DNA of 64,000 bases from Pseudoxanthomonas sp. (lineage in GTDB: Bacteria > Pseudomonadota > Gammaproteobacteria > Xanthomonadales > Xanthomonadaceae): the NCBI RefSeq assembly GCF_024710765.1, contig NZ_JANJUE010000163.1, positions 40,832 through 104,831 of the forward strand. The letters are read 5' to 3'. Positions 1 to 64,000 of the stretch are shown here, in pieces. Positions within the stretch are counted from its first letter, which is position 1. Each line of letters opens with the position of its first letter. Below the pieces are notes generated by a model. That model had not been told where the DNA came from. It was given only the letters and a program-made list of their open reading frames with translations, and did not search any database. Made by a program: the position numbers and the translations under genes.

Positions 1-2
1 TC

Positions 3-686
3 GCCGAGAAGATCTCGCCGGTGATGAACGAGTCCGAGCTGCAGCAGCTGATCTCCGATCACTATCTGGGCGAAGCCCAGTTGCTGACCACCGGCGCGGA
101 GGAGAACCTGCTCAAGCTGGGCGAGCTCCGCGGGACGCTGGGCGTCGAAGCGCAGTCGCGCTGGAAGCAGATCAAGGCCGATTTCCTGCGCAACAAGGCC
201 ATGGGTGCAGAGGATGCCGATGTCGGTGGACGCGTCGTGGCGCAGCTGGCCGACATCGCGGTGGGACTGCAGCGCCTCGGTGAACCCGCCACTCCGGACG
301 AACCCGCTGCGGCGGCGGTGCCCTGGGAAGCGCTGCTGGAAGCCTTGCACGGCCTGCGTCCGGCTCCCGCGGCGCCGCCGATGCCGCCGATGCCGGCGGT
401 CACTCCGGAGGCGGTCGCGTCCGACACGGCGCCGTTGCTGGCCGCACTGCGGCAGACGTTGGGCCGCCAGGATCAGCTCAATGCCGCGCTTGTCGCCCTT
501 GCCCAGGCGCTGCGCACCAATGCGACGGCGGAACCCGCGCCGACACCGCGCAAGGGCAAGCCGAAGACACCCCGGCAGGCCGAGTTCGACAAGGTGATCG
601 CCAACCTGGAATTCAAGGAAGAGCGCCCGACTCCGACCCTGGACGTGTCTCCTTCCGCACAGGAGCAGGGGGATGCGCAGCCATGA
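3..686 (+). CDS. C-terminal part of an uncharacterised protein encoded upstream of a TelA homologue (5' end outside window)
   Basis: Reading frame is open to the window edge (AEKISPVMNESELQQLISDHYLGEAQ...), so the GTG at 21 is probably internal; stop overlaps the next ATG (ATGA at 683). Confidence 0.6.
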   Translation, partial: AEKISPVMNESELQQLISDHYLGEAQLLTTGAEENLLKLGELRGTLGVEAQSRWKQIKADFLRNKAMGAEDADVGGRVVAQLADIAVGLQRLGEPATPDEPAAAAVPWEALLEALHGLRPAPAAPPMPPMPAVTPEAVASDTAPLLAALRQTLGRQDQLNAALVALAQALRTNATAEPAPTPRKGKPKTPRQAEFDKVIANLEFKEERPTPTLDVSPSAQEQGDAQP

Positions 687-1366
687 ACCCGGCGCCTGCC
701 GGCGACGCCGAGGCACGGGTGCTGGCCGAGCACGCAGCGGCGGTGCAGGTGTTGGGCACGGGCGCCACCGATGCGCTGCAGGCCACGCTGCGTGATCTGC
801 GCGCCCTGCTCCTGATCGCCGATCCGGGAGCGGCCCGACGCAACGCCGGTTTCTGGGGTCGCCTGATCGGACGCGACATCCGCATGGATGCCGAAGCCCG
901 CGCGCTGCGCGAGGGCAGCGGCGTCCTGCTGCTCCGCGCCGAAAGCCAGGTGGCGCGGCTGCGTGAACACCACGCCGCCCTGGCGCTGCGCGCCGAACGC
1001 CTGAACGCAGCGCTGGCCGGGTTGCGCGCCGAGATCGAAGCCTTGTCCGAGCCGTCTTCCCGGGATGGCGAAGACGACGGCCGCGAACGTCGTCTCGCGC
1101 GCCTGGGCACGCTGCATGCGACCTGCGCCGTGACCGCCGGTCAATTGCAGCTGGTCGCCGCCGGCACGCTGGCGGTCGCCGAGCGCCATGCGCAGCAACT
1201 GCCCCGGCTCACCCTGCTGCTGGCACAGCATCGCGGCGTGCAATCCGGTAGCGGGCAGGGAATGCAGTTATCCTCCGCACGGCAGGCGCTGGATGAGCTG
1301 GAAGCCTGTATCGACCACCTGCCCTCCCCGGCCAAGCCGGAGAACAAGACCCAGGAGATCCCATGA
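683..1366 (+). CDS. Uncharacterised 227-aa alpha-helical protein in the TelA operon
   Basis: ATGA overlaps with both neighbours; Ala/Leu/Arg-rich helical sequence; no family recognised. Confidence 0.75.
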   Translation: MNPAPAGDAEARVLAEHAAAVQVLGTGATDALQATLRDLRALLLIADPGAARRNAGFWGRLIGRDIRMDAEARALREGSGVLLLRAESQVARLREHHAALALRAERLNAALAGLRAEIEALSEPSSRDGEDDGRERRLARLGTLHATCAVTAGQLQLVAAGTLAVAERHAQQLPRLTLLLAQHRGVQSGSGQGMQLSSARQALDELEACIDHLPSPAKPENKTQEIP

Positions 1367-2472
1367 CCACGCCGAATCCCGAACAGTCACTGCTTCCCGC
1401 CGCGCTGTCGCCGCAACTGCTCTCCGACCTGGGTCTGGATACCTCCGATATTCCGCGCATACAGGAGACCGCGAAGGCGCTCCAGGACATCGCTCCGGGC
1501 AACCTGCATGGCTACGGCCGCGATGCGACGAGCAAGACCAGCGCCTACAGCACCCAGTTGCTGGACAAGGTCCGGAACTCGGATCTGGACAGCAGTGGGG
1601 ACAAGCTGGGCGAAGTGGTGCGTATTGCCCGCTCGCTGAACCTGCAGTCCTTCCATGGCCGCTCCAAGCTGCCCATCCTCGGGCCGCTGATCGATCGCAT
1701 GCGCGCCGGTCGCGACGAGCTGGTGCAGCGCTACAGCTCGACCAACCGCCAGATCGATCAACTGATGACCGATGTCGGCAAGACCCAGCAGATCCAGCAG
1801 CAACGGGTGCGCGAGTACGACCAGATGCACGCGATCGTGCTGGAGGAGCGCCGCGAACTCGGCGTCCACGTGGCCGCCGGCAAGGTCCGGATCGCCGAAC
1901 TGGAGGCCGAGCTGGCGAGCCTGGCCGGCGGTGAGGATCCGGCCACCCGCACGCAGCGCGCGGCGGTGGATACCGCCCTGCGCCTGATCGACAAGCGCGT
2001 CTCCGATCTGCAGGTCCTGCAGCACGCCGCCGATCAGACCCTGCCGATGATCCGGCTGATCCAGGCCAATGCCATCCAGCTGATCGAGAAGTTCAGCGCG
2101 GTGCGCGACGTCACCATCCCGATGTGGCGCAATCAGTTCGCGATCCAGCTGTCGCTGGCCGATCAGCGCAACGCGGTCGAACTGGCCAATACCATCGACG
2201 ATGCCAGCAACGAGCTGATGCGGAAGAACGCGGAGCTGGTTCATGCCACCTCGGTCGGCACCGCGCGGGCCAACCAGCGCTCGGTGATCGACGTGGATAC
2301 CCTGCGTACCGTCAACGAGACCCTGATCCGCACGGTCGAGGAAGTCCGCGAGATCCACCGCGAAGGCATGGCCCATCGCAAGCAGTTGAGCACCGAACTG
2401 GTCGGCATGCGCGAGGATCTGGAGCGCCGGCTGGCGCAGCCCACCGCGCAGGCATCCGGAACGGTCGGCTAG
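1363..2472 (+). CDS. telA: Toxic anion resistance protein, TelA/KlaA family
   Basis: TelA-type sequence ..LPILGPLIDRMRAGRDELVQRYSSTNRQIDQLM..IRLIQANAIQLIEKFSAVRDVTIPMWRNQF.. Confidence 0.85.
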   Translation: MTTPNPEQSLLPAALSPQLLSDLGLDTSDIPRIQETAKALQDIAPGNLHGYGRDATSKTSAYSTQLLDKVRNSDLDSSGDKLGEVVRIARSLNLQSFHGRSKLPILGPLIDRMRAGRDELVQRYSSTNRQIDQLMTDVGKTQQIQQQRVREYDQMHAIVLEERRELGVHVAAGKVRIAELEAELASLAGGEDPATRTQRAAVDTALRLIDKRVSDLQVLQHAADQTLPMIRLIQANAIQLIEKFSAVRDVTIPMWRNQFAIQLSLADQRNAVELANTIDDASNELMRKNAELVHATSVGTARANQRSVIDVDTLRTVNETLIRTVEEVREIHREGMAHRKQLSTELVGMREDLERRLAQPTAQASGTVG

Positions 2473-2574
2473 GAAATGTGCCGCTGACGGCCGGAGCACA
2501 GACGAGATCAACGTCCGCCGTCCATGCGGCGGTCGTCGGGATTCATTCCCGCCCGTCAGTCCGCTTCCTGCGCC

Positions 2575-2752
2575 GGAACGGGGACATGGTGTTCGCAGCC
2601 CACTGCCTGATGCGTCCCCAGTATTCCTTTCCCAGCAGGGCGATGGCGATCAGCAGCAACACTTCGCCGGAAACGATATCCAGTAGAGCAGCACCACGCC
2701 CAGCAGGGCCAGGCCCGTCTTTTTCCTGAGACCGCTTTTGCCGTCCTGCATG
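2575..2752 (-). pseudogene. Frameshifted remnant of a small membrane protein (transporter-suffix-like)
   Basis: MQDGKSGLRKKTGLALLGVVLLYW in one frame continues as DIVSGEVLLLIAIALLGKEYWGRIRQW in another frame at the same spot. Confidence 0.4.
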
Positions 2753-2840
2753 TCTTCGATTTCCCGCCGGTGCGCCCGGCCTGTGCCCGCCTGCCATCGG
2801 CGGTGCGATGCCATTCCATCGCATCGCGTGGAGCGCGCGT

Positions 2841-4247
2841 TCAACCGCCCTCGCGCCAGCCGCCACCCAACACCTTGTACAGCGCGACCTGGTTGGACTG
2901 CTGCGCCAGCCGCGTGCTCACCAGTGACTGGCGAGCGCCGTAGGCGGCGCGGCGCGCATCGAGCAGGGTGAGGAAGCTGTCCAGGCCGGCGTCGTAGCGC
3001 GCCTGCGACAGGCGTTCGGCCTGCTCGGTGGCGGCCACCAGCGCGCGTTGCGAAGCCAGTTGTCCGTCCAGGCTGTCGTTGAGCGCAAGCGCGTCGGCGA
3101 CTTCGCGAAAACCCGACTGGATCGCCTTCTCGTACCGGGCCAGGGCGATGTCCTGATCCGCGGTGGCCATGCCCAGGTTGGCGCGCAGGCGCCCACCCTG
3201 GAAGATCGGCAGGGTGATCCGGGGCATGAAGCTCCAGACGCGGGTGCCGCTGTCGAACAGGCCGGAAAGCTCCGGTGACGCCGAGCCGATGGATCCGGTC
3301 AGCTGGATGGAGGGGAAGAACGCCGCGCGCGCGGCGCCGACGTTGGCGTTGGCCGACAGCAGGACGTGCTCGGCGGCCATCACGTCCGGGCGCCGCAGCA
3401 GCACGTCACCCGGCAGGCCGGCGGGCAGCGGCCGCAACGCGGCGATGTCGGCGAGATTGTCCTGCGGCAACAGCTCCTCATCAATCGGCCCGCCCGCCAG
3501 CAGCAACAGCGCATTGCGATCCTGCGCCACCTGGCCGGTGAACCGGGCCACGTCGGTGCGCGCGGTCTCGACCAGGGTGCGGGCCTGGCTGGCGTCGAGC
3601 GCGGATGCGGCGCCACGCTGATGACGCGCCTCGATCAGGCGCAGCGAATCCTCGTGCGCCGCCAGGGTGGCCCGGGCGACCTGCAGCTGCTCCCGATCCG
3701 CGCCCAGCGTCAGCCAGGCGTTGGCGACCTCGGCCACCAGCGACAACTGTGCGCTGCGCCGGTTCGCAGTCTCGGCGAAGTACTGCTGCAACGCCGCTTC
3801 GCCCAGGTTGCGCACGCGGCCGAATAGATCCAGTTCGAAGTCGGCCACGCCCAGGTTCGCGCCGTACTGTTCACTGACCGGAGCATCGCCACCGCTGCGG
3901 GTCATCTGGCCCTGCACGTTGAACGACGGCACCCGATCGGCCCGCTGGATGCGGTACTGCGCGCGGGCGCGCACGACATTCAGCGCCGCCACGCGCAGAT
4001 CGCGGTTGTTGTCCAGCGACTGGGTGATCAGGGCCTGCAGGCGCGGATCCGGAAAGAACTCGCGCCAGCCGATGTTGGCGACATCGGCCACGGCGGGCGT
4101 CTCCCCGGCCTCGCCGGTCGCCTGTGCCGCCGGCCATTGCGAGGGAATCGACGGCGCCACTTCGCTGCCGTGCGGCGCAAGCGTCGCGCAACCGGACAGT
4201 ACCAGCGTCATCGCCAGCGTCAGGCCGGCGGTCGAAGGCTTATGCAT
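2841..4247 (-). CDS. RND efflux outer-membrane lipoprotein (OprM/SmeF-like)
   Basis: [25 protein letters not shown] lipobox; NodT/TolC-type repeats; start overlaps the stop of the RND pump. Confidence 0.9.
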
Positions 4248-7200
4248 GGGTTTCTCCCGGATTATCCGCGTGCTCCGCGTCCTCGGTGCGCTCGACATCT
4301 CCGGCACGCTTCCTGCGGCTGAAGACGCGCTGCACCACCACGAAGAACAGCGGCACGAAGAACACGCCCAGCACGGTGCCGACGATCATGCCGCCGAGCA
4401 CGCCGGTGCCGATCGCCCGCTGGGCGCCGGAGCCCGCGCCGGAGGCGATCGCCAGCGGCAGCACGCCCAGGCCGAACGCCAGCGAGGTCATGATGATCGG
4501 GCGCAGGCGATCGCGGACCGCGTTCATGGTCGCCTCGATCAGTCCCACGCCCTTCTCCAGGTTTTCCTTGGCAAACTCCACGATCAGGATCGCGTTCTTG
4601 CTGGTCAGGCCGACCGTGGTCAGCATCGCCACCTGGAAATAGACATCGCGCTCCATGCCTCGGAAGGTGTTGGCGAGCACCGCGCCGAGGATGCCCAGCG
4701 GCGCGACCAGCAGCACCGCGGTCGGCACGCTCCAGCTCTCGTACATCGCGGCCAGGCAGAGGAACACGATCAGCAGTGACAACGTGTACAGCAGCGGCGT
4801 CTGCGCGCCGGCCTGGCGTTCCTGGTAGGACAGCGCGGTCCACTCGATGCCGAAGCCCGGGGGCAACTGCGCGGCCAGGCGCTCGATTTCGGCCATCGCG
4901 TCGCCGGATGCCACGCCCGGCGCCGGTTCGCCCTGGATCTCCATCGCCGACACGCCGTTGTAGCGTTCCAGGCGCGGCGAGCCGTAGTCCCAGTGCTTGG
5001 AGGCGAAGGCGCTGAAGGGCACCATCTTGCCCTCGGCGTTCTTCACCGACCACAGATCGAAATCCTCCGGCACCATGCGGAACGGCTGATCGGCCTGCAC
5101 GAACACGCGCTTGACCCGGCCGCGATCGACGAAGTCGTCGATGTACTGGCTGCCCCAGGCGGTGGCGAGGGTGCTGTTGATCTGGTCCATCGACAGGCCC
5201 TGCGCGCTGGCCTTGGCGACGTCGACGTCGATGCGGAACTGCGGGGTGTCTTCCTGTCCGTTGGGACGCACGTTGGCAAGCTTGCCGCTTTCGGCGGCCA
5301 TGCCCAGCAGCTGGTTGCGCGCGGCCAGCAGCGCCTCGTGGCCCTGGCCGCCGTTGTCCTTCAGGAAGAAGGTGTAGCCAGAAGCGGTGCCCAGTTCCGG
5401 AATCGCCGGCGGCGGGAACGCGAAGATGAAGGCGTCCTTGATGCCGCCGAGCGCGGCCATCGCGCGCCCGGTCACCGGCATCACGCCATCCTCCTCGCCA
5501 CGCGCGCCCCAGTCCTTGAGCTTGACGAAGGCCATGCCCGCGTTCTGGCCCATGCCGGCGAAGCTGAAGCCCTGCACCGAGAACACCGATTCCACCGCGC
5601 CCTTCTCGTTTTCCAGGAAATGGTTCTCCAGCGCCCGGATCGACGTCAGGGTGCGCTCCTGGGTGGCGCCGACCGGCGCCTGCACCAGCGCCATCAGCAC
5701 GCCCTGGTCCTCGTTGGGCAGGAACGCGCTGGGCAGGCGCACGAACAGCACGCCCATCAGCACGAACATGCCCAGCACGATGCCCATGAAGCGCCACGGC
5801 CGGGCGAGGATGCCGCGCACGCCGCGCTGGTAACTTTCGCTGGAACGGTCGAAGCCACGATTGAAGGCGTTGAAGAAACGCCCGGCCGGGCCGCGATGGG
5901 CGACATGGTGCTCGCCCTTCTTCAAGGGCTTGAGCAGGGTCGCGCACAGCGCCGGGGTCAGCACGATGGCGACCAGCACCGACAGCGCCATCGCGGAGAC
6001 GATCGTGGCCGAGAACTGGCGGTAGATCACGCCGGTGGAGCCGCTCATGAACGCCATCGGCACGAACACCGCCGACAGCACCAGGCCGATGCCGACCAGC
6101 GCGCCGGTGATCTGGCCCATCGATTTGCGGGTGGCCTCCAGCGGCGACAGTCCTTCCTCGGACATGATCCGCTCGACGTTCTCCACCACCACGATGGCGT
6201 CGTCCACCAGCAGACCGATCGCCAGCACCATCGCGAACATCGTCAGCATGTTCACCGAGAAGCCCAGCGCGGCCAGCACGCCGAAGGTGCCCAGCAGGAC
6301 CACCGGCACGGCGATGGTCGGGATCAGGGTGGCGCGGAAGTTCTGCAGGAACAGGTACATCACCACGAACACCAGCACGATCGCCTCGAGCAGGGTCTTC
6401 ACCACGCCCTTGATCGACACCCGCACGAACGGCGTGGTGTCGTAGGGCGTCTCGGCCTTCAGGCCGGCCGGGAAGAACGGCGTCAGCTCGTCCAGGGTCT
6501 TCTGCACGCCGGCGGCGGTGTCCAGCGCGTTGGCGCCGGTGGCCAGGGTGATGGCCAGGCCGCTGGCCGGCTGGCCGTTGTAGCGGGTGACGAAGTCGTA
6601 GGACTCAGCGCCCAGTTCGACCCGGGCCACGTCGCTCAACCGCAGTTCCGAGCCGTCCTGGCCGCTGCGCACGACGATGTCGCGGAACTGCTCGGGGGTC
6701 TGCAGGCGCGACTGGGCGTTGATGGTGGCGTTGAGCTGCTGGCCCTTCACCGCCGGCGCGCCGCCGAGCTGGCCGATCGCAACCTGTGCGTTCTGCGCCT
6801 GGATCGCGGCCACCACTTCCGGCACCGAGAGGTGGTAGGTGTGCAGCTTGTTCGGATCCAGCCAGATGCGCATGGCGTACTTGCCACCGAACACCTGGAT
6901 GTTGCCGACGCCGGGCACGCGGCTGAGCTGGTCCACGACATTGGAACCGACGTAGTCGGAGATGTCGTTCTCGTCCATGCTGCCATCCTCGGACACGAAC
7001 GCGAGCACGTTGAGGAAGCCGGAACTGGACTTGGCCACGTTGATGCCCTGCCGCTGCACTTCCTGCGGCAGCAGCGGCATCGCCAGTTGCAGCTTGTTCT
7101 GCACCTGTACCTGCGCGATGTCGGGATTGGTCCCGCTCTCGAAGGTCAGGGTGATGGTGGCCATGCCGTTGGAGGAGCTGTTGGACGAGAAGTAGATCAG

Positions 7201-7422
7201 CCCGTCCAGGCCCTTCATGTTCTGCTCGATGATCTGGGTCACCGAATCCTCGACCACCTTGGCCGAGGCGCCGGGATAGGTCGCGCTGATTTCCACCGCC
7301 GGCGGCGCGACGTTGGGGTACATGGAGACTGGCAGCTTGAACAGGGCCAGGCCGCCGGCGAGCATGATGATGATGGCGATGACCCACGCGAAGATGGGTC
7401 GGTCGATGAAGAAGCGTGCCAT
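4240..7422 (-). CDS. RND efflux inner-membrane transporter (HAE1, AcrB/SmeE-like)
   Basis: [41 protein letters not shown]; 1060 aa; typical HAE1 motifs. Confidence 0.96.
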
Positions 7423-7434
7423 GGGATTCTCCGC

Positions 7435-8622
7435 TTACCGCGCGCCGGGGGCGGCGGCCGGCGCCGCGGAGGCGGCGGCGGTCCGCGCGGGCTTGGCACC
7501 CAGTTCGGTGGCCTGTACCGGCATGCCGGGACCGATCTTCTGCAGGCCTTCGACGATGACCTTGTCGCCGGCCTTCAGGCCCTCCTCGACCAGCCACTTG
7601 TCGCCCAGCGCGCGGCTGACCTTGACCGGCCGCACTTCGACCTTGCCGTCCTTGCCGACCACCATCGCGCTGGTGTCGCCCTTCGGATCCCGGGCGATGC
7701 CCTGCATTGGTACCAGCAGCGCGTTGCCGCGCACGCCGCCGCCGATCACCGCGCGCACGTACATGCCCGGCATCAGCACGCCCTCGGGATTGTCGACCTT
7801 CACCCGCAGGCCGAAGCTGCCGGTGCCGGGATCGACGCTGACCTCGGAGAACTCCAGCGTGCCCTTGTGCTCGAAGGTGCTGCCGTCCTCGAGCAGGATG
7901 CTCACCGGCAGCTGCTGGTTGTCCTGCAACCGTCCGGATGTCAGCTCGCGTCGCAGTTGCAGCAGTTCGGCGGACGACTGGCTCAGGTCGACGTAGATCG
8001 GATCCAGTTGCTGCACCGTCGCCAGCGCTTCGGCCTGGCCGGCGTTGACCAGCGCGCCCTGGGTGACCGTGGACTTGCCGATGCGCCCGCTGATCGGCGC
8101 GGTGATGCGCGCGTAACCGAGGGTGACATTGGCCGCGTCCAGCGAAGCGCGGGCGGCGCCGACATCGGCTTCGGCCTGCTTCTGCGCGGCGACCGCGTTT
8201 TCCAGATCCTGCTGGCTGACCGCATCGATCTTCGCCAGCTCGCTGATGCGGCGGGCACTCAGGCGCGCGGCGTGGGCGGTGGCCTCGGCGCGCGCCAGCT
8301 GGGCGCGGGCCGTGTTGGCCTGGGCGCGATAGCTGGCGTCATCGAGCTGGTACAGCGGTTGTCCCGCCTTGACCTCGCCGCCTTCGGTGAACAATCGGCG
8401 GGCAACGATGCCGTTGACCTGCGGGCGTACCTCGGCGACCAGGAAGGCGTTGGTGCGGCCCGGCAATTCGCGGGTCAGGCCCACCTGTTCGGTCTTGAGG
8501 GTGGTCACGGTGACTTGGCCGGGGCCGCCCTGCGGCGCCTCCGGTTCACCGCCGCCGCAGGCGGACAGGGTCAGGCCGATCGCCAGGGACAGGGCGAGGA
8601 GGGGAAGGGAGGTTCGGGACAT
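7435..8622 (-). CDS. RND efflux periplasmic adaptor (AcrA/SmeD-like lipoprotein)
   Basis: MSRTSLPLLALSLAIGLTLSACGGG lipobox; HlyD/AcrA sequence; upstream of the RND pump. Confidence 0.94.
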   Translation of the reverse strand: MSRTSLPLLALSLAIGLTLSACGGGEPEAPQGGPGQVTVTTLKTEQVGLTRELPGRTNAFLVAEVRPQVNGIVARRLFTEGGEVKAGQPLYQLDDASYRAQANTARAQLARAEATAHAARLSARRISELAKIDAVSQQDLENAVAAQKQAEADVGAARASLDAANVTLGYARITAPISGRIGKSTVTQGALVNAGQAEALATVQQLDPIYVDLSQSSAELLQLRRELTSGRLQDNQQLPVSILLEDGSTFEHKGTLEFSEVSVDPGTGSFGLRVKVDNPEGVLMPGMYVRAVIGGGVRGNALLVPMQGIARDPKGDTSAMVVGKDGKVEVRPVKVSRALGDKWLVEEGLKAGDKVIVEGLQKIGPGMPVQATELGAKPARTAAASAAPAAAPGAR

Positions 8623-8775
8623 GGCGGTGGGGTGGGTTCGAAAAGGAAGTTCGGTATCGATTGGCGGCAAACTGCCCGGAAAGATGGGCGAATAGCCGCC
8701 AAAAAGAAGATAAAAACCAGCCTGGGCAGCAGCCAGAAAGGTGCCGGCCGGCAACGGGAAAGCAACGGGACGCGA

Positions 8776-8806
8776 AATATACATGCATGAATGTTTGTTT
8801 GCAAAC
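8776..8806. promoter_or_regulatory. Candidate TetR-family (TtgR/SmeT-like) operator between efflux operon and its repressor
   Basis: AATATACATGCATGAATGTTTGTTTGCAAAC; reverse complement GTTTGCAAACAAACATTCATGCATGTATAT resembles the AcrR/TtgR/SmeT operator type (ACAAACAA..CATGAATGTA). Confidence 0.6.
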
Positions 8807-8850
8807 CGGTACAATTCAGCCCGGTTTCACCCAGCGAATGCGCAAGGCAG

Positions 8851-9519
8851 ATGGCCAGAAAAACCAAAGAAGAGGCGCAGGCCACGCGGGAGGGCATCCT
8901 CGACGCGGCCCAGGCCTGTTTCCATGAGCACGGGGTCGTCGGCACCACCCTGGCGATGATCGGGGCGCGTGCCGGCTACACCCGCGGCGCTGTCTACTGG
9001 CACTTCAAGAACAAGACCGAGGTGCTCGAGGCGCTGATCAACCGCGACCGCATCCCCTTCATCCAGCGACTGCGCCGAACCTCGTCTACCAAGCGCAGCA
9101 CGCCGGTGATCGACCTGCGCTCGGCGCTGCTGGTGTCGTTCCAGGAACTGGCCGACGACGAACGCCTGCGCAACATGATGGAGATCATGCTGCGCAACGA
9201 TCTGTCGGCCGAGAGCCAGGCGATGCAGGAATTGCAGCGCGACAGCACCCGCGAGGAGCTGGACATCATCGCCCTGGCCTTCCAGCGCGCGCGGGATCTG
9301 GGCCAGTTGCGCGAGCATGCCGACGTGGCGATCGCATCGCGGATCCTGCACGCCAGCCTGTCCGGCGTGCTGTACAGCGCCATGCTGGAACCGGAACTGT
9401 TCGATCTGATGCGCGATGGCACCGAAGTCATCGACATCGTTTTCGCCGCCTACGTCCAACCAGGGACGTTCACTCCCGGCGCTCCCGCATCACCGCTACC
9501 CGACGGCGACGACGACTGA
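8851..9519 (+). CDS. TetR family transcriptional repressor (AcrR/TtgR/SmeT-like)
   Basis: MARKTKEEAQATREGILDAAQACFHEHGVVGTTLAMIGARAGYTRGAVYWHFKNK; divergent from the efflux operon. Confidence 0.93.
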   Translation: MARKTKEEAQATREGILDAAQACFHEHGVVGTTLAMIGARAGYTRGAVYWHFKNKTEVLEALINRDRIPFIQRLRRTSSTKRSTPVIDLRSALLVSFQELADDERLRNMMEIMLRNDLSAESQAMQELQRDSTREELDIIALAFQRARDLGQLREHADVAIASRILHASLSGVLYSAMLEPELFDLMRDGTEVIDIVFAAYVQPGTFTPGAPASPLPDGDDD

Positions 9520-9595
9520 CGCACGCCCGCGCGCGGCATTGATTCCCGCCACCGGCCCCGGTTCAATGCCGGGAACGGGATCGAGGGAGAGAAGG

Positions 9596-10390
9596 ATGCG
9601 TGGTCTGCTTTTCGCCGCCGCATGGCTGGCCTCGGCGTCCGCGCCTGCCGCGGAACCGCGCGATCTGTGTCCCGACCGACCGGGCCTGGGCACCCCGGCC
9701 TGCACGGTGGAGCGCGGCGCGACGGTGCTGGAAATCGGCCTGGCCGACTGGACCGGCGACGATGCGCCCGGCCTGCGCACGGAGCAGTTCCTGTTCGGCG
9801 ATGCGCTGCTGCGCTTCGGCCTGAGCGACACGCTGGAAGCGCAGGTGGGCTGGATCGCCTACGGCCGCGTGCGCGAGCGCGACACGGTTTCAGCGACGAC
9901 CACGCGCGCATCGCGCTTCGGCGATGTGAGCCTCGCCCTGCGCCGCAACCTGCGCCATCCCGACGGCAGCGGCTTCTCGCTGGCGCTGATGCCCTACGTG
10001 AGCCTGCCCACTGGCCGCGCGCCGGTCGGTGCGGACGATTGGAGCGCGGGCATCAACCTGCCCATGAGCATCGAGCTGGGCGCCGTGTCGCTGGGCCTGA
10101 CCCCGAACATCGAAGCGGCCGTCGACAGCGACGGCGATGGCCGGCACCTGGCCTACGGTTCGGTGGCGGGGCTGGGATTCGATGTGTCCGATACGGTGTC
10201 GGGCTCGTTCGAGGTTTCGCTGTCGCGCGATCGCGATCCCACGGGCCACGGCACGCAGGCGCTGGCCGGCCTTTCGTTCGGTTGGCAGCCGGACGAAGAC
10301 GCCCAATGGGACGCGGGCGTCAACGCCGGACTCGATGACGACAGTCCGGATCTGCAGATCTACCTGGGCTACGCGCGACGCTTCCGCTGA
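9596..10390 (+). CDS. Transporter-like outer-membrane beta-barrel protein (Phenol_MetA_deg-like)
   Basis: Signal peptide MRGLLFAAAWLASASAPAAEPRDLCPDRPG followed by amphipathic beta-barrel pattern ending ..IYLGYARRFR. Confidence 0.65.
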   Translation: MRGLLFAAAWLASASAPAAEPRDLCPDRPGLGTPACTVERGATVLEIGLADWTGDDAPGLRTEQFLFGDALLRFGLSDTLEAQVGWIAYGRVRERDTVSATTTRASRFGDVSLALRRNLRHPDGSGFSLALMPYVSLPTGRAPVGADDWSAGINLPMSIELGAVSLGLTPNIEAAVDSDGDGRHLAYGSVAGLGFDVSDTVSGSFEVSLSRDRDPTGHGTQALAGLSFGWQPDEDAQWDAGVNAGLDDDSPDLQIYLGYARRFR

Positions 10391-10472
10391 TCCGCGCGGT
10401 TCGCAGCGCCGGGCCGGCCCGACTCCGTGGAGAGAGGATGGGCGGGAGCCAGGCGAACCCGGCGCTGCAAGA

Positions 10473-11828
10473 TCAATAGCGGGCGTCGAACGCGAAGATG
10501 GGCTTGCGCGATTTCCACAAGCCCTGGGTGAAATCCGGGAACTCCAGGGTCTTGAAGCCCTCGGCGATGGACTGTTCCGACAACGGCGTGATCGCGCTCC
10601 ATGCCAGCGCGTCGTAGATGTCGATCGGCATCGGCGCCTCCGCCTTCACCGCCTCGACGAAGGCGTGGATGACGAAGTAATCCATGCCGCCATGGCCGGC
10701 ACCTTCCGCATCCTGCGCGTACTTGCGCCACAGCGGGTGATCGAACTCGTCCTGGTAGGTCTTGAACGGTTCCCACTTGTGTCCGGGACTGCGGCCCTCG
10801 ATGTGGATGGACTGGTTGAGATCCATCCACAGGCCCTTGGTGCCCTGCACCCGGAACCCAAGCGAGTACGGGCGTGGCAGCGAGGTGTCGTGCTGCAGCA
10901 GGATGGTCTCGCCGTTCTCGCAGGCCAGGGTGGTGGTGACCACGTCACCCAGCTTGAATTTCACCTGCGTGCTGGGATGGGTGGTGCCGCCGCTCCTGGC
11001 CACGGTGTACTCGTGCAGACCGCGCGCCTTGGTGGCGAAACTGTTGATGTGGGTGAAGCGGTTGCCACGGTTGATGCCGGTATACATGGCGCACGGACCG
11101 ATGCCATGGCTGGGATACAGCTCGCCGTTGCGGCGGACCGAATGCTCGGTGCGCCAACGTGCTTCCGACCAGCCCTTGGGACCGAATTCCACGCCGCTGC
11201 CGTAGGGTTCGGCCGGATTGCCAGAGTTGAACTTCACCGCGCGCAGATCGTGCTGGTAGCCACCCTGCAGATGGATAAGCTCGCCGAACAGGCCGGCCCG
11301 CACCATCTGCAGCGCCGCCATCACGTCGCGGCGGTAGCACACGTTTTCCAGCAGCATGTAGGACGTGCCGGTGCGCTGCTGCGCGGCCAGCACGTCCCAG
11401 TGATCCTGCAGGGTGACGCCGGCGACGACTTCGCAGCCGACCGCCACCTTGGCTTCCATCGCCTCGATCGCCATCGGCGCATGCCATTCCCACGGCGTGG
11501 CGATGATCACGCCGTCCAGTCCGCGCTGCTGGAGCAGGCGGCGATAGGCGTGCGTGTCGCCATCCTGCCCGTACGCCTTCGGCGCGGGCTTGCCGGCCTT
11601 GGCCGCCATGTCCAGCGCCTGCTTGAGCATGATGGGTTCGATGTCGCACAGCGCCACGACCTCGACGTCCTCCCGGCGCAGCAGTTCCTTGAGCAGGACC
11701 TGGCCACGCATGCCGGTGCCGATCATGCCCAGCCGTATCCTGCGCTTGCTGGCCCAGGCCGGCGTGGTCGGCAGCAAGGTGGCCGCGCCGAGCGCGGCTC
11801 CCGCGAGGATGAACTCTCTACGTTTCAT
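10473..11828 (-). CDS. GH109 alpha-N-acetylgalactosaminidase (Gfo/Idh/MocA fold, NAD-dependent)
   Basis: KRREF Tat-like signal; GMIGTGMRG Rossmann; IIATPWEWHAPMAIEAM, LLENVCYRRDVMA, GELIHLQGGYQHDLRAVKFN, characteristic of GH109. Confidence 0.9.
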   Translation of the reverse strand: MKRREFILAGAALGAATLLPTTPAWASKRRIRLGMIGTGMRGQVLLKELLRREDVEVVALCDIEPIMLKQALDMAAKAGKPAPKAYGQDGDTHAYRRLLQQRGLDGVIIATPWEWHAPMAIEAMEAKVAVGCEVVAGVTLQDHWDVLAAQQRTGTSYMLLENVCYRRDVMAALQMVRAGLFGELIHLQGGYQHDLRAVKFNSGNPAEPYGSGVEFGPKGWSEARWRTEHSVRRNGELYPSHGIGPCAMYTGINRGNRFTHINSFATKARGLHEYTVARSGGTTHPSTQVKFKLGDVVTTTLACENGETILLQHDTSLPRPYSLGFRVQGTKGLWMDLNQSIHIEGRSPGHKWEPFKTYQDEFDHPLWRKYAQDAEGAGHGGMDYFVIHAFVEAVKAEAPMPIDIYDALAWSAITPLSEQSIAEGFKTLEFPDFTQGLWKSRKPIFAFDARY

Positions 11829-11881
11829 TTGCAGCGTAACTCCCTGTGACAAGGCGCCGGCGGACCGGCGCGGATTCTATG

Positions 11882-14860
11882 TCAGAACTTGTAGCCGACG
11901 GTGAAGCTGTAGCTGCGGCCGAAGATGCTGGCGTAGTCGCTGGAATCACCCAGGAAGCTGTTCGGATCGTAGAACGGCATGCGATTGAACAGGTTCTTGA
12001 TGGTGAAGCCGGCATGCCAGTGATCATCCGGCCGCCAGGACAGACCCAGGTTGGCGGTCCACCAGGCCGGCACGCCGTCGCAGTGGTCCGGATCCACCGG
12101 CAGCGATCCGGCGGTGCAGGTTTCCGGCGAATTGTCCTGCGCATCGACGCGGTCCCACGCCCACTTGGTCTTGCCGACATAGTTGACGAAGAAGCTGGTG
12201 GTCACCTCGCCGTAGGTCCAGTCGGCGTTCAAGGTGGCGCGCAGACGCGGGTTGCCGTAGTAACCGATCGTGTTGCCGTAGTACCAGCGGGTTTCATCGT
12301 CCAGGTAAGCCTCGTTGCGGCGCGCGATGGTCGCGGCCACGCCGACGTTCAGCTCGCCCCACTGACCCAACGGGAAATGGCCGCGCGCATCGACGTCGAA
12401 GCCGTCGATCAGGGTACGGCCCTGGTTCTTGTACTGGCCGACCACGCTGGCCACGTTGCCCACGCTGTAGGTGGGCAGCGTGCCCGGACAGGTCACCCCG
12501 CTGGCCGGATCCGCGCACATCGCGGCCACCGCGGCTTCCGCGGCGCGGTCGCTGTCGGTGATCGGATTGCGGGTCATCGACACGATGTCGGTTTCCTTGC
12601 TGTAGTCCGGCGCGGCGATCTGGTTGCGGCGGTAGATGAACCAGTAGTCGGCCGACACCGACAGCCAGTCGAACGGCTCCAGCACCACGCCCAGGGTGGC
12701 GATCTTGGCTTTTTCCGGTTGCAGGTTCTGGTTCGGCTGGGTCATGCGCGCCACCGTGCGGCTGCAATCCACGTTGAGCAGCGAATTGCCGAGATCCACG
12801 TCGCCCGGGCGATTCGACTGCAGCAGCAGATTGGCGATCGCGTTGGTTTCGTCGCAGCGGACGTCATCCTCGAAGCCACCCAGCTGGGCGAACACGCCGC
12901 CGGTGCCGGCCTCGGCCAGGCTCGGGGCACGGAAGCCTTCCGAGTAAGTGCCCCGCAGCATCACCGTGGGCAGCGCCTGGTACTTCAGGCCGATCTTGGG
13001 CGCGACGTTGGCGTCGAAGTTCGGGTACTTGTCCACGCGCAGCGCCGCGTCCAGTTCCAGCTTCTCGGTGAGCGGGGCGACGACTTCGGCGAACAGCGCG
13101 CTGGTGGTGCGCCTGCCGTCGAACCACGAACCGCCCTGCTGGGTGATCTTGCCGTTGGCCGCGTCGATGTTGCCCGGCGTATAGAAGGTCTCGCGGCTGA
13201 CGTTGAAGCCGAAGGCCGCGCGCACTTCGCCGGCGGGCAGGTTGAACAGCGGGCCTTCGACCTTGCCGTCCAGGGTATGCAGGCGCGTCCAGGACTGGAT
13301 GTCGAAGGTCGGATACGCCTCGCGCAGCAGCTTCGCATTGGCTTCGCTCATCTCACCGAACTTGTACGCCGGATTGTCAGAGATGATCACGCGACCGGTG
13401 CCCGGGTCGACGGTGAACGGACCGAAGGCCCGGGCAAAACCATCCAGGTTGACGTTGACGGTCTGGTAGGTGACCGAATGGGTGCCGGCCGTGGCGAACG
13501 CGGTTTCCCAGTTCCAGTCGCCGAAACTGCCGCGCAGGCCGGCCAGGCCGCGATAGCTCTTGTCGGTGTTGCGCTGCCCGAAGTGGTTCTTGCCGACGTC
13601 CTGCATCAAGTATTGCAGGCCGACCACGCCGCCCATCAGCGCGCGCAGCTCGGGGCTGGCGTGGTTGTAGACATTGTTCGGACCCAGGTAGGGATAGAAG
13701 AACTGGTTGACGTTGGTGCCGGTGTTGCGGGCGAACCAACTGGTCGGATTGCCGGTGGTGGTGCCGAACGCGCGCGGCGTGCCGCCGTTGGCGCGCAGGT
13801 CGATGTCGGTGTAGGTCGCCTCGGCGAAAGCCTCGGTGGTCTCGCCGATCAGGAAGTGGGCATTGACGTAGGCGGTGATGCGCTCGGACTTCGCGCCCGC
13901 GTCGATCTCGTTGTTCATCCAGGTCTGCCAGATGCAACGGGGACCCGCGGCTTCGATGACCACGTTCTGGCAACCCGGCGCGGCTTCCTGCACGCGCCTG
14001 CCGGTGACCGGATCGAAGGCGAAGTAGCTGCCGGGGTTGAGCGTTCCGGGCGCGCTGCCGGTACCGAAACGGAAATTGTTGATGTAGTTCGGGTTGTTGA
14101 CGTAATACTGGCCGGGCTTCTTGTCGTACCAGTCGCTCAGCGGAATCGGGTCGCGGCGGTACAGGTTCAGCGAGGCGTAGACGTTGTAGCGATCCTCGTC
14201 GAGGTTGCCGAAGCCGCCGGTGATGCTGGCCTGGTGCTCGCCGTAGCTGGTGATGCGCGAGGAACTGTCGGTGGTCAGGTTGACCTCGAGGCCCTGGTAG
14301 GACTTCTTGGTGATGACGTTGATCACGCCGGCGATCGCGTCAGTGCCGTACACCGCCGAGGCGCCGTCGGTCAGCACTTCCATCCGCTCGATCGCGGCGG
14401 CGGGAATCGCATCGATGTTGACGAACTGGGTCTGGAAGCCGGCCGGAGCGCCGTAGTACGACAGGCGGCGGCCATTGAGCAGCACCAGCGTGCCCTGCGC
14501 GCCCATGCCGCGCAGGTTGGCCTGCGAGGCGCCATCCGAACCGGTGAACAGCGACTTGAAGTCCTGCTGCGCCGGACGCGCGGCCGGCAGGTTGTCCAGC
14601 ACCTGCAGCAGGGTGCGGGCGCCCATGTTCTCGATGTCCTGGCGGCTGATGATCTGCACCGGCGAGGCGGTCTCGACATCGGTGCGCTTGATGTTGGAAC
14701 CGGTGACCTCGATGCGGGCCAGTTCGGTGGCCTTGCCGTCTTCCTTCGGCGTCTCGGCGGTCTGCGCCGAGACCGGAGCGGCCATGGCGAGCGCCGTGCC
14801 CAGCGCGAGGGCCAGGGGCGTGATGGATATACAGCGTTGGCGGCGGCTTGCGGACGACAT
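11882..14860 (-). CDS. TonB-dependent outer-membrane receptor
   Basis: Signal peptide, RIEVTGSNIKRTDVETASPVQIISRQDIENMG plug, C-terminal ..SIFGRSYSFTVGYKF barrel end. Confidence 0.93.
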   Translation of the reverse strand: MSSASRRQRCISITPLALALGTALAMAAPVSAQTAETPKEDGKATELARIEVTGSNIKRTDVETASPVQIISRQDIENMGARTLLQVLDNLPAARPAQQDFKSLFTGSDGASQANLRGMGAQGTLVLLNGRRLSYYGAPAGFQTQFVNIDAIPAAAIERMEVLTDGASAVYGTDAIAGVINVITKKSYQGLEVNLTTDSSSRITSYGEHQASITGGFGNLDEDRYNVYASLNLYRRDPIPLSDWYDKKPGQYYVNNPNYINNFRFGTGSAPGTLNPGSYFAFDPVTGRRVQEAAPGCQNVVIEAAGPRCIWQTWMNNEIDAGAKSERITAYVNAHFLIGETTEAFAEATYTDIDLRANGGTPRAFGTTTGNPTSWFARNTGTNVNQFFYPYLGPNNVYNHASPELRALMGGVVGLQYLMQDVGKNHFGQRNTDKSYRGLAGLRGSFGDWNWETAFATAGTHSVTYQTVNVNLDGFARAFGPFTVDPGTGRVIISDNPAYKFGEMSEANAKLLREAYPTFDIQSWTRLHTLDGKVEGPLFNLPAGEVRAAFGFNVSRETFYTPGNIDAANGKITQQGGSWFDGRRTTSALFAEVVAPLTEKLELDAALRVDKYPNFDANVAPKIGLKYQALPTVMLRGTYSEGFRAPSLAEAGTGGVFAQLGGFEDDVRCDETNAIANLLLQSNRPGDVDLGNSLLNVDCSRTVARMTQPNQNLQPEKAKIATLGVVLEPFDWLSVSADYWFIYRRNQIAAPDYSKETDIVSMTRNPITDSDRAAEAAVAAMCADPASGVTCPGTLPTYSVGNVASVVGQYKNQGRTLIDGFDVDARGHFPLGQWGELNVGVAATIARRNEAYLDDETRWYYGNTIGYYGNPRLRATLNADWTYGEVTTSFFVNYVGKTKWAWDRVDAQDNSPETCTAGSLPVDPDHCDGVPAWWTANLGLSWRPDDHWHAGFTIKNLFNRMPFYDPNSFLGDSSDYASIFGRSYSFTVGYKF

Positions 14861-15003
14861 CGGGTTCTCTCCTCGTTTCGGGGGTGCAGCGCGCGGCGCT
14901 GCTGTGGTGGAAGGGCTTGCGTGAGGCAACAGCGGTCCCAGGCCACGGCCGGCGGGCCGCAGCAAAGGCGGGGGAGATGGCGTGAAACTTTTCTGGAGCG
15001 GGG

Positions 15004-18000
15004 TTACGGCGGGGAAATGGTGGCGATATCGCCCTCCTGTCCCATCAGGACAGCATTGGCCCAGTTGCCGCAGACCTGCGCCGGCCGCGCGCCCTGCGCG
15101 CCGAGGGTGCGCAGGCTGAGGCGGTGCAGGCCACGGATGTCGAGTTCGGGTTTGACCACGCCTGGCGCGCGCACCATCCCGCTGTCGTACAGCAGGCGGT
15201 CGTCGCCCCAGACCTGGAATTGCATGCCGCCTGCTTCCCGGCAGCTGTCATCGATGCCGAGGTCGGCGCGCAGCAGGCGCCAACCGCCCTTCAGTTCGAT
15301 ATCGATGCGGCTGTCCGCGCCCACGCCCAGCCCGCGGCGGAAATGCAGGCCGTTCATGCGCATTTCGACCTGGCCGCCGAATGCGCGGTCCCGCGCGATG
15401 CCGGCCGGCGGTTCGAGTTCGGACAGATAGCGCTGCTGCGCCGGACGCTCGGCGTCCTGGTGTTCCAGCACGCGGAAGGTGGACAGGGTGATCGGTCCGA
15501 CTTCGCGCGGCTGCAGGGCATCGAACGCGCGCGCGGTGGCGCCCTGCGCGGCGGTCACCATCGGATCGCTGCCGGCGGCGCCATCGCCGTCGGGGTTCTG
15601 TGTGCTCAGCACGCGGAAACGCAACAGGCGGCCGGCACGCGGCGCGAAACTGATCGTCTGGGTGCCCTGCTCCAGCTTCAGGCGGCCACGGGCGATCGGT
15701 TCGCCCCATTCGCCGTTGCTGTCGGCCAGGTAGATTTCGTAATCGCGCACCTGGCCATGCTTCCAGTGCTGATCGGTGCGCGGCGCCAGCTCGACGCCGT
15801 CGATCAGCCGGCGCTCGCCGAAGCCCAGCGTCCACTCGTGCGCGCCGGTGCGCACGGCCTGGTTGCGCACGGTGCGGAACCAGGTCGCGGGATCATCGTC
15901 GAAGGCGTTCTCCAGCGGATGGCCGGGTTCCTCGGCGGGACGACCGACCACCAGCAGGCTGTCTGCCGGCAGCGCGCGACCCAGCTCCGGCGCGGCCGGG
16001 AAGGCGTCGTCGGCCGGCGCCGCCGCGACCGGAATGTCCAGCCGGAACGCCAGCGCGCGACGGATGTCGGTGGACGCGCCGCGCACGTGCACGGTGCCCT
16101 GGCGCTCCTTCGCATCGAAGTACCAGCCTTCGGCGCCCGCGTCGAAGGCGGCGCGATCGGCCAGCACCGGCAGCGCGCGCCCGTCCAGTTCGACCGCGTT
16201 CGGCCTGGCGCGGCTCAGCACGCGCAGCGCATAGCGGCGCTGCGGCAACTGGCCGGCGTACTGGCCACGCACGGGTTCGATGGCGACCCGCACTTCGCCG
16301 CTGCCCTGCGCGGGCGCCTGCATGCGGATGGCCTGCTCGCTGAATTCGCCCTTGGCGTAGCGGCGCGTGTTGCCGTCGTCCTCGTACAGGGTGTAGCTCG
16401 ACTCGCCCTGCGGATACAGATCCAGGGTGAGTTCGTCCAACGGCTTCTCGCCGTCGAACAGCATGGCCGGATACATCGGCAGGATCGCGCCGGCGCGCAC
16501 GAATACCGGCAGGGTCGCCAGTTCGACCTGGCGATCGATTTGCCGGCCCTGCACGTCGGCCTGGATCTGGCGGCCGTCCCAGTAATCGATCCAGCGGCCC
16601 TGTGGCAGGTGGATGTCGCGGCGCCAGCCGCGGCTGGCAGCCTGGCTGCGGTACACCGGCGCGACCAGCAGCTCCCGGCCAAGCAGGAACTGGTACTTGT
16701 GCGCCTCGGTCCATGCTTCCGGATCGGTGGGGTAATCCCACATCAGGCCGCGCACGATCGGCGCACCGCTGGTTTCCGCATCACGCGCCAGTCCGTACAT
16801 GTACGGGGTCAGCCGCATCTTCAGCTGGAGGTAGTCGCGGTTGATGCTGCGATAGGGCTCGTCGAACCACCACGGATGCTTGCGCGCGCCGGACGACCAG
16901 CCGGACATGCCCATCAGCACCGGCGTGAAACTCTTCCATTGCAGATCGCGGGTATAGGTCTCGGCGCTGCCGCCGAAGATCGCGTCGACATCGCCGGTGG
17001 CATAGGCCATGCCGGACAGGCCCGAACCAATCAGGGTCGGGATGTGCCAGCGGATGTAATCCCAGCTGGCGCTCTGGTCGCCGGTCCAGGCCACCGCGTA
17101 ACGCTGGATGCCCGCCCAGCCCATCACCGTCCACAGGAACGGACGCGAATCCGAGTTGTTGAGGATGCCGTTGTAGGCGGACTGGTTGGCGTCCATCGCG
17201 AACTGGTAGCCCTTGCCGGTCCAGGCCACGTCCAGTTTCTGCACGCGGCTGCCGGCCTTGCCGACTTCCCAGGCGATCTTGTCGACACCGTTCTCGGTCC
17301 ACAGGCCGGTCCTGAATCCGTAACGCGCCAGCCCCTCCACGACCTTGGGCAGATCGGTGTAGCCGCAGCCATAGCCGTCATTGGGCAGGATCCAGCCGCC
17401 CGGCATGTCGTGCTCGCGGTACTTGCGCGCGACGCTGTCGATGACGTCCGGGGTGGTGCCGGTGGGGCCGTCGCTCCAGCCTTCGGGCACGGTGCCGGGC
17501 TTCTTCTTGTTGTCGCCATCGTTGTAGCAATCGGCGTCGCCGTAGGACAGCGCCCAGCGCGGCAGCAGGCCGGGTCGACCGGTCAACGCGGTGTAGCGGT
17601 CCAGCAGTTCGTGCAGGCCGGCGCCGACGAAGTAATACGCGTCGAAGCGATCCTCGCGATGCAGCAGGGTGGCCTGGTCCGGCTGGCGCAGGTCGTAATT
17701 GCCGTCGCTCCAGGTGTTGCGCAACATGCCCCAGCCGCGCGAACTCAGCAGCATCGGCGCGGGACTGGGGCGGTCGCCTTCCTCCCAGCCACCGGAGTAG
17801 GCGATTTCCAGTTCGCGGCCCTTGAACTCGAAGCGGCCGTTCTGCTGTCCGCCGCCGTAGAAATGCTCGCCGGCTTCGCTGGACAGCACCTGCACGCTCT
17901 GCTGGGCGTCCAGATCCAGCGGCTGCAGCTCGCGCCACAGCGGCGTGACCTGGTCGCCGGCCACGCGTTCGAGCGACAGGCGCAACGGCTGGCGCTGGAT

Positions 18001-18357
18001 ATGCAGCACCAGCGCGGCGGTGCGGATGCGCGCTTCCCGCGCGTCTTCCTCGAAACCGAAATCCACCTTGCCCGCCGGCTGCGGCAACACGATCGGCGCG
18101 GCCTTGTCGCCGGCCGGCGCCAGCTTGCCCTTGCGGCCGGCCTGCACGCGCACGGTGTCGGCGCGCAGCAGATCCACGCGCACCCGCGCGCCGCTGTCGG
18201 TGGTGATGTCCCAGCCGGGCATGCCGTCACGCGACGGCGCGGCCTGCAGCGTGCGCACGTTGCCCACGTTCTCGGCAAAGGCGGGGGCGCTCGCGGCGAA
18301 CGCCAGCAGGGCGAGGGCGACGAGCCGGTTGCAGCGATGCCAGACGCGGGTTTCCAA
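15004..18357 (-). CDS. GH31 family enzyme, probable alpha-N-acetylgalactosaminidase type, with C-terminal CBM32-like and NPCBM-like domains
   Basis: GH31 barrel sequence (LLPRWALSYGDADCYNDGD.., KLDVAWTGKGYQFAMD, AVAWTGDQSASWDYIRWHIPTLIGSGLSG); C-term LSELEPPAGIARDRAFGG..MNGLHFRRGLGVGADSRI is NPCBM-like. Confidence 0.82.
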   Translation of the reverse strand: METRVWHRCNRLVALALLAFAASAPAFAENVGNVRTLQAAPSRDGMPGWDITTDSGARVRVDLLRADTVRVQAGRKGKLAPAGDKAAPIVLPQPAGKVDFGFEEDAREARIRTAALVLHIQRQPLRLSLERVAGDQVTPLWRELQPLDLDAQQSVQVLSSEAGEHFYGGGQQNGRFEFKGRELEIAYSGGWEEGDRPSPAPMLLSSRGWGMLRNTWSDGNYDLRQPDQATLLHREDRFDAYYFVGAGLHELLDRYTALTGRPGLLPRWALSYGDADCYNDGDNKKKPGTVPEGWSDGPTGTTPDVIDSVARKYREHDMPGGWILPNDGYGCGYTDLPKVVEGLARYGFRTGLWTENGVDKIAWEVGKAGSRVQKLDVAWTGKGYQFAMDANQSAYNGILNNSDSRPFLWTVMGWAGIQRYAVAWTGDQSASWDYIRWHIPTLIGSGLSGMAYATGDVDAIFGGSAETYTRDLQWKSFTPVLMGMSGWSSGARKHPWWFDEPYRSINRDYLQLKMRLTPYMYGLARDAETSGAPIVRGLMWDYPTDPEAWTEAHKYQFLLGRELLVAPVYRSQAASRGWRRDIHLPQGRWIDYWDGRQIQADVQGRQIDRQVELATLPVFVRAGAILPMYPAMLFDGEKPLDELTLDLYPQGESSYTLYEDDGNTRRYAKGEFSEQAIRMQAPAQGSGEVRVAIEPVRGQYAGQLPQRRYALRVLSRARPNAVELDGRALPVLADRAAFDAGAEGWYFDAKERQGTVHVRGASTDIRRALAFRLDIPVAAAPADDAFPAAPELGRALPADSLLVVGRPAEEPGHPLENAFDDDPATWFRTVRNQAVRTGAHEWTLGFGERRLIDGVELAPRTDQHWKHGQVRDYEIYLADSNGEWGEPIARGRLKLEQGTQTISFAPRAGRLLRFRVLSTQNPDGDGAAGSDPMVTAAQGATARAFDALQPREVGPITLSTFRVLEHQDAERPAQQRYLSELEPPAGIARDRAFGGQVEMRMNGLHFRRGLGVGADSRIDIELKGGWRLLRADLGIDDSCREAGGMQFQVWGDDRLLYDSGMVRAPGVVKPELDIRGLHRLSLRTLGAQGARPAQVCGNWANAVLMGQEGDIATISPP

Positions 18358-18465
18358 CTTGCTCCCCAGGCCCGCCGGAGCGGGAGTACGAAACCATTGC
18401 GGCCGACTCTAGGGCAGCGTCTCGAAACATGTCAACAAATTGCAAAGAAAAAAGAAGGATATTTT

Positions 18466-18651
18466 CTTGATATCGAAAGTTGTTGCGAAGCAATACTTTC
18501 AGAACCCGCTATTCATTTTCGCAACGGCTCCTTCAGGGCGCTTAACAGGTGAGCCCATTCGCTCCCGCATGGCGATTTCGATTCCCGAAAGCAGGAAACT
18601 GCCGACGCCGTCAAACTTTCCAATATCTTTCGATATTTGACATTTCGAAAG
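18466..18651. promoter_or_regulatory. Candidate AgaR (DeoR family) operator region in the divergent GH31/agaS promoter
   Basis: Repeated CTTTCG/CGAAAG elements: GATATCGAAAG (18469), ACTTTC (18495), CTTTC (18616), AATATCtttcGATATT (18622-18637), TCGAAAG (18645). Confidence 0.45.
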
Positions 18652-18689
18652 AAAACACAGATCGTGCGCAGGCCCAACAGGAACGATGA

Positions 18690-19853
18690 ATGGACGCTCC
18701 TCTGCTTTCCGACTTGTCCGCCTGGCAGCGCCTCGGCGGGCAACACACCGCCGAAGAAATCGCGCAGCAGCCCGCGTTATGGGATGCGCTGGCGGAAACC
18801 CTGGCGGACATGCAATCCGCCATCGACGCCTTCCTCGGCGACTGGCTGCGCCAGCCCGGCAACCGCGTGATCTTCACCGGCGCCGGCAGTTCCGGCTTCA
18901 TCGCCGAAATGGTCGCCGACACCATCAACGCGCAATGGCCCGCGGAAGCGCGCGCCGTGCACACCACCAGCCTGCTGACCCATCCGGCGCTGTACCTGGA
19001 GCGCGAGCGGCCCACCCTGCTGGTGTCGTTCGGGCGCAGCGGTTCCAGCCCGGAAAGCATCGCCGCCGTCGATCTGGTGCGCGAACAGGTGGCGCTGAGC
19101 CGCTTCCTCGACATCACCTGCAATGGCGAAGGCGAGCTGGCACGCCGTGGTCGCGATCGCGACGACACCCTGACCCTGCTGATGCCGCCGGCCAGCTGTG
19201 ATCGCGCCTTCGCGATGACCAGCAGCCTGACCTGCATGCAACTGGCGGCGCTGGCGGTGTTCGATCGCGCGCCCTGGGAACAGCGCCTGGAGCAGTTGCA
19301 TACCGTCGCCGCGCTCGGCCGGCGCGCGCTGTCGGACTGGGAACAGGCAAGCACCTTCCTGGCCAATGGCAGCGGCACCCGCGTGATCTACCTGGGCAGC
19401 GGCCCGCTGGAAGGCCTCGCGCGCGAGTGCGCGCTCAAGCTGCTGGAGCTGACCGCCGGCCGCGTGCTCGCGCTGGCCAACACGCCGCTCGGTTTCCGCC
19501 ACGGGCCCAAGTCCACCCTGGATGCCGGTACGCTGGTGGTCGTGCTGCGCAGCGCGCAGCCGGTGGCCCGTCGCTACGAACAGGACCTGCTGGACGAACT
19601 GCGCCGCGACGGCGTCGCCGGCCGGGTGATTTCGGTGGGACCGCGCGTCGACGGCGAACCCGCCGCGCCGGGCGACTTCACCCTCGCGGTGCCCGCGCTG
19701 CCGGATCCCTGGCTGGCGCCGGTGTGGCTGACGCTCGCCCAGCGGTACGCCCTGCGCCGTTCGGCCGCGCTCGATCTGACCCCGGACAATCCCTTCCCCG
19801 ACGGCACCGTCAACCGGGTCGTGCAGGGCGTGATCATCCATCGCCACGGCTGA
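18690..19853 (+). CDS. agaS: SIS-domain sugar-phosphate isomerase/deaminase, AgaS (galactosamine-6-P)
   Basis: Two SIS domains (VIFTGAGSSGFIAEMVAD.., VIYLGSGPLEGLARECALKLLELTAGRVLALANTPLGFRHGPKS); aga gene context. Confidence 0.88.
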   Translation: MDAPLLSDLSAWQRLGGQHTAEEIAQQPALWDALAETLADMQSAIDAFLGDWLRQPGNRVIFTGAGSSGFIAEMVADTINAQWPAEARAVHTTSLLTHPALYLERERPTLLVSFGRSGSSPESIAAVDLVREQVALSRFLDITCNGEGELARRGRDRDDTLTLLMPPASCDRAFAMTSSLTCMQLAALAVFDRAPWEQRLEQLHTVAALGRRALSDWEQASTFLANGSGTRVIYLGSGPLEGLARECALKLLELTAGRVLALANTPLGFRHGPKSTLDAGTLVVVLRSAQPVARRYEQDLLDELRRDGVAGRVISVGPRVDGEPAAPGDFTLAVPALPDPWLAPVWLTLAQRYALRRSAALDLTPDNPFPDGTVNRVVQGVIIHRHG

Positions 19854-19868
19854 AAGCGGGAACGCGCC

Positions 19869-20792
19869 ATGCAGCTCGACTACGGCATCGACATCGGCGG
19901 CACCAAGATCGAACTGATCGCCTGCGACGCGACGCTCGAGGTGCGGCATCGCCAGCGCATCGATACGCCGCACGACTACGCGGCCTTTCTCGACGCGATC
20001 ATCGGCCTGATCCGCGGGACCGACGCCCTGCTCGGCCAGCCCGCCCGCGCGGTGGGCATCGGCCTGCCCGGCGTCGTCGATCGCGCCACCGGCCTGCAGC
20101 TCAGCGCCAACGTGCCGGCGCTGACCGGACGCACCGTCGGCCGCGATCTGCGGGAACGGCTGGGCCGGCCCCTGCGTTTCGGCAACGACCTGCAATGCTT
20201 CGCGTTGTCGGAAGCGCACGGCGGCGCGGCCGACGGCCAGCCGAGCATGTTCGGCGCCATCCTCGGCACCGGCGCGGGCGGCGGCTATTGCGTCGAAGGC
20301 CGGCTGGTGAGCGGCTACAACGGCATCGCCGGTGAATGGGGCCATTGGAGCGTCGCCGCGCACCTGCTGGCGAAGCACGGACTGCCGGTGATCGATTGCG
20401 CCTGTGGCCTGCGCGGCTGCGTGGAGCGCTACGTCTCCGGTGGCGGGCTGGCGATGATCCACCGCCATCTCGGCGGCGCCGACATCGATGCCGCGTCCCT
20501 CATCGCGCGCGCCGGCCAGGGCGATGCGCTCGCTATGCAGGCACTCGATGTGCATCGGGATCTGCTTGGCCACGCGCTGGCCAGCCTGATCCTGGCGGTG
20601 GACCCGCACGTGATCGTGCTCGGCGGCGGCCTGTCCAAGGACGAGCGCCTGTACCGCGAACTGCCGGCCGCCATCTCGGCCCACCTGTTCACCGGCGTGC
20701 GGGTGCCGCCGATCCTGCCGCCGGTGTTCGGCGACGCCGGCGGCGCGCGCGGCGCCGCACTGCTGGCGCGCCAGCACGATCCGATTTCCTGA
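19869..20792 (+). CDS. agaK: ROK family kinase, probable GalNAc kinase
   Basis: DYGIDIGGTKIEL, GTGAGGGY, ROK zinc motif CACGLRGCVE; aga context. Confidence 0.82.
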   Translation: MQLDYGIDIGGTKIELIACDATLEVRHRQRIDTPHDYAAFLDAIIGLIRGTDALLGQPARAVGIGLPGVVDRATGLQLSANVPALTGRTVGRDLRERLGRPLRFGNDLQCFALSEAHGGAADGQPSMFGAILGTGAGGGYCVEGRLVSGYNGIAGEWGHWSVAAHLLAKHGLPVIDCACGLRGCVERYVSGGGLAMIHRHLGGADIDAASLIARAGQGDALAMQALDVHRDLLGHALASLILAVDPHVIVLGGGLSKDERLYRELPAAISAHLFTGVRVPPILPPVFGDAGGARGAALLARQHDPIS

Positions 20793-20815
20793 TTTCCTTC
20801 CCCGGAGGCTGTTCC

Positions 20816-22150
20816 GTGTCCGCTGTCCAATCCCTGATTGCCGCGCATCGCAAAGGCGAGAACGTCGGCCTGTACAGCATCTGCTCCAGCAACGAGCAGG
20901 TGCTGCTGGCATCGATGCAGGTGGCGCGGCGCTACGACACGATGCTGTTGATCGAGGCGACCTCCAACCAGGTCGATCAGTTCGGCGGCTACACCGGCAT
21001 GAATCCGGCCCGGTTCCGCGCCTACGTGGAAGCGCTGGCGCGACAGCAGGATTTTCCCGCCGAACGCCTGATCCTCGGTGGCGACCATCTGGGCCCGAAC
21101 GCGTGGCAGAAGCTGCCGGCCGAACAGGCGATGGCGCATGCGCGCGATCTGATTGCCGCCTACGTCGCCGCCGGTTTCCACAAGATCCACCTGGATTGCA
21201 GCATGTCCTGCGCCGGTGACCCGCATCCGCTGCCGGACGAGATCGTCGCCGCCCGTTCGGCGGAACTGGCCCGCATCGCCGAACGCATCGCCGCCGAAGC
21301 CGGACTGCCGCCGCCGGTCTACGTGATCGGCACGGAAGTGCCGGTGCCGGGCGGCGAGGCCTCGCTGGAAAGCGGGGTGGCGGTGACCACGCCGGCGGCC
21401 GCGGCGCGCACGCTCGAAATCCACCGCCAGGCCTTCGCCGATCCCGACCTGGCGCCGGCCTGGGAGCGGGTGATCGCGATGGTGGTGCAGCCGGGCGTGG
21501 ACTTCGATCACAGCCAGGTGCAGGGCTACGATCCGGCCGCCGCCACCGCGCTGTCGGATTTCGTCCAGACCCAGCCGCGCATCGTGTTCGAGGCGCATTC
21601 CACCGACTACCAGACCGAGGCGGCGCTGCACGCGCTGGTGCGGGATCACTTCGCCATCCTCAAGGTCGGCCCGGCCGCCACCTTCGCCTATCGCGAAGCG
21701 CTGTTCGCGCTGGCGGCCATCGAGGACGAACTGCTGCCGGACGCCGAACGCTCGCACCTGCCCGACGTGCTGGACCACTGCATGGTGGAAAATCCGAAGC
21801 ACTGGCAGAACCACTACAGCGGCGACGATGCCGGGCTGCGCCTGCTGCGCCGCTACGCGCTCAGTGATCGCTGCCGCTACTACTGGGGCGAACCGGAGGT
21901 GCGCGCGGCGGTGGAAAGGCTGATCGCCAACCTGCGCCGACACGTGCCGCCGATGATCCTGCTGAGCCAGTTCCTGCCCGAGCAGCAGCGCGCGATCGAG
22001 ACCGGCACCCTCGGCACCGATCCGCTGGCGCTGATCCAGCACCGGATCGCCCTGCGGCTGGACGAGTACGCCCGTGCCTGCGCCCGCAACCAGGCCGGTC
22101 CGCGCACCGGAAACGAAACTTCCGCAGCCAACGCGCTTTCGGAACGGTAA
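20816..22150 (+). CDS. agaZ: AgaZ/KbaZ/GatZ family (D-tagatose-bisphosphate aldolase subunit / tagatose-6-P kinase)
   Basis: GTG start; SAVQSLIAAHRKGENVGLYSICSSNEQVLLAS, IEATSNQVDQFGGYTGM, LGGDHLGPNAWQ, typical of KbaZ/GatZ. Confidence 0.88.
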   Translation: MSAVQSLIAAHRKGENVGLYSICSSNEQVLLASMQVARRYDTMLLIEATSNQVDQFGGYTGMNPARFRAYVEALARQQDFPAERLILGGDHLGPNAWQKLPAEQAMAHARDLIAAYVAAGFHKIHLDCSMSCAGDPHPLPDEIVAARSAELARIAERIAAEAGLPPPVYVIGTEVPVPGGEASLESGVAVTTPAAAARTLEIHRQAFADPDLAPAWERVIAMVVQPGVDFDHSQVQGYDPAAATALSDFVQTQPRIVFEAHSTDYQTEAALHALVRDHFAILKVGPAATFAYREALFALAAIEDELLPDAERSHLPDVLDHCMVENPKHWQNHYSGDDAGLRLLRRYALSDRCRYYWGEPEVRAAVERLIANLRRHVPPMILLSQFLPEQQRAIETGTLGTDPLALIQHRIALRLDEYARACARNQAGPRTGNETSAANALSER

Positions 22151-22187
22151 GCTTCCGGTTCCGCTTACGAACGTCCACAGGTCCGCC

Positions 22188-22964
22188 ATGCGCAACACCC
22201 GCCAACGCCGGCAACAGATCCTCCAGCTGCTGGTCCAGCACGGCAACGTGCAGGTCGCGGACCTGGTGGATCGCTTCGAGGTGTCGTCGGTGACCATCCG
22301 TGCCGACCTCACCCACATCGAATCGCAGGGCCTGGCCACCCGCAACCACGGCGGCGCCACCCTGGTGCGCACGCCGCCGACCGAGCAGGACATCCACGAG
22401 AAGGATGCGCTCAACCATCCGCTGAAGGAGTCCATCGGCACGCATGCCGCGCGCCTGGTCAAACCCGGCGACAACATCATCATCGACTCCGGCTCGACCA
22501 CGATGACCCTGGCGCGGCACCTGCGCGACCACCGCGACGTCACCGTGATGACCAACGGGCTGAACATCGCCTGGGAACTGGCCAACGCGCCGGGCGTGGA
22601 ACTGCTGCTGACCGGCGGGCTGCTGCGCAAGCAGTCGCTGTCGCTGCACGGCAGCCAGGCCGAGGCCAGCCTCAACACCTACAGCTTCGACACCGTGTTC
22701 CTGGGCGTGGACGGGCTGGATCTGCAGTTCGGGCTGACTACCCACCACGAGGCCGAAGCCAGCCTCAATCACCGCATGGTCGAGCGCGCGCGCCGCATCG
22801 TGGTGCTGACCGACGCCTCCAAGTTCGGACGGGTCAGCCTGCACCGCATCGCCCGCCTGGATCAGATCCACACCATCATCACCGACGACGGCATCAGCAA
22901 CGACTACCGCGAGGGACTGCAGCGGCTGGGCATCGAAGTGATCATCGCCGAGCCACCACCATGA
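22188..22964 (+). CDS. agaR: DeoR family regulator, AgaR
   Basis: DeoR HTH RQQILQLLVQHGNVQVADLVDRFEVSSVTIRADLTHIESQGLATRNHGGA; ATGA overlap with agaA. Confidence 0.87.
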   Translation: MRNTRQRRQQILQLLVQHGNVQVADLVDRFEVSSVTIRADLTHIESQGLATRNHGGATLVRTPPTEQDIHEKDALNHPLKESIGTHAARLVKPGDNIIIDSGSTTMTLARHLRDHRDVTVMTNGLNIAWELANAPGVELLLTGGLLRKQSLSLHGSQAEASLNTYSFDTVFLGVDGLDLQFGLTTHHEAEASLNHRMVERARRIVVLTDASKFGRVSLHRIARLDQIHTIITDDGISNDYREGLQRLGIEVIIAEPPP

Positions 22965-24082
22965 CCGCGACACGCACGCTGCAGGGCCGCATCCTCACCG
23001 CCGACGGCTGGATGCGCGGAACCATCGGGTTCGACCAGCGCGTGCGTGCGCTCCATCCCGTGGCGGATGCCGGCAACGATGACCGCGGCATCGATGAGCC
23101 ACTGATCCTGCCCGGCTTCGTCGACCTGCACGTGCACGGCGGCGACGGCGTCGACATCATGCAGGGTGGCGACGCCGCCCGCACCGTCGCCCGCGCGCAC
23201 GCGCGGCACGGCACCACCGCGATGCTGGGCACCACCATGACCGCGCACGAGGACGACATCGTGCGGGCGCTGGAAGGCCTCGCCCCGGCGATCGCCGAAC
23301 GCGCGCCGGGCATGGCGCGGATGCTGGGCGTGCACCTGGAAGGCCCCTACATCAGCATCGAGCGGCTCGGCGCGCAGCCGCCGCTGGTGGTCGAGGCGAC
23401 GCTCGAACAGGTCCGGCGCCTGCACGCGCTGGCGCCGATCCGGGTGCTGACCCTGGCACCGGAAATCGGCGGGCACCAGGCGCTGATTCCGCAACTCGCC
23501 GCACTCGGCATCCGCGTGCAGCTGGGCCACAGCGCCGGCAGCTACGAGGACGGCGTGGCCGCGCTGGAAGCCGGCGCCGCCGGCTTCACCCACCTGTTCA
23601 ACGGCATGACCGGCGTGGATCACTATCATCCGGGCATCGCCACCGCCGCGCTCGCGCACGCCGAGTACGCGGAACTGATTCCGGATCTGAAGCACGTGCA
23701 TCCCGGCGCGATCCGCACCGCGCTGCGCGCGATTCCGCGCCTGTACTGCGTCACCGACGCCACCGCCGCCACCGGCATGCCCGACGGCGAATACGCGCTG
23801 GGTTCGCAGCGGGTGTTCAAGTGCCTGGGCTGCGTGCGCCTGGCGGCCGGTTCGCTGGCCGGCAGCGCGCTGACCATGGATCAGGCGCTGCGCAACCTGG
23901 TCTCGCTGGGACTGGATCTGGCCGACGCGTCGAATCGCCTTTCCCGCTATCCGGCCGACTATCTGGGCCTGTCCGATCGCGGTCGCGTGCAAGCCGGTGT
24001 GCACGCGGATCTGGTGGTACTGGACGCGCAATTGCAGGTACGCCAGGTGTTCGTCGAAGGCGACGAGATTCCGCTGGCCTGA
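22961..24082 (+). CDS. agaA: N-acetylgalactosamine-6-phosphate deacetylase (NagA/AgaA amidohydrolase)
   Basis: LPGFVDLHVHGGDGVDIMQG, GVHLEGPYIS, GHSAGSYEDG, THLFNGMTGVDH, YCVTDATAATG. Confidence 0.9.
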   Translation: MTATRTLQGRILTADGWMRGTIGFDQRVRALHPVADAGNDDRGIDEPLILPGFVDLHVHGGDGVDIMQGGDAARTVARAHARHGTTAMLGTTMTAHEDDIVRALEGLAPAIAERAPGMARMLGVHLEGPYISIERLGAQPPLVVEATLEQVRRLHALAPIRVLTLAPEIGGHQALIPQLAALGIRVQLGHSAGSYEDGVAALEAGAAGFTHLFNGMTGVDHYHPGIATAALAHAEYAELIPDLKHVHPGAIRTALRAIPRLYCVTDATAATGMPDGEYALGSQRVFKCLGCVRLAAGSLAGSALTMDQALRNLVSLGLDLADASNRLSRYPADYLGLSDRGRVQAGVHADLVVLDAQLQVRQVFVEGDEIPLA

Positions 24083-24167
24083 TTCCCTTTCCGCTCCCCG
24101 CGCCGGTGCGTTCGCGCCCGGTGCTTTCCGCGCGCTGCGCGCATGCATCGACAGGACCGGTTTCCGA

Positions 24168-25982
24168 ATGAACGACAGCTCCGCCACCCTGGCCACGTCC
24201 GCCCGCGATGCCTCGCCACGCTGGCAGGTGCGCTACCTGCTGTTCATCGCCGGCATGGGCGGCCTGCTTTATGGCATCGACATCGGCATCATCGCCGGCG
24301 CGCTGCCCTACCTGGAAGCCACCGCCACCGTCAGCTGGCACCTGACCAGCCAGCAACTCGGTTTCGTGGTGGCGGCGGTGCTGCTGGGCAGCGTGCTGTC
24401 CTCGCTGTTCGCCGGCGCCATCGCGGATCTGATCGGTCGGCGCGGCGCGATGTTCCTCGCCGGCCTGCTGTTCACCCTCAGCATTCCGATCATGGCGCTG
24501 GCCTCGGGCTATACGCCCCTGTTGCTGGGTCGCCTGCTGCAGGGCGTGAGCGGCGGTCTGATCGGCGTGGTGGTGCCACTGTACCTGGCCGAGGTGCTCG
24601 CACCGGAACGGCGCGGACGCGGCGCGGCGATGTTCCAGCTGCTGCTGACCATCGGGCTTGTGCTGGCGGCGGTGATCGGGCTGTATCACGCGCACGCGGT
24701 GGACGCGGCGGAGGCCTCGGTGCGTGGACTGGCCGCCGCCGAACAGCAGCGCGTGCTGTTCGCGGCGAAGGATCACGCCTGGCGGACGATTTTCTGGAGC
24801 TGCCTGCTGCCCGGCGTGGTATTCACCACCGGCGTGCTGCTGCTCAGCGAGTCTCCCCGCTGGCTGGTGCGATGCGGACGGACCGAACGCGCACGCGACG
24901 CACTGCGCCGGACCGTTCCCGCCGGTGAAGTGGAAACGACACTGGCACGCATGCGGGCACCGGAAGAAGCACCGGGTGAGCACGAGCGCGATCGCCTGCT
25001 CAGCCGTCGCTACGTCTGGCCGTTCCTGCTGGCCTGCGCGGTGCTCGCCTTCACCCAGGCCACCGGCATCAATTCGGTGCTGGCCTACGCGGTCAATATC
25101 CTCAACCAGGCCGGCCTGCCCGGCGCGGTCGCCAATGGCGCCGACGTCGCCATCAAGGTGCTCAACGCGATGATGACGGTGGTCGCGCTGGTGCTGGTGG
25201 ATCGCAAGGGCCGCAAGTTCCTGCTGATGCTGGGCAGCGGCGGCATCGCGGTGGCGCTGCTGGCCGCGGCCTTGCTGTTCGTCCGCGCCGAGCGCAGCGA
25301 GCGTGACGTTTCGCCGCTGCTGCAATCGCAGGTCGCGGGCGACGCGCTGAAGCTGGAACTGGACACCACGCAGTGGCGCCGCCTGGGTGTCGATGGCGGG
25401 AGTGGACCACAACAGCTGACCATCGCCTACGCCTATGGCGGCTTCAGCAACGTGCGTTCGCTGCGCAGCGATGCGGCCGGCGTACCCGAACTGATCCTGT
25501 TGCGCGACCAGACCGTGCAGGCCGACAGCGTCATCGGTGCGTTCTTCCGCCGCTTGCACCTGAATCCGTTCCCGGATCCCGCCGCGGCGATGCGGGCGCC
25601 GTTGGTGATCGAACGCGCCAGCATCGGACCGTTGCCGTCGCCCACGCATGGCTGGGCGGTCGCGGCCTGCATCCTGGTGTTCGTGGCGTTCTTCGCGGTC
25701 GGCCCCGGCGTCTGCGTGTGGCTGGCACTGTCGGAACTGATGCCCACCCGCATCCGCTCCAACGGCATGAGCATCGCCCTGCTGATCAACCAGTTCGTCT
25801 CCACCACCATCGCGGCGATCTTCCTGCCGACCGTCGGCCACTACGGCTACGCCAGCATGTTCTTCTTCTGGTCCGCCTGCACCGTGCTGTATTTCCTGGT
25901 GGCGGCGTTCCTGCTGCCGGAGACGAAGGGGCGGACGCTGGAGCAGATTGAGGCGCATTTCCGGGGGGCCAGAAAACTCTAA
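24168..25982 (+). CDS. MFS sugar porter (SP family) with an atypical ~122-aa insert between predicted TM9 and TM10
   Basis: GMGGLLYGIDIGIIAGALPYL, DLIGRRGAMFLAG, LLQGVSGGLIGVVVPLYLAEVLAPERRGR, SESPRWL, PETKGRTLEQIE. Confidence 0.9.
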   Translation: MNDSSATLATSARDASPRWQVRYLLFIAGMGGLLYGIDIGIIAGALPYLEATATVSWHLTSQQLGFVVAAVLLGSVLSSLFAGAIADLIGRRGAMFLAGLLFTLSIPIMALASGYTPLLLGRLLQGVSGGLIGVVVPLYLAEVLAPERRGRGAAMFQLLLTIGLVLAAVIGLYHAHAVDAAEASVRGLAAAEQQRVLFAAKDHAWRTIFWSCLLPGVVFTTGVLLLSESPRWLVRCGRTERARDALRRTVPAGEVETTLARMRAPEEAPGEHERDRLLSRRYVWPFLLACAVLAFTQATGINSVLAYAVNILNQAGLPGAVANGADVAIKVLNAMMTVVALVLVDRKGRKFLLMLGSGGIAVALLAAALLFVRAERSERDVSPLLQSQVAGDALKLELDTTQWRRLGVDGGSGPQQLTIAYAYGGFSNVRSLRSDAAGVPELILLRDQTVQADSVIGAFFRRLHLNPFPDPAAAMRAPLVIERASIGPLPSPTHGWAVAACILVFVAFFAVGPGVCVWLALSELMPTRIRSNGMSIALLINQFVSTTIAAIFLPTVGHYGYASMFFFWSACTVLYFLVAAFLLPETKGRTLEQIEAHFRGARKL

Positions 25983-26031
25983 CCAACCGGCGCCGCATAC
26001 CGGTCCACGCCGGCGCGCCATAACCAGCGCC

Positions 26032-26275
26032 CGTCATTCCAGCGCAAGCTGGAATCCATTTCCGCGCGATGCTTCAAGGCTTAGAGCCATTCAACGCCAC
26101 GGCCAATGGATCCCGGCGTTCGCCGGGGTGACGAGGATGGGCGATGACGGGAAACAGGGATATTCAAGCCCCCCCGTCGTCGTCATTCCAGCGCAAGCGG
26201 GAATCCATTCCAGCGCGATGCTTCAGGGCTCAGGGCCACTCATCCCGGCCATCGTCGGCAATGACGATGGCGGAC
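26032..26275. repeat. Two tandem copies of a dispersed palindromic intergenic repeat (GTCATTCC...GGAATCCA type)
   Basis: CGTCATTCCAGCGCAAGCTGGAATCCATT (26032) and CGTCATTCCAGCGCAAGCGGGAATCCATT (26181), each followed by GCGCGATGCTTCA(A/G)GGCT and a closing arm. Confidence 0.85.
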
Positions 26276-26341
26276 GACAACGGAAATGGAACGGGGGACG
26301 ATCCGAAGACATCTCCCGTTCCGCAAGGTCACTCGCGGTGG

Positions 26342-28909
<2,568 letters not shown>

Positions 28910-29053
28910 CTCCCTTGGTTACGGTCGCCTCTGATCTATCGGCGGCGATTCTCTATCGGTGGTGCTCGGGCTTCAAATGACGCAGGGACGACGGAGCGTG
29001 CTCCATCGTCCCTGCGCCTGTTCAACTCAAACGACTTTTGTTTCCATCAGGCC

Positions 29054-31855
29054 TTACAGGTTGTACCGGAAACCCAGCATGTACTGGCGCCCGTACTCGG
29101 TGTACTCCTCGGGGAAGAACAGACCCGTTCCGGTGCTTTCACTGACCTGGGTACGGAACGGCTCGTTGTTCAGGTTGTTGATCTGCAGCAGCACCGACAG
29201 ACCGCTGAGCTTGCTGGTTTCCGGGAACTCATAGCCGAACTGCAGATCCAGCACCCGCTCGCTAAGGGTGAACCGATACTGGCGCTGGCCGAACAAGGCG
29301 CTGTACTCGCCACGATACCGGTCACGGTAGCGCTGGCTCAGGCGCGCGGAGAATCCATGCTTTTCGTAGTAGACCGTGGCATTGGCAACGATCTTGGATA
29401 GGCCCGGGATCGTATCCGTGCCCACCGAGTTGTCACCCGGATCGGGATCGATCGAAGACTCCGTGTACGACGCGTTGACGAGAGCGCCAAAGCCTTCGAG
29501 CGCCGGATGGATGGTTTCACCGGTGATCGCGCCGCTCAACTCCAGCCCACGCATGTAACCGCCGGTTCCGTTGGCCCAGGTGCTGTAGTTGCCAAGGTTG
29601 GAGACCGGCGTCTTGCCATCAGGGTCATATCCGCTGAAGTCCCACTGAGGGAAGTTCTGTCGATAGATATAGGTTTCCAGATCTTTGTAGAACGCGGCCA
29701 GACCGACATAACTGCCTTCGCCAAAATAGCGCTCAAGCGACAGGTCGTAGGCATTCGCCCGGTACGGCTCCAGCTTTGGATTGCCGCCGCTTCCTGACCA
29801 CAAGGCCGGACTCGAATCACTGACCGAAGCACTGCTGTCCGCACTGAGGTAGTTGATGGGCGGACGCATGAGCGTCTTGGCCGCACCAAAGCGGAGCATC
29901 CAGCCTCCTCCGAAGTCTGCTACGAGATTCATGCTGGGCAGAATGTCGCCATAGCTGGTGCCGAACGTCTGTGCGGCCACGATGGTATTGTTGTTGGCAT
30001 TGAATCCCGTGGAGGATTGATCGGACCGGATGTACTGGACGCCGACATTTCCGCGCAGGCGGATCTGGTCGGTCAGGTCCATGTCCAGGTTGGCCTTGAC
30101 GTAAAAGGTCTTGATCGTTTCCTCGACGGTGAAGTCCTTGCGCAGATCATCATTACTCTCGCTGACGTAGACGTTGTAGTAGCGATTGAGCAGATTGCGC
30201 GGGTTGAAGCTCAGTACGTTGCCCATCCCCACGAACCCAAGCGACGTCGGGGAATAGAGCAGCGACGGGTCAACCAGCGTGGGTGCCCTGCCGTTGGGCA
30301 GGTCGGCGAAGAACACGGTGGCGACCTTTTCCTTGGTACGACGGTTGTAGTTGAAACCGACGTCGAAACTCCTCAGGAAGTCCGAAGACTCCACGAGCCG
30401 GTTGAGCTCGACGCGCCCGGCCTTGATGGTGTCCTTCTGGAAGGAGTCCTCCCTGCGTCCGTCGTGGCCCCAACCCTGCGGATCCCACAGGTACACAGCG
30501 CCAGGATCCGCCATGTCAGGCAACCCATAGTGTGCAAAGCCGGGGTCCGTGCGCAGGTTGAAGTCGACGCTTTGGCCACCGAGGCGACCGGCATAGAGTT
30601 CCAGCACCGACTGGTCGCGCTCGGCACGTGAGTAGCTAAGATCCGTCTTCAGCGTGTAGATATCACCCCAATTGAACGTGTTCGCCCATCCTGCGGAGAA
30701 CAGCTTGTCTTCGCGCTGGTTGCTGTCATTGCGTACCGCCGGGCGCACGCCGTTGAGCGTACCGCTGGTAACGACGTCCCGGCCTTGGTACTGACTGGTG
30801 CCGGCGTTGCTGTAGCTGACACCACCGTTCTGGAACCATGGATCGTTGTTCCACATGACGCCATGCATCACCTCGTCCTGCTCGAACTTCGAGTAGTAGA
30901 TGTCGAGGATGCTGTGGAAATTCTCGTTGGGTTTGAACTCCAGCACGCCCATCACGCCATCGCGCTGGAGGTCACGGGACTTCACCCAGCCTTCCGAACC
31001 CTGTAGCGCGATCGCGTTGGCCGGTCGACCCGGCTGGGGTGGGTCGCCCCAGTCGACCGCGTCCATGTCCGCCCACCACCACGCCTTGTAGTGTTTTTCC
31101 TGGAAGGGCGAGTTGATGCGGGCCACGCCCAGGGCGACGCCGATAGTATCGTTCGCGAACTGATCGACATAGGAGGCGCTGGCGCGATAGCCGCGATCCT
31201 TGCCGTCTGAACTTAGGTCGCCGAATGAGTTGGCTTCGTACTGGCCACCAAAGACAATGCGGCGCTCGCCCAGGCTCAGCGGGCGGACCGTCTGCAGATC
31301 GACGGTGCCGGATAGACCCTGTCCAATCAAACCCGCATCTGGCGTCTTGTAGACGACAACGGAATTGATCAGTTCAGCCGGATACTGGTCGAACTCGACG
31401 CCACGGCTGTCGCCGGTGCTGACCTGCTCACGACCATTGAGCAGCGTGCCGGCGAACTGCTCCGACATGCCGCGGATGTTGATGACCTGGGAACGACCGT
31501 CGACGCGCTGCGTAGCCAGGCCAGGCAGACGCGAAATCGAATCTGCGATGCTGATGTCGGGTAGCTTGCCGATGTCCTCGGCTGAAATGGCCTCGACGAT
31601 AGAAGTGGATTCGTTCTTGATCTCGACCGCCTTGGCGACCGCAGCACGGATACCCGTGACCTGCACGGTGTCCAGCGTGTCGACATCCGGGTTCTGCTGC
31701 TGTGTCGGCGCAGCCTGACCCTGCTGCGCATCCTGGGCGTGGGCCGCGAACGTGGAAACCAGTGCCAATGCGCAGGCGGAGGCAAGCAGGTGCCTGCGGG
31801 GGGCGAAACGGAGGTGGGAGCCGGCGGCGCCCGGAGTGTGTGCGAGGTGTGTCAT
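29054..31855 (-). CDS. TonB-dependent receptor, TIGR01782-type (Xanthomonas/Caulobacter)
   Basis: SIVEAISAEDIGKLPDISIADSISRLPGLATQRVDGRSQVINIRGM; C-term ..GRQYMLGFRYNL. Confidence 0.94.
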   Translation of the reverse strand: MTHLAHTPGAAGSHLRFAPRRHLLASACALALVSTFAAHAQDAQQGQAAPTQQQNPDVDTLDTVQVTGIRAAVAKAVEIKNESTSIVEAISAEDIGKLPDISIADSISRLPGLATQRVDGRSQVINIRGMSEQFAGTLLNGREQVSTGDSRGVEFDQYPAELINSVVVYKTPDAGLIGQGLSGTVDLQTVRPLSLGERRIVFGGQYEANSFGDLSSDGKDRGYRASASYVDQFANDTIGVALGVARINSPFQEKHYKAWWWADMDAVDWGDPPQPGRPANAIALQGSEGWVKSRDLQRDGVMGVLEFKPNENFHSILDIYYSKFEQDEVMHGVMWNNDPWFQNGGVSYSNAGTSQYQGRDVVTSGTLNGVRPAVRNDSNQREDKLFSAGWANTFNWGDIYTLKTDLSYSRAERDQSVLELYAGRLGGQSVDFNLRTDPGFAHYGLPDMADPGAVYLWDPQGWGHDGRREDSFQKDTIKAGRVELNRLVESSDFLRSFDVGFNYNRRTKEKVATVFFADLPNGRAPTLVDPSLLYSPTSLGFVGMGNVLSFNPRNLLNRYYNVYVSESNDDLRKDFTVEETIKTFYVKANLDMDLTDQIRLRGNVGVQYIRSDQSSTGFNANNNTIVAAQTFGTSYGDILPSMNLVADFGGGWMLRFGAAKTLMRPPINYLSADSSASVSDSSPALWSGSGGNPKLEPYRANAYDLSLERYFGEGSYVGLAAFYKDLETYIYRQNFPQWDFSGYDPDGKTPVSNLGNYSTWANGTGGYMRGLELSGAITGETIHPALEGFGALVNASYTESSIDPDPGDNSVGTDTIPGLSKIVANATVYYEKHGFSARLSQRYRDRYRGEYSALFGQRQYRFTLSERVLDLQFGYEFPETSKLSGLSVLLQINNLNNEPFRTQVSESTGTGLFFPEEYTEYGRQYMLGFRYNL

Positions 31856-31876
31856 GCGGCCCTCTCCAGCCAGTAT

Positions 31877-31890
31877 TGACAGCGCTGTCA
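31877..31890. promoter_or_regulatory. Candidate LacI-family operator
   Basis: Perfect 14-bp palindrome TGACAGCGCTGTCA, 22 bp upstream of the TonB receptor start; identical copy at 36477. Confidence 0.75.
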
Positions 31891-32062
31891 TACTGTCGCC
31901 CAATGTGACTTGTCAACATGGCGTTACGCCTCCTGGCGACAATCGCCGCCATTGTTGGCGCATGGCCTGCGGCACGCGGCGCGATCGCTGCAACGCAACA
32001 TTGAAAGTGCGCGGATATCTGGCGCTTTTTTCGCCACCGCGAACCGAGGGAGAACTCCATTG

Positions 32063-33511
32063 ATGAACATCATCCGCTGGCGCAAGCCGCTCACCACGTC
32101 CACCCTGTTCGCGACGCTGCTCGCTGGCGGCCTGGCCGGCGCCGCATACGCGGGACCGCGGGCACAGGTCTGGATCACCACGAGCGATCACCGGCAGGCG
32201 CTGCAGGCACAGGCGCCGGTGGCCTTCGGTGACGATTCGGCGCGGCGCCTGCACATCGAAGTCGATCCGGAGCAGCGTTACCAGCAGATGGTCGGCTTCG
32301 GCGCCTCGATCACCGATTCCTCCGCGTGGCTCATCCAGCACCGCATGTCGCCGGAACAACGCGACGCCCTGCTGCGCGAGTTGTTCGGCCGTGAGAACGG
32401 CGGACTGGGCCTGAGCTTCACCCGCCTGACCATCGGCGCCTCGGACTTCTCGCGCCACCACTACAGCCTGGACGATCCGCCGGGCAACCAGCCGGATCCG
32501 GACCTGGAGCATTTCAGCATCGAGCCCAATCGCGGCGACGTGGTGCCGGTGACCCGCGCCGCACTGGCCATCAATCCCCGACTCCAGGTGATGGCCTCGC
32601 CCTGGAGCGCGCCGGCCTGGATGAAATCGAACAACAGCCTGATCCAGGGCACCCTGCGCCCGGAGTACTACGACGCCTTCGCCCGCTATCTGCTCAAGTT
32701 CGTGGATGCCTATGCGGCCGAGGGCATTCCGATCTTCGCGCTCACTGTTCAGAACGAACCGGACTTCGAGCCCAAGGACTACCCCGGCATGCGCCTGAAC
32801 GCGCCGGCACGCGCGCGCCTCATCGGTGATCACCTGGGGCCGCTGCTGGCGACCCGCAAGGACGCACCGCAGATCTTCGACTGGGACCACAACTGGGACA
32901 AGCCGCAGGAACCGCTGGGCGTGCTGAACGATCCGGCCGCGGGCAAGTACGTGTCGGCGATCGCCTGGCACTGCTATGGCGGCGAGGTCGAGGCGCAGAC
33001 GCCGGTCCACGAGGCGTTTCCCGACAAGGATGCCTACCTCACCGAATGCTCCGGTGGCGACTGGGAGCCGATCATCAGCGGCGGCCTGACCCTGCAGGCA
33101 CGCGAGCAGGTCATCGGCGCGACCCGCAACTGGGCGCGCGGCGTGCTGTTCTGGAACCTCGCGCTGGACCAGGACGGCGGTCCGCATGCGGGCGGCTGCG
33201 ACACCTGCCGCGGGGTAGTGACCTTCGATTCGGCGACCGGCGCGGTCAGCCGCACCGACGAGTACTACGCGCTGGCGCACGCCAGCCGCTTCGTCCGTCC
33301 GGGCGCGCGCCGCATCGCTTCCGAGGGCGAGGGCGGCGACCTGGACCACGTCGCGTTCCGCAACGAGGACGACGGGTCGCTGGTGCTGGTGGTGACCAAC
33401 TCGAGCCGCCGCGCCCGCCGCCTTTCGGTCGGACAGGGCGAGCAGGTCCTGCGCTACACCCTGCCGGCGCGCAGCCTGGCGACGTTCGTGTGGACGCCGG
33501 AGGCGCCGTGA
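32063..33511 (+). CDS. GH30 family glycosidase (glucosylceramidase/beta-1,6-glucanase type)
   Basis: Signal peptide; QRYQQMVGFGASITDSSAWLIQ, LQVMASPWSAPAWMKSN, FALTVQNEPDFEP. Confidence 0.92.
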   Translation: MNIIRWRKPLTTSTLFATLLAGGLAGAAYAGPRAQVWITTSDHRQALQAQAPVAFGDDSARRLHIEVDPEQRYQQMVGFGASITDSSAWLIQHRMSPEQRDALLRELFGRENGGLGLSFTRLTIGASDFSRHHYSLDDPPGNQPDPDLEHFSIEPNRGDVVPVTRAALAINPRLQVMASPWSAPAWMKSNNSLIQGTLRPEYYDAFARYLLKFVDAYAAEGIPIFALTVQNEPDFEPKDYPGMRLNAPARARLIGDHLGPLLATRKDAPQIFDWDHNWDKPQEPLGVLNDPAAGKYVSAIAWHCYGGEVEAQTPVHEAFPDKDAYLTECSGGDWEPIISGGLTLQAREQVIGATRNWARGVLFWNLALDQDGGPHAGGCDTCRGVVTFDSATGAVSRTDEYYALAHASRFVRPGARRIASEGEGGDLDHVAFRNEDDGSLVLVVTNSSRRARRLSVGQGEQVLRYTLPARSLATFVWTPEAP

Positions 33512-33584
33512 CGCGGCGCGCAAGGCCGGCGCCGCGCGCTCTGGCAGAATGACGTCCTGGAAGAGGTGAAGGAACCCCAGCGCC

Positions 33585-34598
33585 ATGCGCATTCGGATCG
33601 AGGACGTGGCCGCCGCCGCCGGCGTTTCGATGAAAACGGTGTCGCGCGTGCTCAACCACGAGCCCAACGTGCGCGAGGAGACCCGGCGCCGGGTCGAGGA
33701 GGTCGTCGCCCGCCTGCAATACCGTCCCAATCCGTCGGCGCGCAGCCTGGCCGGCCAGCGCTCCTACGTAGTCGCGCTGGCCTACGACAATCCGTCACGC
33801 AACTACCTGATGGAAATCCAGAGCGGCGTGCTGGAAGCGTGCCGGGCGCAGCACTACACCCTGGTGCTGGCCCCGGTCACCTTCGGCCAGCGCGGTTACA
33901 CGGCCGACATCACCTCGCTGGTCGAGCACTTCGGCCTGGACGGGGTGCTGCTGATTCCGCCGCTGACCGATGACAAGGCCCTGCTGGCGCAACTGGAAGA
34001 ACACGAGATCCCCTTCGCCAGCATTTCGCCGCGAAGCCGCCGCGGCCGCATCGGGGTGACCGTGGACGAGCATGCCGCGGTCTGCGATCTGATCGCCGAA
34101 CTGGTCGCGCTCGGCCATCGCCGCATCGGCCACATCAAGGGCCACAAGGCGCACGGCGCCTGCGCCTGGCGGTTCGCCGGCTACCGCGACGCACTGGAGC
34201 GGGCCGGCATCGCCTTCGATCCGGAGCTGGTGGTGGACGGCGCGTTCACCTTCGAATCCGGCGTTCACGGCGCCAACCAGTTGCTGGATCTGAAGGATCC
34301 GCCGACCGCGATCTTCGCCGCCAACGACGACACCGCCGCCGGGGTGATTCGGGTTGCGGGCCTGCGCGGGCTGAGCGTGCCGCGGGATCTTTCCGTGTGC
34401 GGCTTCGACGATACGCCGATCTCGCGCCATATCTTTCCGGCGCTGACCACGGTCCGCCAGCCGACCCGCGACATGGGCCGGATGGCCACCCTGGAACTGC
34501 TCAACAACATCCGCGATCCCGATGCGGGCCGGATGGTGCCGGTCCAGTACAGCCTGGAACTGCGCGAATCCATCGCCGCGCCACGCCGCAAGCGCTGA
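33585..34598 (+). CDS. LacI family transcriptional regulator
   Basis: MRIRIEDVAAAAGVSMKTVSRVLNHEPNVREETRRRVEEVVARLQYRPNPSARSLAG. Confidence 0.95.
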   Translation: MRIRIEDVAAAAGVSMKTVSRVLNHEPNVREETRRRVEEVVARLQYRPNPSARSLAGQRSYVVALAYDNPSRNYLMEIQSGVLEACRAQHYTLVLAPVTFGQRGYTADITSLVEHFGLDGVLLIPPLTDDKALLAQLEEHEIPFASISPRSRRGRIGVTVDEHAAVCDLIAELVALGHRRIGHIKGHKAHGACAWRFAGYRDALERAGIAFDPELVVDGAFTFESGVHGANQLLDLKDPPTAIFAANDDTAAGVIRVAGLRGLSVPRDLSVCGFDDTPISRHIFPALTTVRQPTRDMGRMATLELLNNIRDPDAGRMVPVQYSLELRESIAAPRRKR

Positions 34599-34620
34599 AG
34601 CCCGCTTCCGGTCATCGGCC

Positions 34621-34731
34621 GTCCCTGCGGGAGCGACGCGAGTCGCGGCCAACCTGCTCCAGATGCGCCCGTGAACCGGATTCGAAGTTCGAGTCGACGC
34701 TTCCGCGTCGTAGGCCGGGCAAGCCCGGCCT
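34621..34731. repeat. Intergenic hairpin repeats in convergent lacI / symporter gap
   Basis: GGGAGCGACGCGAGTCGCGG type hairpin and AGGCCGGGCAAGCCCGGCCT palindrome. Confidence 0.6.
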
Positions 34732-34737
34732 CCCGGA

Positions 34738-36312
34738 TCACCAGAAGATCGTGTACAGCGCGATCAGGATGATGACCACACCCACCGCGCCGATGTTGAA
34801 CACGCCCGGGGTGCGGTAGTCGACGTCGTCGGTGCGGATGAAATCCTTGCCCTCGGCGCGCGCGGTCGCCAGCGACACCACCACCGCCAGCGCCAGCGCA
34901 GCGAGGAACACGATGCCGACGCGATCCATGAACGGCAGCAGGTACAGACCGGTCTTCTGGGCCCAGAAGAAGGCCGCCGACAGCAGCACCGAACCCAGCG
35001 CCGCGGCCAGCGCGCCGGCCTCGTTGGCGCGCTTCCAGAACAGGCCGAGCACGAAGATCACCACGATGCCCGGGGTGAAGAAGCCAGTGAATTCCTGGAT
35101 GAACTGGAAGCCCTGGTCGAAGCTGCCCAGCAGCGGCCGTGCGGCGAGGATGCCCAGCAGCACGGCGACCGCGGCGGCGATGCGGCCCACCTTCACCTGC
35201 CGCGCCTCGCTCGGCTGGCTCTTCGACTTGGCGTAGAAGTCGAGGGTGAAGATGGTCGCCACCGAATTGATCTTGGAGGCCAGCGACGCGACGATCGCCG
35301 CCACCAGCGCGGCGAACACGAGACCAAGGATACCGGTCGGCAGCAGGCGCATCATGGTTGGATACGCCTGGTCGGGCTTGTCCAGCCCTGGCGCCAGCAC
35401 CACCGCGGCGATGCCCGGCAACACCACGATCACCGGCATCAGCAGCTTGAGGAAGGCGGCGAACAACACGCCCTTCTGCGCCTCGGCGATGTCCTTGGCG
35501 GCCAGGGCGCGCTGGATGATGTACTGGTTGAAGCCCCAGTAGCTGACATTCATGATCCACATGCCGCCGATCAGCACGCTGATGCCCGGCAGGTCCTTGT
35601 AGAAGGGATTGTCCTTGCTCAGGATCATCTCGAAGTGTTCCGGGTGCTGCGTCCACAGCTTCTGGAAGCCGGCGACGACGCCCGCGCCCTCGCCGATGTG
35701 GCTCAGGGTCAGGCCGGCCACCAGCAGGCCACCCAGCACCAGCAGCGACACCTGCACGATGTCGGTCAGCGCCACCGCCTTCAGGCCGCCATACAGCTGG
35801 TACACCAGCGCGAACACGCCCAGCAGGGTCAACGCGAGCATCTGGTCCATGCCGGTCACCTGGCTCACCGCGATCGAACCCAGCCACATGATCGAGGTCA
35901 GGTTGACGAACACGTACAGCAGCAGCCAGAACACCGCCATCAGGGTGCGGATGCGCGTGCCGTAACGCTGTTCCAGGAACTGCGGCATGGTGTAGATGCC
36001 GTTGCGCAGGAATACCGGCAGGAAGAACTTGCCGACGATCAGCAGCGTCAACGCCGCCATCCATTCGTAGGAGGCGATCGCCAGGCCGATGGCATAGCCG
36101 GAACCGGACATGCCGATGATCTGCTCGGCCGAGATGTTGGCCGCGATCAGCGATGCGCCGATCGCCCACCACGGCAGCGACTTGCTCGCCAGGAAGTAGT
36201 CCTTGGCGTCCTTCTGGTGGCCGCCCTTCTCGCGCGACACCCACTGCGCCAGGATGAAGATGCCGGCCAGATAGACCAGGACGATACCGATATCGAGCGA
36301 GGACAATTCCAC
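34738..36312 (-). CDS. Sodium/sugar symporter, SSS family (SGLT-like)
   Basis: LDIGIVLVYLAGIFILAQWVSREKGGHQKDAKDYFLASKSLPWWAIGASLIAANISAEQIIGMSGSGYAIG; GTG start inferred. Confidence 0.92.
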   Translation of the reverse strand: MELSSLDIGIVLVYLAGIFILAQWVSREKGGHQKDAKDYFLASKSLPWWAIGASLIAANISAEQIIGMSGSGYAIGLAIASYEWMAALTLLIVGKFFLPVFLRNGIYTMPQFLEQRYGTRIRTLMAVFWLLLYVFVNLTSIMWLGSIAVSQVTGMDQMLALTLLGVFALVYQLYGGLKAVALTDIVQVSLLVLGGLLVAGLTLSHIGEGAGVVAGFQKLWTQHPEHFEMILSKDNPFYKDLPGISVLIGGMWIMNVSYWGFNQYIIQRALAAKDIAEAQKGVLFAAFLKLLMPVIVVLPGIAAVVLAPGLDKPDQAYPTMMRLLPTGILGLVFAALVAAIVASLASKINSVATIFTLDFYAKSKSQPSEARQVKVGRIAAAVAVLLGILAARPLLGSFDQGFQFIQEFTGFFTPGIVVIFVLGLFWKRANEAGALAAALGSVLLSAAFFWAQKTGLYLLPFMDRVGIVFLAALALAVVVSLATARAEGKDFIRTDDVDYRTPGVFNIGAVGVVIILIALYTIFW

Positions 36313-36476
36313 TACGGACTCCCGTGGCGATGGATGGCGCGTCGTCGCGCGATGGGTCCACGGTAACGCGGAGGTCGCGTGGAGGGCGGCCCGTCGCGCA
36401 TTCCAGTGGAGCCACCCGGCACGCGACGGGCGGAATCGTGGCATCACTCGCCGGAAGTCCCGCGTCCCGCCAGTGA

Positions 36477-36490
36477 TGACAGCGCTGTCA
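36477..36490. promoter_or_regulatory. Candidate LacI-family operator (second identical copy)
   Basis: TGACAGCGCTGTCA upstream of the SSS symporter; identical to 31877-31890. Confidence 0.75.
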
Positions 36491-36655
36491 GATTACGCAA
36501 TGGAGTCATGTTTGCATCGTGCGATGCACCAATCCCGCGATTGGTATTTCTTTGGTGGTGAAGCCGACGGATTTGGATCGGTACAAAGCCACGGATGCTT
36601 CGATCGCAACGCATCCGGCGAGCAGGGAATGCGAGCGTGTGCGCGAAGGCTTCGC

Positions 36656-37099
36656 TTACTCGTGGGCGGTGGCGCAGGCCATCACGTGGTTGTAGTCGCT
36701 GGACATGCAGCGATAGAACTCGCGGCGCGCGCCGGTGGCGTTTTCGCAGTCCGCGAGGGTCAGGGTTTCCAGCCGCGTTTTCAGCGGTGCCGCCATGCGA
36801 TCGTAGTCCGCGCGGCCCAGATAGCCATCCTGCAGGTTGCGTTCGCCGACCTCCAGCATGGTCTCCACGCCCCAGCGCGCGTTCTCCACCGCCTTGGGGC
36901 ACGCGAGCTCCACGTCGTCATCGCGTACCTTGAGCAGTTGCCGGGCGATATCGTTCACGTCTTCCCGCACCTGCGACGGCAGCGTGCGAACGGCGCCACC
37001 CGGATCTGCCGGCCATGCCGACGCGGGAAAACCGACGACCAGCAGCATCAAGCCCGCCAACCGCAACCCGATCGCGTCTCGTCGTCCGTGCCGTTTCAT
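36656..37099 (-). CDS. Secreted uncharacterised protein, 147 aa
   Basis: Signal peptide MKRHGRRDAIGLRLAGLMLLVVGFPASAWPADPGG; several Cys in mature part. Confidence 0.65.
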   Translation of the reverse strand: MKRHGRRDAIGLRLAGLMLLVVGFPASAWPADPGGAVRTLPSQVREDVNDIARQLLKVRDDDVELACPKAVENARWGVETMLEVGERNLQDGYLGRADYDRMAAPLKTRLETLTLADCENATGARREFYRCMSSDYNHVMACATAHE

Positions 37100-37469
37100 C
37101 GCGTCCTCCGTGAGGGCCGCGAGTATAGCGACCGCAACGCGGGCGCAGCGGTTCGTGATGCAGGCGCGCAGGTGCCTGCGCGGCGACTCGCGCGGGCCAC
37201 TGTCCGGCGCCAGCGGTACGCATCCTCCCAGAGGCGATGCGGCATCGCCTCCAGCAGGTATGGATACGCTTCGCGGGTGATCGGGTTGACCAGCGGGTGG
37301 CGGCCTTCCGCGTCGGCGAACGGGGCCACGTCCTTGTCCAGCGACTGCGGTTGCGCGGCGTAGTGCAGCGCGCGGCGGGGGCGGATGCAGGTCCTCCGCC
37401 ACGACGCGACGAAGCCCGTCGTCGATGCCGGCGGCGCGGCGCGGCCGGCGCGGAAAGCCGTGCCGGCGA

Positions 37470-38219
37470 CTACTCGCTCTGCAGCTCGGCGACGAAGTCG
37501 TAGGCGTCGCCGCGATAGTAGGAGCGGGTGGATTCGACCACGCGGCCATCTTCCAGGAACGCGCGGCGTTCGACCAGCAGGCCGGGCGCGCCGACCGGCA
37601 GCTCCAGGTGGCGCGCGGCCTCTTCGTCCAGCGCGACCGCGCGCAGGCGTTGCAGCGCGCGGCGCGGGCGGTTGCCGTGCGCGTCGAGCGCCTCGTACAG
37701 CGAGGTGGTGACGCTCTCCGGATCCGGCAGCAACGACAGCGGCACCAAAGTGCGCTCGATCGCGATCGGCGAGCCGTCGACATGGCGCAGGCGATACATG
37801 CGGACCACGCCGCTGCCCGGCGACAGGTTGAGCGCCATCGACTCTTCCGGGGTCACCTCGCCAACGCTGCGCTCCAGGAACTTCACCTGTGGATTGAGGC
37901 CGCGCTCGCGCAGATCGTCGGTGAAGCTGGTCAGGCGCGAGAACTGGCGCAGGATGCGTTCGGCGACGAAGGTGCCGGCGCCCTGCCGCTGCACCAGCAG
38001 GCCGGCCTCGATCAGCCCGGCCAGTGCCTTGCGGATCGTCACGCGGGACAGACCCAGCAGGTTGGCAAGATCACGTTCGCTGGGCAGGGCCTGGCCCGAG
38101 CGCAGCACGCCGGCGTCCATCAGGTTCTGCAGGGCGCGGCGCAGGCGCAGGTAGGCCACCGCGCGGGTGGATTCACCGGTCTGCAGGCGATGGTATTCAT
38201 CGAACAGGGCTTTTTGCAT
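37470..38219 (-). CDS. GntR family (HutC-type) transcriptional regulator
   Basis: GQALPSERDLANLLGLSRVTIRKALAGLIEAGLLVQRQGAGTFV plus UTRA-like effector domain. Confidence 0.93.
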   Translation of the reverse strand: MQKALFDEYHRLQTGESTRAVAYLRLRRALQNLMDAGVLRSGQALPSERDLANLLGLSRVTIRKALAGLIEAGLLVQRQGAGTFVAERILRQFSRLTSFTDDLRERGLNPQVKFLERSVGEVTPEESMALNLSPGSGVVRMYRLRHVDGSPIAIERTLVPLSLLPDPESVTTSLYEALDAHGNRPRRALQRLRAVALDEEAARHLELPVGAPGLLVERRAFLEDGRVVESTRSYYRGDAYDFVAELQSE

Positions 38220-38355
38220 GAGTAAGAACATACCACTCACGTACCAATAAAGGCAATATCAGCCGACAAATGGTCACATTGGCCTGATTAATTGGTCAGC
38301 GTGGTAGCCCGGTGGTATTGTTCCACTCAACCTGACAAGCGAACGAGATGACGAC

Positions 38356-39834
38356 GTGACCGCCAAGACCCTGCCCGTCGACCCCTTCGATCTGGTGATT
38401 TTCGGAGGCACCGGTGACCTGGCCCTGCGCAAGCTGCTGCCCGGCCTGCTGCGCCGCTACGCCGATGGCCAGATCCGCGAGGACAGCCGGATCATCGGCG
38501 TGGCCCGCGACAAGCAGACCGACGCCGATTACCGCGCCAAGGTGGGCGAAGCCCTGCAGCGCGTGGCCGGCAACGACGAGGCGCTGAAGGCCAAGCTGCC
38601 GGCGTTCCTGGACAAGCTGGGCTACCACGCCCTGGACGCGACCAAGGACGAGGGCTGGGAGGAATTCGCCGCCGCGCTCAAGGCGCAGGGCGATCGCATC
38701 CGGGTGTTCTACCTGTCGACCAGCCCCAGCCTGTTCGTGAACCTGTGCGACCGCCTACGCGCGCACGGCCTCAACGGCGGCCAGTCGCGGGTGGTCATCG
38801 AGAAGCCAATCGGCCACGACCTGGCCAGCGCGACGGTGATCAACGACGCGGTCGGCAGCGCGTTCGCGGAAAGCCAGATCTTCCGCATCGATCATTACCT
38901 GGGCAAGGAAACGGTGCAGAACTTGCTGGCGCTGCGCTTTGCCAACATCCTGTTCGAACCGCTGTGGAACGCCAACCACATCGATCACGTGCAGATCACC
39001 GTGGCCGAGACGGTCGGCCTGGAGAAGCGCGCGACCTATTACGACACCTCCGGCGCGCTGCGCGACATGGTCCAGAACCATCTGCTGCAGTTGCTGTGCA
39101 TGGTGGCGATGGAACCGCCGGCGGCACTGGAAGCCGATGCCGTGCGCGACGAAAAGCTGAAGGTGCTGCGTTCGCTGCGCCCGATCACCGCCGACGAGAT
39201 CAGCCACATGACCGTGCGTGGCCAGTACCGCGCCGGCGCGGTCAACGGCATGGCGGTGCCGGGCTACCTGGACGAACTCGGGCGCGAGGATTCGCGCACC
39301 GAGACCTTCGTGGCGCTGAAGGCGGAAGTGGACAACTGGCGCTGGGCCGGGGTCCCGTTCTACCTGCGCACCGGCAAGCGCCTGCCCGAGCGCGTCTCCG
39401 AGATCGTGATCGCGTTCAAGCAGATCCCGCATTCGATCTTCGAGCACGGCGCCGGCCCGGTGATGGGCAACAAGCTGGTCCTGCGCCTGCAGCCGGACGA
39501 GGGCGTGAAGCTGTGGCTGATGATCAAGGACCCGGGCCCGGGTGGCCTGCGCCTGCAGCATGTGCCGCTGGACATGAGCTTCGCCGAGGCCTTTGGCGTG
39601 CACCAGCCGGAAGCCTACGAGCGCCTGCTGATGGACGTGGTGCGCGGCAATCCGACCCTGTTCATGCGCCGCGACGAGGTCGAGGCGGCATGGAAGTGGA
39701 TCGACCCGATCCTGGGCGCGTGGGAAAACCAGCGCGAGACACCCAAGCCGTACACCGCCGGTTCGTGGGGACCGAGCGCGGCGGTCGCGCTGGTCGAGCG
39801 CGATGGCCGGACCTGGCACGAGGACACGGTGTAA
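38356..39834 (+). CDS. zwf: Glucose-6-phosphate 1-dehydrogenase
   Basis: FDLVIFGGTGDLALRKLLPGL, IFRIDHYLGKETVQNLLALRFAN; GTG start. Confidence 0.97.
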   Translation: MTAKTLPVDPFDLVIFGGTGDLALRKLLPGLLRRYADGQIREDSRIIGVARDKQTDADYRAKVGEALQRVAGNDEALKAKLPAFLDKLGYHALDATKDEGWEEFAAALKAQGDRIRVFYLSTSPSLFVNLCDRLRAHGLNGGQSRVVIEKPIGHDLASATVINDAVGSAFAESQIFRIDHYLGKETVQNLLALRFANILFEPLWNANHIDHVQITVAETVGLEKRATYYDTSGALRDMVQNHLLQLLCMVAMEPPAALEADAVRDEKLKVLRSLRPITADEISHMTVRGQYRAGAVNGMAVPGYLDELGREDSRTETFVALKAEVDNWRWAGVPFYLRTGKRLPERVSEIVIAFKQIPHSIFEHGAGPVMGNKLVLRLQPDEGVKLWLMIKDPGPGGLRLQHVPLDMSFAEAFGVHQPEAYERLLMDVVRGNPTLFMRRDEVEAAWKWIDPILGAWENQRETPKPYTAGSWGPSAAVALVERDGRTWHEDTV

Positions 39835-39838
39835 GCGC

Positions 39839-40558
39839 GTGACGAATTCCCCCCTCTCCCCCGTCCCGACCGACCTGATCACCTTCTCCGACAGCGAGGC
39901 GCTGGCCGGTGCGCTGGCCGCGGCCGTCGCCGCGGATCTGCGCGCCGGGATCGAGGCCCGTGGCGGCGCGCTGCTGGCGCTGTCCGGCGGCACCACCCCG
40001 CGCCGGTTCCTGCAACGCCTGTCGGAGCAACCGCTGGACTGGGACAAGGTCACCGTCACCCTGGTCGACGAACGCTGGGTGGCGCCGGACAACGATCGTT
40101 CCAACGCGCGCCTGCTGGCCGAGCACCTGCTGCGCGGCGCGGCGGCGGCGGCGCATTTCCTGCCGCTGTTCCGCGACACGCCCGAACCGGAAGATGCCCT
40201 GGCCGAGCTGGAGCGGCGTTTCGCCAGCCTGCCGGCGGCGTTCGACGCGATCGTGCTGGGCATGGGCACCGATGGGCACACCGCCTCATTCTTTCCCGGC
40301 GGCGATCACCTGGCCGCGGCGCTGGATCCGGGCTCGGCCGCGCGGCTGCTGCCGATGCGCGCCCCCGGTGCCGGCGAGGCCCGCGTCACCCTGACCCTGC
40401 CGGTGCTGCTGGCCGCCCGCCACCTGTACCTGCATATCGAAGGGACCGCCAAGCGGGACGTGCTGGACGCCGCGCTGGCCGACGCCACCCCGCAGGCGCC
40501 GGTCGCCGCGGTCCTGCGCCAGGCCCCGGCGCCGGTGCGCACCTACTGGTGCCCCTGA
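39839..40558 (+). CDS. pgl: 6-phosphogluconolactonase
   Basis: LALSGGTTPRRFLQRL, VTLVDERWVAPDNDRSN, DAIVLGMGTDGHTASFFPGG. Confidence 0.96.
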   Translation: MTNSPLSPVPTDLITFSDSEALAGALAAAVAADLRAGIEARGGALLALSGGTTPRRFLQRLSEQPLDWDKVTVTLVDERWVAPDNDRSNARLLAEHLLRGAAAAAHFLPLFRDTPEPEDALAELERRFASLPAAFDAIVLGMGTDGHTASFFPGGDHLAAALDPGSAARLLPMRAPGAGEARVTLTLPVLLAARHLYLHIEGTAKRDVLDAALADATPQAPVAAVLRQAPAPVRTYWCP

Positions 40559-40568
40559 GCCCCGCAGG

Positions 40569-40599
40569 TTGAGGCAAGACCGGCCACCCTGCTTATAAT
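40569..40599 (+). promoter_or_regulatory. Putative sigma70-like promoter upstream of cytochrome c gene
   Basis: TTGAGG - 19 bp - TATAAT. Confidence 0.4.
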
Positions 40600-40721
40600 G
40601 GGCGCCTTGCCTCGGGCGCCCGCGCCCGGCATCTGTCCGCGAATCCGTCCGGTGACGGTTTCCGGCTCCCCCGTTTTTCGTAGCCAAGCACGGTTTCCCG
40701 CCGTGCTGCCAAAGGTGGAAA

Positions 40722-41240
40722 GTGCGTAATTACGACCTCGAATTCCTGAAGCATTTCTCGATGGTGATCGGCTTCCTGGTGGTGGTCACCCTCGGCCTGA
40801 TCATCGGTGCGCATTTCCTGCACTCCTCGATCCCGGCGGAAGTGAACCCGCAGGCCGCCAAGCGCACCGAAGGCCGCATCGCCCCGTCGGGCGCGGTGTA
40901 TGCCGGCGCCACCGGTGCCGCAGCCCAGGCCGCCGCGCAGGCTGCCGCCGCCGCGGCCGCCTCCTCGCAGGTCGCCTACGGTGGCACCACCGACGGCCAG
41001 GTCATCTTCGACAACCTGTGCGGCGCCTGCCACAAGAACGGCACCGGCAATGCCCCGATGCTGACCGCCGCCGGCATGGGCGCGCGCGCGGCCAAGGGCA
41101 AGGACACCCTGTACAAGCACGCCATCGAAGGCTTCACCGGTCCGGACGGCGGCATCATGCCCCCGAAGGGCGGCAACCCGGCCCTGACCGAAGAGCAGAT
41201 CCACGCCACGGTCGACTGGATGCTGGCCAACGTGAAGTAA
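40722..41240 (+). CDS. Membrane-anchored c-type cytochrome (cytochrome c5 family)
   Basis: N-terminal TM, Ala-rich linker, heme motif CGACH; GTG start. Confidence 0.9.
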   Translation: MRNYDLEFLKHFSMVIGFLVVVTLGLIIGAHFLHSSIPAEVNPQAAKRTEGRIAPSGAVYAGATGAAAQAAAQAAAAAAASSQVAYGGTTDGQVIFDNLCGACHKNGTGNAPMLTAAGMGARAAKGKDTLYKHAIEGFTGPDGGIMPPKGGNPALTEEQIHATVDWMLANVK

Positions 41241-41266
41241 GCCTTTCCGGCTTGCCTGCAATGCTG

Positions 41267-41295
41267 AAAACGCCGCCTCCGGGCGGCGTTTTTTC
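41267..41295 (+). terminator. Rho-independent terminator
   Basis: AACGCCGCCTCCGGGCGGCGTTTTTT. Confidence 0.9.
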
Positions 41296-41350
41296 GTTTT
41301 GCGGGTTTGAGCCAGTCCCTGGTCGCCTTCGGCGCCCGCCCTCTTTTTGC

Positions 41351-41379
41351 GCTTTCAACAGCCGCAGGGCGGGCCAAGA
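41351..41379. repeat. Copy of dispersed repeat flanking nuclease gene
   Basis: GCTTTCAACAGCCGCAGGGCGGGCCAAGA; related inverted copy at 43365-43393 and same-orientation copy at 43441-43470. Confidence 0.6.
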
Positions 41380-41495
41380 CGGGAACCGGGCGCATTGACC
41401 CGTCCCTCGGCGGTCGGGGCGCGTTGGCGCTTCCCCATCGCCCGTCATCCCCGCTGGCTATCATGTCCGGCTTACCGTTCCGCCAGGCATCCGCC

Positions 41496-43226
41496 ATGCT
41501 CCTACGCCGCACCCTGCCCGCCACCGCCCTGCTGACCTGCGCCGCGCTGGCCCACGCCCAGGCGCCCCGGGTCATCGCCATCGGCCAGGTGCAGGGCACT
41601 GGCACGGCCAGTCCGCTAGTGGGCCAGACGGTGACGGTCGAAGGCGTGGTCACGGCGGATTTCCCCCAGGGCCTGGGCGGCTTCTTCCTGCAGGATGGCG
41701 GAGACGGCGATCCGGCGAGTTCGGACGCGGTGTTCGTGCCGATGGCGTTCGACGCCAACGCAGACGACGGCGAGGTTCCGCAGGTCGGCCAGCGCTACCG
41801 CGTGCGCGGTGAAGTCACCGAGCTGGAACTTGGCAGGCAGGGCAGCCGGCTGACCGCGATCACCGCGGACGACATCGAACGCCTCGGCGGGGCGGCGTCC
41901 GTACCGGCACCGGTCGTGCTGGCCGCCGCGCCCGCGGACTGGGAGGCGCTGGAAGGCATGCGCGTGCGCATCGGCGCGCCGCTCACCGTCAGCGGCACCG
42001 ATCAGGTCGAGCGGTTCGGCGAACTCACCACCGCGTTCGAGGGCCGGCTCTGGCAACCCAGCGAGGTGGCCGCGCCCGGCAGCGAGGCGTTCCAGCGGGT
42101 GCTGGAGGACAACGCGCGCCGCCGGCTGACCCTGGACGACGGCAGCGGCGAACGGGATCCCAAGTCGATCGGCTGGCTCGGCACCCAGCCCGTTCCGCGG
42201 GTCGGCACGGTCCTGGAGGATGTGGAAGGCATCGTCGACGAGCGCCACGGCAGCCATCGGCTGCAGCTGACCGGCCCGCTGGCGCTGCCAACCGCCGCCT
42301 ACCCGCTCGCGCCCCGTGTGCCGGGAACGCTGAAAATCGCCGCCTTCAACCTGGAAAACCTGTTCAACGGCGACGGCCGTGGCGGTGGCTTTCCGACACC
42401 GCGCGGGGCGAAGACCCCCGCGCAGTTGCAGGCGCAGCTGGCCAAGCTGGTCGCCACCGTGCGCGCGCTCGACGCCGACGTCGCGGCGCTGATGGAACTG
42501 GAAAACGATGGCTACGGGCCCGAATCCAGCCTGGCCCAGTTCGTCGCCGCGCTGAACGCGCGGGGCGGCGACTGGCGCTTCGTCGATGCCGGCGAGGGCC
42601 CAGGACCGGACACCATCCGGGTCGGCCTGATCTACCGTGCTTCGCGGGTCACCCCGGTCGGCAAGCCCGCCACCCTGACCGGCGGTCCGTTCGGCGATCG
42701 CAGCCGGGTGCCGCTGGCGCAGGCGTTCCGCCGCGGCCAGGGGCCGGCGTTCGTGGTGGTGGCCAACCACTTCAAGTCCAAGGGCTGTTCGGAAGCCACC
42801 GGCGCCGACCAGGACCAGGGCGACACCCAGGGCTGCTGGAACGCGCTGCGGCTGGATTCGGCGCATCGCCTGGACGCCTGGCTGAAACAGGATCCGACCG
42901 GCCAGGGCAGCGCGATGAAGGTCATCCTGGGCGACTTCAACGCCTACGCGATGGAGGACCCGGTGCGCTGGCTGCGCGAGGCCGGCTGGCGCGACGCCTT
43001 CGCCGTGGCCAAGGTGAAGCAGCCCTACAGCTACGTCTACAACGGCCTGACCGGCCGCCTGGACCATGCGCTGCTCAGCCCCGCGCTGGCCGGCCGCCTG
43101 CGCGGCGCGGCCGAGTGGCACCTCAACGCCGATTCGGCCGACAGCGCGGGCTATCCGCACGGCGATCCCGCCCAGCCCTGGCGCAGCTCGGATCATGATC
43201 CGCTGCTGCTGGGGTTCGATCTCTGA
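41496..43226 (+). CDS. Extracellular endonuclease/exonuclease/phosphatase-family nuclease (ExeM/NucH-like)
   Basis: Signal peptide MLLRRTLPATALLTCAALAHA; OB-like N-term; KIAAFNLENLFNG, VANHFKSKGC, ILGDFNAYAMEDP, SSDHDPLLLGF. Confidence 0.92.
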   Translation: MLLRRTLPATALLTCAALAHAQAPRVIAIGQVQGTGTASPLVGQTVTVEGVVTADFPQGLGGFFLQDGGDGDPASSDAVFVPMAFDANADDGEVPQVGQRYRVRGEVTELELGRQGSRLTAITADDIERLGGAASVPAPVVLAAAPADWEALEGMRVRIGAPLTVSGTDQVERFGELTTAFEGRLWQPSEVAAPGSEAFQRVLEDNARRRLTLDDGSGERDPKSIGWLGTQPVPRVGTVLEDVEGIVDERHGSHRLQLTGPLALPTAAYPLAPRVPGTLKIAAFNLENLFNGDGRGGGFPTPRGAKTPAQLQAQLAKLVATVRALDADVAALMELENDGYGPESSLAQFVAALNARGGDWRFVDAGEGPGPDTIRVGLIYRASRVTPVGKPATLTGGPFGDRSRVPLAQAFRRGQGPAFVVVANHFKSKGCSEATGADQDQGDTQGCWNALRLDSAHRLDAWLKQDPTGQGSAMKVILGDFNAYAMEDPVRWLREAGWRDAFAVAKVKQPYSYVYNGLTGRLDHALLSPALAGRLRGAAEWHLNADSADSAGYPHGDPAQPWRSSDHDPLLLGFDL

Positions 43227-43364
43227 GTGGGCGGATGCCGGTTTTCACGGGAAAAGCCTGCCTCTGTTTGCCTTTGGAAGAGCAAATCCCCCCGTCGCCT
43301 GCGGCGCCGGCCCCCTTTTTCAAAGGGGGCGATGCCCCATGCATGGGACCGCTCTTGTCTCTCG

Positions 43365-43470
43365 CTTGACCCGCCGTTCGGCTGTTGAAAGCGAAAAAGG
43401 GGGACCCAGGGGGATTTGTTCTTCGCGCCAACCACAGGCGCTTTTCAACAGCAGCCGAGTGGCGGGTCAA
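43365..43470. repeat. Inverted pair of the dispersed repeat downstream of nuclease gene
   Basis: CTTGACCCGCCGTTCGGCTGTTGAAAGCG ... CTTTTCAACAGCAGCCGAGTGGCGGGTCAA. Confidence 0.6.
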
Positions 43471-43606
43471 TCCCCGTCACGTCGACCCATCCTTGCTTCG
43501 ACAGCGCCACACCTGAACCAGGGCCGCGGGACCCCCGCTGCTACAATTCGCGCCCTTCGCGTCCGGCTTCTCGCCGGATCACGCCAGCCGCAGCCCGGGC
43601 CAGCCC

Positions 43607-46600
43607 ATGACCAGCACCGCCGAACTCACCTCGCCGTCGTCCGCCAACACTCCGCAGATCGGCGTGCTGGACAACGACTACACCCTTGAGCACAAGTACA
43701 CCCGCACCGACGGCCGCATCTACCTGAGCGGCGTGCAGGCGCTGGTCCGGCTGCCGTTGATGCAGCGCCTGCGCGATCAGGCCGCCGGCCTGAACACCGC
43801 TGGCTTCATCAGTGGCTATCGCGGCTCGCCGCTGGGTGGCTTCGACCTGGAACTGTGGCGCGCGCGCAAGCACCTGGAGGCGGCGGCGGTGAAGTTCACC
43901 CCCGGCCTCAACGAGGATCTGGGCGCGACCATGGTCTGGGGCACCCAGCAGACCAACCTGTTCCCCGGCGCCAAGGTCGATGGCGTGTACTCGATGTGGT
44001 ACGGCAAGGGTCCGGGCGTGGATCGCTGCGGCGACGTGTTCAAGCACGGCAACGCCGCCGGCACCTCGAAGCACGGTGGCGTGCTGGCGCTGGCCGCCGA
44101 CGACCATGCCTGCCGCAGTTCGACCCTGCCGCATGGTTCGGAAGACGAATTCGTCAGCGCGATGATGCCGGTGCTAAACCCGGCCGGCGTGCAGGACATC
44201 CTCGACATGGGCCTGGTGGGCTGGGCGATGAGCCGCTACACCGGGCGCTGGGTCGGCTTCAAGACGATCGCCGAAACGGTGGAATCCTCGGCGTCGGTGG
44301 AAGTGAACCCGTTCGCGCGCACGATCCTGCTGCCGGAAGATTTCGACATGCCCGCCGGCGGCCTCAACATCCGCTGGCCGGATCCGCCGCTGGACCAGGA
44401 AATGCGCCTGCACCGCTATGCGGTCAAGGCCGCGCAGGCGTTCGCCCGCGCCAACGGCCTGGATCGCATCGTGCTGGATTCGCCGCGCGCGCGGCTGGGC
44501 ATCGTCACCACCGGCAAGAGCTACCTGGACGTGCTGCAGGCGCTGGAGTACCTGGGCCTGGACGAGCGCGCCTGCGCCGACATCGGCATCCGCGTGTACA
44601 AGGTCGGCATGACCTGGCCGCTGGAGCCTGTCGGCATCGCCGAATTCGCGCGCGGCCTGGAGGACATCGTGGTGGTGGAGGAGAAGCGCGCCTTCATCGA
44701 GCGGCAGATGAAGGAGTACATGTACAACTGGCCGGGCCAGCGCCCGAGCATCGTCGGCAAGTACGACGAGGCCGGCGAGTGGATCCTGCCGAGCACCGGC
44801 GAGCTGACCCCGGCGACGATCGCCGGCGTGATCGGCCGCCGCATCCAGCGCCTGCTTCAATCCAGCTCGATCAGCAATGATTCCATCGAACAGCGCCTGC
44901 GCTGGATGGAGGAGAAGGAAGCCGAGCTCGCGCTGCCGCGCGCCAGCTTCCCGCGCGTGCCGCACTATTGCAGCGGCTGCCCGCACAACACCTCCACGGT
45001 GGTGCCGGAAGGCTCGCGCGCGCTCGGCGGCATCGGCTGCCACTACATGGTGACGTGGATGGATCGCGACACCGACACCTTCACCCACATGGGCGGCGAA
45101 GGCGTCACCTGGTCCGGGCAGGCGCCGTTCACCGAAACCGAGCACGTGTTCCAGAACCTCGGCGACGGCACCTTCTTCCATTCCGGATCGCTGGCGGTGC
45201 GGCAGTCGGTCGCCACCGGCGTCAACATCACCTACAAGATCCTCTACAACGACGCGGTCGCGATGACCGGCGGCCAGCCGGTGGACGGCACCCTGAGCGT
45301 GCCGCAGATCGCCCACATGATGCGCGCCGAGGGCGTGGATACGATCGTCGTGGTCAGCGACGACGTGCGCAAATGGAGCCGCCGCGAACTGTTCCCGACC
45401 GGCGTGGAATTCCATGACCGCAAGCAGCTGGAAGACGTGCAGAAGCAGCTGCGCAAGGTGAAGGGCGTTTCCATCCTCATCTACGACCAGGTCTGCGCGA
45501 CCGAGAAGCGCCGTCGCCGCAAGCGCGGCAAGCTGCCGGATCCGGCCAAGCGCACGATGGTCAACACGCTGGTCTGCGAAGGCTGCGGCGATTGCGGCGT
45601 GAAGAGCTTCTGCGTGTCGGTGCTGCCGAAGGAAACCGAGTTCGGGCGCAAGCGCGAGATTGATCAGTCCAACTGCAACAAGGACTTCTCCTGCGTCAAC
45701 GGCTTCTGCCCGAGTTTCGTCACCGTCCATGGCGGCAATCCGCGCAAGGGCAACATGCTTGATAAGAGCCGAGCCACCGTGGCCGAGAAGCTGGACAACC
45801 TGCCGGCGCCGACCTTCAAGTCGGATCTGGCCCAGCCCTGGAACATCCTGATCACCGGCGTCGGCGGCACCGGCGTGGTGACCATCGGCGCACTGCTGGG
45901 CATGGCCGGCCATCTGGAAGGCAAGGGTGCCAGCGTGCTGGATCAGACCGGCCTGGCCCAGAAGGGCGGCGCGGTGACCACCCACATCCGCATCGCCCGC
46001 ACCCCGGAGGACATCCACGCCGTGCGCATCGCCGCCGGCGAGGCCGATCTGGTGCTGGGTTGCGACATGGTGGTGGTGAACGACTACTGGGCGCTGTCCA
46101 AGGTGCGCGGCGAGCGCTCGCACGTGGTGCTCAACACCTACGAGGCGATGCCCGGCACTTTCACCACCCATCCGGACATGCAGTTCCCGGCCACCGACAT
46201 CATCGCCGGCGTGAAAGTCGCGCTGGGCGGCCGCGATCCGATGCTGGTCGACGCTACCCAGCTGGCCACCGCGCTGATGGGCGACGCCATCGCCGCCAAC
46301 CTGTTCATGCTCGGCTACGCCTGGCAGCAGGGCCTGGTGCCGATCTCGTTCGACGCCATCATGCGCGCGGTCGAACTCAACGGCGCGGCGATCGAGATGA
46401 ACCGGCGCGCGTTCGCCTGGGGCCGCCTGGCGGTGGTCGATCCGCAGGCGGTGCAGGAAGCCGCCGGCCTGATCCGCAACGCCCAGACCGAATCCGAGCG
46501 CACCCCGCGCAACCTGCGGATCCTGCCGCCGGGCGAGTGGGAAAGCACCGAGTGGGGCGCCAACGCCGCGCCGCGCAATCCGGACAACGAGAGCGAACTG

Positions 46601-47335
46601 CGCGGCCTGCCGGAAGGCGGCGCGGCTGGCGGCGAAGTGGCGTTCCTGCCGCTGGACGACCTGCGCCTGTCGCGCTCGCTGGACGAATTGATCGCCCGTC
46701 GCGTGGCCTTCCTCACCGACTACCAGGACGCCGCCTACGCCAGCCGCTACCGCGATCTGGTCACCCGCGTGCGCGCCGCCGAGAACGTCAAGGCGCCGGG
46801 TTCCACCGCGCTGACCGAAGCGGTCGCCCGCTATTTCTTCAAGCTGATGGCCTACAAGGACGAGTACGAGGTGGCGCGCCTGTACACCAGCGGCGAGTTC
46901 CAGCGCCGCCTGCAGCAGCAGTTCGACGGCGACTACGAGGTGCATTTCCACCTGGCGCCGCCGCTGTTCGCCAAGAAGGATGCGCAGGGCCGGTTGATCA
47001 AGAAGGAATACGGCCCGTGGGTGTTCAAGGCATTCGGCCTGCTGGCGAAGCTGCGTTTCCTGCGCGGCGGTGCCTTCGACGTATTCGGCCGTACCGCCGA
47101 GCGCCGCGGCGAGCGCCAATTGATCGGCGACTACGAGCGCACCCTGGATCAGCTGCTCGGTTCGCTGGACGCCGAACGCCTGGGCCTGGCGGTGGACATC
47201 GCCAGCATTCCCGAACACATCCGCGGCTACGGCCACGTCAAGGAACGCCACCTGCACGAAGCCAAGGCGCGCGAAGCCGAGCTGCTCGCGCAGTGGAACA
47301 ATCCCAAGGCCCTGCGCATCGTCCAGGTCGCCTGA
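43607..47335 (+). CDS. Fused indolepyruvate ferredoxin oxidoreductase (IorA/IorB-type, 1242 aa)
   Basis: FISGYRGSPLGGFD, KSYLDVLQALEYLGL, CSGCPHNTS, CEGCGDCGVKSFC, ITGVGGTGVVTIGALLGMAGHLEGKG. Confidence 0.93.
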   Translation: MTSTAELTSPSSANTPQIGVLDNDYTLEHKYTRTDGRIYLSGVQALVRLPLMQRLRDQAAGLNTAGFISGYRGSPLGGFDLELWRARKHLEAAAVKFTPGLNEDLGATMVWGTQQTNLFPGAKVDGVYSMWYGKGPGVDRCGDVFKHGNAAGTSKHGGVLALAADDHACRSSTLPHGSEDEFVSAMMPVLNPAGVQDILDMGLVGWAMSRYTGRWVGFKTIAETVESSASVEVNPFARTILLPEDFDMPAGGLNIRWPDPPLDQEMRLHRYAVKAAQAFARANGLDRIVLDSPRARLGIVTTGKSYLDVLQALEYLGLDERACADIGIRVYKVGMTWPLEPVGIAEFARGLEDIVVVEEKRAFIERQMKEYMYNWPGQRPSIVGKYDEAGEWILPSTGELTPATIAGVIGRRIQRLLQSSSISNDSIEQRLRWMEEKEAELALPRASFPRVPHYCSGCPHNTSTVVPEGSRALGGIGCHYMVTWMDRDTDTFTHMGGEGVTWSGQAPFTETEHVFQNLGDGTFFHSGSLAVRQSVATGVNITYKILYNDAVAMTGGQPVDGTLSVPQIAHMMRAEGVDTIVVVSDDVRKWSRRELFPTGVEFHDRKQLEDVQKQLRKVKGVSILIYDQVCATEKRRRRKRGKLPDPAKRTMVNTLVCEGCGDCGVKSFCVSVLPKETEFGRKREIDQSNCNKDFSCVNGFCPSFVTVHGGNPRKGNMLDKSRATVAEKLDNLPAPTFKSDLAQPWNILITGVGGTGVVTIGALLGMAGHLEGKGASVLDQTGLAQKGGAVTTHIRIARTPEDIHAVRIAAGEADLVLGCDMVVVNDYWALSKVRGERSHVVLNTYEAMPGTFTTHPDMQFPATDIIAGVKVALGGRDPMLVDATQLATALMGDAIAANLFMLGYAWQQGLVPISFDAIMRAVELNGAAIEMNRRAFAWGRLAVVDPQAVQEAAGLIRNAQTESERTPRNLRILPPGEWESTEWGANAAPRNPDNESELRGLPEGGAAGGEVAFLPLDDLRLSRSLDELIARRVAFLTDYQDAAYASRYRDLVTRVRAAENVKAPGSTALTEAVARYFFKLMAYKDEYEVARLYTSGEFQRRLQQQFDGDYEVHFHLAPPLFAKKDAQGRLIKKEYGPWVFKAFGLLAKLRFLRGGAFDVFGRTAERRGERQLIGDYERTLDQLLGSLDAERLGLAVDIASIPEHIRGYGHVKERHLHEAKAREAELLAQWNNPKALRIVQVA

Positions 47336-47350
47336 CCGGCGCATCATCGG

Positions 47351-47387
47351 GAAGAAAAACCCGCCACCCGGCGGGTTTTTTTCTGCC
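47351..47387 (+). terminator. Rho-independent terminator
   Basis: AAAAACCCGCCACCCGGCGGGTTTTTTT. Confidence 0.9.
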
Positions 47388-47583
47388 AGGGTCGATCGCA
47401 TGCGCGGGTCCAGTCGGGCTTGTCCTGCCACCGCCGTCGGGCATGGGCCGGCGCGTGCCGATGTCTGCGAAACCTGTTTCCAGGAAAGAAACGCAAAGCG
47501 AGTGGAGCACGACGCCACTCGCCCCGATGCGCGCGCTCGACCTAGACTCGCTTACCACCGAGTCAAGGAGGCATGACAGGACC

Positions 47584-48087
47584 ATGTTTCGGAAACACCT
47601 ACCCAGGCCGCGCTGGCTTGTCCTCGCCGCGCTCGCGCCTCTCATCCTCACGTCCTGTGATGCGCTCTACTCCCGGCGCATTTTCGTCCGCGACACCGCC
47701 GCCTCGCCGGCTTCCGTGGCGGCGGCCGTCGCGGATTTCACCGACAACGGGCCAGGGACCTGCCGGAAGAAAGAAGACTTGCCGCTCTCCTGTTTCATAT
47801 CCAACAACGGCAATGGCTACTTCGAGATCCTGCAGCTGGAAGGCGGCACCGAAGTCTGCTATTTCGCCACCGTCGGGGCCGGCGGCCCGTCCCGCGCGAA
47901 CCGGCGTGCCACGGATCAGTTGGAGGCGAAGCTGGCGGAATCCTTCGGGATGATGGCCGTGACGGTGTCCGAACCGACGCCGTCCCAGTGCGCCCGCCAA
48001 CCCGCCGGACGATCCATCCCCCCGGCCCAGGCAGCACAGGACCGGACGCTCGAAAACTCCCCCGGACCGGCTGTGCAGGATCGCTGA
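47584..48087 (+). CDS. Putative lipoprotein, uncharacterised
   Basis: MFRKHLPRPRWLVLAALAPLILTSCDALYSRR lipobox. Confidence 0.65.
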   Translation: MFRKHLPRPRWLVLAALAPLILTSCDALYSRRIFVRDTAASPASVAAAVADFTDNGPGTCRKKEDLPLSCFISNNGNGYFEILQLEGGTEVCYFATVGAGGPSRANRRATDQLEAKLAESFGMMAVTVSEPTPSQCARQPAGRSIPPAQAAQDRTLENSPGPAVQDR

Positions 48088-48181
48088 TGTTGTTCCCGGC
48101 CCGTCGCCACGATGGCGATCGACGTTCGATGCGCATCGAACGCCCATCGTGCGGCGAAACGATGTGCCCTTCCCGGAAAGC

Positions 48182-49003
48182 CTAGCGTCGCCTCACCTGC
48201 GCCAGCGCGGCGCGCAGCGGTGGCTTCAACGGCAGCGCCAGCTTGCGATAGAGGAACGACAACATCCGCCGCGAGCGCGGCACCCGCCAGGCCAGGCCTT
48301 CCTCGATGGTATAGACGCAGGGCGCGCAGGCGCCGCAGGGCTTGCCGTTGATCGGGCGATGGCAGAACCAGGTCATGTCCATGATCGCGTCCCAGCCGGC
48401 TTCCGCCGCCTCGCGCGCCATGGCCCGCTTGTCGATCTGGAACAGTGGGAAACCGAAATGCCGGAACAGGGTGTACTCGGCGCCGCCTGCATCGCGCGGA
48501 TCCAGCCGATGACTGCGATAGCCGCCGACAGTCTCGAACGATTCCACCCGGTCCGCGAGCAGGGCCTGTACCTTGTCGTCCACGTGCACGCTCAACTCGA
48601 TGCCGTCCAGGCCATGCTGGCGGCAGAACAGCGCCAGCCATTCGTACTGGCTGCCGATGTAGACGCGCGAGCGCACCTCGCGCAGCGCGTCGCTGACTTC
48701 CGGATCGCGCGCGAGGTCCGCGACCCGGAACACCCGCAACGGCCGCAACAGCACCCGCGTTTCCGGATACCGCTCGTGCAGCGCGTCGGTGATGCGCTGG
48801 ATGCTCCGCCGCTCGGTCGCCGTGGATGCGCGGGTCGGGTCCTCCAGGTAATACGGCGTCACCGGCAGCCGGTGCTTGAGCAGCAGCCGCAGCAGCTGGA
48901 AGGTGGAGTCCCAGCCGCTCGTCCACAGCAACGGCACGCCGCGCGCGGCGATTCCGACGATGGCGTGGGCGGACGGAATGACCCGGATGTTCGTTTCCTG
49001 CAT
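48182..49003 (-). CDS. QueC-like PP-loop enzyme (7-cyano-7-deazaguanine synthase superfamily)
   Basis: PP-loop LLWTSGWDSTFQ and CHRPINGKPCGACAPC, matching the C-x8-C-x2-C-x2-C zinc site of QueC. Confidence 0.8.
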   Translation of the reverse strand: MQETNIRVIPSAHAIVGIAARGVPLLWTSGWDSTFQLLRLLLKHRLPVTPYYLEDPTRASTATERRSIQRITDALHERYPETRVLLRPLRVFRVADLARDPEVSDALREVRSRVYIGSQYEWLALFCRQHGLDGIELSVHVDDKVQALLADRVESFETVGGYRSHRLDPRDAGGAEYTLFRHFGFPLFQIDKRAMAREAAEAGWDAIMDMTWFCHRPINGKPCGACAPCVYTIEEGLAWRVPRSRRMLSFLYRKLALPLKPPLRAALAQVRRR

Positions 49004-49392
49004 GTGCGCATGGACTCCGTGCCGATCGTCTCGGCGAGGTGGGAAGCGCATCCACAACGGCAAAGCAGGCACTCTCCGATGCAGCGCGCGCCGATGCTAG
49101 CGCGCGCCCACGCGGATGACGTGCAATTCTCTTCACTCCACCGGATGAACAGGCGATGCCGGCGTTCGCCTTCATGGTCGCCTCATGTTTGTCACGTCGT
49201 TCGTCCACGCGTTCCACATCCATGAACGCGCATGCGTCGCACGAACCGGCCGTCATGTCGCAAGCGCGTGAAGCTGCTTCATTTTTTGCTTCGCCTGCAC
49301 GTTCTGCTCACGCCGCCGATACCCATCATCGCCCACCGGGGTCAACGGCAACGCATCGTTGGCCTCGCCCTTCCTTCCCCCAGGAACGATTC

Positions 49393-50115
49393 ATGCACGC
49401 CCAAGCAATGACACGCGATCAATTCTGGATGTTCGCAGACGAGGCCAAGGAAGCCACCGAAGCGCTGGCCGCACAGCGCATGCAGATCCTCGAACACCTG
49501 TCGCCCGAAGCGCTGCGCCAGGTCTGCATCCAGTACCGGTTCTTCACCATCGACTACATCAGCGATCTCGCCCTGCTGGTGGCGCGCCTGCCGTTCGGCG
49601 GCCTGCGCAGCCTGCTGGGCCAGATCCTGGCCGAGGAACTGGGCGAAGGCGATCCCGCGCGCGCCCATCCCACCGTGTACGACCGCTTCCTCGCCACCAT
49701 CGGCGTGCCGGCGGAAGAACTGGACACGCCGTTGCCCGCCAACGAACACATCCTCAAGGGCCTGACCCGCGACATGGCCAACCACCCGATCGCCTTCGGC
49801 GTCGGCCTGCGCGGCATGGGCGGCGAATGCCTGTGCCAGACCTACCTGTCGGTGATGTTCGAGCACATGCGCCGCAATCCCTACCTGGTCGCCAACGCCG
49901 AGCGCATCGACTGGGAGTTCTGGACCATCCATACCGGCGAGGAGGACATCATCCACGGCGAGCTCACCCGCGCGGCCATCGATGAATACCTGCGCCACGA
50001 TCCGGCGGTGCTGCCCGAACTGGCACGCGGCTACGAGCGCAGCATCTCGGCCTGGAACCTGTTCTGGCAGAACATCCTCGACGCCTGCACGCCGCAGCTG
50101 GAAGCCGCGTCATGA
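49393..50115 (+). CDS. Heme-oxygenase-like iron-containing redox enzyme (PF14518/HDO-type)
   Basis: RFFTIDYISDLALLVARLPFGGLRSLLGQILAEELGEGDPARAHPTVYDRFL, ..EEDIIHGELT..; pattern of acidic/His ligands in a helical protein. Confidence 0.75.
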   Translation: MHAQAMTRDQFWMFADEAKEATEALAAQRMQILEHLSPEALRQVCIQYRFFTIDYISDLALLVARLPFGGLRSLLGQILAEELGEGDPARAHPTVYDRFLATIGVPAEELDTPLPANEHILKGLTRDMANHPIAFGVGLRGMGGECLCQTYLSVMFEHMRRNPYLVANAERIDWEFWTIHTGEEDIIHGELTRAAIDEYLRHDPAVLPELARGYERSISAWNLFWQNILDACTPQLEAAS

Positions 50116-50531
50116 GCGCGATCACCCAGTTCCACCTCGCCTTCCCGGTCCGCGACCTGGACGAGGCGCGCCACTTCTACGGCGACGTCATGGGCTGCCC
50201 GCAGGGGCGCAGCGACGTGTCCTACCAGGACTTCGATTTCTTCGGCCATCACCTGGTCGCGCACATCGGCGGCGACGGCCAGCCGCTGCACAACGGCCGC
50301 TTCGATGGCGAGGCGGTGCCGGTGCCGCACTTTGGCATGAACCTGGACCGGCCCGCGTGGGAAACCCTGGCCCGGCGCCTGAAGGACGCGCAGGTCGATT
50401 TCCACGAAGAGCCGCACCTGCGCCTGAAGGGCAAGCCCGGCCAGCACGTGACCATGTTCCTGTTCGACCCTTCCGGCAACGCGCTGGAATTCAAGTCCTT
50501 CGACGATCCCGAACAGACATTCATCCCCTGA
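50112..50531 (+). CDS. VOC superfamily protein (glyoxalase/extradiol dioxygenase-like)
   Basis: FHLAFPVRDLDEARHFYGDVMGCPQGR..PHFGMNL..MFLFDPSGNALEFKSF; ATGA overlap with upstream gene. Confidence 0.9.
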   Translation: MSAITQFHLAFPVRDLDEARHFYGDVMGCPQGRSDVSYQDFDFFGHHLVAHIGGDGQPLHNGRFDGEAVPVPHFGMNLDRPAWETLARRLKDAQVDFHEEPHLRLKGKPGQHVTMFLFDPSGNALEFKSFDDPEQTFIP

Positions 50532-50556
50532 ATCCTTCTGCTCTACAGGGGCACGG

Positions 50557-52458
50557 CTAGCGCGGTGCGAGGATCTTCGACAGGCGGTCCTCGGTTCCGG
50601 GGATGCGCTGCAGTTGCGGGTAGCGCAGGCCGTCGTGGTAGTCGATGCGGACGCTACGGTACTGCTCGCCCTGGCGGACCAGCAGTTCGATGGGTCGGGG
50701 CGAGGCCTTGGCCGCGACAATGGCGCGCTTGAGGCGCTCGCCGGTATAGGCCAGGCCATCCACCGCGATCACCGTCATGTCCTTCGCCAGTCCCGCGGCG
50801 AAGGCCGGCGAGTTCCAGATCGCTTCCTCGATTCCGCCATCGGAAGCGATCTTCAGCCCGACGGAGAACCGGAGGTCGTCGTTGCCGCCCGCGCCCTCGG
50901 CATCGGCGATGGCCAGGTTCGGCGCATCGCCGTACACCAGCCGCCAGCCGCTGCGTTCCAGCCCGTCCAGTGGTGACGCCGCGCCTTTTCCGTCCAAGCG
51001 CTCGCGCAGGAAGCCGCGCCAATCACCGGGTTGTACTTCGTCCAGGACCCGCACCACGTCGTCGAAGCCGTACAGCGAAATCGGCGCGTCCGCGCCGGCG
51101 CCGGCATGGAAGCGGCGGGCGAAGTCGTCCAGGCTGCGTCGGCCATGCGACTGTTCGCGCAGGCGCGCGTCCACCGCCAGCCACAACAACGAGCCTTCCG
51201 AATAGAAGTCATAGCCACGCTGCCAGCTCGACCATGCCTGCGGCGCATCGTTGTAGTCGACGATGCCCTGGTGCACGGTGTCCTGCAGATCGCGCCAGTC
51301 GCGGCCCGGCTGGGTCGCGGCGGTCGCCAGCGTGTTCGCCAGCACCGCGCGTGCCTGCTCCGGCGTCCACAGGCCGGCGCGCGCCGCCAGCACCACCGCC
51401 CAGTATTGGGTCTGCCCTTCGTAGACCCACAGCAGCGAGTTGTCGATGGCGCTGTTGTAGTGCGGCGCCCAGGTGGTGTCCGGCCGGCGGAACTTGCCGC
51501 TCCAGGCATGCACGTATTCGTGCGGCAGCAGATCGTTGTCGATGAAGGCGGCGTCGCCGCGCAGGTAGTCGGCATAGGTGCCGTTTTCGCTGGACTGGCG
51601 ATGTTCCAGGCCGATGCCGCTGAAGCTGTCCGACAGCGCCAGCAGGAAGTCGTAGTGCGCGAACGGGCGCGGACCGAACACGTGATCGGCCTGCTTCACC
51701 AGCGCGCGGTGCGCCTGCAGCATCGCTGGTGACGCGTCCAGTTGCGCGGCGGTGTCGGCCATCGCGTTCAGGCGCACCGGCGTGGGGCCGGTATCCAGAT
51801 CGAAACGACGGAAATACTGGCCGGCGTAGACCGGCGAATCAATCAGGGTCAGCAGATCGGTGGCCGCGTAGCGCTGTTCGGCGCCTTCGCGCGCCTCCAC
51901 CGGCAACGCGGTCGCCGATTCCCAGCCGGCCGGCAACCGCAGGCTCGGCGCGATGCGGATGCGGCGCGCGTCATGCCCGGCCGGATACAGCAGCACGCGA
52001 TGCCATTGCAGCGACAGCATCCGCGGCGTCATCGCCACCCGCCCCTGCGAGGAGGAGGTCGGCGACAGGTACTGGAACACCACTTCGATTTCCGTCACGC
52101 CCGCGGGCACATCGAGATGGAAGGCGTACATGTCGCCAGGATCGCGGCGCCAGGCAATGCGCTGGCCGTTGCCGGTGATGACCAGGCCGGCGATCTGGTT
52201 GATCGGTCCGGTCGGCGCGTGGTTGCCGGGAATCCATTTGGGATACCACAGGGTCAGCGGCCCGGCGGCGACCGGAATGCGCTCGCGCACCCGCTGGATG
52301 CGCCGATCGATGTCGCTGGCGTCGACATCCAGCCGCAGGGTGCCGGGGTAGTCCGCATCGGCGACGACCGTGGCCGGCGGCGCGGCCGGCTGGGCGGCGA
52401 GCGCGCCGCTCAGGCAAAGTCCCAACGAACACAACAACCCCATCGGCAACCTGGACAT
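50557..52458 (-). CDS. M61 family metallopeptidase with PDZ domain
   Basis: LLPHEYVHAWSGKFRRP (HExxH), C-terminal PDZ-like region. Confidence 0.93.
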   Translation of the reverse strand: MSRLPMGLLCSLGLCLSGALAAQPAAPPATVVADADYPGTLRLDVDASDIDRRIQRVRERIPVAAGPLTLWYPKWIPGNHAPTGPINQIAGLVITGNGQRIAWRRDPGDMYAFHLDVPAGVTEIEVVFQYLSPTSSSQGRVAMTPRMLSLQWHRVLLYPAGHDARRIRIAPSLRLPAGWESATALPVEAREGAEQRYAATDLLTLIDSPVYAGQYFRRFDLDTGPTPVRLNAMADTAAQLDASPAMLQAHRALVKQADHVFGPRPFAHYDFLLALSDSFSGIGLEHRQSSENGTYADYLRGDAAFIDNDLLPHEYVHAWSGKFRRPDTTWAPHYNSAIDNSLLWVYEGQTQYWAVVLAARAGLWTPEQARAVLANTLATAATQPGRDWRDLQDTVHQGIVDYNDAPQAWSSWQRGYDFYSEGSLLWLAVDARLREQSHGRRSLDDFARRFHAGAGADAPISLYGFDDVVRVLDEVQPGDWRGFLRERLDGKGAASPLDGLERSGWRLVYGDAPNLAIADAEGAGGNDDLRFSVGLKIASDGGIEEAIWNSPAFAAGLAKDMTVIAVDGLAYTGERLKRAIVAAKASPRPIELLVRQGEQYRSVRIDYHDGLRYPQLQRIPGTEDRLSKILAPR

Positions 52459-52554
52459 TCCGCGCGCATTCCCCTGCTGGTGTTGCCGCCATCCTAGCCG
52501 TTCATCGCGATGGCGGCGACGTGGATGCGCGATACGCGCGATGACGCGCGGCCA

Positions 52555-53955
52555 TCACGGCGGCGGCGCGTCGCCACTGCGCGGCAGGCGCTCGCCTTCG
52601 CCGTCGCCCATCCGGAAATAGCGCATCGCCACCGCGCGGCCGGCCGCGTCGCGTTCGATCCGGAACCGGGTCAGCCGGTGCGCGTAGACGAAATCGTCCG
52701 GCCCGATCGGCACCACCGCATGCCGGCGCTCGCCTTCCTGCAGCACCGGCTTGCCGTCGATCAGGCGCAGGACGAATGCCCGTTCCCGGCCGCCGCTGTA
52801 TGCGCCGAGCGCGGATTGCAGCCGGGCCGAATCCACCGCGACCGCGATCGGCTCCGGGAACGGTTCGCCCAGGGTGAACGCGGCCAGTCGCCGCGACACA
52901 TCGCCCGGTTCCTCGCCCTCGACCGGATTGTCGGTGTTCTGCAGCACGGCCACGCTGATGTCGCTGCCCGGCAGGTACAGCAGCCGGGTGGCGAAGCCGT
53001 GGATGCCGCCGCCGTGTTCCAGCATCGGCTGTCCACGCAGCGTCAGCGACTGGATGCCGAAGCCATAGCCGGCGTCGATCGCCTTGCCGGTCGGCGTGAT
53101 CATCTGCCGGTAGGTCGCGTCCTTCAGCACCTTGCCTTCGTGCAGCGCGCGGTTCCAGCGCAGCAGATCGTCGACGGTGGTGACCAGCGCGCCGGCCGCG
53201 TGCGGCTGGGTCATGCTCAGGTAGCCGGCCTTGGCCGGATGACCGGGTTCACCGGTGTAGCCCTGGACCATGCCGGCGATCACGCCCGCGCTCTCCAGTC
53301 CGTAACCGGTATGGCGCATGCCGAGCGGCTCGAACAGGGCCCGCTTCAGGTAGGCGTGCCACGGCTGGCCGCTGACCTTCTCGATGATCGCCCCGACCAG
53401 CACGTAGCCGGAGTTGTTGTAGGCATAACCCTGGCCGGGCGCGAAGTCCGGCTTCAGATCCTTGAACGTCTCGATCATCTGCGCGGTGGTGCGGTCCTGT
53501 CTGATCGGCCCTTCCATCACGCCCGGGATGCTGGTGTAGCTCTTGATGCCGGAGGTGTGGTTCAGCAGCATGCGCACGCTGACGTTTCCGCCGCCGGGGT
53601 AGTCCGGCAGGAATTTCGACAGCGGATCCTCCAGCGACAGCCCGCCCTGCTCGACCAGGGTCAGCAGCCCCGCCGCGGCCATCTGCTTGGTGATCGATCC
53701 CATCCGGAACACCTGGTCGGCGTTCAACGGCACGCCCAGCTCGATGCTGGCGCGGCCGCGCGCGCCGCGATACAGCACCTCGTCGCCACGGGCCACCAGG
53801 ATCGCCGCGCCGGGGCCGTCGGCGGGATAGGTTTTCTCCACCAGCTGGCGCGCGTAGCGCTCCACCTCGGCCTTGCTGGCGGGTTCGGCGGCGCCTGCGA
53901 CGCCGGCAAGCAACAGGGACACGGCGCAGACGAGCGGCAACAGCGGATGGCGCAT
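52555..53955 (-). CDS. Serine hydrolase, class C beta-lactamase-like
   Basis: FRMGSITKQMAAAGLLTLVEQGGL (SxxK), YAYNNSGYVLVGAIIEKVSG (YxN). Confidence 0.93.
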   Translation of the reverse strand: MRHPLLPLVCAVSLLLAGVAGAAEPASKAEVERYARQLVEKTYPADGPGAAILVARGDEVLYRGARGRASIELGVPLNADQVFRMGSITKQMAAAGLLTLVEQGGLSLEDPLSKFLPDYPGGGNVSVRMLLNHTSGIKSYTSIPGVMEGPIRQDRTTAQMIETFKDLKPDFAPGQGYAYNNSGYVLVGAIIEKVSGQPWHAYLKRALFEPLGMRHTGYGLESAGVIAGMVQGYTGEPGHPAKAGYLSMTQPHAAGALVTTVDDLLRWNRALHEGKVLKDATYRQMITPTGKAIDAGYGFGIQSLTLRGQPMLEHGGGIHGFATRLLYLPGSDISVAVLQNTDNPVEGEEPGDVSRRLAAFTLGEPFPEPIAVAVDSARLQSALGAYSGGRERAFVLRLIDGKPVLQEGERRHAVVPIGPDDFVYAHRLTRFRIERDAAGRAVAMRYFRMGDGEGERLPRSGDAPPP

Positions 53956-54043
53956 GGCATGACTCCCCAGGGTCGATGGCCCATTCTGGGCAGCCGCCGG
54001 CGCCGCACCAAGCCGCGGAAGTCATCGTGACCTCCTTCCAGGC

Positions 54044-54640
54044 TCAGGCCTTGCGCCAGACCAGGCAGCGGTTGTTGGCCGGCATCGCCACGTCGTCGAT
54101 CAGCAGGAAGCCGTGCGCGTTCGCCAGTGCATCGACTGCCTCGAAATCGCGGATGCCGGAGGCCGGATCGCGCGCCTTCAGCCAGGCATCGAACTCGCGG
54201 TTGCTCTCGCTGGTGTAGCGCCCTTCGTAGTTGAACGGGCCATAGACGATCAGCGAGGCGCGCGGGCCCAGCACGCCGCCCAGTCCGGCGAAGAACGCCT
54301 GCACCGAGGCCCAGCCCATGATGTGCAGGGTGTTGGCGCTGAAGGCCGCGTCGAAGCGTTGGGTGGGCCACGCACCGTCGACATCCAGTTCCAGCGGCGG
54401 CGGGGTATTCGGCAGATCCGTTTCGTCCAGCCACTGGCGGATGCCGGGCAGGTTGTCGGCGACATCCGAGCACTGCCAGATCAGGCGGGGCAGCTTCATC
54501 GCGAAATACACCGCGTGCTGGCCGGTGCCGCTGCCGATTTCCAGCACCCGGCGGACTTCGGCGAAGTGATGGCGCAGCACGGCCAGGATCGGGTCGCGAT
54601 TGCGATCGCAGGCCGGCGCATGGGGCTTGTCGTCCATCAT
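54044..54640 (-). CDS. DUF938-type class I SAM-dependent methyltransferase
   Basis: ACDRNRDPILAVLRHHFAEVRRVLEIGSGTGQHAVYFA. Confidence 0.88.
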   Translation of the reverse strand: MMDDKPHAPACDRNRDPILAVLRHHFAEVRRVLEIGSGTGQHAVYFAMKLPRLIWQCSDVADNLPGIRQWLDETDLPNTPPPLELDVDGAWPTQRFDAAFSANTLHIMGWASVQAFFAGLGGVLGPRASLIVYGPFNYEGRYTSESNREFDAWLKARDPASGIRDFEAVDALANAHGFLLIDDVAMPANNRCLVWRKA

Positions 54641-54656
54641 CGCGCCGCTCCCTCCG

Positions 54657-55499
54657 TCAGTCGCGCCAGCGCACGTAGAAGCGCCGGCTGGCACCGCCAT
54701 CCCCGCCTCGCTCTTCCACTTCGAAGTGGCGGGGATGCTGCTTCAGCAGATCGCTGAGTTTTTTCTGCCCGTACAGGCGCGGATCGAAGTCCGGCCGGAT
54801 CTTGATCAGGTAGCTGCCGACCGTGCCCAGGAACGCCCAGCCCTGATCGTCGGAGGCCTCCTCGATGGCCTGCCGGATCAACCGCAACGGCAGCGCCTCG
54901 CCACGCGCCGGTTCCGGGGTCGGCGCGGCGGTGGGCTCGGCCTGCGCCGGCGCGCTCTTCGGCGCGCCGGCCTTCTTCGCCGCCTTCTTCGCTGGTTTGG
55001 CCGGAGGCTGTGGTGGCGCCGGTGGCGTCTCGCTGCGCAGCACCTCGGTGTAGACGAACTTGTCGCAGGCCTGGACGAACGCGTCCGGCGTCTTGCGTTC
55101 GCCGAAGCCGTACACCATCAGGCCTTCCTCGCGCAGGCGCTGGGCCAGGCGGGTGAAATCGCTGTCGCTGGAGACCAGGCAAAAACCGTCGAAGCGCTGG
55201 GTGTACAGCAGATCCATCGCGTCGATGATCAGCGAGCTGTCGGTGGCGTTCTTGCCGCTGGTGTAGGCGAACTGCTGCACCGGCGCGATCGAATGCTTCA
55301 GTAGCGCCTGCTTCCACTGGGTCATGCGGGTGCTGGTGAAATCGCCGTAGATGCGCTTGACGCTGGCGACACCGTATTTCGCGATCTCGCCGAGCAGCCC
55401 TTCGATGACCGCGGGCTGGGCATTGTCGGCGTCGATCAGCACCGCCAGCCGGCGCTGCTCGTCATCGGGTTCCGGGCGGGAAACCGGTCGGTTCTTCAT
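54657..55499 (-). CDS. NYN-domain RNase-like protein with C-terminal OST-HTH/LOTUS domain
   Basis: LAVLIDADNAQPAVIEGLLGEIAKYG.., TDSSLIIDAMDLLYTQRFDGFCLVSSDSDFTRLAQRLREEG; C-term AFLGTVGSYLIKIRPDFDPRLYGQKKLSDLLKQHPRHFEV. Confidence 0.9.
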   Translation of the reverse strand: MKNRPVSRPEPDDEQRRLAVLIDADNAQPAVIEGLLGEIAKYGVASVKRIYGDFTSTRMTQWKQALLKHSIAPVQQFAYTSGKNATDSSLIIDAMDLLYTQRFDGFCLVSSDSDFTRLAQRLREEGLMVYGFGERKTPDAFVQACDKFVYTEVLRSETPPAPPQPPAKPAKKAAKKAGAPKSAPAQAEPTAAPTPEPARGEALPLRLIRQAIEEASDDQGWAFLGTVGSYLIKIRPDFDPRLYGQKKLSDLLKQHPRHFEVEERGGDGGASRRFYVRWRD

Positions 55500-55664
55500 G
55501 GCGCTCCTGCGTCGCGTCGCTTGCCCGGCGGACTATGCCTGCACCGGCACACCATCGCAATCGCGCCCGGCGGCGTGCGCCGGCGTGCGGCGAAACGGAG
55601 ACATGAAAAAGGACGGTTGTCGCCAGTCGCCCTTCTCCTGCGCTTTCGACCTGCGGAACATCAC

Positions 55665-56398
55665 AGCGGTTCGGTGCTGCCCCTTCCCCGCAGGCGGGGG
55701 AAGGAGCGATCTGCGCTCGCTTGCAGTCATCGCAGCGTTTCGGCGTTGCCCTTCCCCCGCGTGCGGGGGAAGGCCGGGATGGGGGCGCTTCCGGCGATCG
55801 CTGTGTGAGCGACAGCGGCGGTGTTTGAGCTGGGGTGGCGCCAGGGTGCGGATTTTCTCCGGTCGCCCCCACCCCAACCCTCCCCCGCACGCGGGGGAGG
55901 AAGCGATCTGCGCTCACTTGCAGTCATCGCCGCGTTTCGGCGTTGCCCCTTCCCCCGCAAGCGGGGGAAGGCCGGGATGGGGGCGCTTCCGGCGCTCGCT
56001 GTGTGATCGGCGGCGGCGATGCATGAACTTGGCGGCAGGCGCCGGGACGCGGATTTTTTCCAGTCGGCCCCCACCCCAACCCTCCGCCGCCAGCGGGGGA
56101 GGGAGTGATCTGCGCTCGCTTGCAGTCGTCGCAGCGTTACGGCATTGCCCCTTCCCCGCACGCGGGGGAGAGAGCGATCTGCGCTCGCTTGCAGTCGTCG
56201 CCGCGTTTCGACGTTGCCCCTTCCCCCGCCAGCGGGGGAAGGCCGGGATGGGGGCGCTTTCGGCGCTCGCTGTGTGATCGACGGCTATGGTTTATGGGTT
56301 TGACGCGGGTGCCCGGGTGCGGATTTTTTCCAGTGACCCCCACCCCAGCCCTCCCCCGCCAGCGGGGGGAGGGGGACGGTCTGCGCTCGCGGGTATCC
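55665..56398. repeat. Tandem ~200-bp repeat array built from GC-rich palindromes (CCTTCCCCCGC-N-GCGGGGGAAGG)
   Basis: Anchor GATCTGCGCTC(G/A)CTTGCAGTC at 55708, 55905, 56107, 56176 and a partial at 56377 (spacings 197, 202, 69, 201). Confidence 0.9.
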
Positions 56399-56433
56399 CC
56401 CGTCGCGAGCCGATGCAGTGCCGGCGTGCCGGC

Positions 56434-58530
56434 TTACCAGATCTTGACCCGATCCTTCGCTTCCAGGTGCAGCTTCTCGCCCGGCTTGGACGGGAACGCG
56501 GCGTACCAGGCATCGACGTTGCGCACGGTCTGGGCGCGGTAGCGGCCCGGTGCGTGGCCATCGCCGATCACCTGCGCGCGCAGTGCCGCGTCGCGGGTCT
56601 TGGTGCGCCAGGCCTGCGCGTAGGCGATGAAGAAGCGCTGGTCGCCGGTCAGGCCGTCGATCACCGGCGCTTCCTTGCCACCCAGCGACTTCTTGTACGC
56701 GGTGTAGGCGATGGCCAGGCCGGACACGTCGGCGATGTTCTCGCCCAGGGTCTGCTCGCCGTTGATGTGCAGGCCCGGCAGCGGTTCGTAGGCGTTGTAC
56801 TGCGCGATCAGGCGGTCGCCGGCGGCCTTGAAGTGCGCGGCGTCTTCCGGCGTCCACCAGTTGCGCAGGCGACCCTGGTCGTCGAACTCGGCGCCGGTGT
56901 TGTCGAAGCCGTGGCTGATCTCGTGGCCGATCACCGCGCCGATCGCGCCGTAGTTGGCGGCCGGATCGGCCTTGGGATCGAAGAACGGCGCTTCCAGGAT
57001 CGCCGCCGGGAAGTTCATCGCATTCTGCAACGGCAGCTGCACCGCGTTGACCGTCTGCGGGGTCATCCACCATTCGGCGCGATCGGCCGGCTTGCCCAGC
57101 TTGGCGGTCTGGTGGCGGTACTCGAACTCTTCCGCACGACGCGCGTTGCCGAGCGGATCGTCGGCCTTCACTTCCAGCGAGGCGTAGTCGCGCCAGGTTT
57201 CCGGATAGCCCACGCCGACCCGCATGGTCGCGGCCTTGGCCTTGGCTTTTTCCTTGGTGGCCGGGGTCATCCACTCCAGCTTGTCCACGCCCTCGCGGAA
57301 CGCGGCCAGGATGTTGTTGACCATCTCCTCGACCTGCGCCTTGGATGAGGCCGGGAAGTACTGCTTCACGTAGATCTGGCCGATGGCGTCGCCGAGCGCG
57401 CCGTTGGTGGCGCCGATCGCGCGCTTCCAGCGATCACGCTGCTTGGGCGTGCCCTGCAGGGTCTTGCCGTGGAATTCGAAGCTGGCGTCGGCATAGGCCT
57501 TGGGCAGCAGGCCGGCGCTGTGATCGATGGCGTGGAAGCGCAGGTAATCCTTCCAGGTCTGCAGTGGCTGGCTGGCGACCAGCGCCGACAGCTTCTTGAT
57601 CGCATCCGGCTGCCAGGCGATCAGGGTCTTCTGCTCGCCCAGGCCGGCGCCTTCGAAGAACGCCTTCCAGTCCATGCCCGGCGCCTTGCCGGCGAACGCC
57701 GCGGTTTCCCACGGATTGTTGGCCTTGTGCACGTCCTGGCTGTCGACGATGTTGGCATGCGCGTTGGCGATCTTCATTTCCAGATCGAAGATCGCCTTGG
57801 CCTTGGCGGCCGCGTCGGCGTCGCTGGCGCCGGCCAGCTTCAGCTGGTGGGCGATGTAGGCCTGGTACTTCTCGCGGTTGGCGGCCATCTCCTTGTCGGC
57901 GGCCAGGTAGTACTCGCGGTCCGGCATCCCCAGGCCGCCCTGCATCAGGTAGCCCACGTTCTGCGAGGGATCTTCCAGGCCCTGGGCGACGAACAGGCCG
58001 AACAGGTTGTCGGTGGCGAAGTTGGTGGCGTTGAGCGGATCGGTGTCGGCACGCACGGTGCTGCCGATGTAGCGCGCCAGATCGGCGGGCGTGGCGATCG
58101 CGTCGACGCGGTCCAGCCACGGCTGCAACGGCGCCAGGCCGCGCTGCTCGATGCCCGCCTCGTCCATGTAGGCGGCGTAGTAGTCGGCGATCTTGCGCTC
58201 GGGGGTGCCGGCGGCCGGGTTGGCCTTGGCCAGGCCCTGGACCAGATCGGCGTTGCGCTTCTCCGCCTTCTGGAACACTTCCAGGAACACGCCGGTGCTG
58301 GAACGGTCGTCCGGAATCACCGCGTTCTTGCGCCAGCCGCCGTTGGCGTATTCGTCGAAATCGTCGCCCGGCGCGACCGCCTTGTCCAGGCCGGCCAGGT
58401 CGATGCCGATGACCGGCGCGGCGGCGGGCGCTTCGGCCTTGGGCGCCTCGGCGGCCGGTTCGGGCGTGCGGTTGCAGGCGCTGGCGCCGCACAGCGCGGC
58501 GGTCAGCAGGATCCAGCGGTGGGCGTGCAT
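56434..58530 (-). CDS. M13 family metallopeptidase (PepO/neprilysin-like) lipoprotein
   Basis: Lipobox LCGASAC; GAVIGHEISHGFDNTGAEFD (HExxH), GENIADVSG. Confidence 0.95.
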   Translation of the reverse strand: MHAHRWILLTAALCGASACNRTPEPAAEAPKAEAPAAAPVIGIDLAGLDKAVAPGDDFDEYANGGWRKNAVIPDDRSSTGVFLEVFQKAEKRNADLVQGLAKANPAAGTPERKIADYYAAYMDEAGIEQRGLAPLQPWLDRVDAIATPADLARYIGSTVRADTDPLNATNFATDNLFGLFVAQGLEDPSQNVGYLMQGGLGMPDREYYLAADKEMAANREKYQAYIAHQLKLAGASDADAAAKAKAIFDLEMKIANAHANIVDSQDVHKANNPWETAAFAGKAPGMDWKAFFEGAGLGEQKTLIAWQPDAIKKLSALVASQPLQTWKDYLRFHAIDHSAGLLPKAYADASFEFHGKTLQGTPKQRDRWKRAIGATNGALGDAIGQIYVKQYFPASSKAQVEEMVNNILAAFREGVDKLEWMTPATKEKAKAKAATMRVGVGYPETWRDYASLEVKADDPLGNARRAEEFEYRHQTAKLGKPADRAEWWMTPQTVNAVQLPLQNAMNFPAAILEAPFFDPKADPAANYGAIGAVIGHEISHGFDNTGAEFDDQGRLRNWWTPEDAAHFKAAGDRLIAQYNAYEPLPGLHINGEQTLGENIADVSGLAIAYTAYKKSLGGKEAPVIDGLTGDQRFFIAYAQAWRTKTRDAALRAQVIGDGHAPGRYRAQTVRNVDAWYAAFPSKPGEKLHLEAKDRVKIW

Positions 58531-58627
58531 GGCGGACCTCGGAACGGGACAAAGGCGGCCACGATACTCCCGTCCGGCGCGCGGGCGTCATGTGCCCATC
58601 GTCATCCCGGACCGTTCAGGCGGGGGC

Positions 58628-59107
58628 TTAGTCGGGCACCGGCAGGCTGAGGGTTTCCTTGACCTCTTCCATCACGATGTAGCTCTTGGATTCGCGCACG
58701 TGCGGCAGGGTCAGCAGGGTGCTGCCGAGCAGCTTGCGGTAGGAGGCCATCTCCGAGATGCGTGCCTTGATGAGGTAGTCGAAATCGCCCGACACCAGGT
58801 GGCATTCCAGCACGTTGGGCAGGCGCAGGGCGGCGCGGCGGAACTCCTCGAAGATGTCGCCGGACTTGTAGGCCAGGCTAATCTCCACGAACACCAGCAG
58901 GTTGGCCTTGAGGTACTGCGGATCCAGCCGCGCGTAGTAGCCGGTAATCACCCCGTCGCGCTCCAGCCGGCGCACCCGCTCGGTGCAGGGCGTGGTCGAC
59001 AGGCCGACCCGTTCGCCCAGCTCCGTGAAGGAAATCCGCCCCTCCTCCTGCAGCACCCGCAGGATGTTGCGGTCGATCTTGTCCAGTTCGCGGCGGCGCT
59101 GGGTCAT
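58628..59107 (-). CDS. Lrp/AsnC family regulator
   Basis: [59 protein letters not shown]; divergent from dadA. Confidence 0.95.
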
Positions 59108-59262
59108 GGCGGCTCCAAGGAAGCGGGGCTTTCTGGTGGTTTCCACCAATGTTGCCACCAAATACGGAAAATAACCCTATACAACCGTCCCTATACTCGC
59201 CGAACTCATGTTCCCGGCCTTTCGAGGCAGGGAATTGTCTGGAAACAGGGCGGAGCATCCTC

Positions 59263-60570
59263 ATGCGGGTACTGGTACTGGGTAGCGGGGTCATCGGCAC
59301 GAGCAGCGCGTGGTATCTGGCGCGCGCCGGCTTCGAGGTCACCGTGGTGGATCGGCAGGCCACTCCGGCCGGCGAGACCAGCTTCGCCAATGCCGGCCAG
59401 ATCTCGCCGGGCTACGCCTCGCCGTGGGCCGCTCCGGGCGTGCCGTTGAAGGCGCTGAAGTGGCTGTTCTCCAAACATGCGCCGCTGGCGATCCGCCCGG
59501 GCCTGGATCCGAACCAGTACCTGTGGCTGGCGCAGATGCTGCGCAACTGCACCCAATCCCGCTATGCCATCAACAAGGCGCGGATGGTGCGGCTGTCCGA
59601 ATACAGTCGCGACTGCCTGGACGAACTGCGCGCCGAAACCGGCATCCATTACGAAGGCCGCCAGCTCGGCACCACCCAGTTGTTCCGCACCCAGGCCCAG
59701 TTGGACGGCGCGGCCAAGGACATCGCAGTGCTGGACGAGTACGGCGTGCCTTACGAACTGCTGGATCGCGACGGCATCGCCCGGGTCGAGCCGGCGCTGG
59801 CCAGCGTGTCCGACAAGCTGGTCGGCGCGCTGCGCCTGCCCAACGACCAGACCGGCGATTGCCAACTGTTTACCCAGCGGCTGGCGGCGATGGCCGCCGC
59901 GGCGGGCGTGGAATTCCGCTACGGCCAGACCATCGAGGCGCTGGAAACCCAGGGCGGCCGCATCCGCGGCGTGCGCATCGACGGCAAGCTGGAAACCGCC
60001 GACCGCTACGTGCTGGCGCTGGGCAGCTACTCGCCGAAGTTGCTGGCGCCGCTGGGCATCCGCCTGCCGGTGTATCCGCTCAAGGGCTATTCACTGACCC
60101 TGCCGATCGTCGACGCCGCGATGGCGCCGACCTCCACCATCCTCGACGAGACCTACAAGATCGCGATCACCCGCTTCGACGATCGCATCCGCGTCGGCGG
60201 CATGGCCGAGGTGGCCGGCTTCGATCTGTCGCTCTCGCCCAAGCGCCGCGCCACCCTGGAAATGGTGGTCGGCGATCTGTATCCGCGCGGTGGCGATCTG
60301 TCCCGCGCCAGCTTCTGGACCGGCCTGCGCCCGGCCACGCCAGACGGTACGCCGGTGGTCGGCGCGACGCAGTACTCGAACCTGTTCCTCAATACCGGAC
60401 ATGGCACACTGGGCTGGACCATGGCATGCGGCTCGGGCCGCTACCTGGCCGACCTGATGGCCTCGCGCATGCCGCAGATCAGCGGCGAAGGCCTCGATAT
60501 TTCCCGCTACGGCGCGCGCCGCGGCGGCCACGACCCCCAGCCTGAACCATGCGCCCAGCCCGCGCGCTGA
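59263..60570 (+). CDS. dadA: D-amino acid dehydrogenase small subunit
   Basis: [56 protein letters not shown].. Confidence 0.96.
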
Positions 60571-61622
60571 TCGACCTGCAGTCCCTGCGCCACAACTACC
60601 GCATCGCCCGCGAACTCGCGGGCGGTCGTTCCCTCGCCGTGGTCAAGGCCGACGCCTACGGGCATGGCGCGGTCCGCTGCGCGCAGGCATTGGAAGCCGA
60701 AGCCGCCGACGGTTTCGCGGTCGCCTGCCTGGAAGAGGCGCTGGCCCTGCGCGGCGCCGGCATCCGCTCGCCGATCCTGCTGCTGGAAGGTTTCTTCGAA
60801 GCCGACGAACTGCCGGTGATCGCCGCGCACGATCTGTGGTGCGTGATCCACGCCGACTGGCAGATCGAGGCGCTGGCGCGGGCCCCTCTCGAACGCCCGC
60901 TGCGGATCTGGCTGAAGCTGGATTCGGGCATGCATCGGGTCGGCCTGGCGCCGCAGGACTACCGCGCCGCCTGGCAGCGGTTGAACGCATTGCCGCAGGT
61001 GGCCTCGGTGGTGGCGATGACCCACTTCGCCCGCGCCGACGAACTGGACAGCGCGCGCACCACCGAGCAGGTGGACGCGTTCGCCGCCGCGCTGGGCGAT
61101 CTGCCCGGCGAACGCAGCCTGTCCAACTCGCCCGGCCTGCTCGGCTGGTCCGGCGTCGGCGGCGACTGGGGCCGTTCCGGGCTGATGCTGTACGGCGCGA
61201 CGCCATTTTCCGACGCGCACCCGCAGGCCGACCGCCTGCGCCCGGTGATGACCGCCGAATCGAAGATCATCAGCGTGCGCGAACTCGCCGCCGGCGAACC
61301 GATCGGCTACGGCGGCGGCTTCGTCACCGAGCGCCCGACCCGGGTCGGCGTGGTCGCCTTCGGCTATGCCGACGGCTATCCGCACTTCGCCCCCACCGGC
61401 ACCCCGGTCGCCATCGACGGCCAGCGCAGCCGGCTGATCGGCCGGGTCTCGATGGACATGCTCACCGTCGACCTGACCGACCTGCCGCAGGCGGGTCTTG
61501 GCAGCCGGGTCGAGCTGTGGGGCGCGCAGATCCCGATCACCGAAATGGCCCGCCACGCCAACGGCAGCGCCTACTCGCTGCTGTGCGGCCTGAAGCGCGC
61601 ACCGCGGATCTATCGCGACTGA
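60549..61622 (+). CDS. alr: Alanine racemase
   Basis: [31 protein letters not shown]; overlaps dadA 3' end. Confidence 0.96.
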
Positions 61623-61873
61623 GTTGCCTCCCCTCCGGAGAAGGGGGATTGAGGGGGATTTGCTTCTGCTTCCGGCGCAAGTTCCCCATCGCCCGCCTCG
61701 CGGCCGCCCGCCCCTTTTTCAAAGGGAGCCGCTCCGGAAAGCCCCGATCTTCCTCCCCCTTCGAAGAAGGGGGACCGAGGGGGATTTTGCTTTCCGCTTC
61801 AACCCGCGACACACAGCGCGAAGCGCGTTCGGCATACCATGCGCGCCATCCACCCACCGATAAGGAAGCCGCC

Positions 61874-62194
61874 ATGTCCCTGCGCACCCTGCTGGGTTTC
61901 GCCACCGTCACCGCCGCGCTGGCGATGACCGCCTGCACCACCACGCCCACCACCGAAGCCGGCGCGGGCGACGCGCCCAAGCCCGGCTCGGGCAAGTGCA
62001 ATGCCGAACCCGTGCAGTGGGCGGTCGGCCAGGAAGGCAACCAGGCCAACATGGGCCGCGTCTGGCGCGAGAGCGGCGCCGGCCTGATCCGTCCCATCGG
62101 TCCCAACCAGGCCGTCACCATGGATTACCGCGAGGACCGGGTGAACGTGCACCTGGACAAGGACAACAAGATCACCCAGGTCACCTGCGGCTGA
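61874..62194 (+). CDS. I78-family peptidase inhibitor lipoprotein
   Basis: Lipobox AMTAC; CNAEPVQWAVGQ..RVWRESGAGLIRPIGPNQAVTMDYREDRVNVHLDKDNKITQVTCG. Confidence 0.87.
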   Translation: MSLRTLLGFATVTAALAMTACTTTPTTEAGAGDAPKPGSGKCNAEPVQWAVGQEGNQANMGRVWRESGAGLIRPIGPNQAVTMDYREDRVNVHLDKDNKITQVTCG

Positions 62195-63307
62195 TCATTT
62201 CGCGCCGGCGCCCCCGCGGCGACGCCTGCCACCGGACGCCGCGCGCGCGGCGTCGCGGTGGGCATGATCCAGGAACCGCAGCGCCGCCTGTTCCCACTGG
62301 CGCGGCCCGCGCACGCCTTGGGCGCAGCGGGCCAACCGGCCATCGCGCCAGCCGTCGAACACCACCGGGTCGATGTAGGCCTTGCGGCAAACCGCCACCG
62401 TGTTCCCCAGCATGCCCGCGACCGCTTCGGTCACCGCCTGCCGCACCCGCGCCAGCGCGCGCTCGCTGCGCCGTTCCGGCGGCGACGTGGCCGCCAGCAA
62501 CTGGAAGGCCGCCAAGGTACCGGCCCAGGTGCGGAAGTCCTTGGCGGTGAACGTCTCGCCCATCGCCGCGCGCAGGTAATCGTTGACTGCGCCCGAGTCC
62601 ACCGGATGCAGTTCGCCGTCGTCGTCGCGATACTGGAACAGCAGCTGCCCGGGCAATTGCCGGCAACCGCGCACCAGCCGGACCAGGCGCCGGTCGTCGA
62701 CCGCGATGTCGTGCGCCTGCCCGCCCTTGCCGGTGAAGTGCAGCCGCACGCGTCCGCCACCGACGAACTCGACATGCCGGTTGCGCAGGGTGGTCAATCC
62801 GAACGAACCGTTGTCTCGCACGTATTCCGCATTGCCCACCCGCACCAGGGTCGCGGCCATCAACGCCACCACGATCGCCATCACCTTGTCGCGCGGATAG
62901 CCCGGCAGCGCCAGATCGGCGCGGACCTTCCGGCGCAGGCGTGGCAGCGCCCGGCCGAAGGCGACGATGCGGGTGAACTTGCCGTTGTCGCGCACCCACC
63001 GCCACTGCGGGTGGTAGCGGTACTGCTTGCGCCGACGCGCATCGCGTCCGGTCGCCTGCAGGTGGCCCCGCGCGTGCGCGCAGATCCAGACGTCGGTATA
63101 GGCTGGCGGAATGGCCAGCGCGCGGATGCGTTGCAGGGTCGCCGCATCGCGAACGATCGCGCCGGCCGCATCCACGTAGGCGAAACCACGCCCGGCACGA
63201 CGGCGGCGGATCCCGGGCTCGACGTCGCTGACGTGGATCAGGCCCGCGTCGCGCGCCTGCTGCGCGGCCTCGGCGAGAGCATTCAAGACCTCGGGAGATT
63301 CGGCCAT
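62195..63307 (-). CDS. DNA topoisomerase IB
   Basis: AIPPAYTDVWICAHARGHLQATGRDARRRKQYRYHPQWR, NGSFGLTTLRNRHVEF, KDFRTWAGTLAA. Confidence 0.95.
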   Translation of the reverse strand: MAESPEVLNALAEAAQQARDAGLIHVSDVEPGIRRRRAGRGFAYVDAAGAIVRDAATLQRIRALAIPPAYTDVWICAHARGHLQATGRDARRRKQYRYHPQWRWVRDNGKFTRIVAFGRALPRLRRKVRADLALPGYPRDKVMAIVVALMAATLVRVGNAEYVRDNGSFGLTTLRNRHVEFVGGGRVRLHFTGKGGQAHDIAVDDRRLVRLVRGCRQLPGQLLFQYRDDDGELHPVDSGAVNDYLRAAMGETFTAKDFRTWAGTLAAFQLLAATSPPERRSERALARVRQAVTEAVAGMLGNTVAVCRKAYIDPVVFDGWRDGRLARCAQGVRGPRQWEQAALRFLDHAHRDAARAASGGRRRRGGAGAK

Positions 63308-63397
63308 GCCCGGATCCTGCCGATGGGGCCGGTTAACGACATGCGAATGCCGGCTGGGCGATGCTTGGCCCATCTTTCGATTGCTGCTGGAGCCTGC

Positions 63398-63763
63398 ATG
63401 TCCCGTTACGCGATTCCCGCCCTCCTGCTCACCCTGACGCTCGCGGCCTGCTCGGCACCCGCGCCCGACGAACAGACGGCCGCCACGGAACAATCGCAGG
63501 CCGCCGCCGCCGAGCAGGCCGAACCCGGCGCCGATCCCACCGGCACCGCGCCCGCACCGGGCAGCTGCGACGACACCCAGGCGCAGTGGATCATCGGCAA
63601 GGCCGCCACGCCGGCCGACACCGAGCAGGCGGGCAAGGATGCGAAGGCCACCGCCGTGCGCACGCTCAAGCCGGGTGACGTGGCGACCATGGAATTCAAT
63701 CCCAATCGCCTGAACATCGATCTGGACGACAAGGGCGTGGTGACCGCCGTTCGCTGCGGCTGA
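63398..63763 (+). CDS. Second I78-like peptidase inhibitor lipoprotein
   Basis: Lipobox LAAC; CDDTQAQWIIGK..RTLKPGDVATMEFNPNRLNIDLDDKGVVTAVRCG, paralogous to 61874-62194. Confidence 0.82.
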   Translation: MSRYAIPALLLTLTLAACSAPAPDEQTAATEQSQAAAAEQAEPGADPTGTAPAPGSCDDTQAQWIIGKAATPADTEQAGKDAKATAVRTLKPGDVATMEFNPNRLNIDLDDKGVVTAVRCG

Positions 63764-63803
63764 TTGATTTGCACCACGGGCGCGTGCGGTTCCAGTAGCG
63801 CTG

Positions 63804-63948
63804 AGAGCGCCCCCATCCCAACCTTCCCCCGCACGCGGGGGAAGGGGCAGTACACGGGCGCGGATTTCTTCCCGCCGTTTGCCGGAAAAGACCGAAGCAC
63901 GGATACAGCCCCCTCCTCCGCGTGCGGGGGAGGGCTGGGGTGGGGGCC
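63804..63948. repeat. Copies of the 55.7-56.4 kb palindromic repeat in the opposite orientation
   Basis: GAGCGCCCCCATCCCAACCTTCCCCCGCACGCGGGGGAAGG and CCCCTCCTCCGCGTGCGGGGGAGGGCTGGGGTGGGGG. Confidence 0.85.
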
Positions 63949-64000
63949 AACGCGCACCGTCACCCTCCCGCAAGCTCGCACGCATCCAGCGCCCCCATCC

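Follow-up and report, generated by a model that had tools for sequence, protein, structure and literature searches.

Gene content and arrangement of the locus

The stretch of Pseudoxanthomonas DNA that was analysed as a whole (64,000 nucleotides, "the window" in the following) contains a gene for a PP-loop ATP-pyrophosphatase of the QueC superfamily, which is divergent from a gene pair encoding a heme-oxygenase-like diiron oxidase (HDO) and a VOC protein (Table 1). We refer to these three genes as the cassette. An earlier reading of this DNA, made from the letters alone, had proposed the same three open reading frames, and all of them were found in their places. The start of the HDO gene at its ATG (49393) is backed by the lengths of the orthologs. 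For the PP-loop gene the conservation within the family begins only at about residue 45; translation may therefore really start downstream of the GTG from which the protein is counted.

Table 1. Genes and sequence features of the cassette, in window coordinates.
Feature	Position	Strand	Remarks
QueC-superfamily PP-loop ATP-pyrophosphatase	48182..49072	-	296 aa counted from GTG
Strongly cationic C-terminal helix, PP-loop protein residues 266-295	48188..48277	-	DSSP on the model
Zinc site C237-x8-C246-x2-C249-x2-C252	48317..48364	-	aligns with the QueC zinc motif in PDB 3bl5/2pg3
PP-loop motif TSGWDS, residues 51-56	48905..48922	-	invariant or near-invariant alignment columns, motif counts
Divergent intergenic region between PP-loop and HDO genes, 320 bp	49073..49392	.	
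Block TGCACGTTCTGCTCACGCC in the divergent spacer	49296-49314		upstream of HDO; partly conserved among genus members (MAFFT, upstream regions)
Heme-oxygenase-like diiron oxidase, HDO (PF14518)	49393..50115	+	240 aa
VOC (glyoxalase/dioxygenase fold) protein	50112..50531	+	139 aa

The stop codon of the HDO gene and the start codon of the VOC gene share the tetranucleotide ATGA (50112-50115), an overlap already pointed out in the sequence-only reading together with a His/His/Glu triad in the VOC protein, which we find to be invariant (see below). The block TGCACGTTCTGCTCACGCC may serve the divergent unit as a promoter or operator. Neither a riboswitch nor any other Rfam element was found near the cassette, and it is not surrounded by regulator or transporter genes or by a larger cluster for biosynthesis. 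At some distance, beyond an NYN-domain gene, the window contains clustered imperfect G+C-rich direct repeats (55650-56390) with units of 31-137 nt in 3-5 copies and spacings of approximately 69 and 200.

The PP-loop protein and its relation to QueC

The loop variant T[SG]GWDS occurs in 30 out of 30 cassette PP-loop sequences and keeps the Asp and Ser of the SGGxDS consensus; the C-x8-C-x2-C-x2-C pattern is likewise present in 30 out of 30. Among 44 aligned members of the PP-loop family the four cysteines as well as W50, T51, G53, D55 and S56 are invariant. The QueC-style zinc site and the TSGWDS variant, both recognized at the outset, are therefore not only present but conserved across the family. 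The Pfam QueC profile (PF06508) scores 21.8 bits on the PP-loop protein at a cut-off of 22 and covers the C-terminal part only, while 39 of the 44 family members are matched by it at E≤0.1.

The structure model of the protein (pLDDT 90) has its best PDB match (Foldseek) in Cap9 (9nto, E=3.4e-4), a QueC-family enzyme, in a complex with CdnD. MnmA/TrmU, TtuA, GMP synthase and TilS are also matched, and the nitrile synthetase ArtA weakly. According to this model the minus-strand protein is a predicted PP-loop ATP-pyrophosphatase that is most like QueC-family enzymes. The 32-residue tail carries a net charge of +10, and the mean tail charge among cassette members is +9.4. An amphipathic membrane helix at this end was considered and rejected: the tail is cationic, and its amphipathicity is not above that of shuffled sequences (0.37).

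The genome of the window possesses a canonical queC elsewhere (G000:C172:5676-6305, 261 bits), which is complete and keeps the motifs SGGMDS, YGQRHTSE, VPARN and YPDC in addition to the zinc motif; a queD-type gene is also located elsewhere in this genome. The NCBIfam QueC model TIGR00364, with a cut-off of 150.3 bits, gives the cassette PP-loop protein 14.4 bits. In the PP-loop family GSQY stands where QueC has VPxRN, YPDC is missing, CH is found for CY, and the YxQxHxxE motif is absent or replaced. As the full-length alignment between the PP-loop protein and QueC is weak, residues can be equated only approximately beyond the two end motifs. For QueC of E. coli, Tyr35, Arg99, Tyr131 and Tyr189 were reported to be required in a 2026 survey of PF06508 (PMC13329287). 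Because a separate, intact queC is present and the PP-loop protein is without residues needed by QueC, we reject a role of the cassette in queuosine biosynthesis. The sequence-only reading, which had favored an uncharacterized cassette over queuosine synthesis, is well supported by this separate queC and by the co-occurrence of the three genes described below.

The survey distinguishes clusters for QueC, QatC, LarE, PfkB-linked proteins, WbpG-type amidotransferases, GMP synthase and Cap9, and three archaeal clusters (PMC13329287). Compared by description, the cassette branch fits none of them.

The HDO and VOC proteins

The suggestion of a heme-oxygenase-like iron enzyme holds for the HDO protein with regard to its family (PF14518, 53.1 bits), its helical-bundle fold and its conserved predicted ligands. 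Its AlphaFold model (pLDDT 90) yields 43 PDB matches at E≤0.001, in which CADD comes first (TM 0.73/0.81, 18% identity) and is followed by HrmI, BesC, RohS and SznF. The residues E82, H92, E145, H180, D185 and H188 are invariant in 22 orthologs and also in homologs with 41-45% identity, among them the copies of R. rhizogenes and Nostoc (41-44%). A set of three histidines and three carboxylates was described for most HDOs (PMC13185094), and the six predicted ligands, which were assigned by conservation and not from coordinates, fit this set.

Outside the Lysobacteraceae no member of the HDO subfamily was detected in 399 genomes of the phylum by sequence or in 299 by profile, and viral contigs contained no HDO relatives. 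The copies found outside the family are all located on plasmids, in R. rhizogenes, Nostoc and, as a weak match, Scytonema; those of R. rhizogenes and Nostoc have no VOC or PP-loop gene nearby. The R. rhizogenes homolog (44% identity; L111 on pC5.7c, L122 on pColt5.8a) shares its operon with cysE and with genes for a methyltransferase and a DMT exporter. This operon adjoins two YcaO genes and a TfuA gene, and the region is possibly a RiPP-like or cysteine-linked cluster. The homolog with 41% identity from Nostoc sp. ATCC 53789 (L112, on the mobilizable plasmid pNsp_g) adjoins a lactate permease gene, approximately 8 kb from genes for sat, sulfite reductase and PAPS reductase.

The VOC protein matches PF00903 with 32 bits (cut-off 20.6), and H8, H73 and E126, the predicted metal triad, are invariant in 18 sequences. 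This subfamily is widespread as an orphan: it occurs in 32 out of 274 genomes of the class at about 50% identity with no HDO of the cassette subfamily adjoining. Such stand-alone relatives are often divergent from a LysR gene. We dismissed the idea of deducing the pathway from them, as their neighbourhoods are too heterogeneous. In Lysobacter lactosilyticus a different VOC-like gene (L032:5898-6269) adjoins a PP-loop paralog that does not belong to the cassette type (6276-7097).

Conservation of the three-gene unit

Within the genus, HDO occurs in 13 out of 38 genomes, and the same 13 possess a full-length PP-loop gene of the cassette type adjoining it. Among 300 sampled genomes of the order there are nine HDO carriers, and eight of these have the PP-loop gene as well. 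A scan of species genomes yielded 20 named Lysobacteraceae loci (L012-L031) from Pseudoxanthomonas, Luteimonas, Lysobacter and Vulcaniibacterium; together with the genome set, and after removal of duplicates, 26 distinct loci were compared. The divergent layout with PP-loop on one side and HDO-VOC on the other is found in all 26, so this arrangement recurs more often than chance would allow, and the question whether the three genes co-occur in other genomes is answered in the affirmative. The spacing between HDO and VOC is −4 nt in most loci, and the divergent spacer measures approximately 120-470 bp. Since the outer flanks vary from locus to locus, it is the three-gene block itself that is conserved.

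In a maximum-likelihood tree all cassette PP-loops form one clade (support 100/99), and the other 50 rows fall outside. The distances of PP-loop and HDO co-vary (r=0.82, Mantel p≤0.0005), which is due in part to common descent and does no more than agree with a coupling of both. Of the three genes PP-loop evolves fastest, with a mean identity of 61% compared to 73% and 84% for the other two.

Two genomes show the unit in an altered state. In G318 (L069:8296-9615) HDO and VOC are joined in a single open reading frame of 439 residues with about 45/50% identity; a class-III aminotransferase gene adjoins this fusion, and the genome possesses no PP-loop gene. In the sister genome G007 (L076:8357-8667) HDO and VOC are gone, and a decayed, frame-shifted PP-loop gene remains in the syntenic slot of the window, beside a gene that from its sequence we take to encode an indolepyruvate oxidoreductase. 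On plasmids no PP-loop gene was found.

The cassette is a unit which is inherited together and is, as far as sampled, confined to the Lysobacteraceae, a family that lives in soil and water. In our view the three genes very probably work together.

An accessory aminotransferase

Unlike the window, the loci of most other Lysobacteraceae have a class-III aminotransferase gene directly after the VOC gene; it is found in L015 and L018-L031, and in the Pseudoxanthomonas genomes G005 and G011. These copies are approximately 77-84% identical to the one in L019, and the copy beside the G318 fusion is 73% identical. The protein belongs to NCBIfam PRK06062 (736 bits, cut-off 472), and its closest solved structure, by a clear distance, is the taurine:2-oxoglutarate aminotransferase 6jix, with E=3e-114 against 8e-81 for the runner-up. 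The gene is missing from the genome of the window and present in only two out of 38 genomes of the genus, which makes it accessory and not obligatory; it has apparently been lost more than once.

The wider PP-loop family

The PP-loop family is broad and extends to Bacteroidota, Actinomycetota, Bacillota, Synergistota and Saccharibacteria. In a raw tally of 109 neighbours of non-cassette members, a TupA-like ATP-grasp gene appears 13 times, a group-1 glycosyltransferase about 10 times and a sugar-transfer ATP-grasp six times. TupA is not known as a common neighbour gene. G005 and G037 also have PP-loop paralogs in EPS-like loci. Two or three paralogs commonly stand in tandem, as in L035, L039, L044, L050, L051 and L059, and several of these arrays lie in polysaccharide or glycosyltransferase loci. 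Outside the cassette the neighbourhood of this family leads to polysaccharide loci, an association that was absent from the sequence-only reading.

Proposed function and alternatives

The cassette probably serves to make or alter a small molecule resembling an amino acid. In the scheme we propose, an amino acid or omega-amino compound would enter the pathway; in most relatives it would be handled by the taurine:2-oxoglutarate-type class-III aminotransferase, which, where present, would interconvert amine and carbonyl. HDO could then oxidize the amino compound with O2 at its predicted 3-His/3-carboxylate diiron site. As suggested by the naturally occurring HDO-VOC fusion, its product may be passed to the VOC metalloenzyme with the His/His/Glu triad, either by hand-over of the substrate or inside a complex. 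The PP-loop enzyme, using ATP, would adenylate a carboxylate on the compound or on its acceptor, leading to an amide; a second adenylation by the same enzyme might lead to a nitrile as an alternative product. The formation of nitriles with ATP has precedents in QueC/ToyM and in other ATP-pyrophosphatase folds (PMC13060819).

We infer the substrate class, the order of the steps and the amide or nitrile product by analogy to the gene families. The sequence-only reading had combined amide or nitrile chemistry with two oxygenase-type enzymes; this predicted chemistry fits the families. Our preferred reading is a cassette for the biosynthesis or tailoring of a small molecule, with HDO and VOC as the oxidizing core, an amino acid or amine as substrate and a QueC-like activation of a carboxylate towards an amide or nitrile. 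Several points weigh against this reading: the aminotransferase is not obligatory, the VOC protein occurs alone in many bacteria, plasmid homologs of HDO have neither VOC nor PP-loop nearby, the wider PP-loop family is tied to polysaccharide loci, the full-length match of PP-loop to QueC is weak, and regulator, transporter or larger cluster are missing around the cassette. We put the reading forward tentatively, at a little short of an even chance, and with less confidence for any particular product.

The neighbourhoods of the PP-loop relatives suggest the main alternative, in which the product of PP-loop is placed on a cell-surface glycan. The PP-loop protein would be a membrane-associated enzyme forming amides on sugar acids, and HDO, VOC and the aminotransferase would make or trim the attached amine, in a decoration of the cell envelope. 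The vicinity of distant PP-loops to TupA-like ATP-grasp, glycosyltransferase and sugar-transfer ATP-grasp genes is an argument for this, as are the tandem arrays in polysaccharide loci, the EPS-like paralogs of G005 and G037 and the very cationic C-terminal helix with its mean tail charge of +9.4. The cassette itself, however, lies outside polysaccharide loci in the window and in most relatives, its clade is distinct from the polysaccharide-linked PP-loops, and the tail is not significantly amphipathic. We regard this explanation as unlikely. More doubtful is a catabolic or detoxifying role, in which aminotransferase, HDO and VOC would degrade an amine, a sulfonate or a sulfur amino acid of external origin and PP-loop would activate the acid for breakdown or conjugation. 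One would expect a transporter, a regulator or a desulfonation gene, none of which the cassette has, and ATP-dependent formation of amides or nitriles is usually biosynthetic. What speaks for degradation is the similarity of the aminotransferase to a taurine-degrading enzyme, the sulfate-assimilation genes about 8 kb from the Nostoc plasmid homolog of HDO, the operon of the R. rhizogenes homolog with cysE and an exporter, and the orphan VOC relatives, often divergent from LysR regulators.

It is improbable that PP-loop is just a divergent neighbour of a pathway formed by HDO, VOC and, where present, the aminotransferase. G318, with HDO-VOC and aminotransferase and no PP-loop, would agree with this, and so would the fast evolution of PP-loop. 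Co-occurrence in 13 of 13 HDO-bearing genomes of the genus, 26 invariant loci with differing outer flanks, the single clade of cassette PP-loops and the joint loss in G007 argue against it. The similarity in fold to Cap9 in complex with CdnD raises the idea that PP-loop joins a small acid to the N-terminus of a protein, possibly in defence. This we hold to be very improbable: the deazaguanine-site motifs common to QueC and Cap9 are missing from PP-loop, PADLOC matches none of the three proteins, and neither a CD-NTase nor QatA, QatB or QatD was seen beside the cassette. An anti-phage role of the CBASS IV/Qat type found no support, with neither a PADLOC match nor cap or qat partners seen nearby. 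Hardly credible, finally, is a function of HDO as a self-sacrificing p-aminobenzoate synthase of the CADD type. CADD is the nearest solved fold by its TM scores, but the identity amounts to 18%, VOC, PP-loop and aminotransferase would be left unexplained, and with two PabB/TrpE-type genes in the genome an alternative route to p-aminobenzoate is not needed.

If the small-molecule reading is extended to the wider family, PP-loop could represent an undescribed large branch of the QueC superfamily with the signature WT[SG]GWDS ... GxQY ... CHxPx(n)CGxCxPC. This branch would be in wide use in polysaccharide loci as an amide ligase that activates carboxylates, and would have been recruited once, in Lysobacteraceae, into a stable unit alongside the HDO-VOC pair, making a new amino-acid-derived amide or nitrile metabolite via a new HDO-to-VOC relay. 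This extension is speculative, and we consider it rather unlikely as a whole.

In the literature searched (open-licence papers) we found no description of the HDO-VOC pairing or of the cassette PP-loop branch. To the clusters analyzed in PMC13329287 the cassette adds a QueC-superfamily branch that is marked by a signature and a genomic context of its own. It also offers a compact, phylogenetically validated target of three or four genes for new HDO chemistry, with an HDO that is either coupled to a VOC protein or fused with it. Being small and carried by only about one in three closely related genomes, the cassette lends itself to a direct test in which the metabolomes of natural carriers and non-carriers are compared.

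Comparison with known systems

PP-loop and HDO belong to known kinds, a QueC-superfamily ligase and an HDO oxidase, and we claim no new category. With canonical QueC (cluster 1 of PF06508) the PP-loop protein shares the position of the PP-loop, the P/K motif and the C-x8-C-x2-C-x2-C pattern, which align, whereas SGGxDS, YxQxHxxE, VPxRN, YPDC and a Tyr that follows the first zinc Cys are features of QueC that set it apart. Cap9 and QatC are QueC-family protein modifiers of CBASS and Qat systems; Foldseek ranks Cap9 first for the PP-loop model, but Cap9 retains the deazaguanine signature, which the PP-loop family is without. The TupA-like ATP-grasp loci, which belong to polysaccharide clusters, are adjoined by distant PP-loop members. 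TupA-like ATP-grasp represents a different ATP-using fold, however, and the cassette lies outside loci of this type.

The taurine:2-oxoglutarate aminotransferase (6jix; PRK06062) is of the same family as the VOC-adjacent gene, which differs in being part of an operon with HDO and VOC. The closest solved relative of the cassette VOC protein is 3rri (E=1.2e-17), a structure that bears no more specific name than glyoxalase/bleomycin resistance protein/dioxygenase, for which we know of no HDO partner. The HDO diiron oxidases CADD, BesC, HrmI, SznF, UndA, PolF and MboA have the fold and the 3-His/3-carboxylate ligands in common with the cassette HDO, while the identity to the known HDOs stays below 22% in structural alignments and the cassette enzyme is distinguished from them by its coupling or fusion to a VOC protein.
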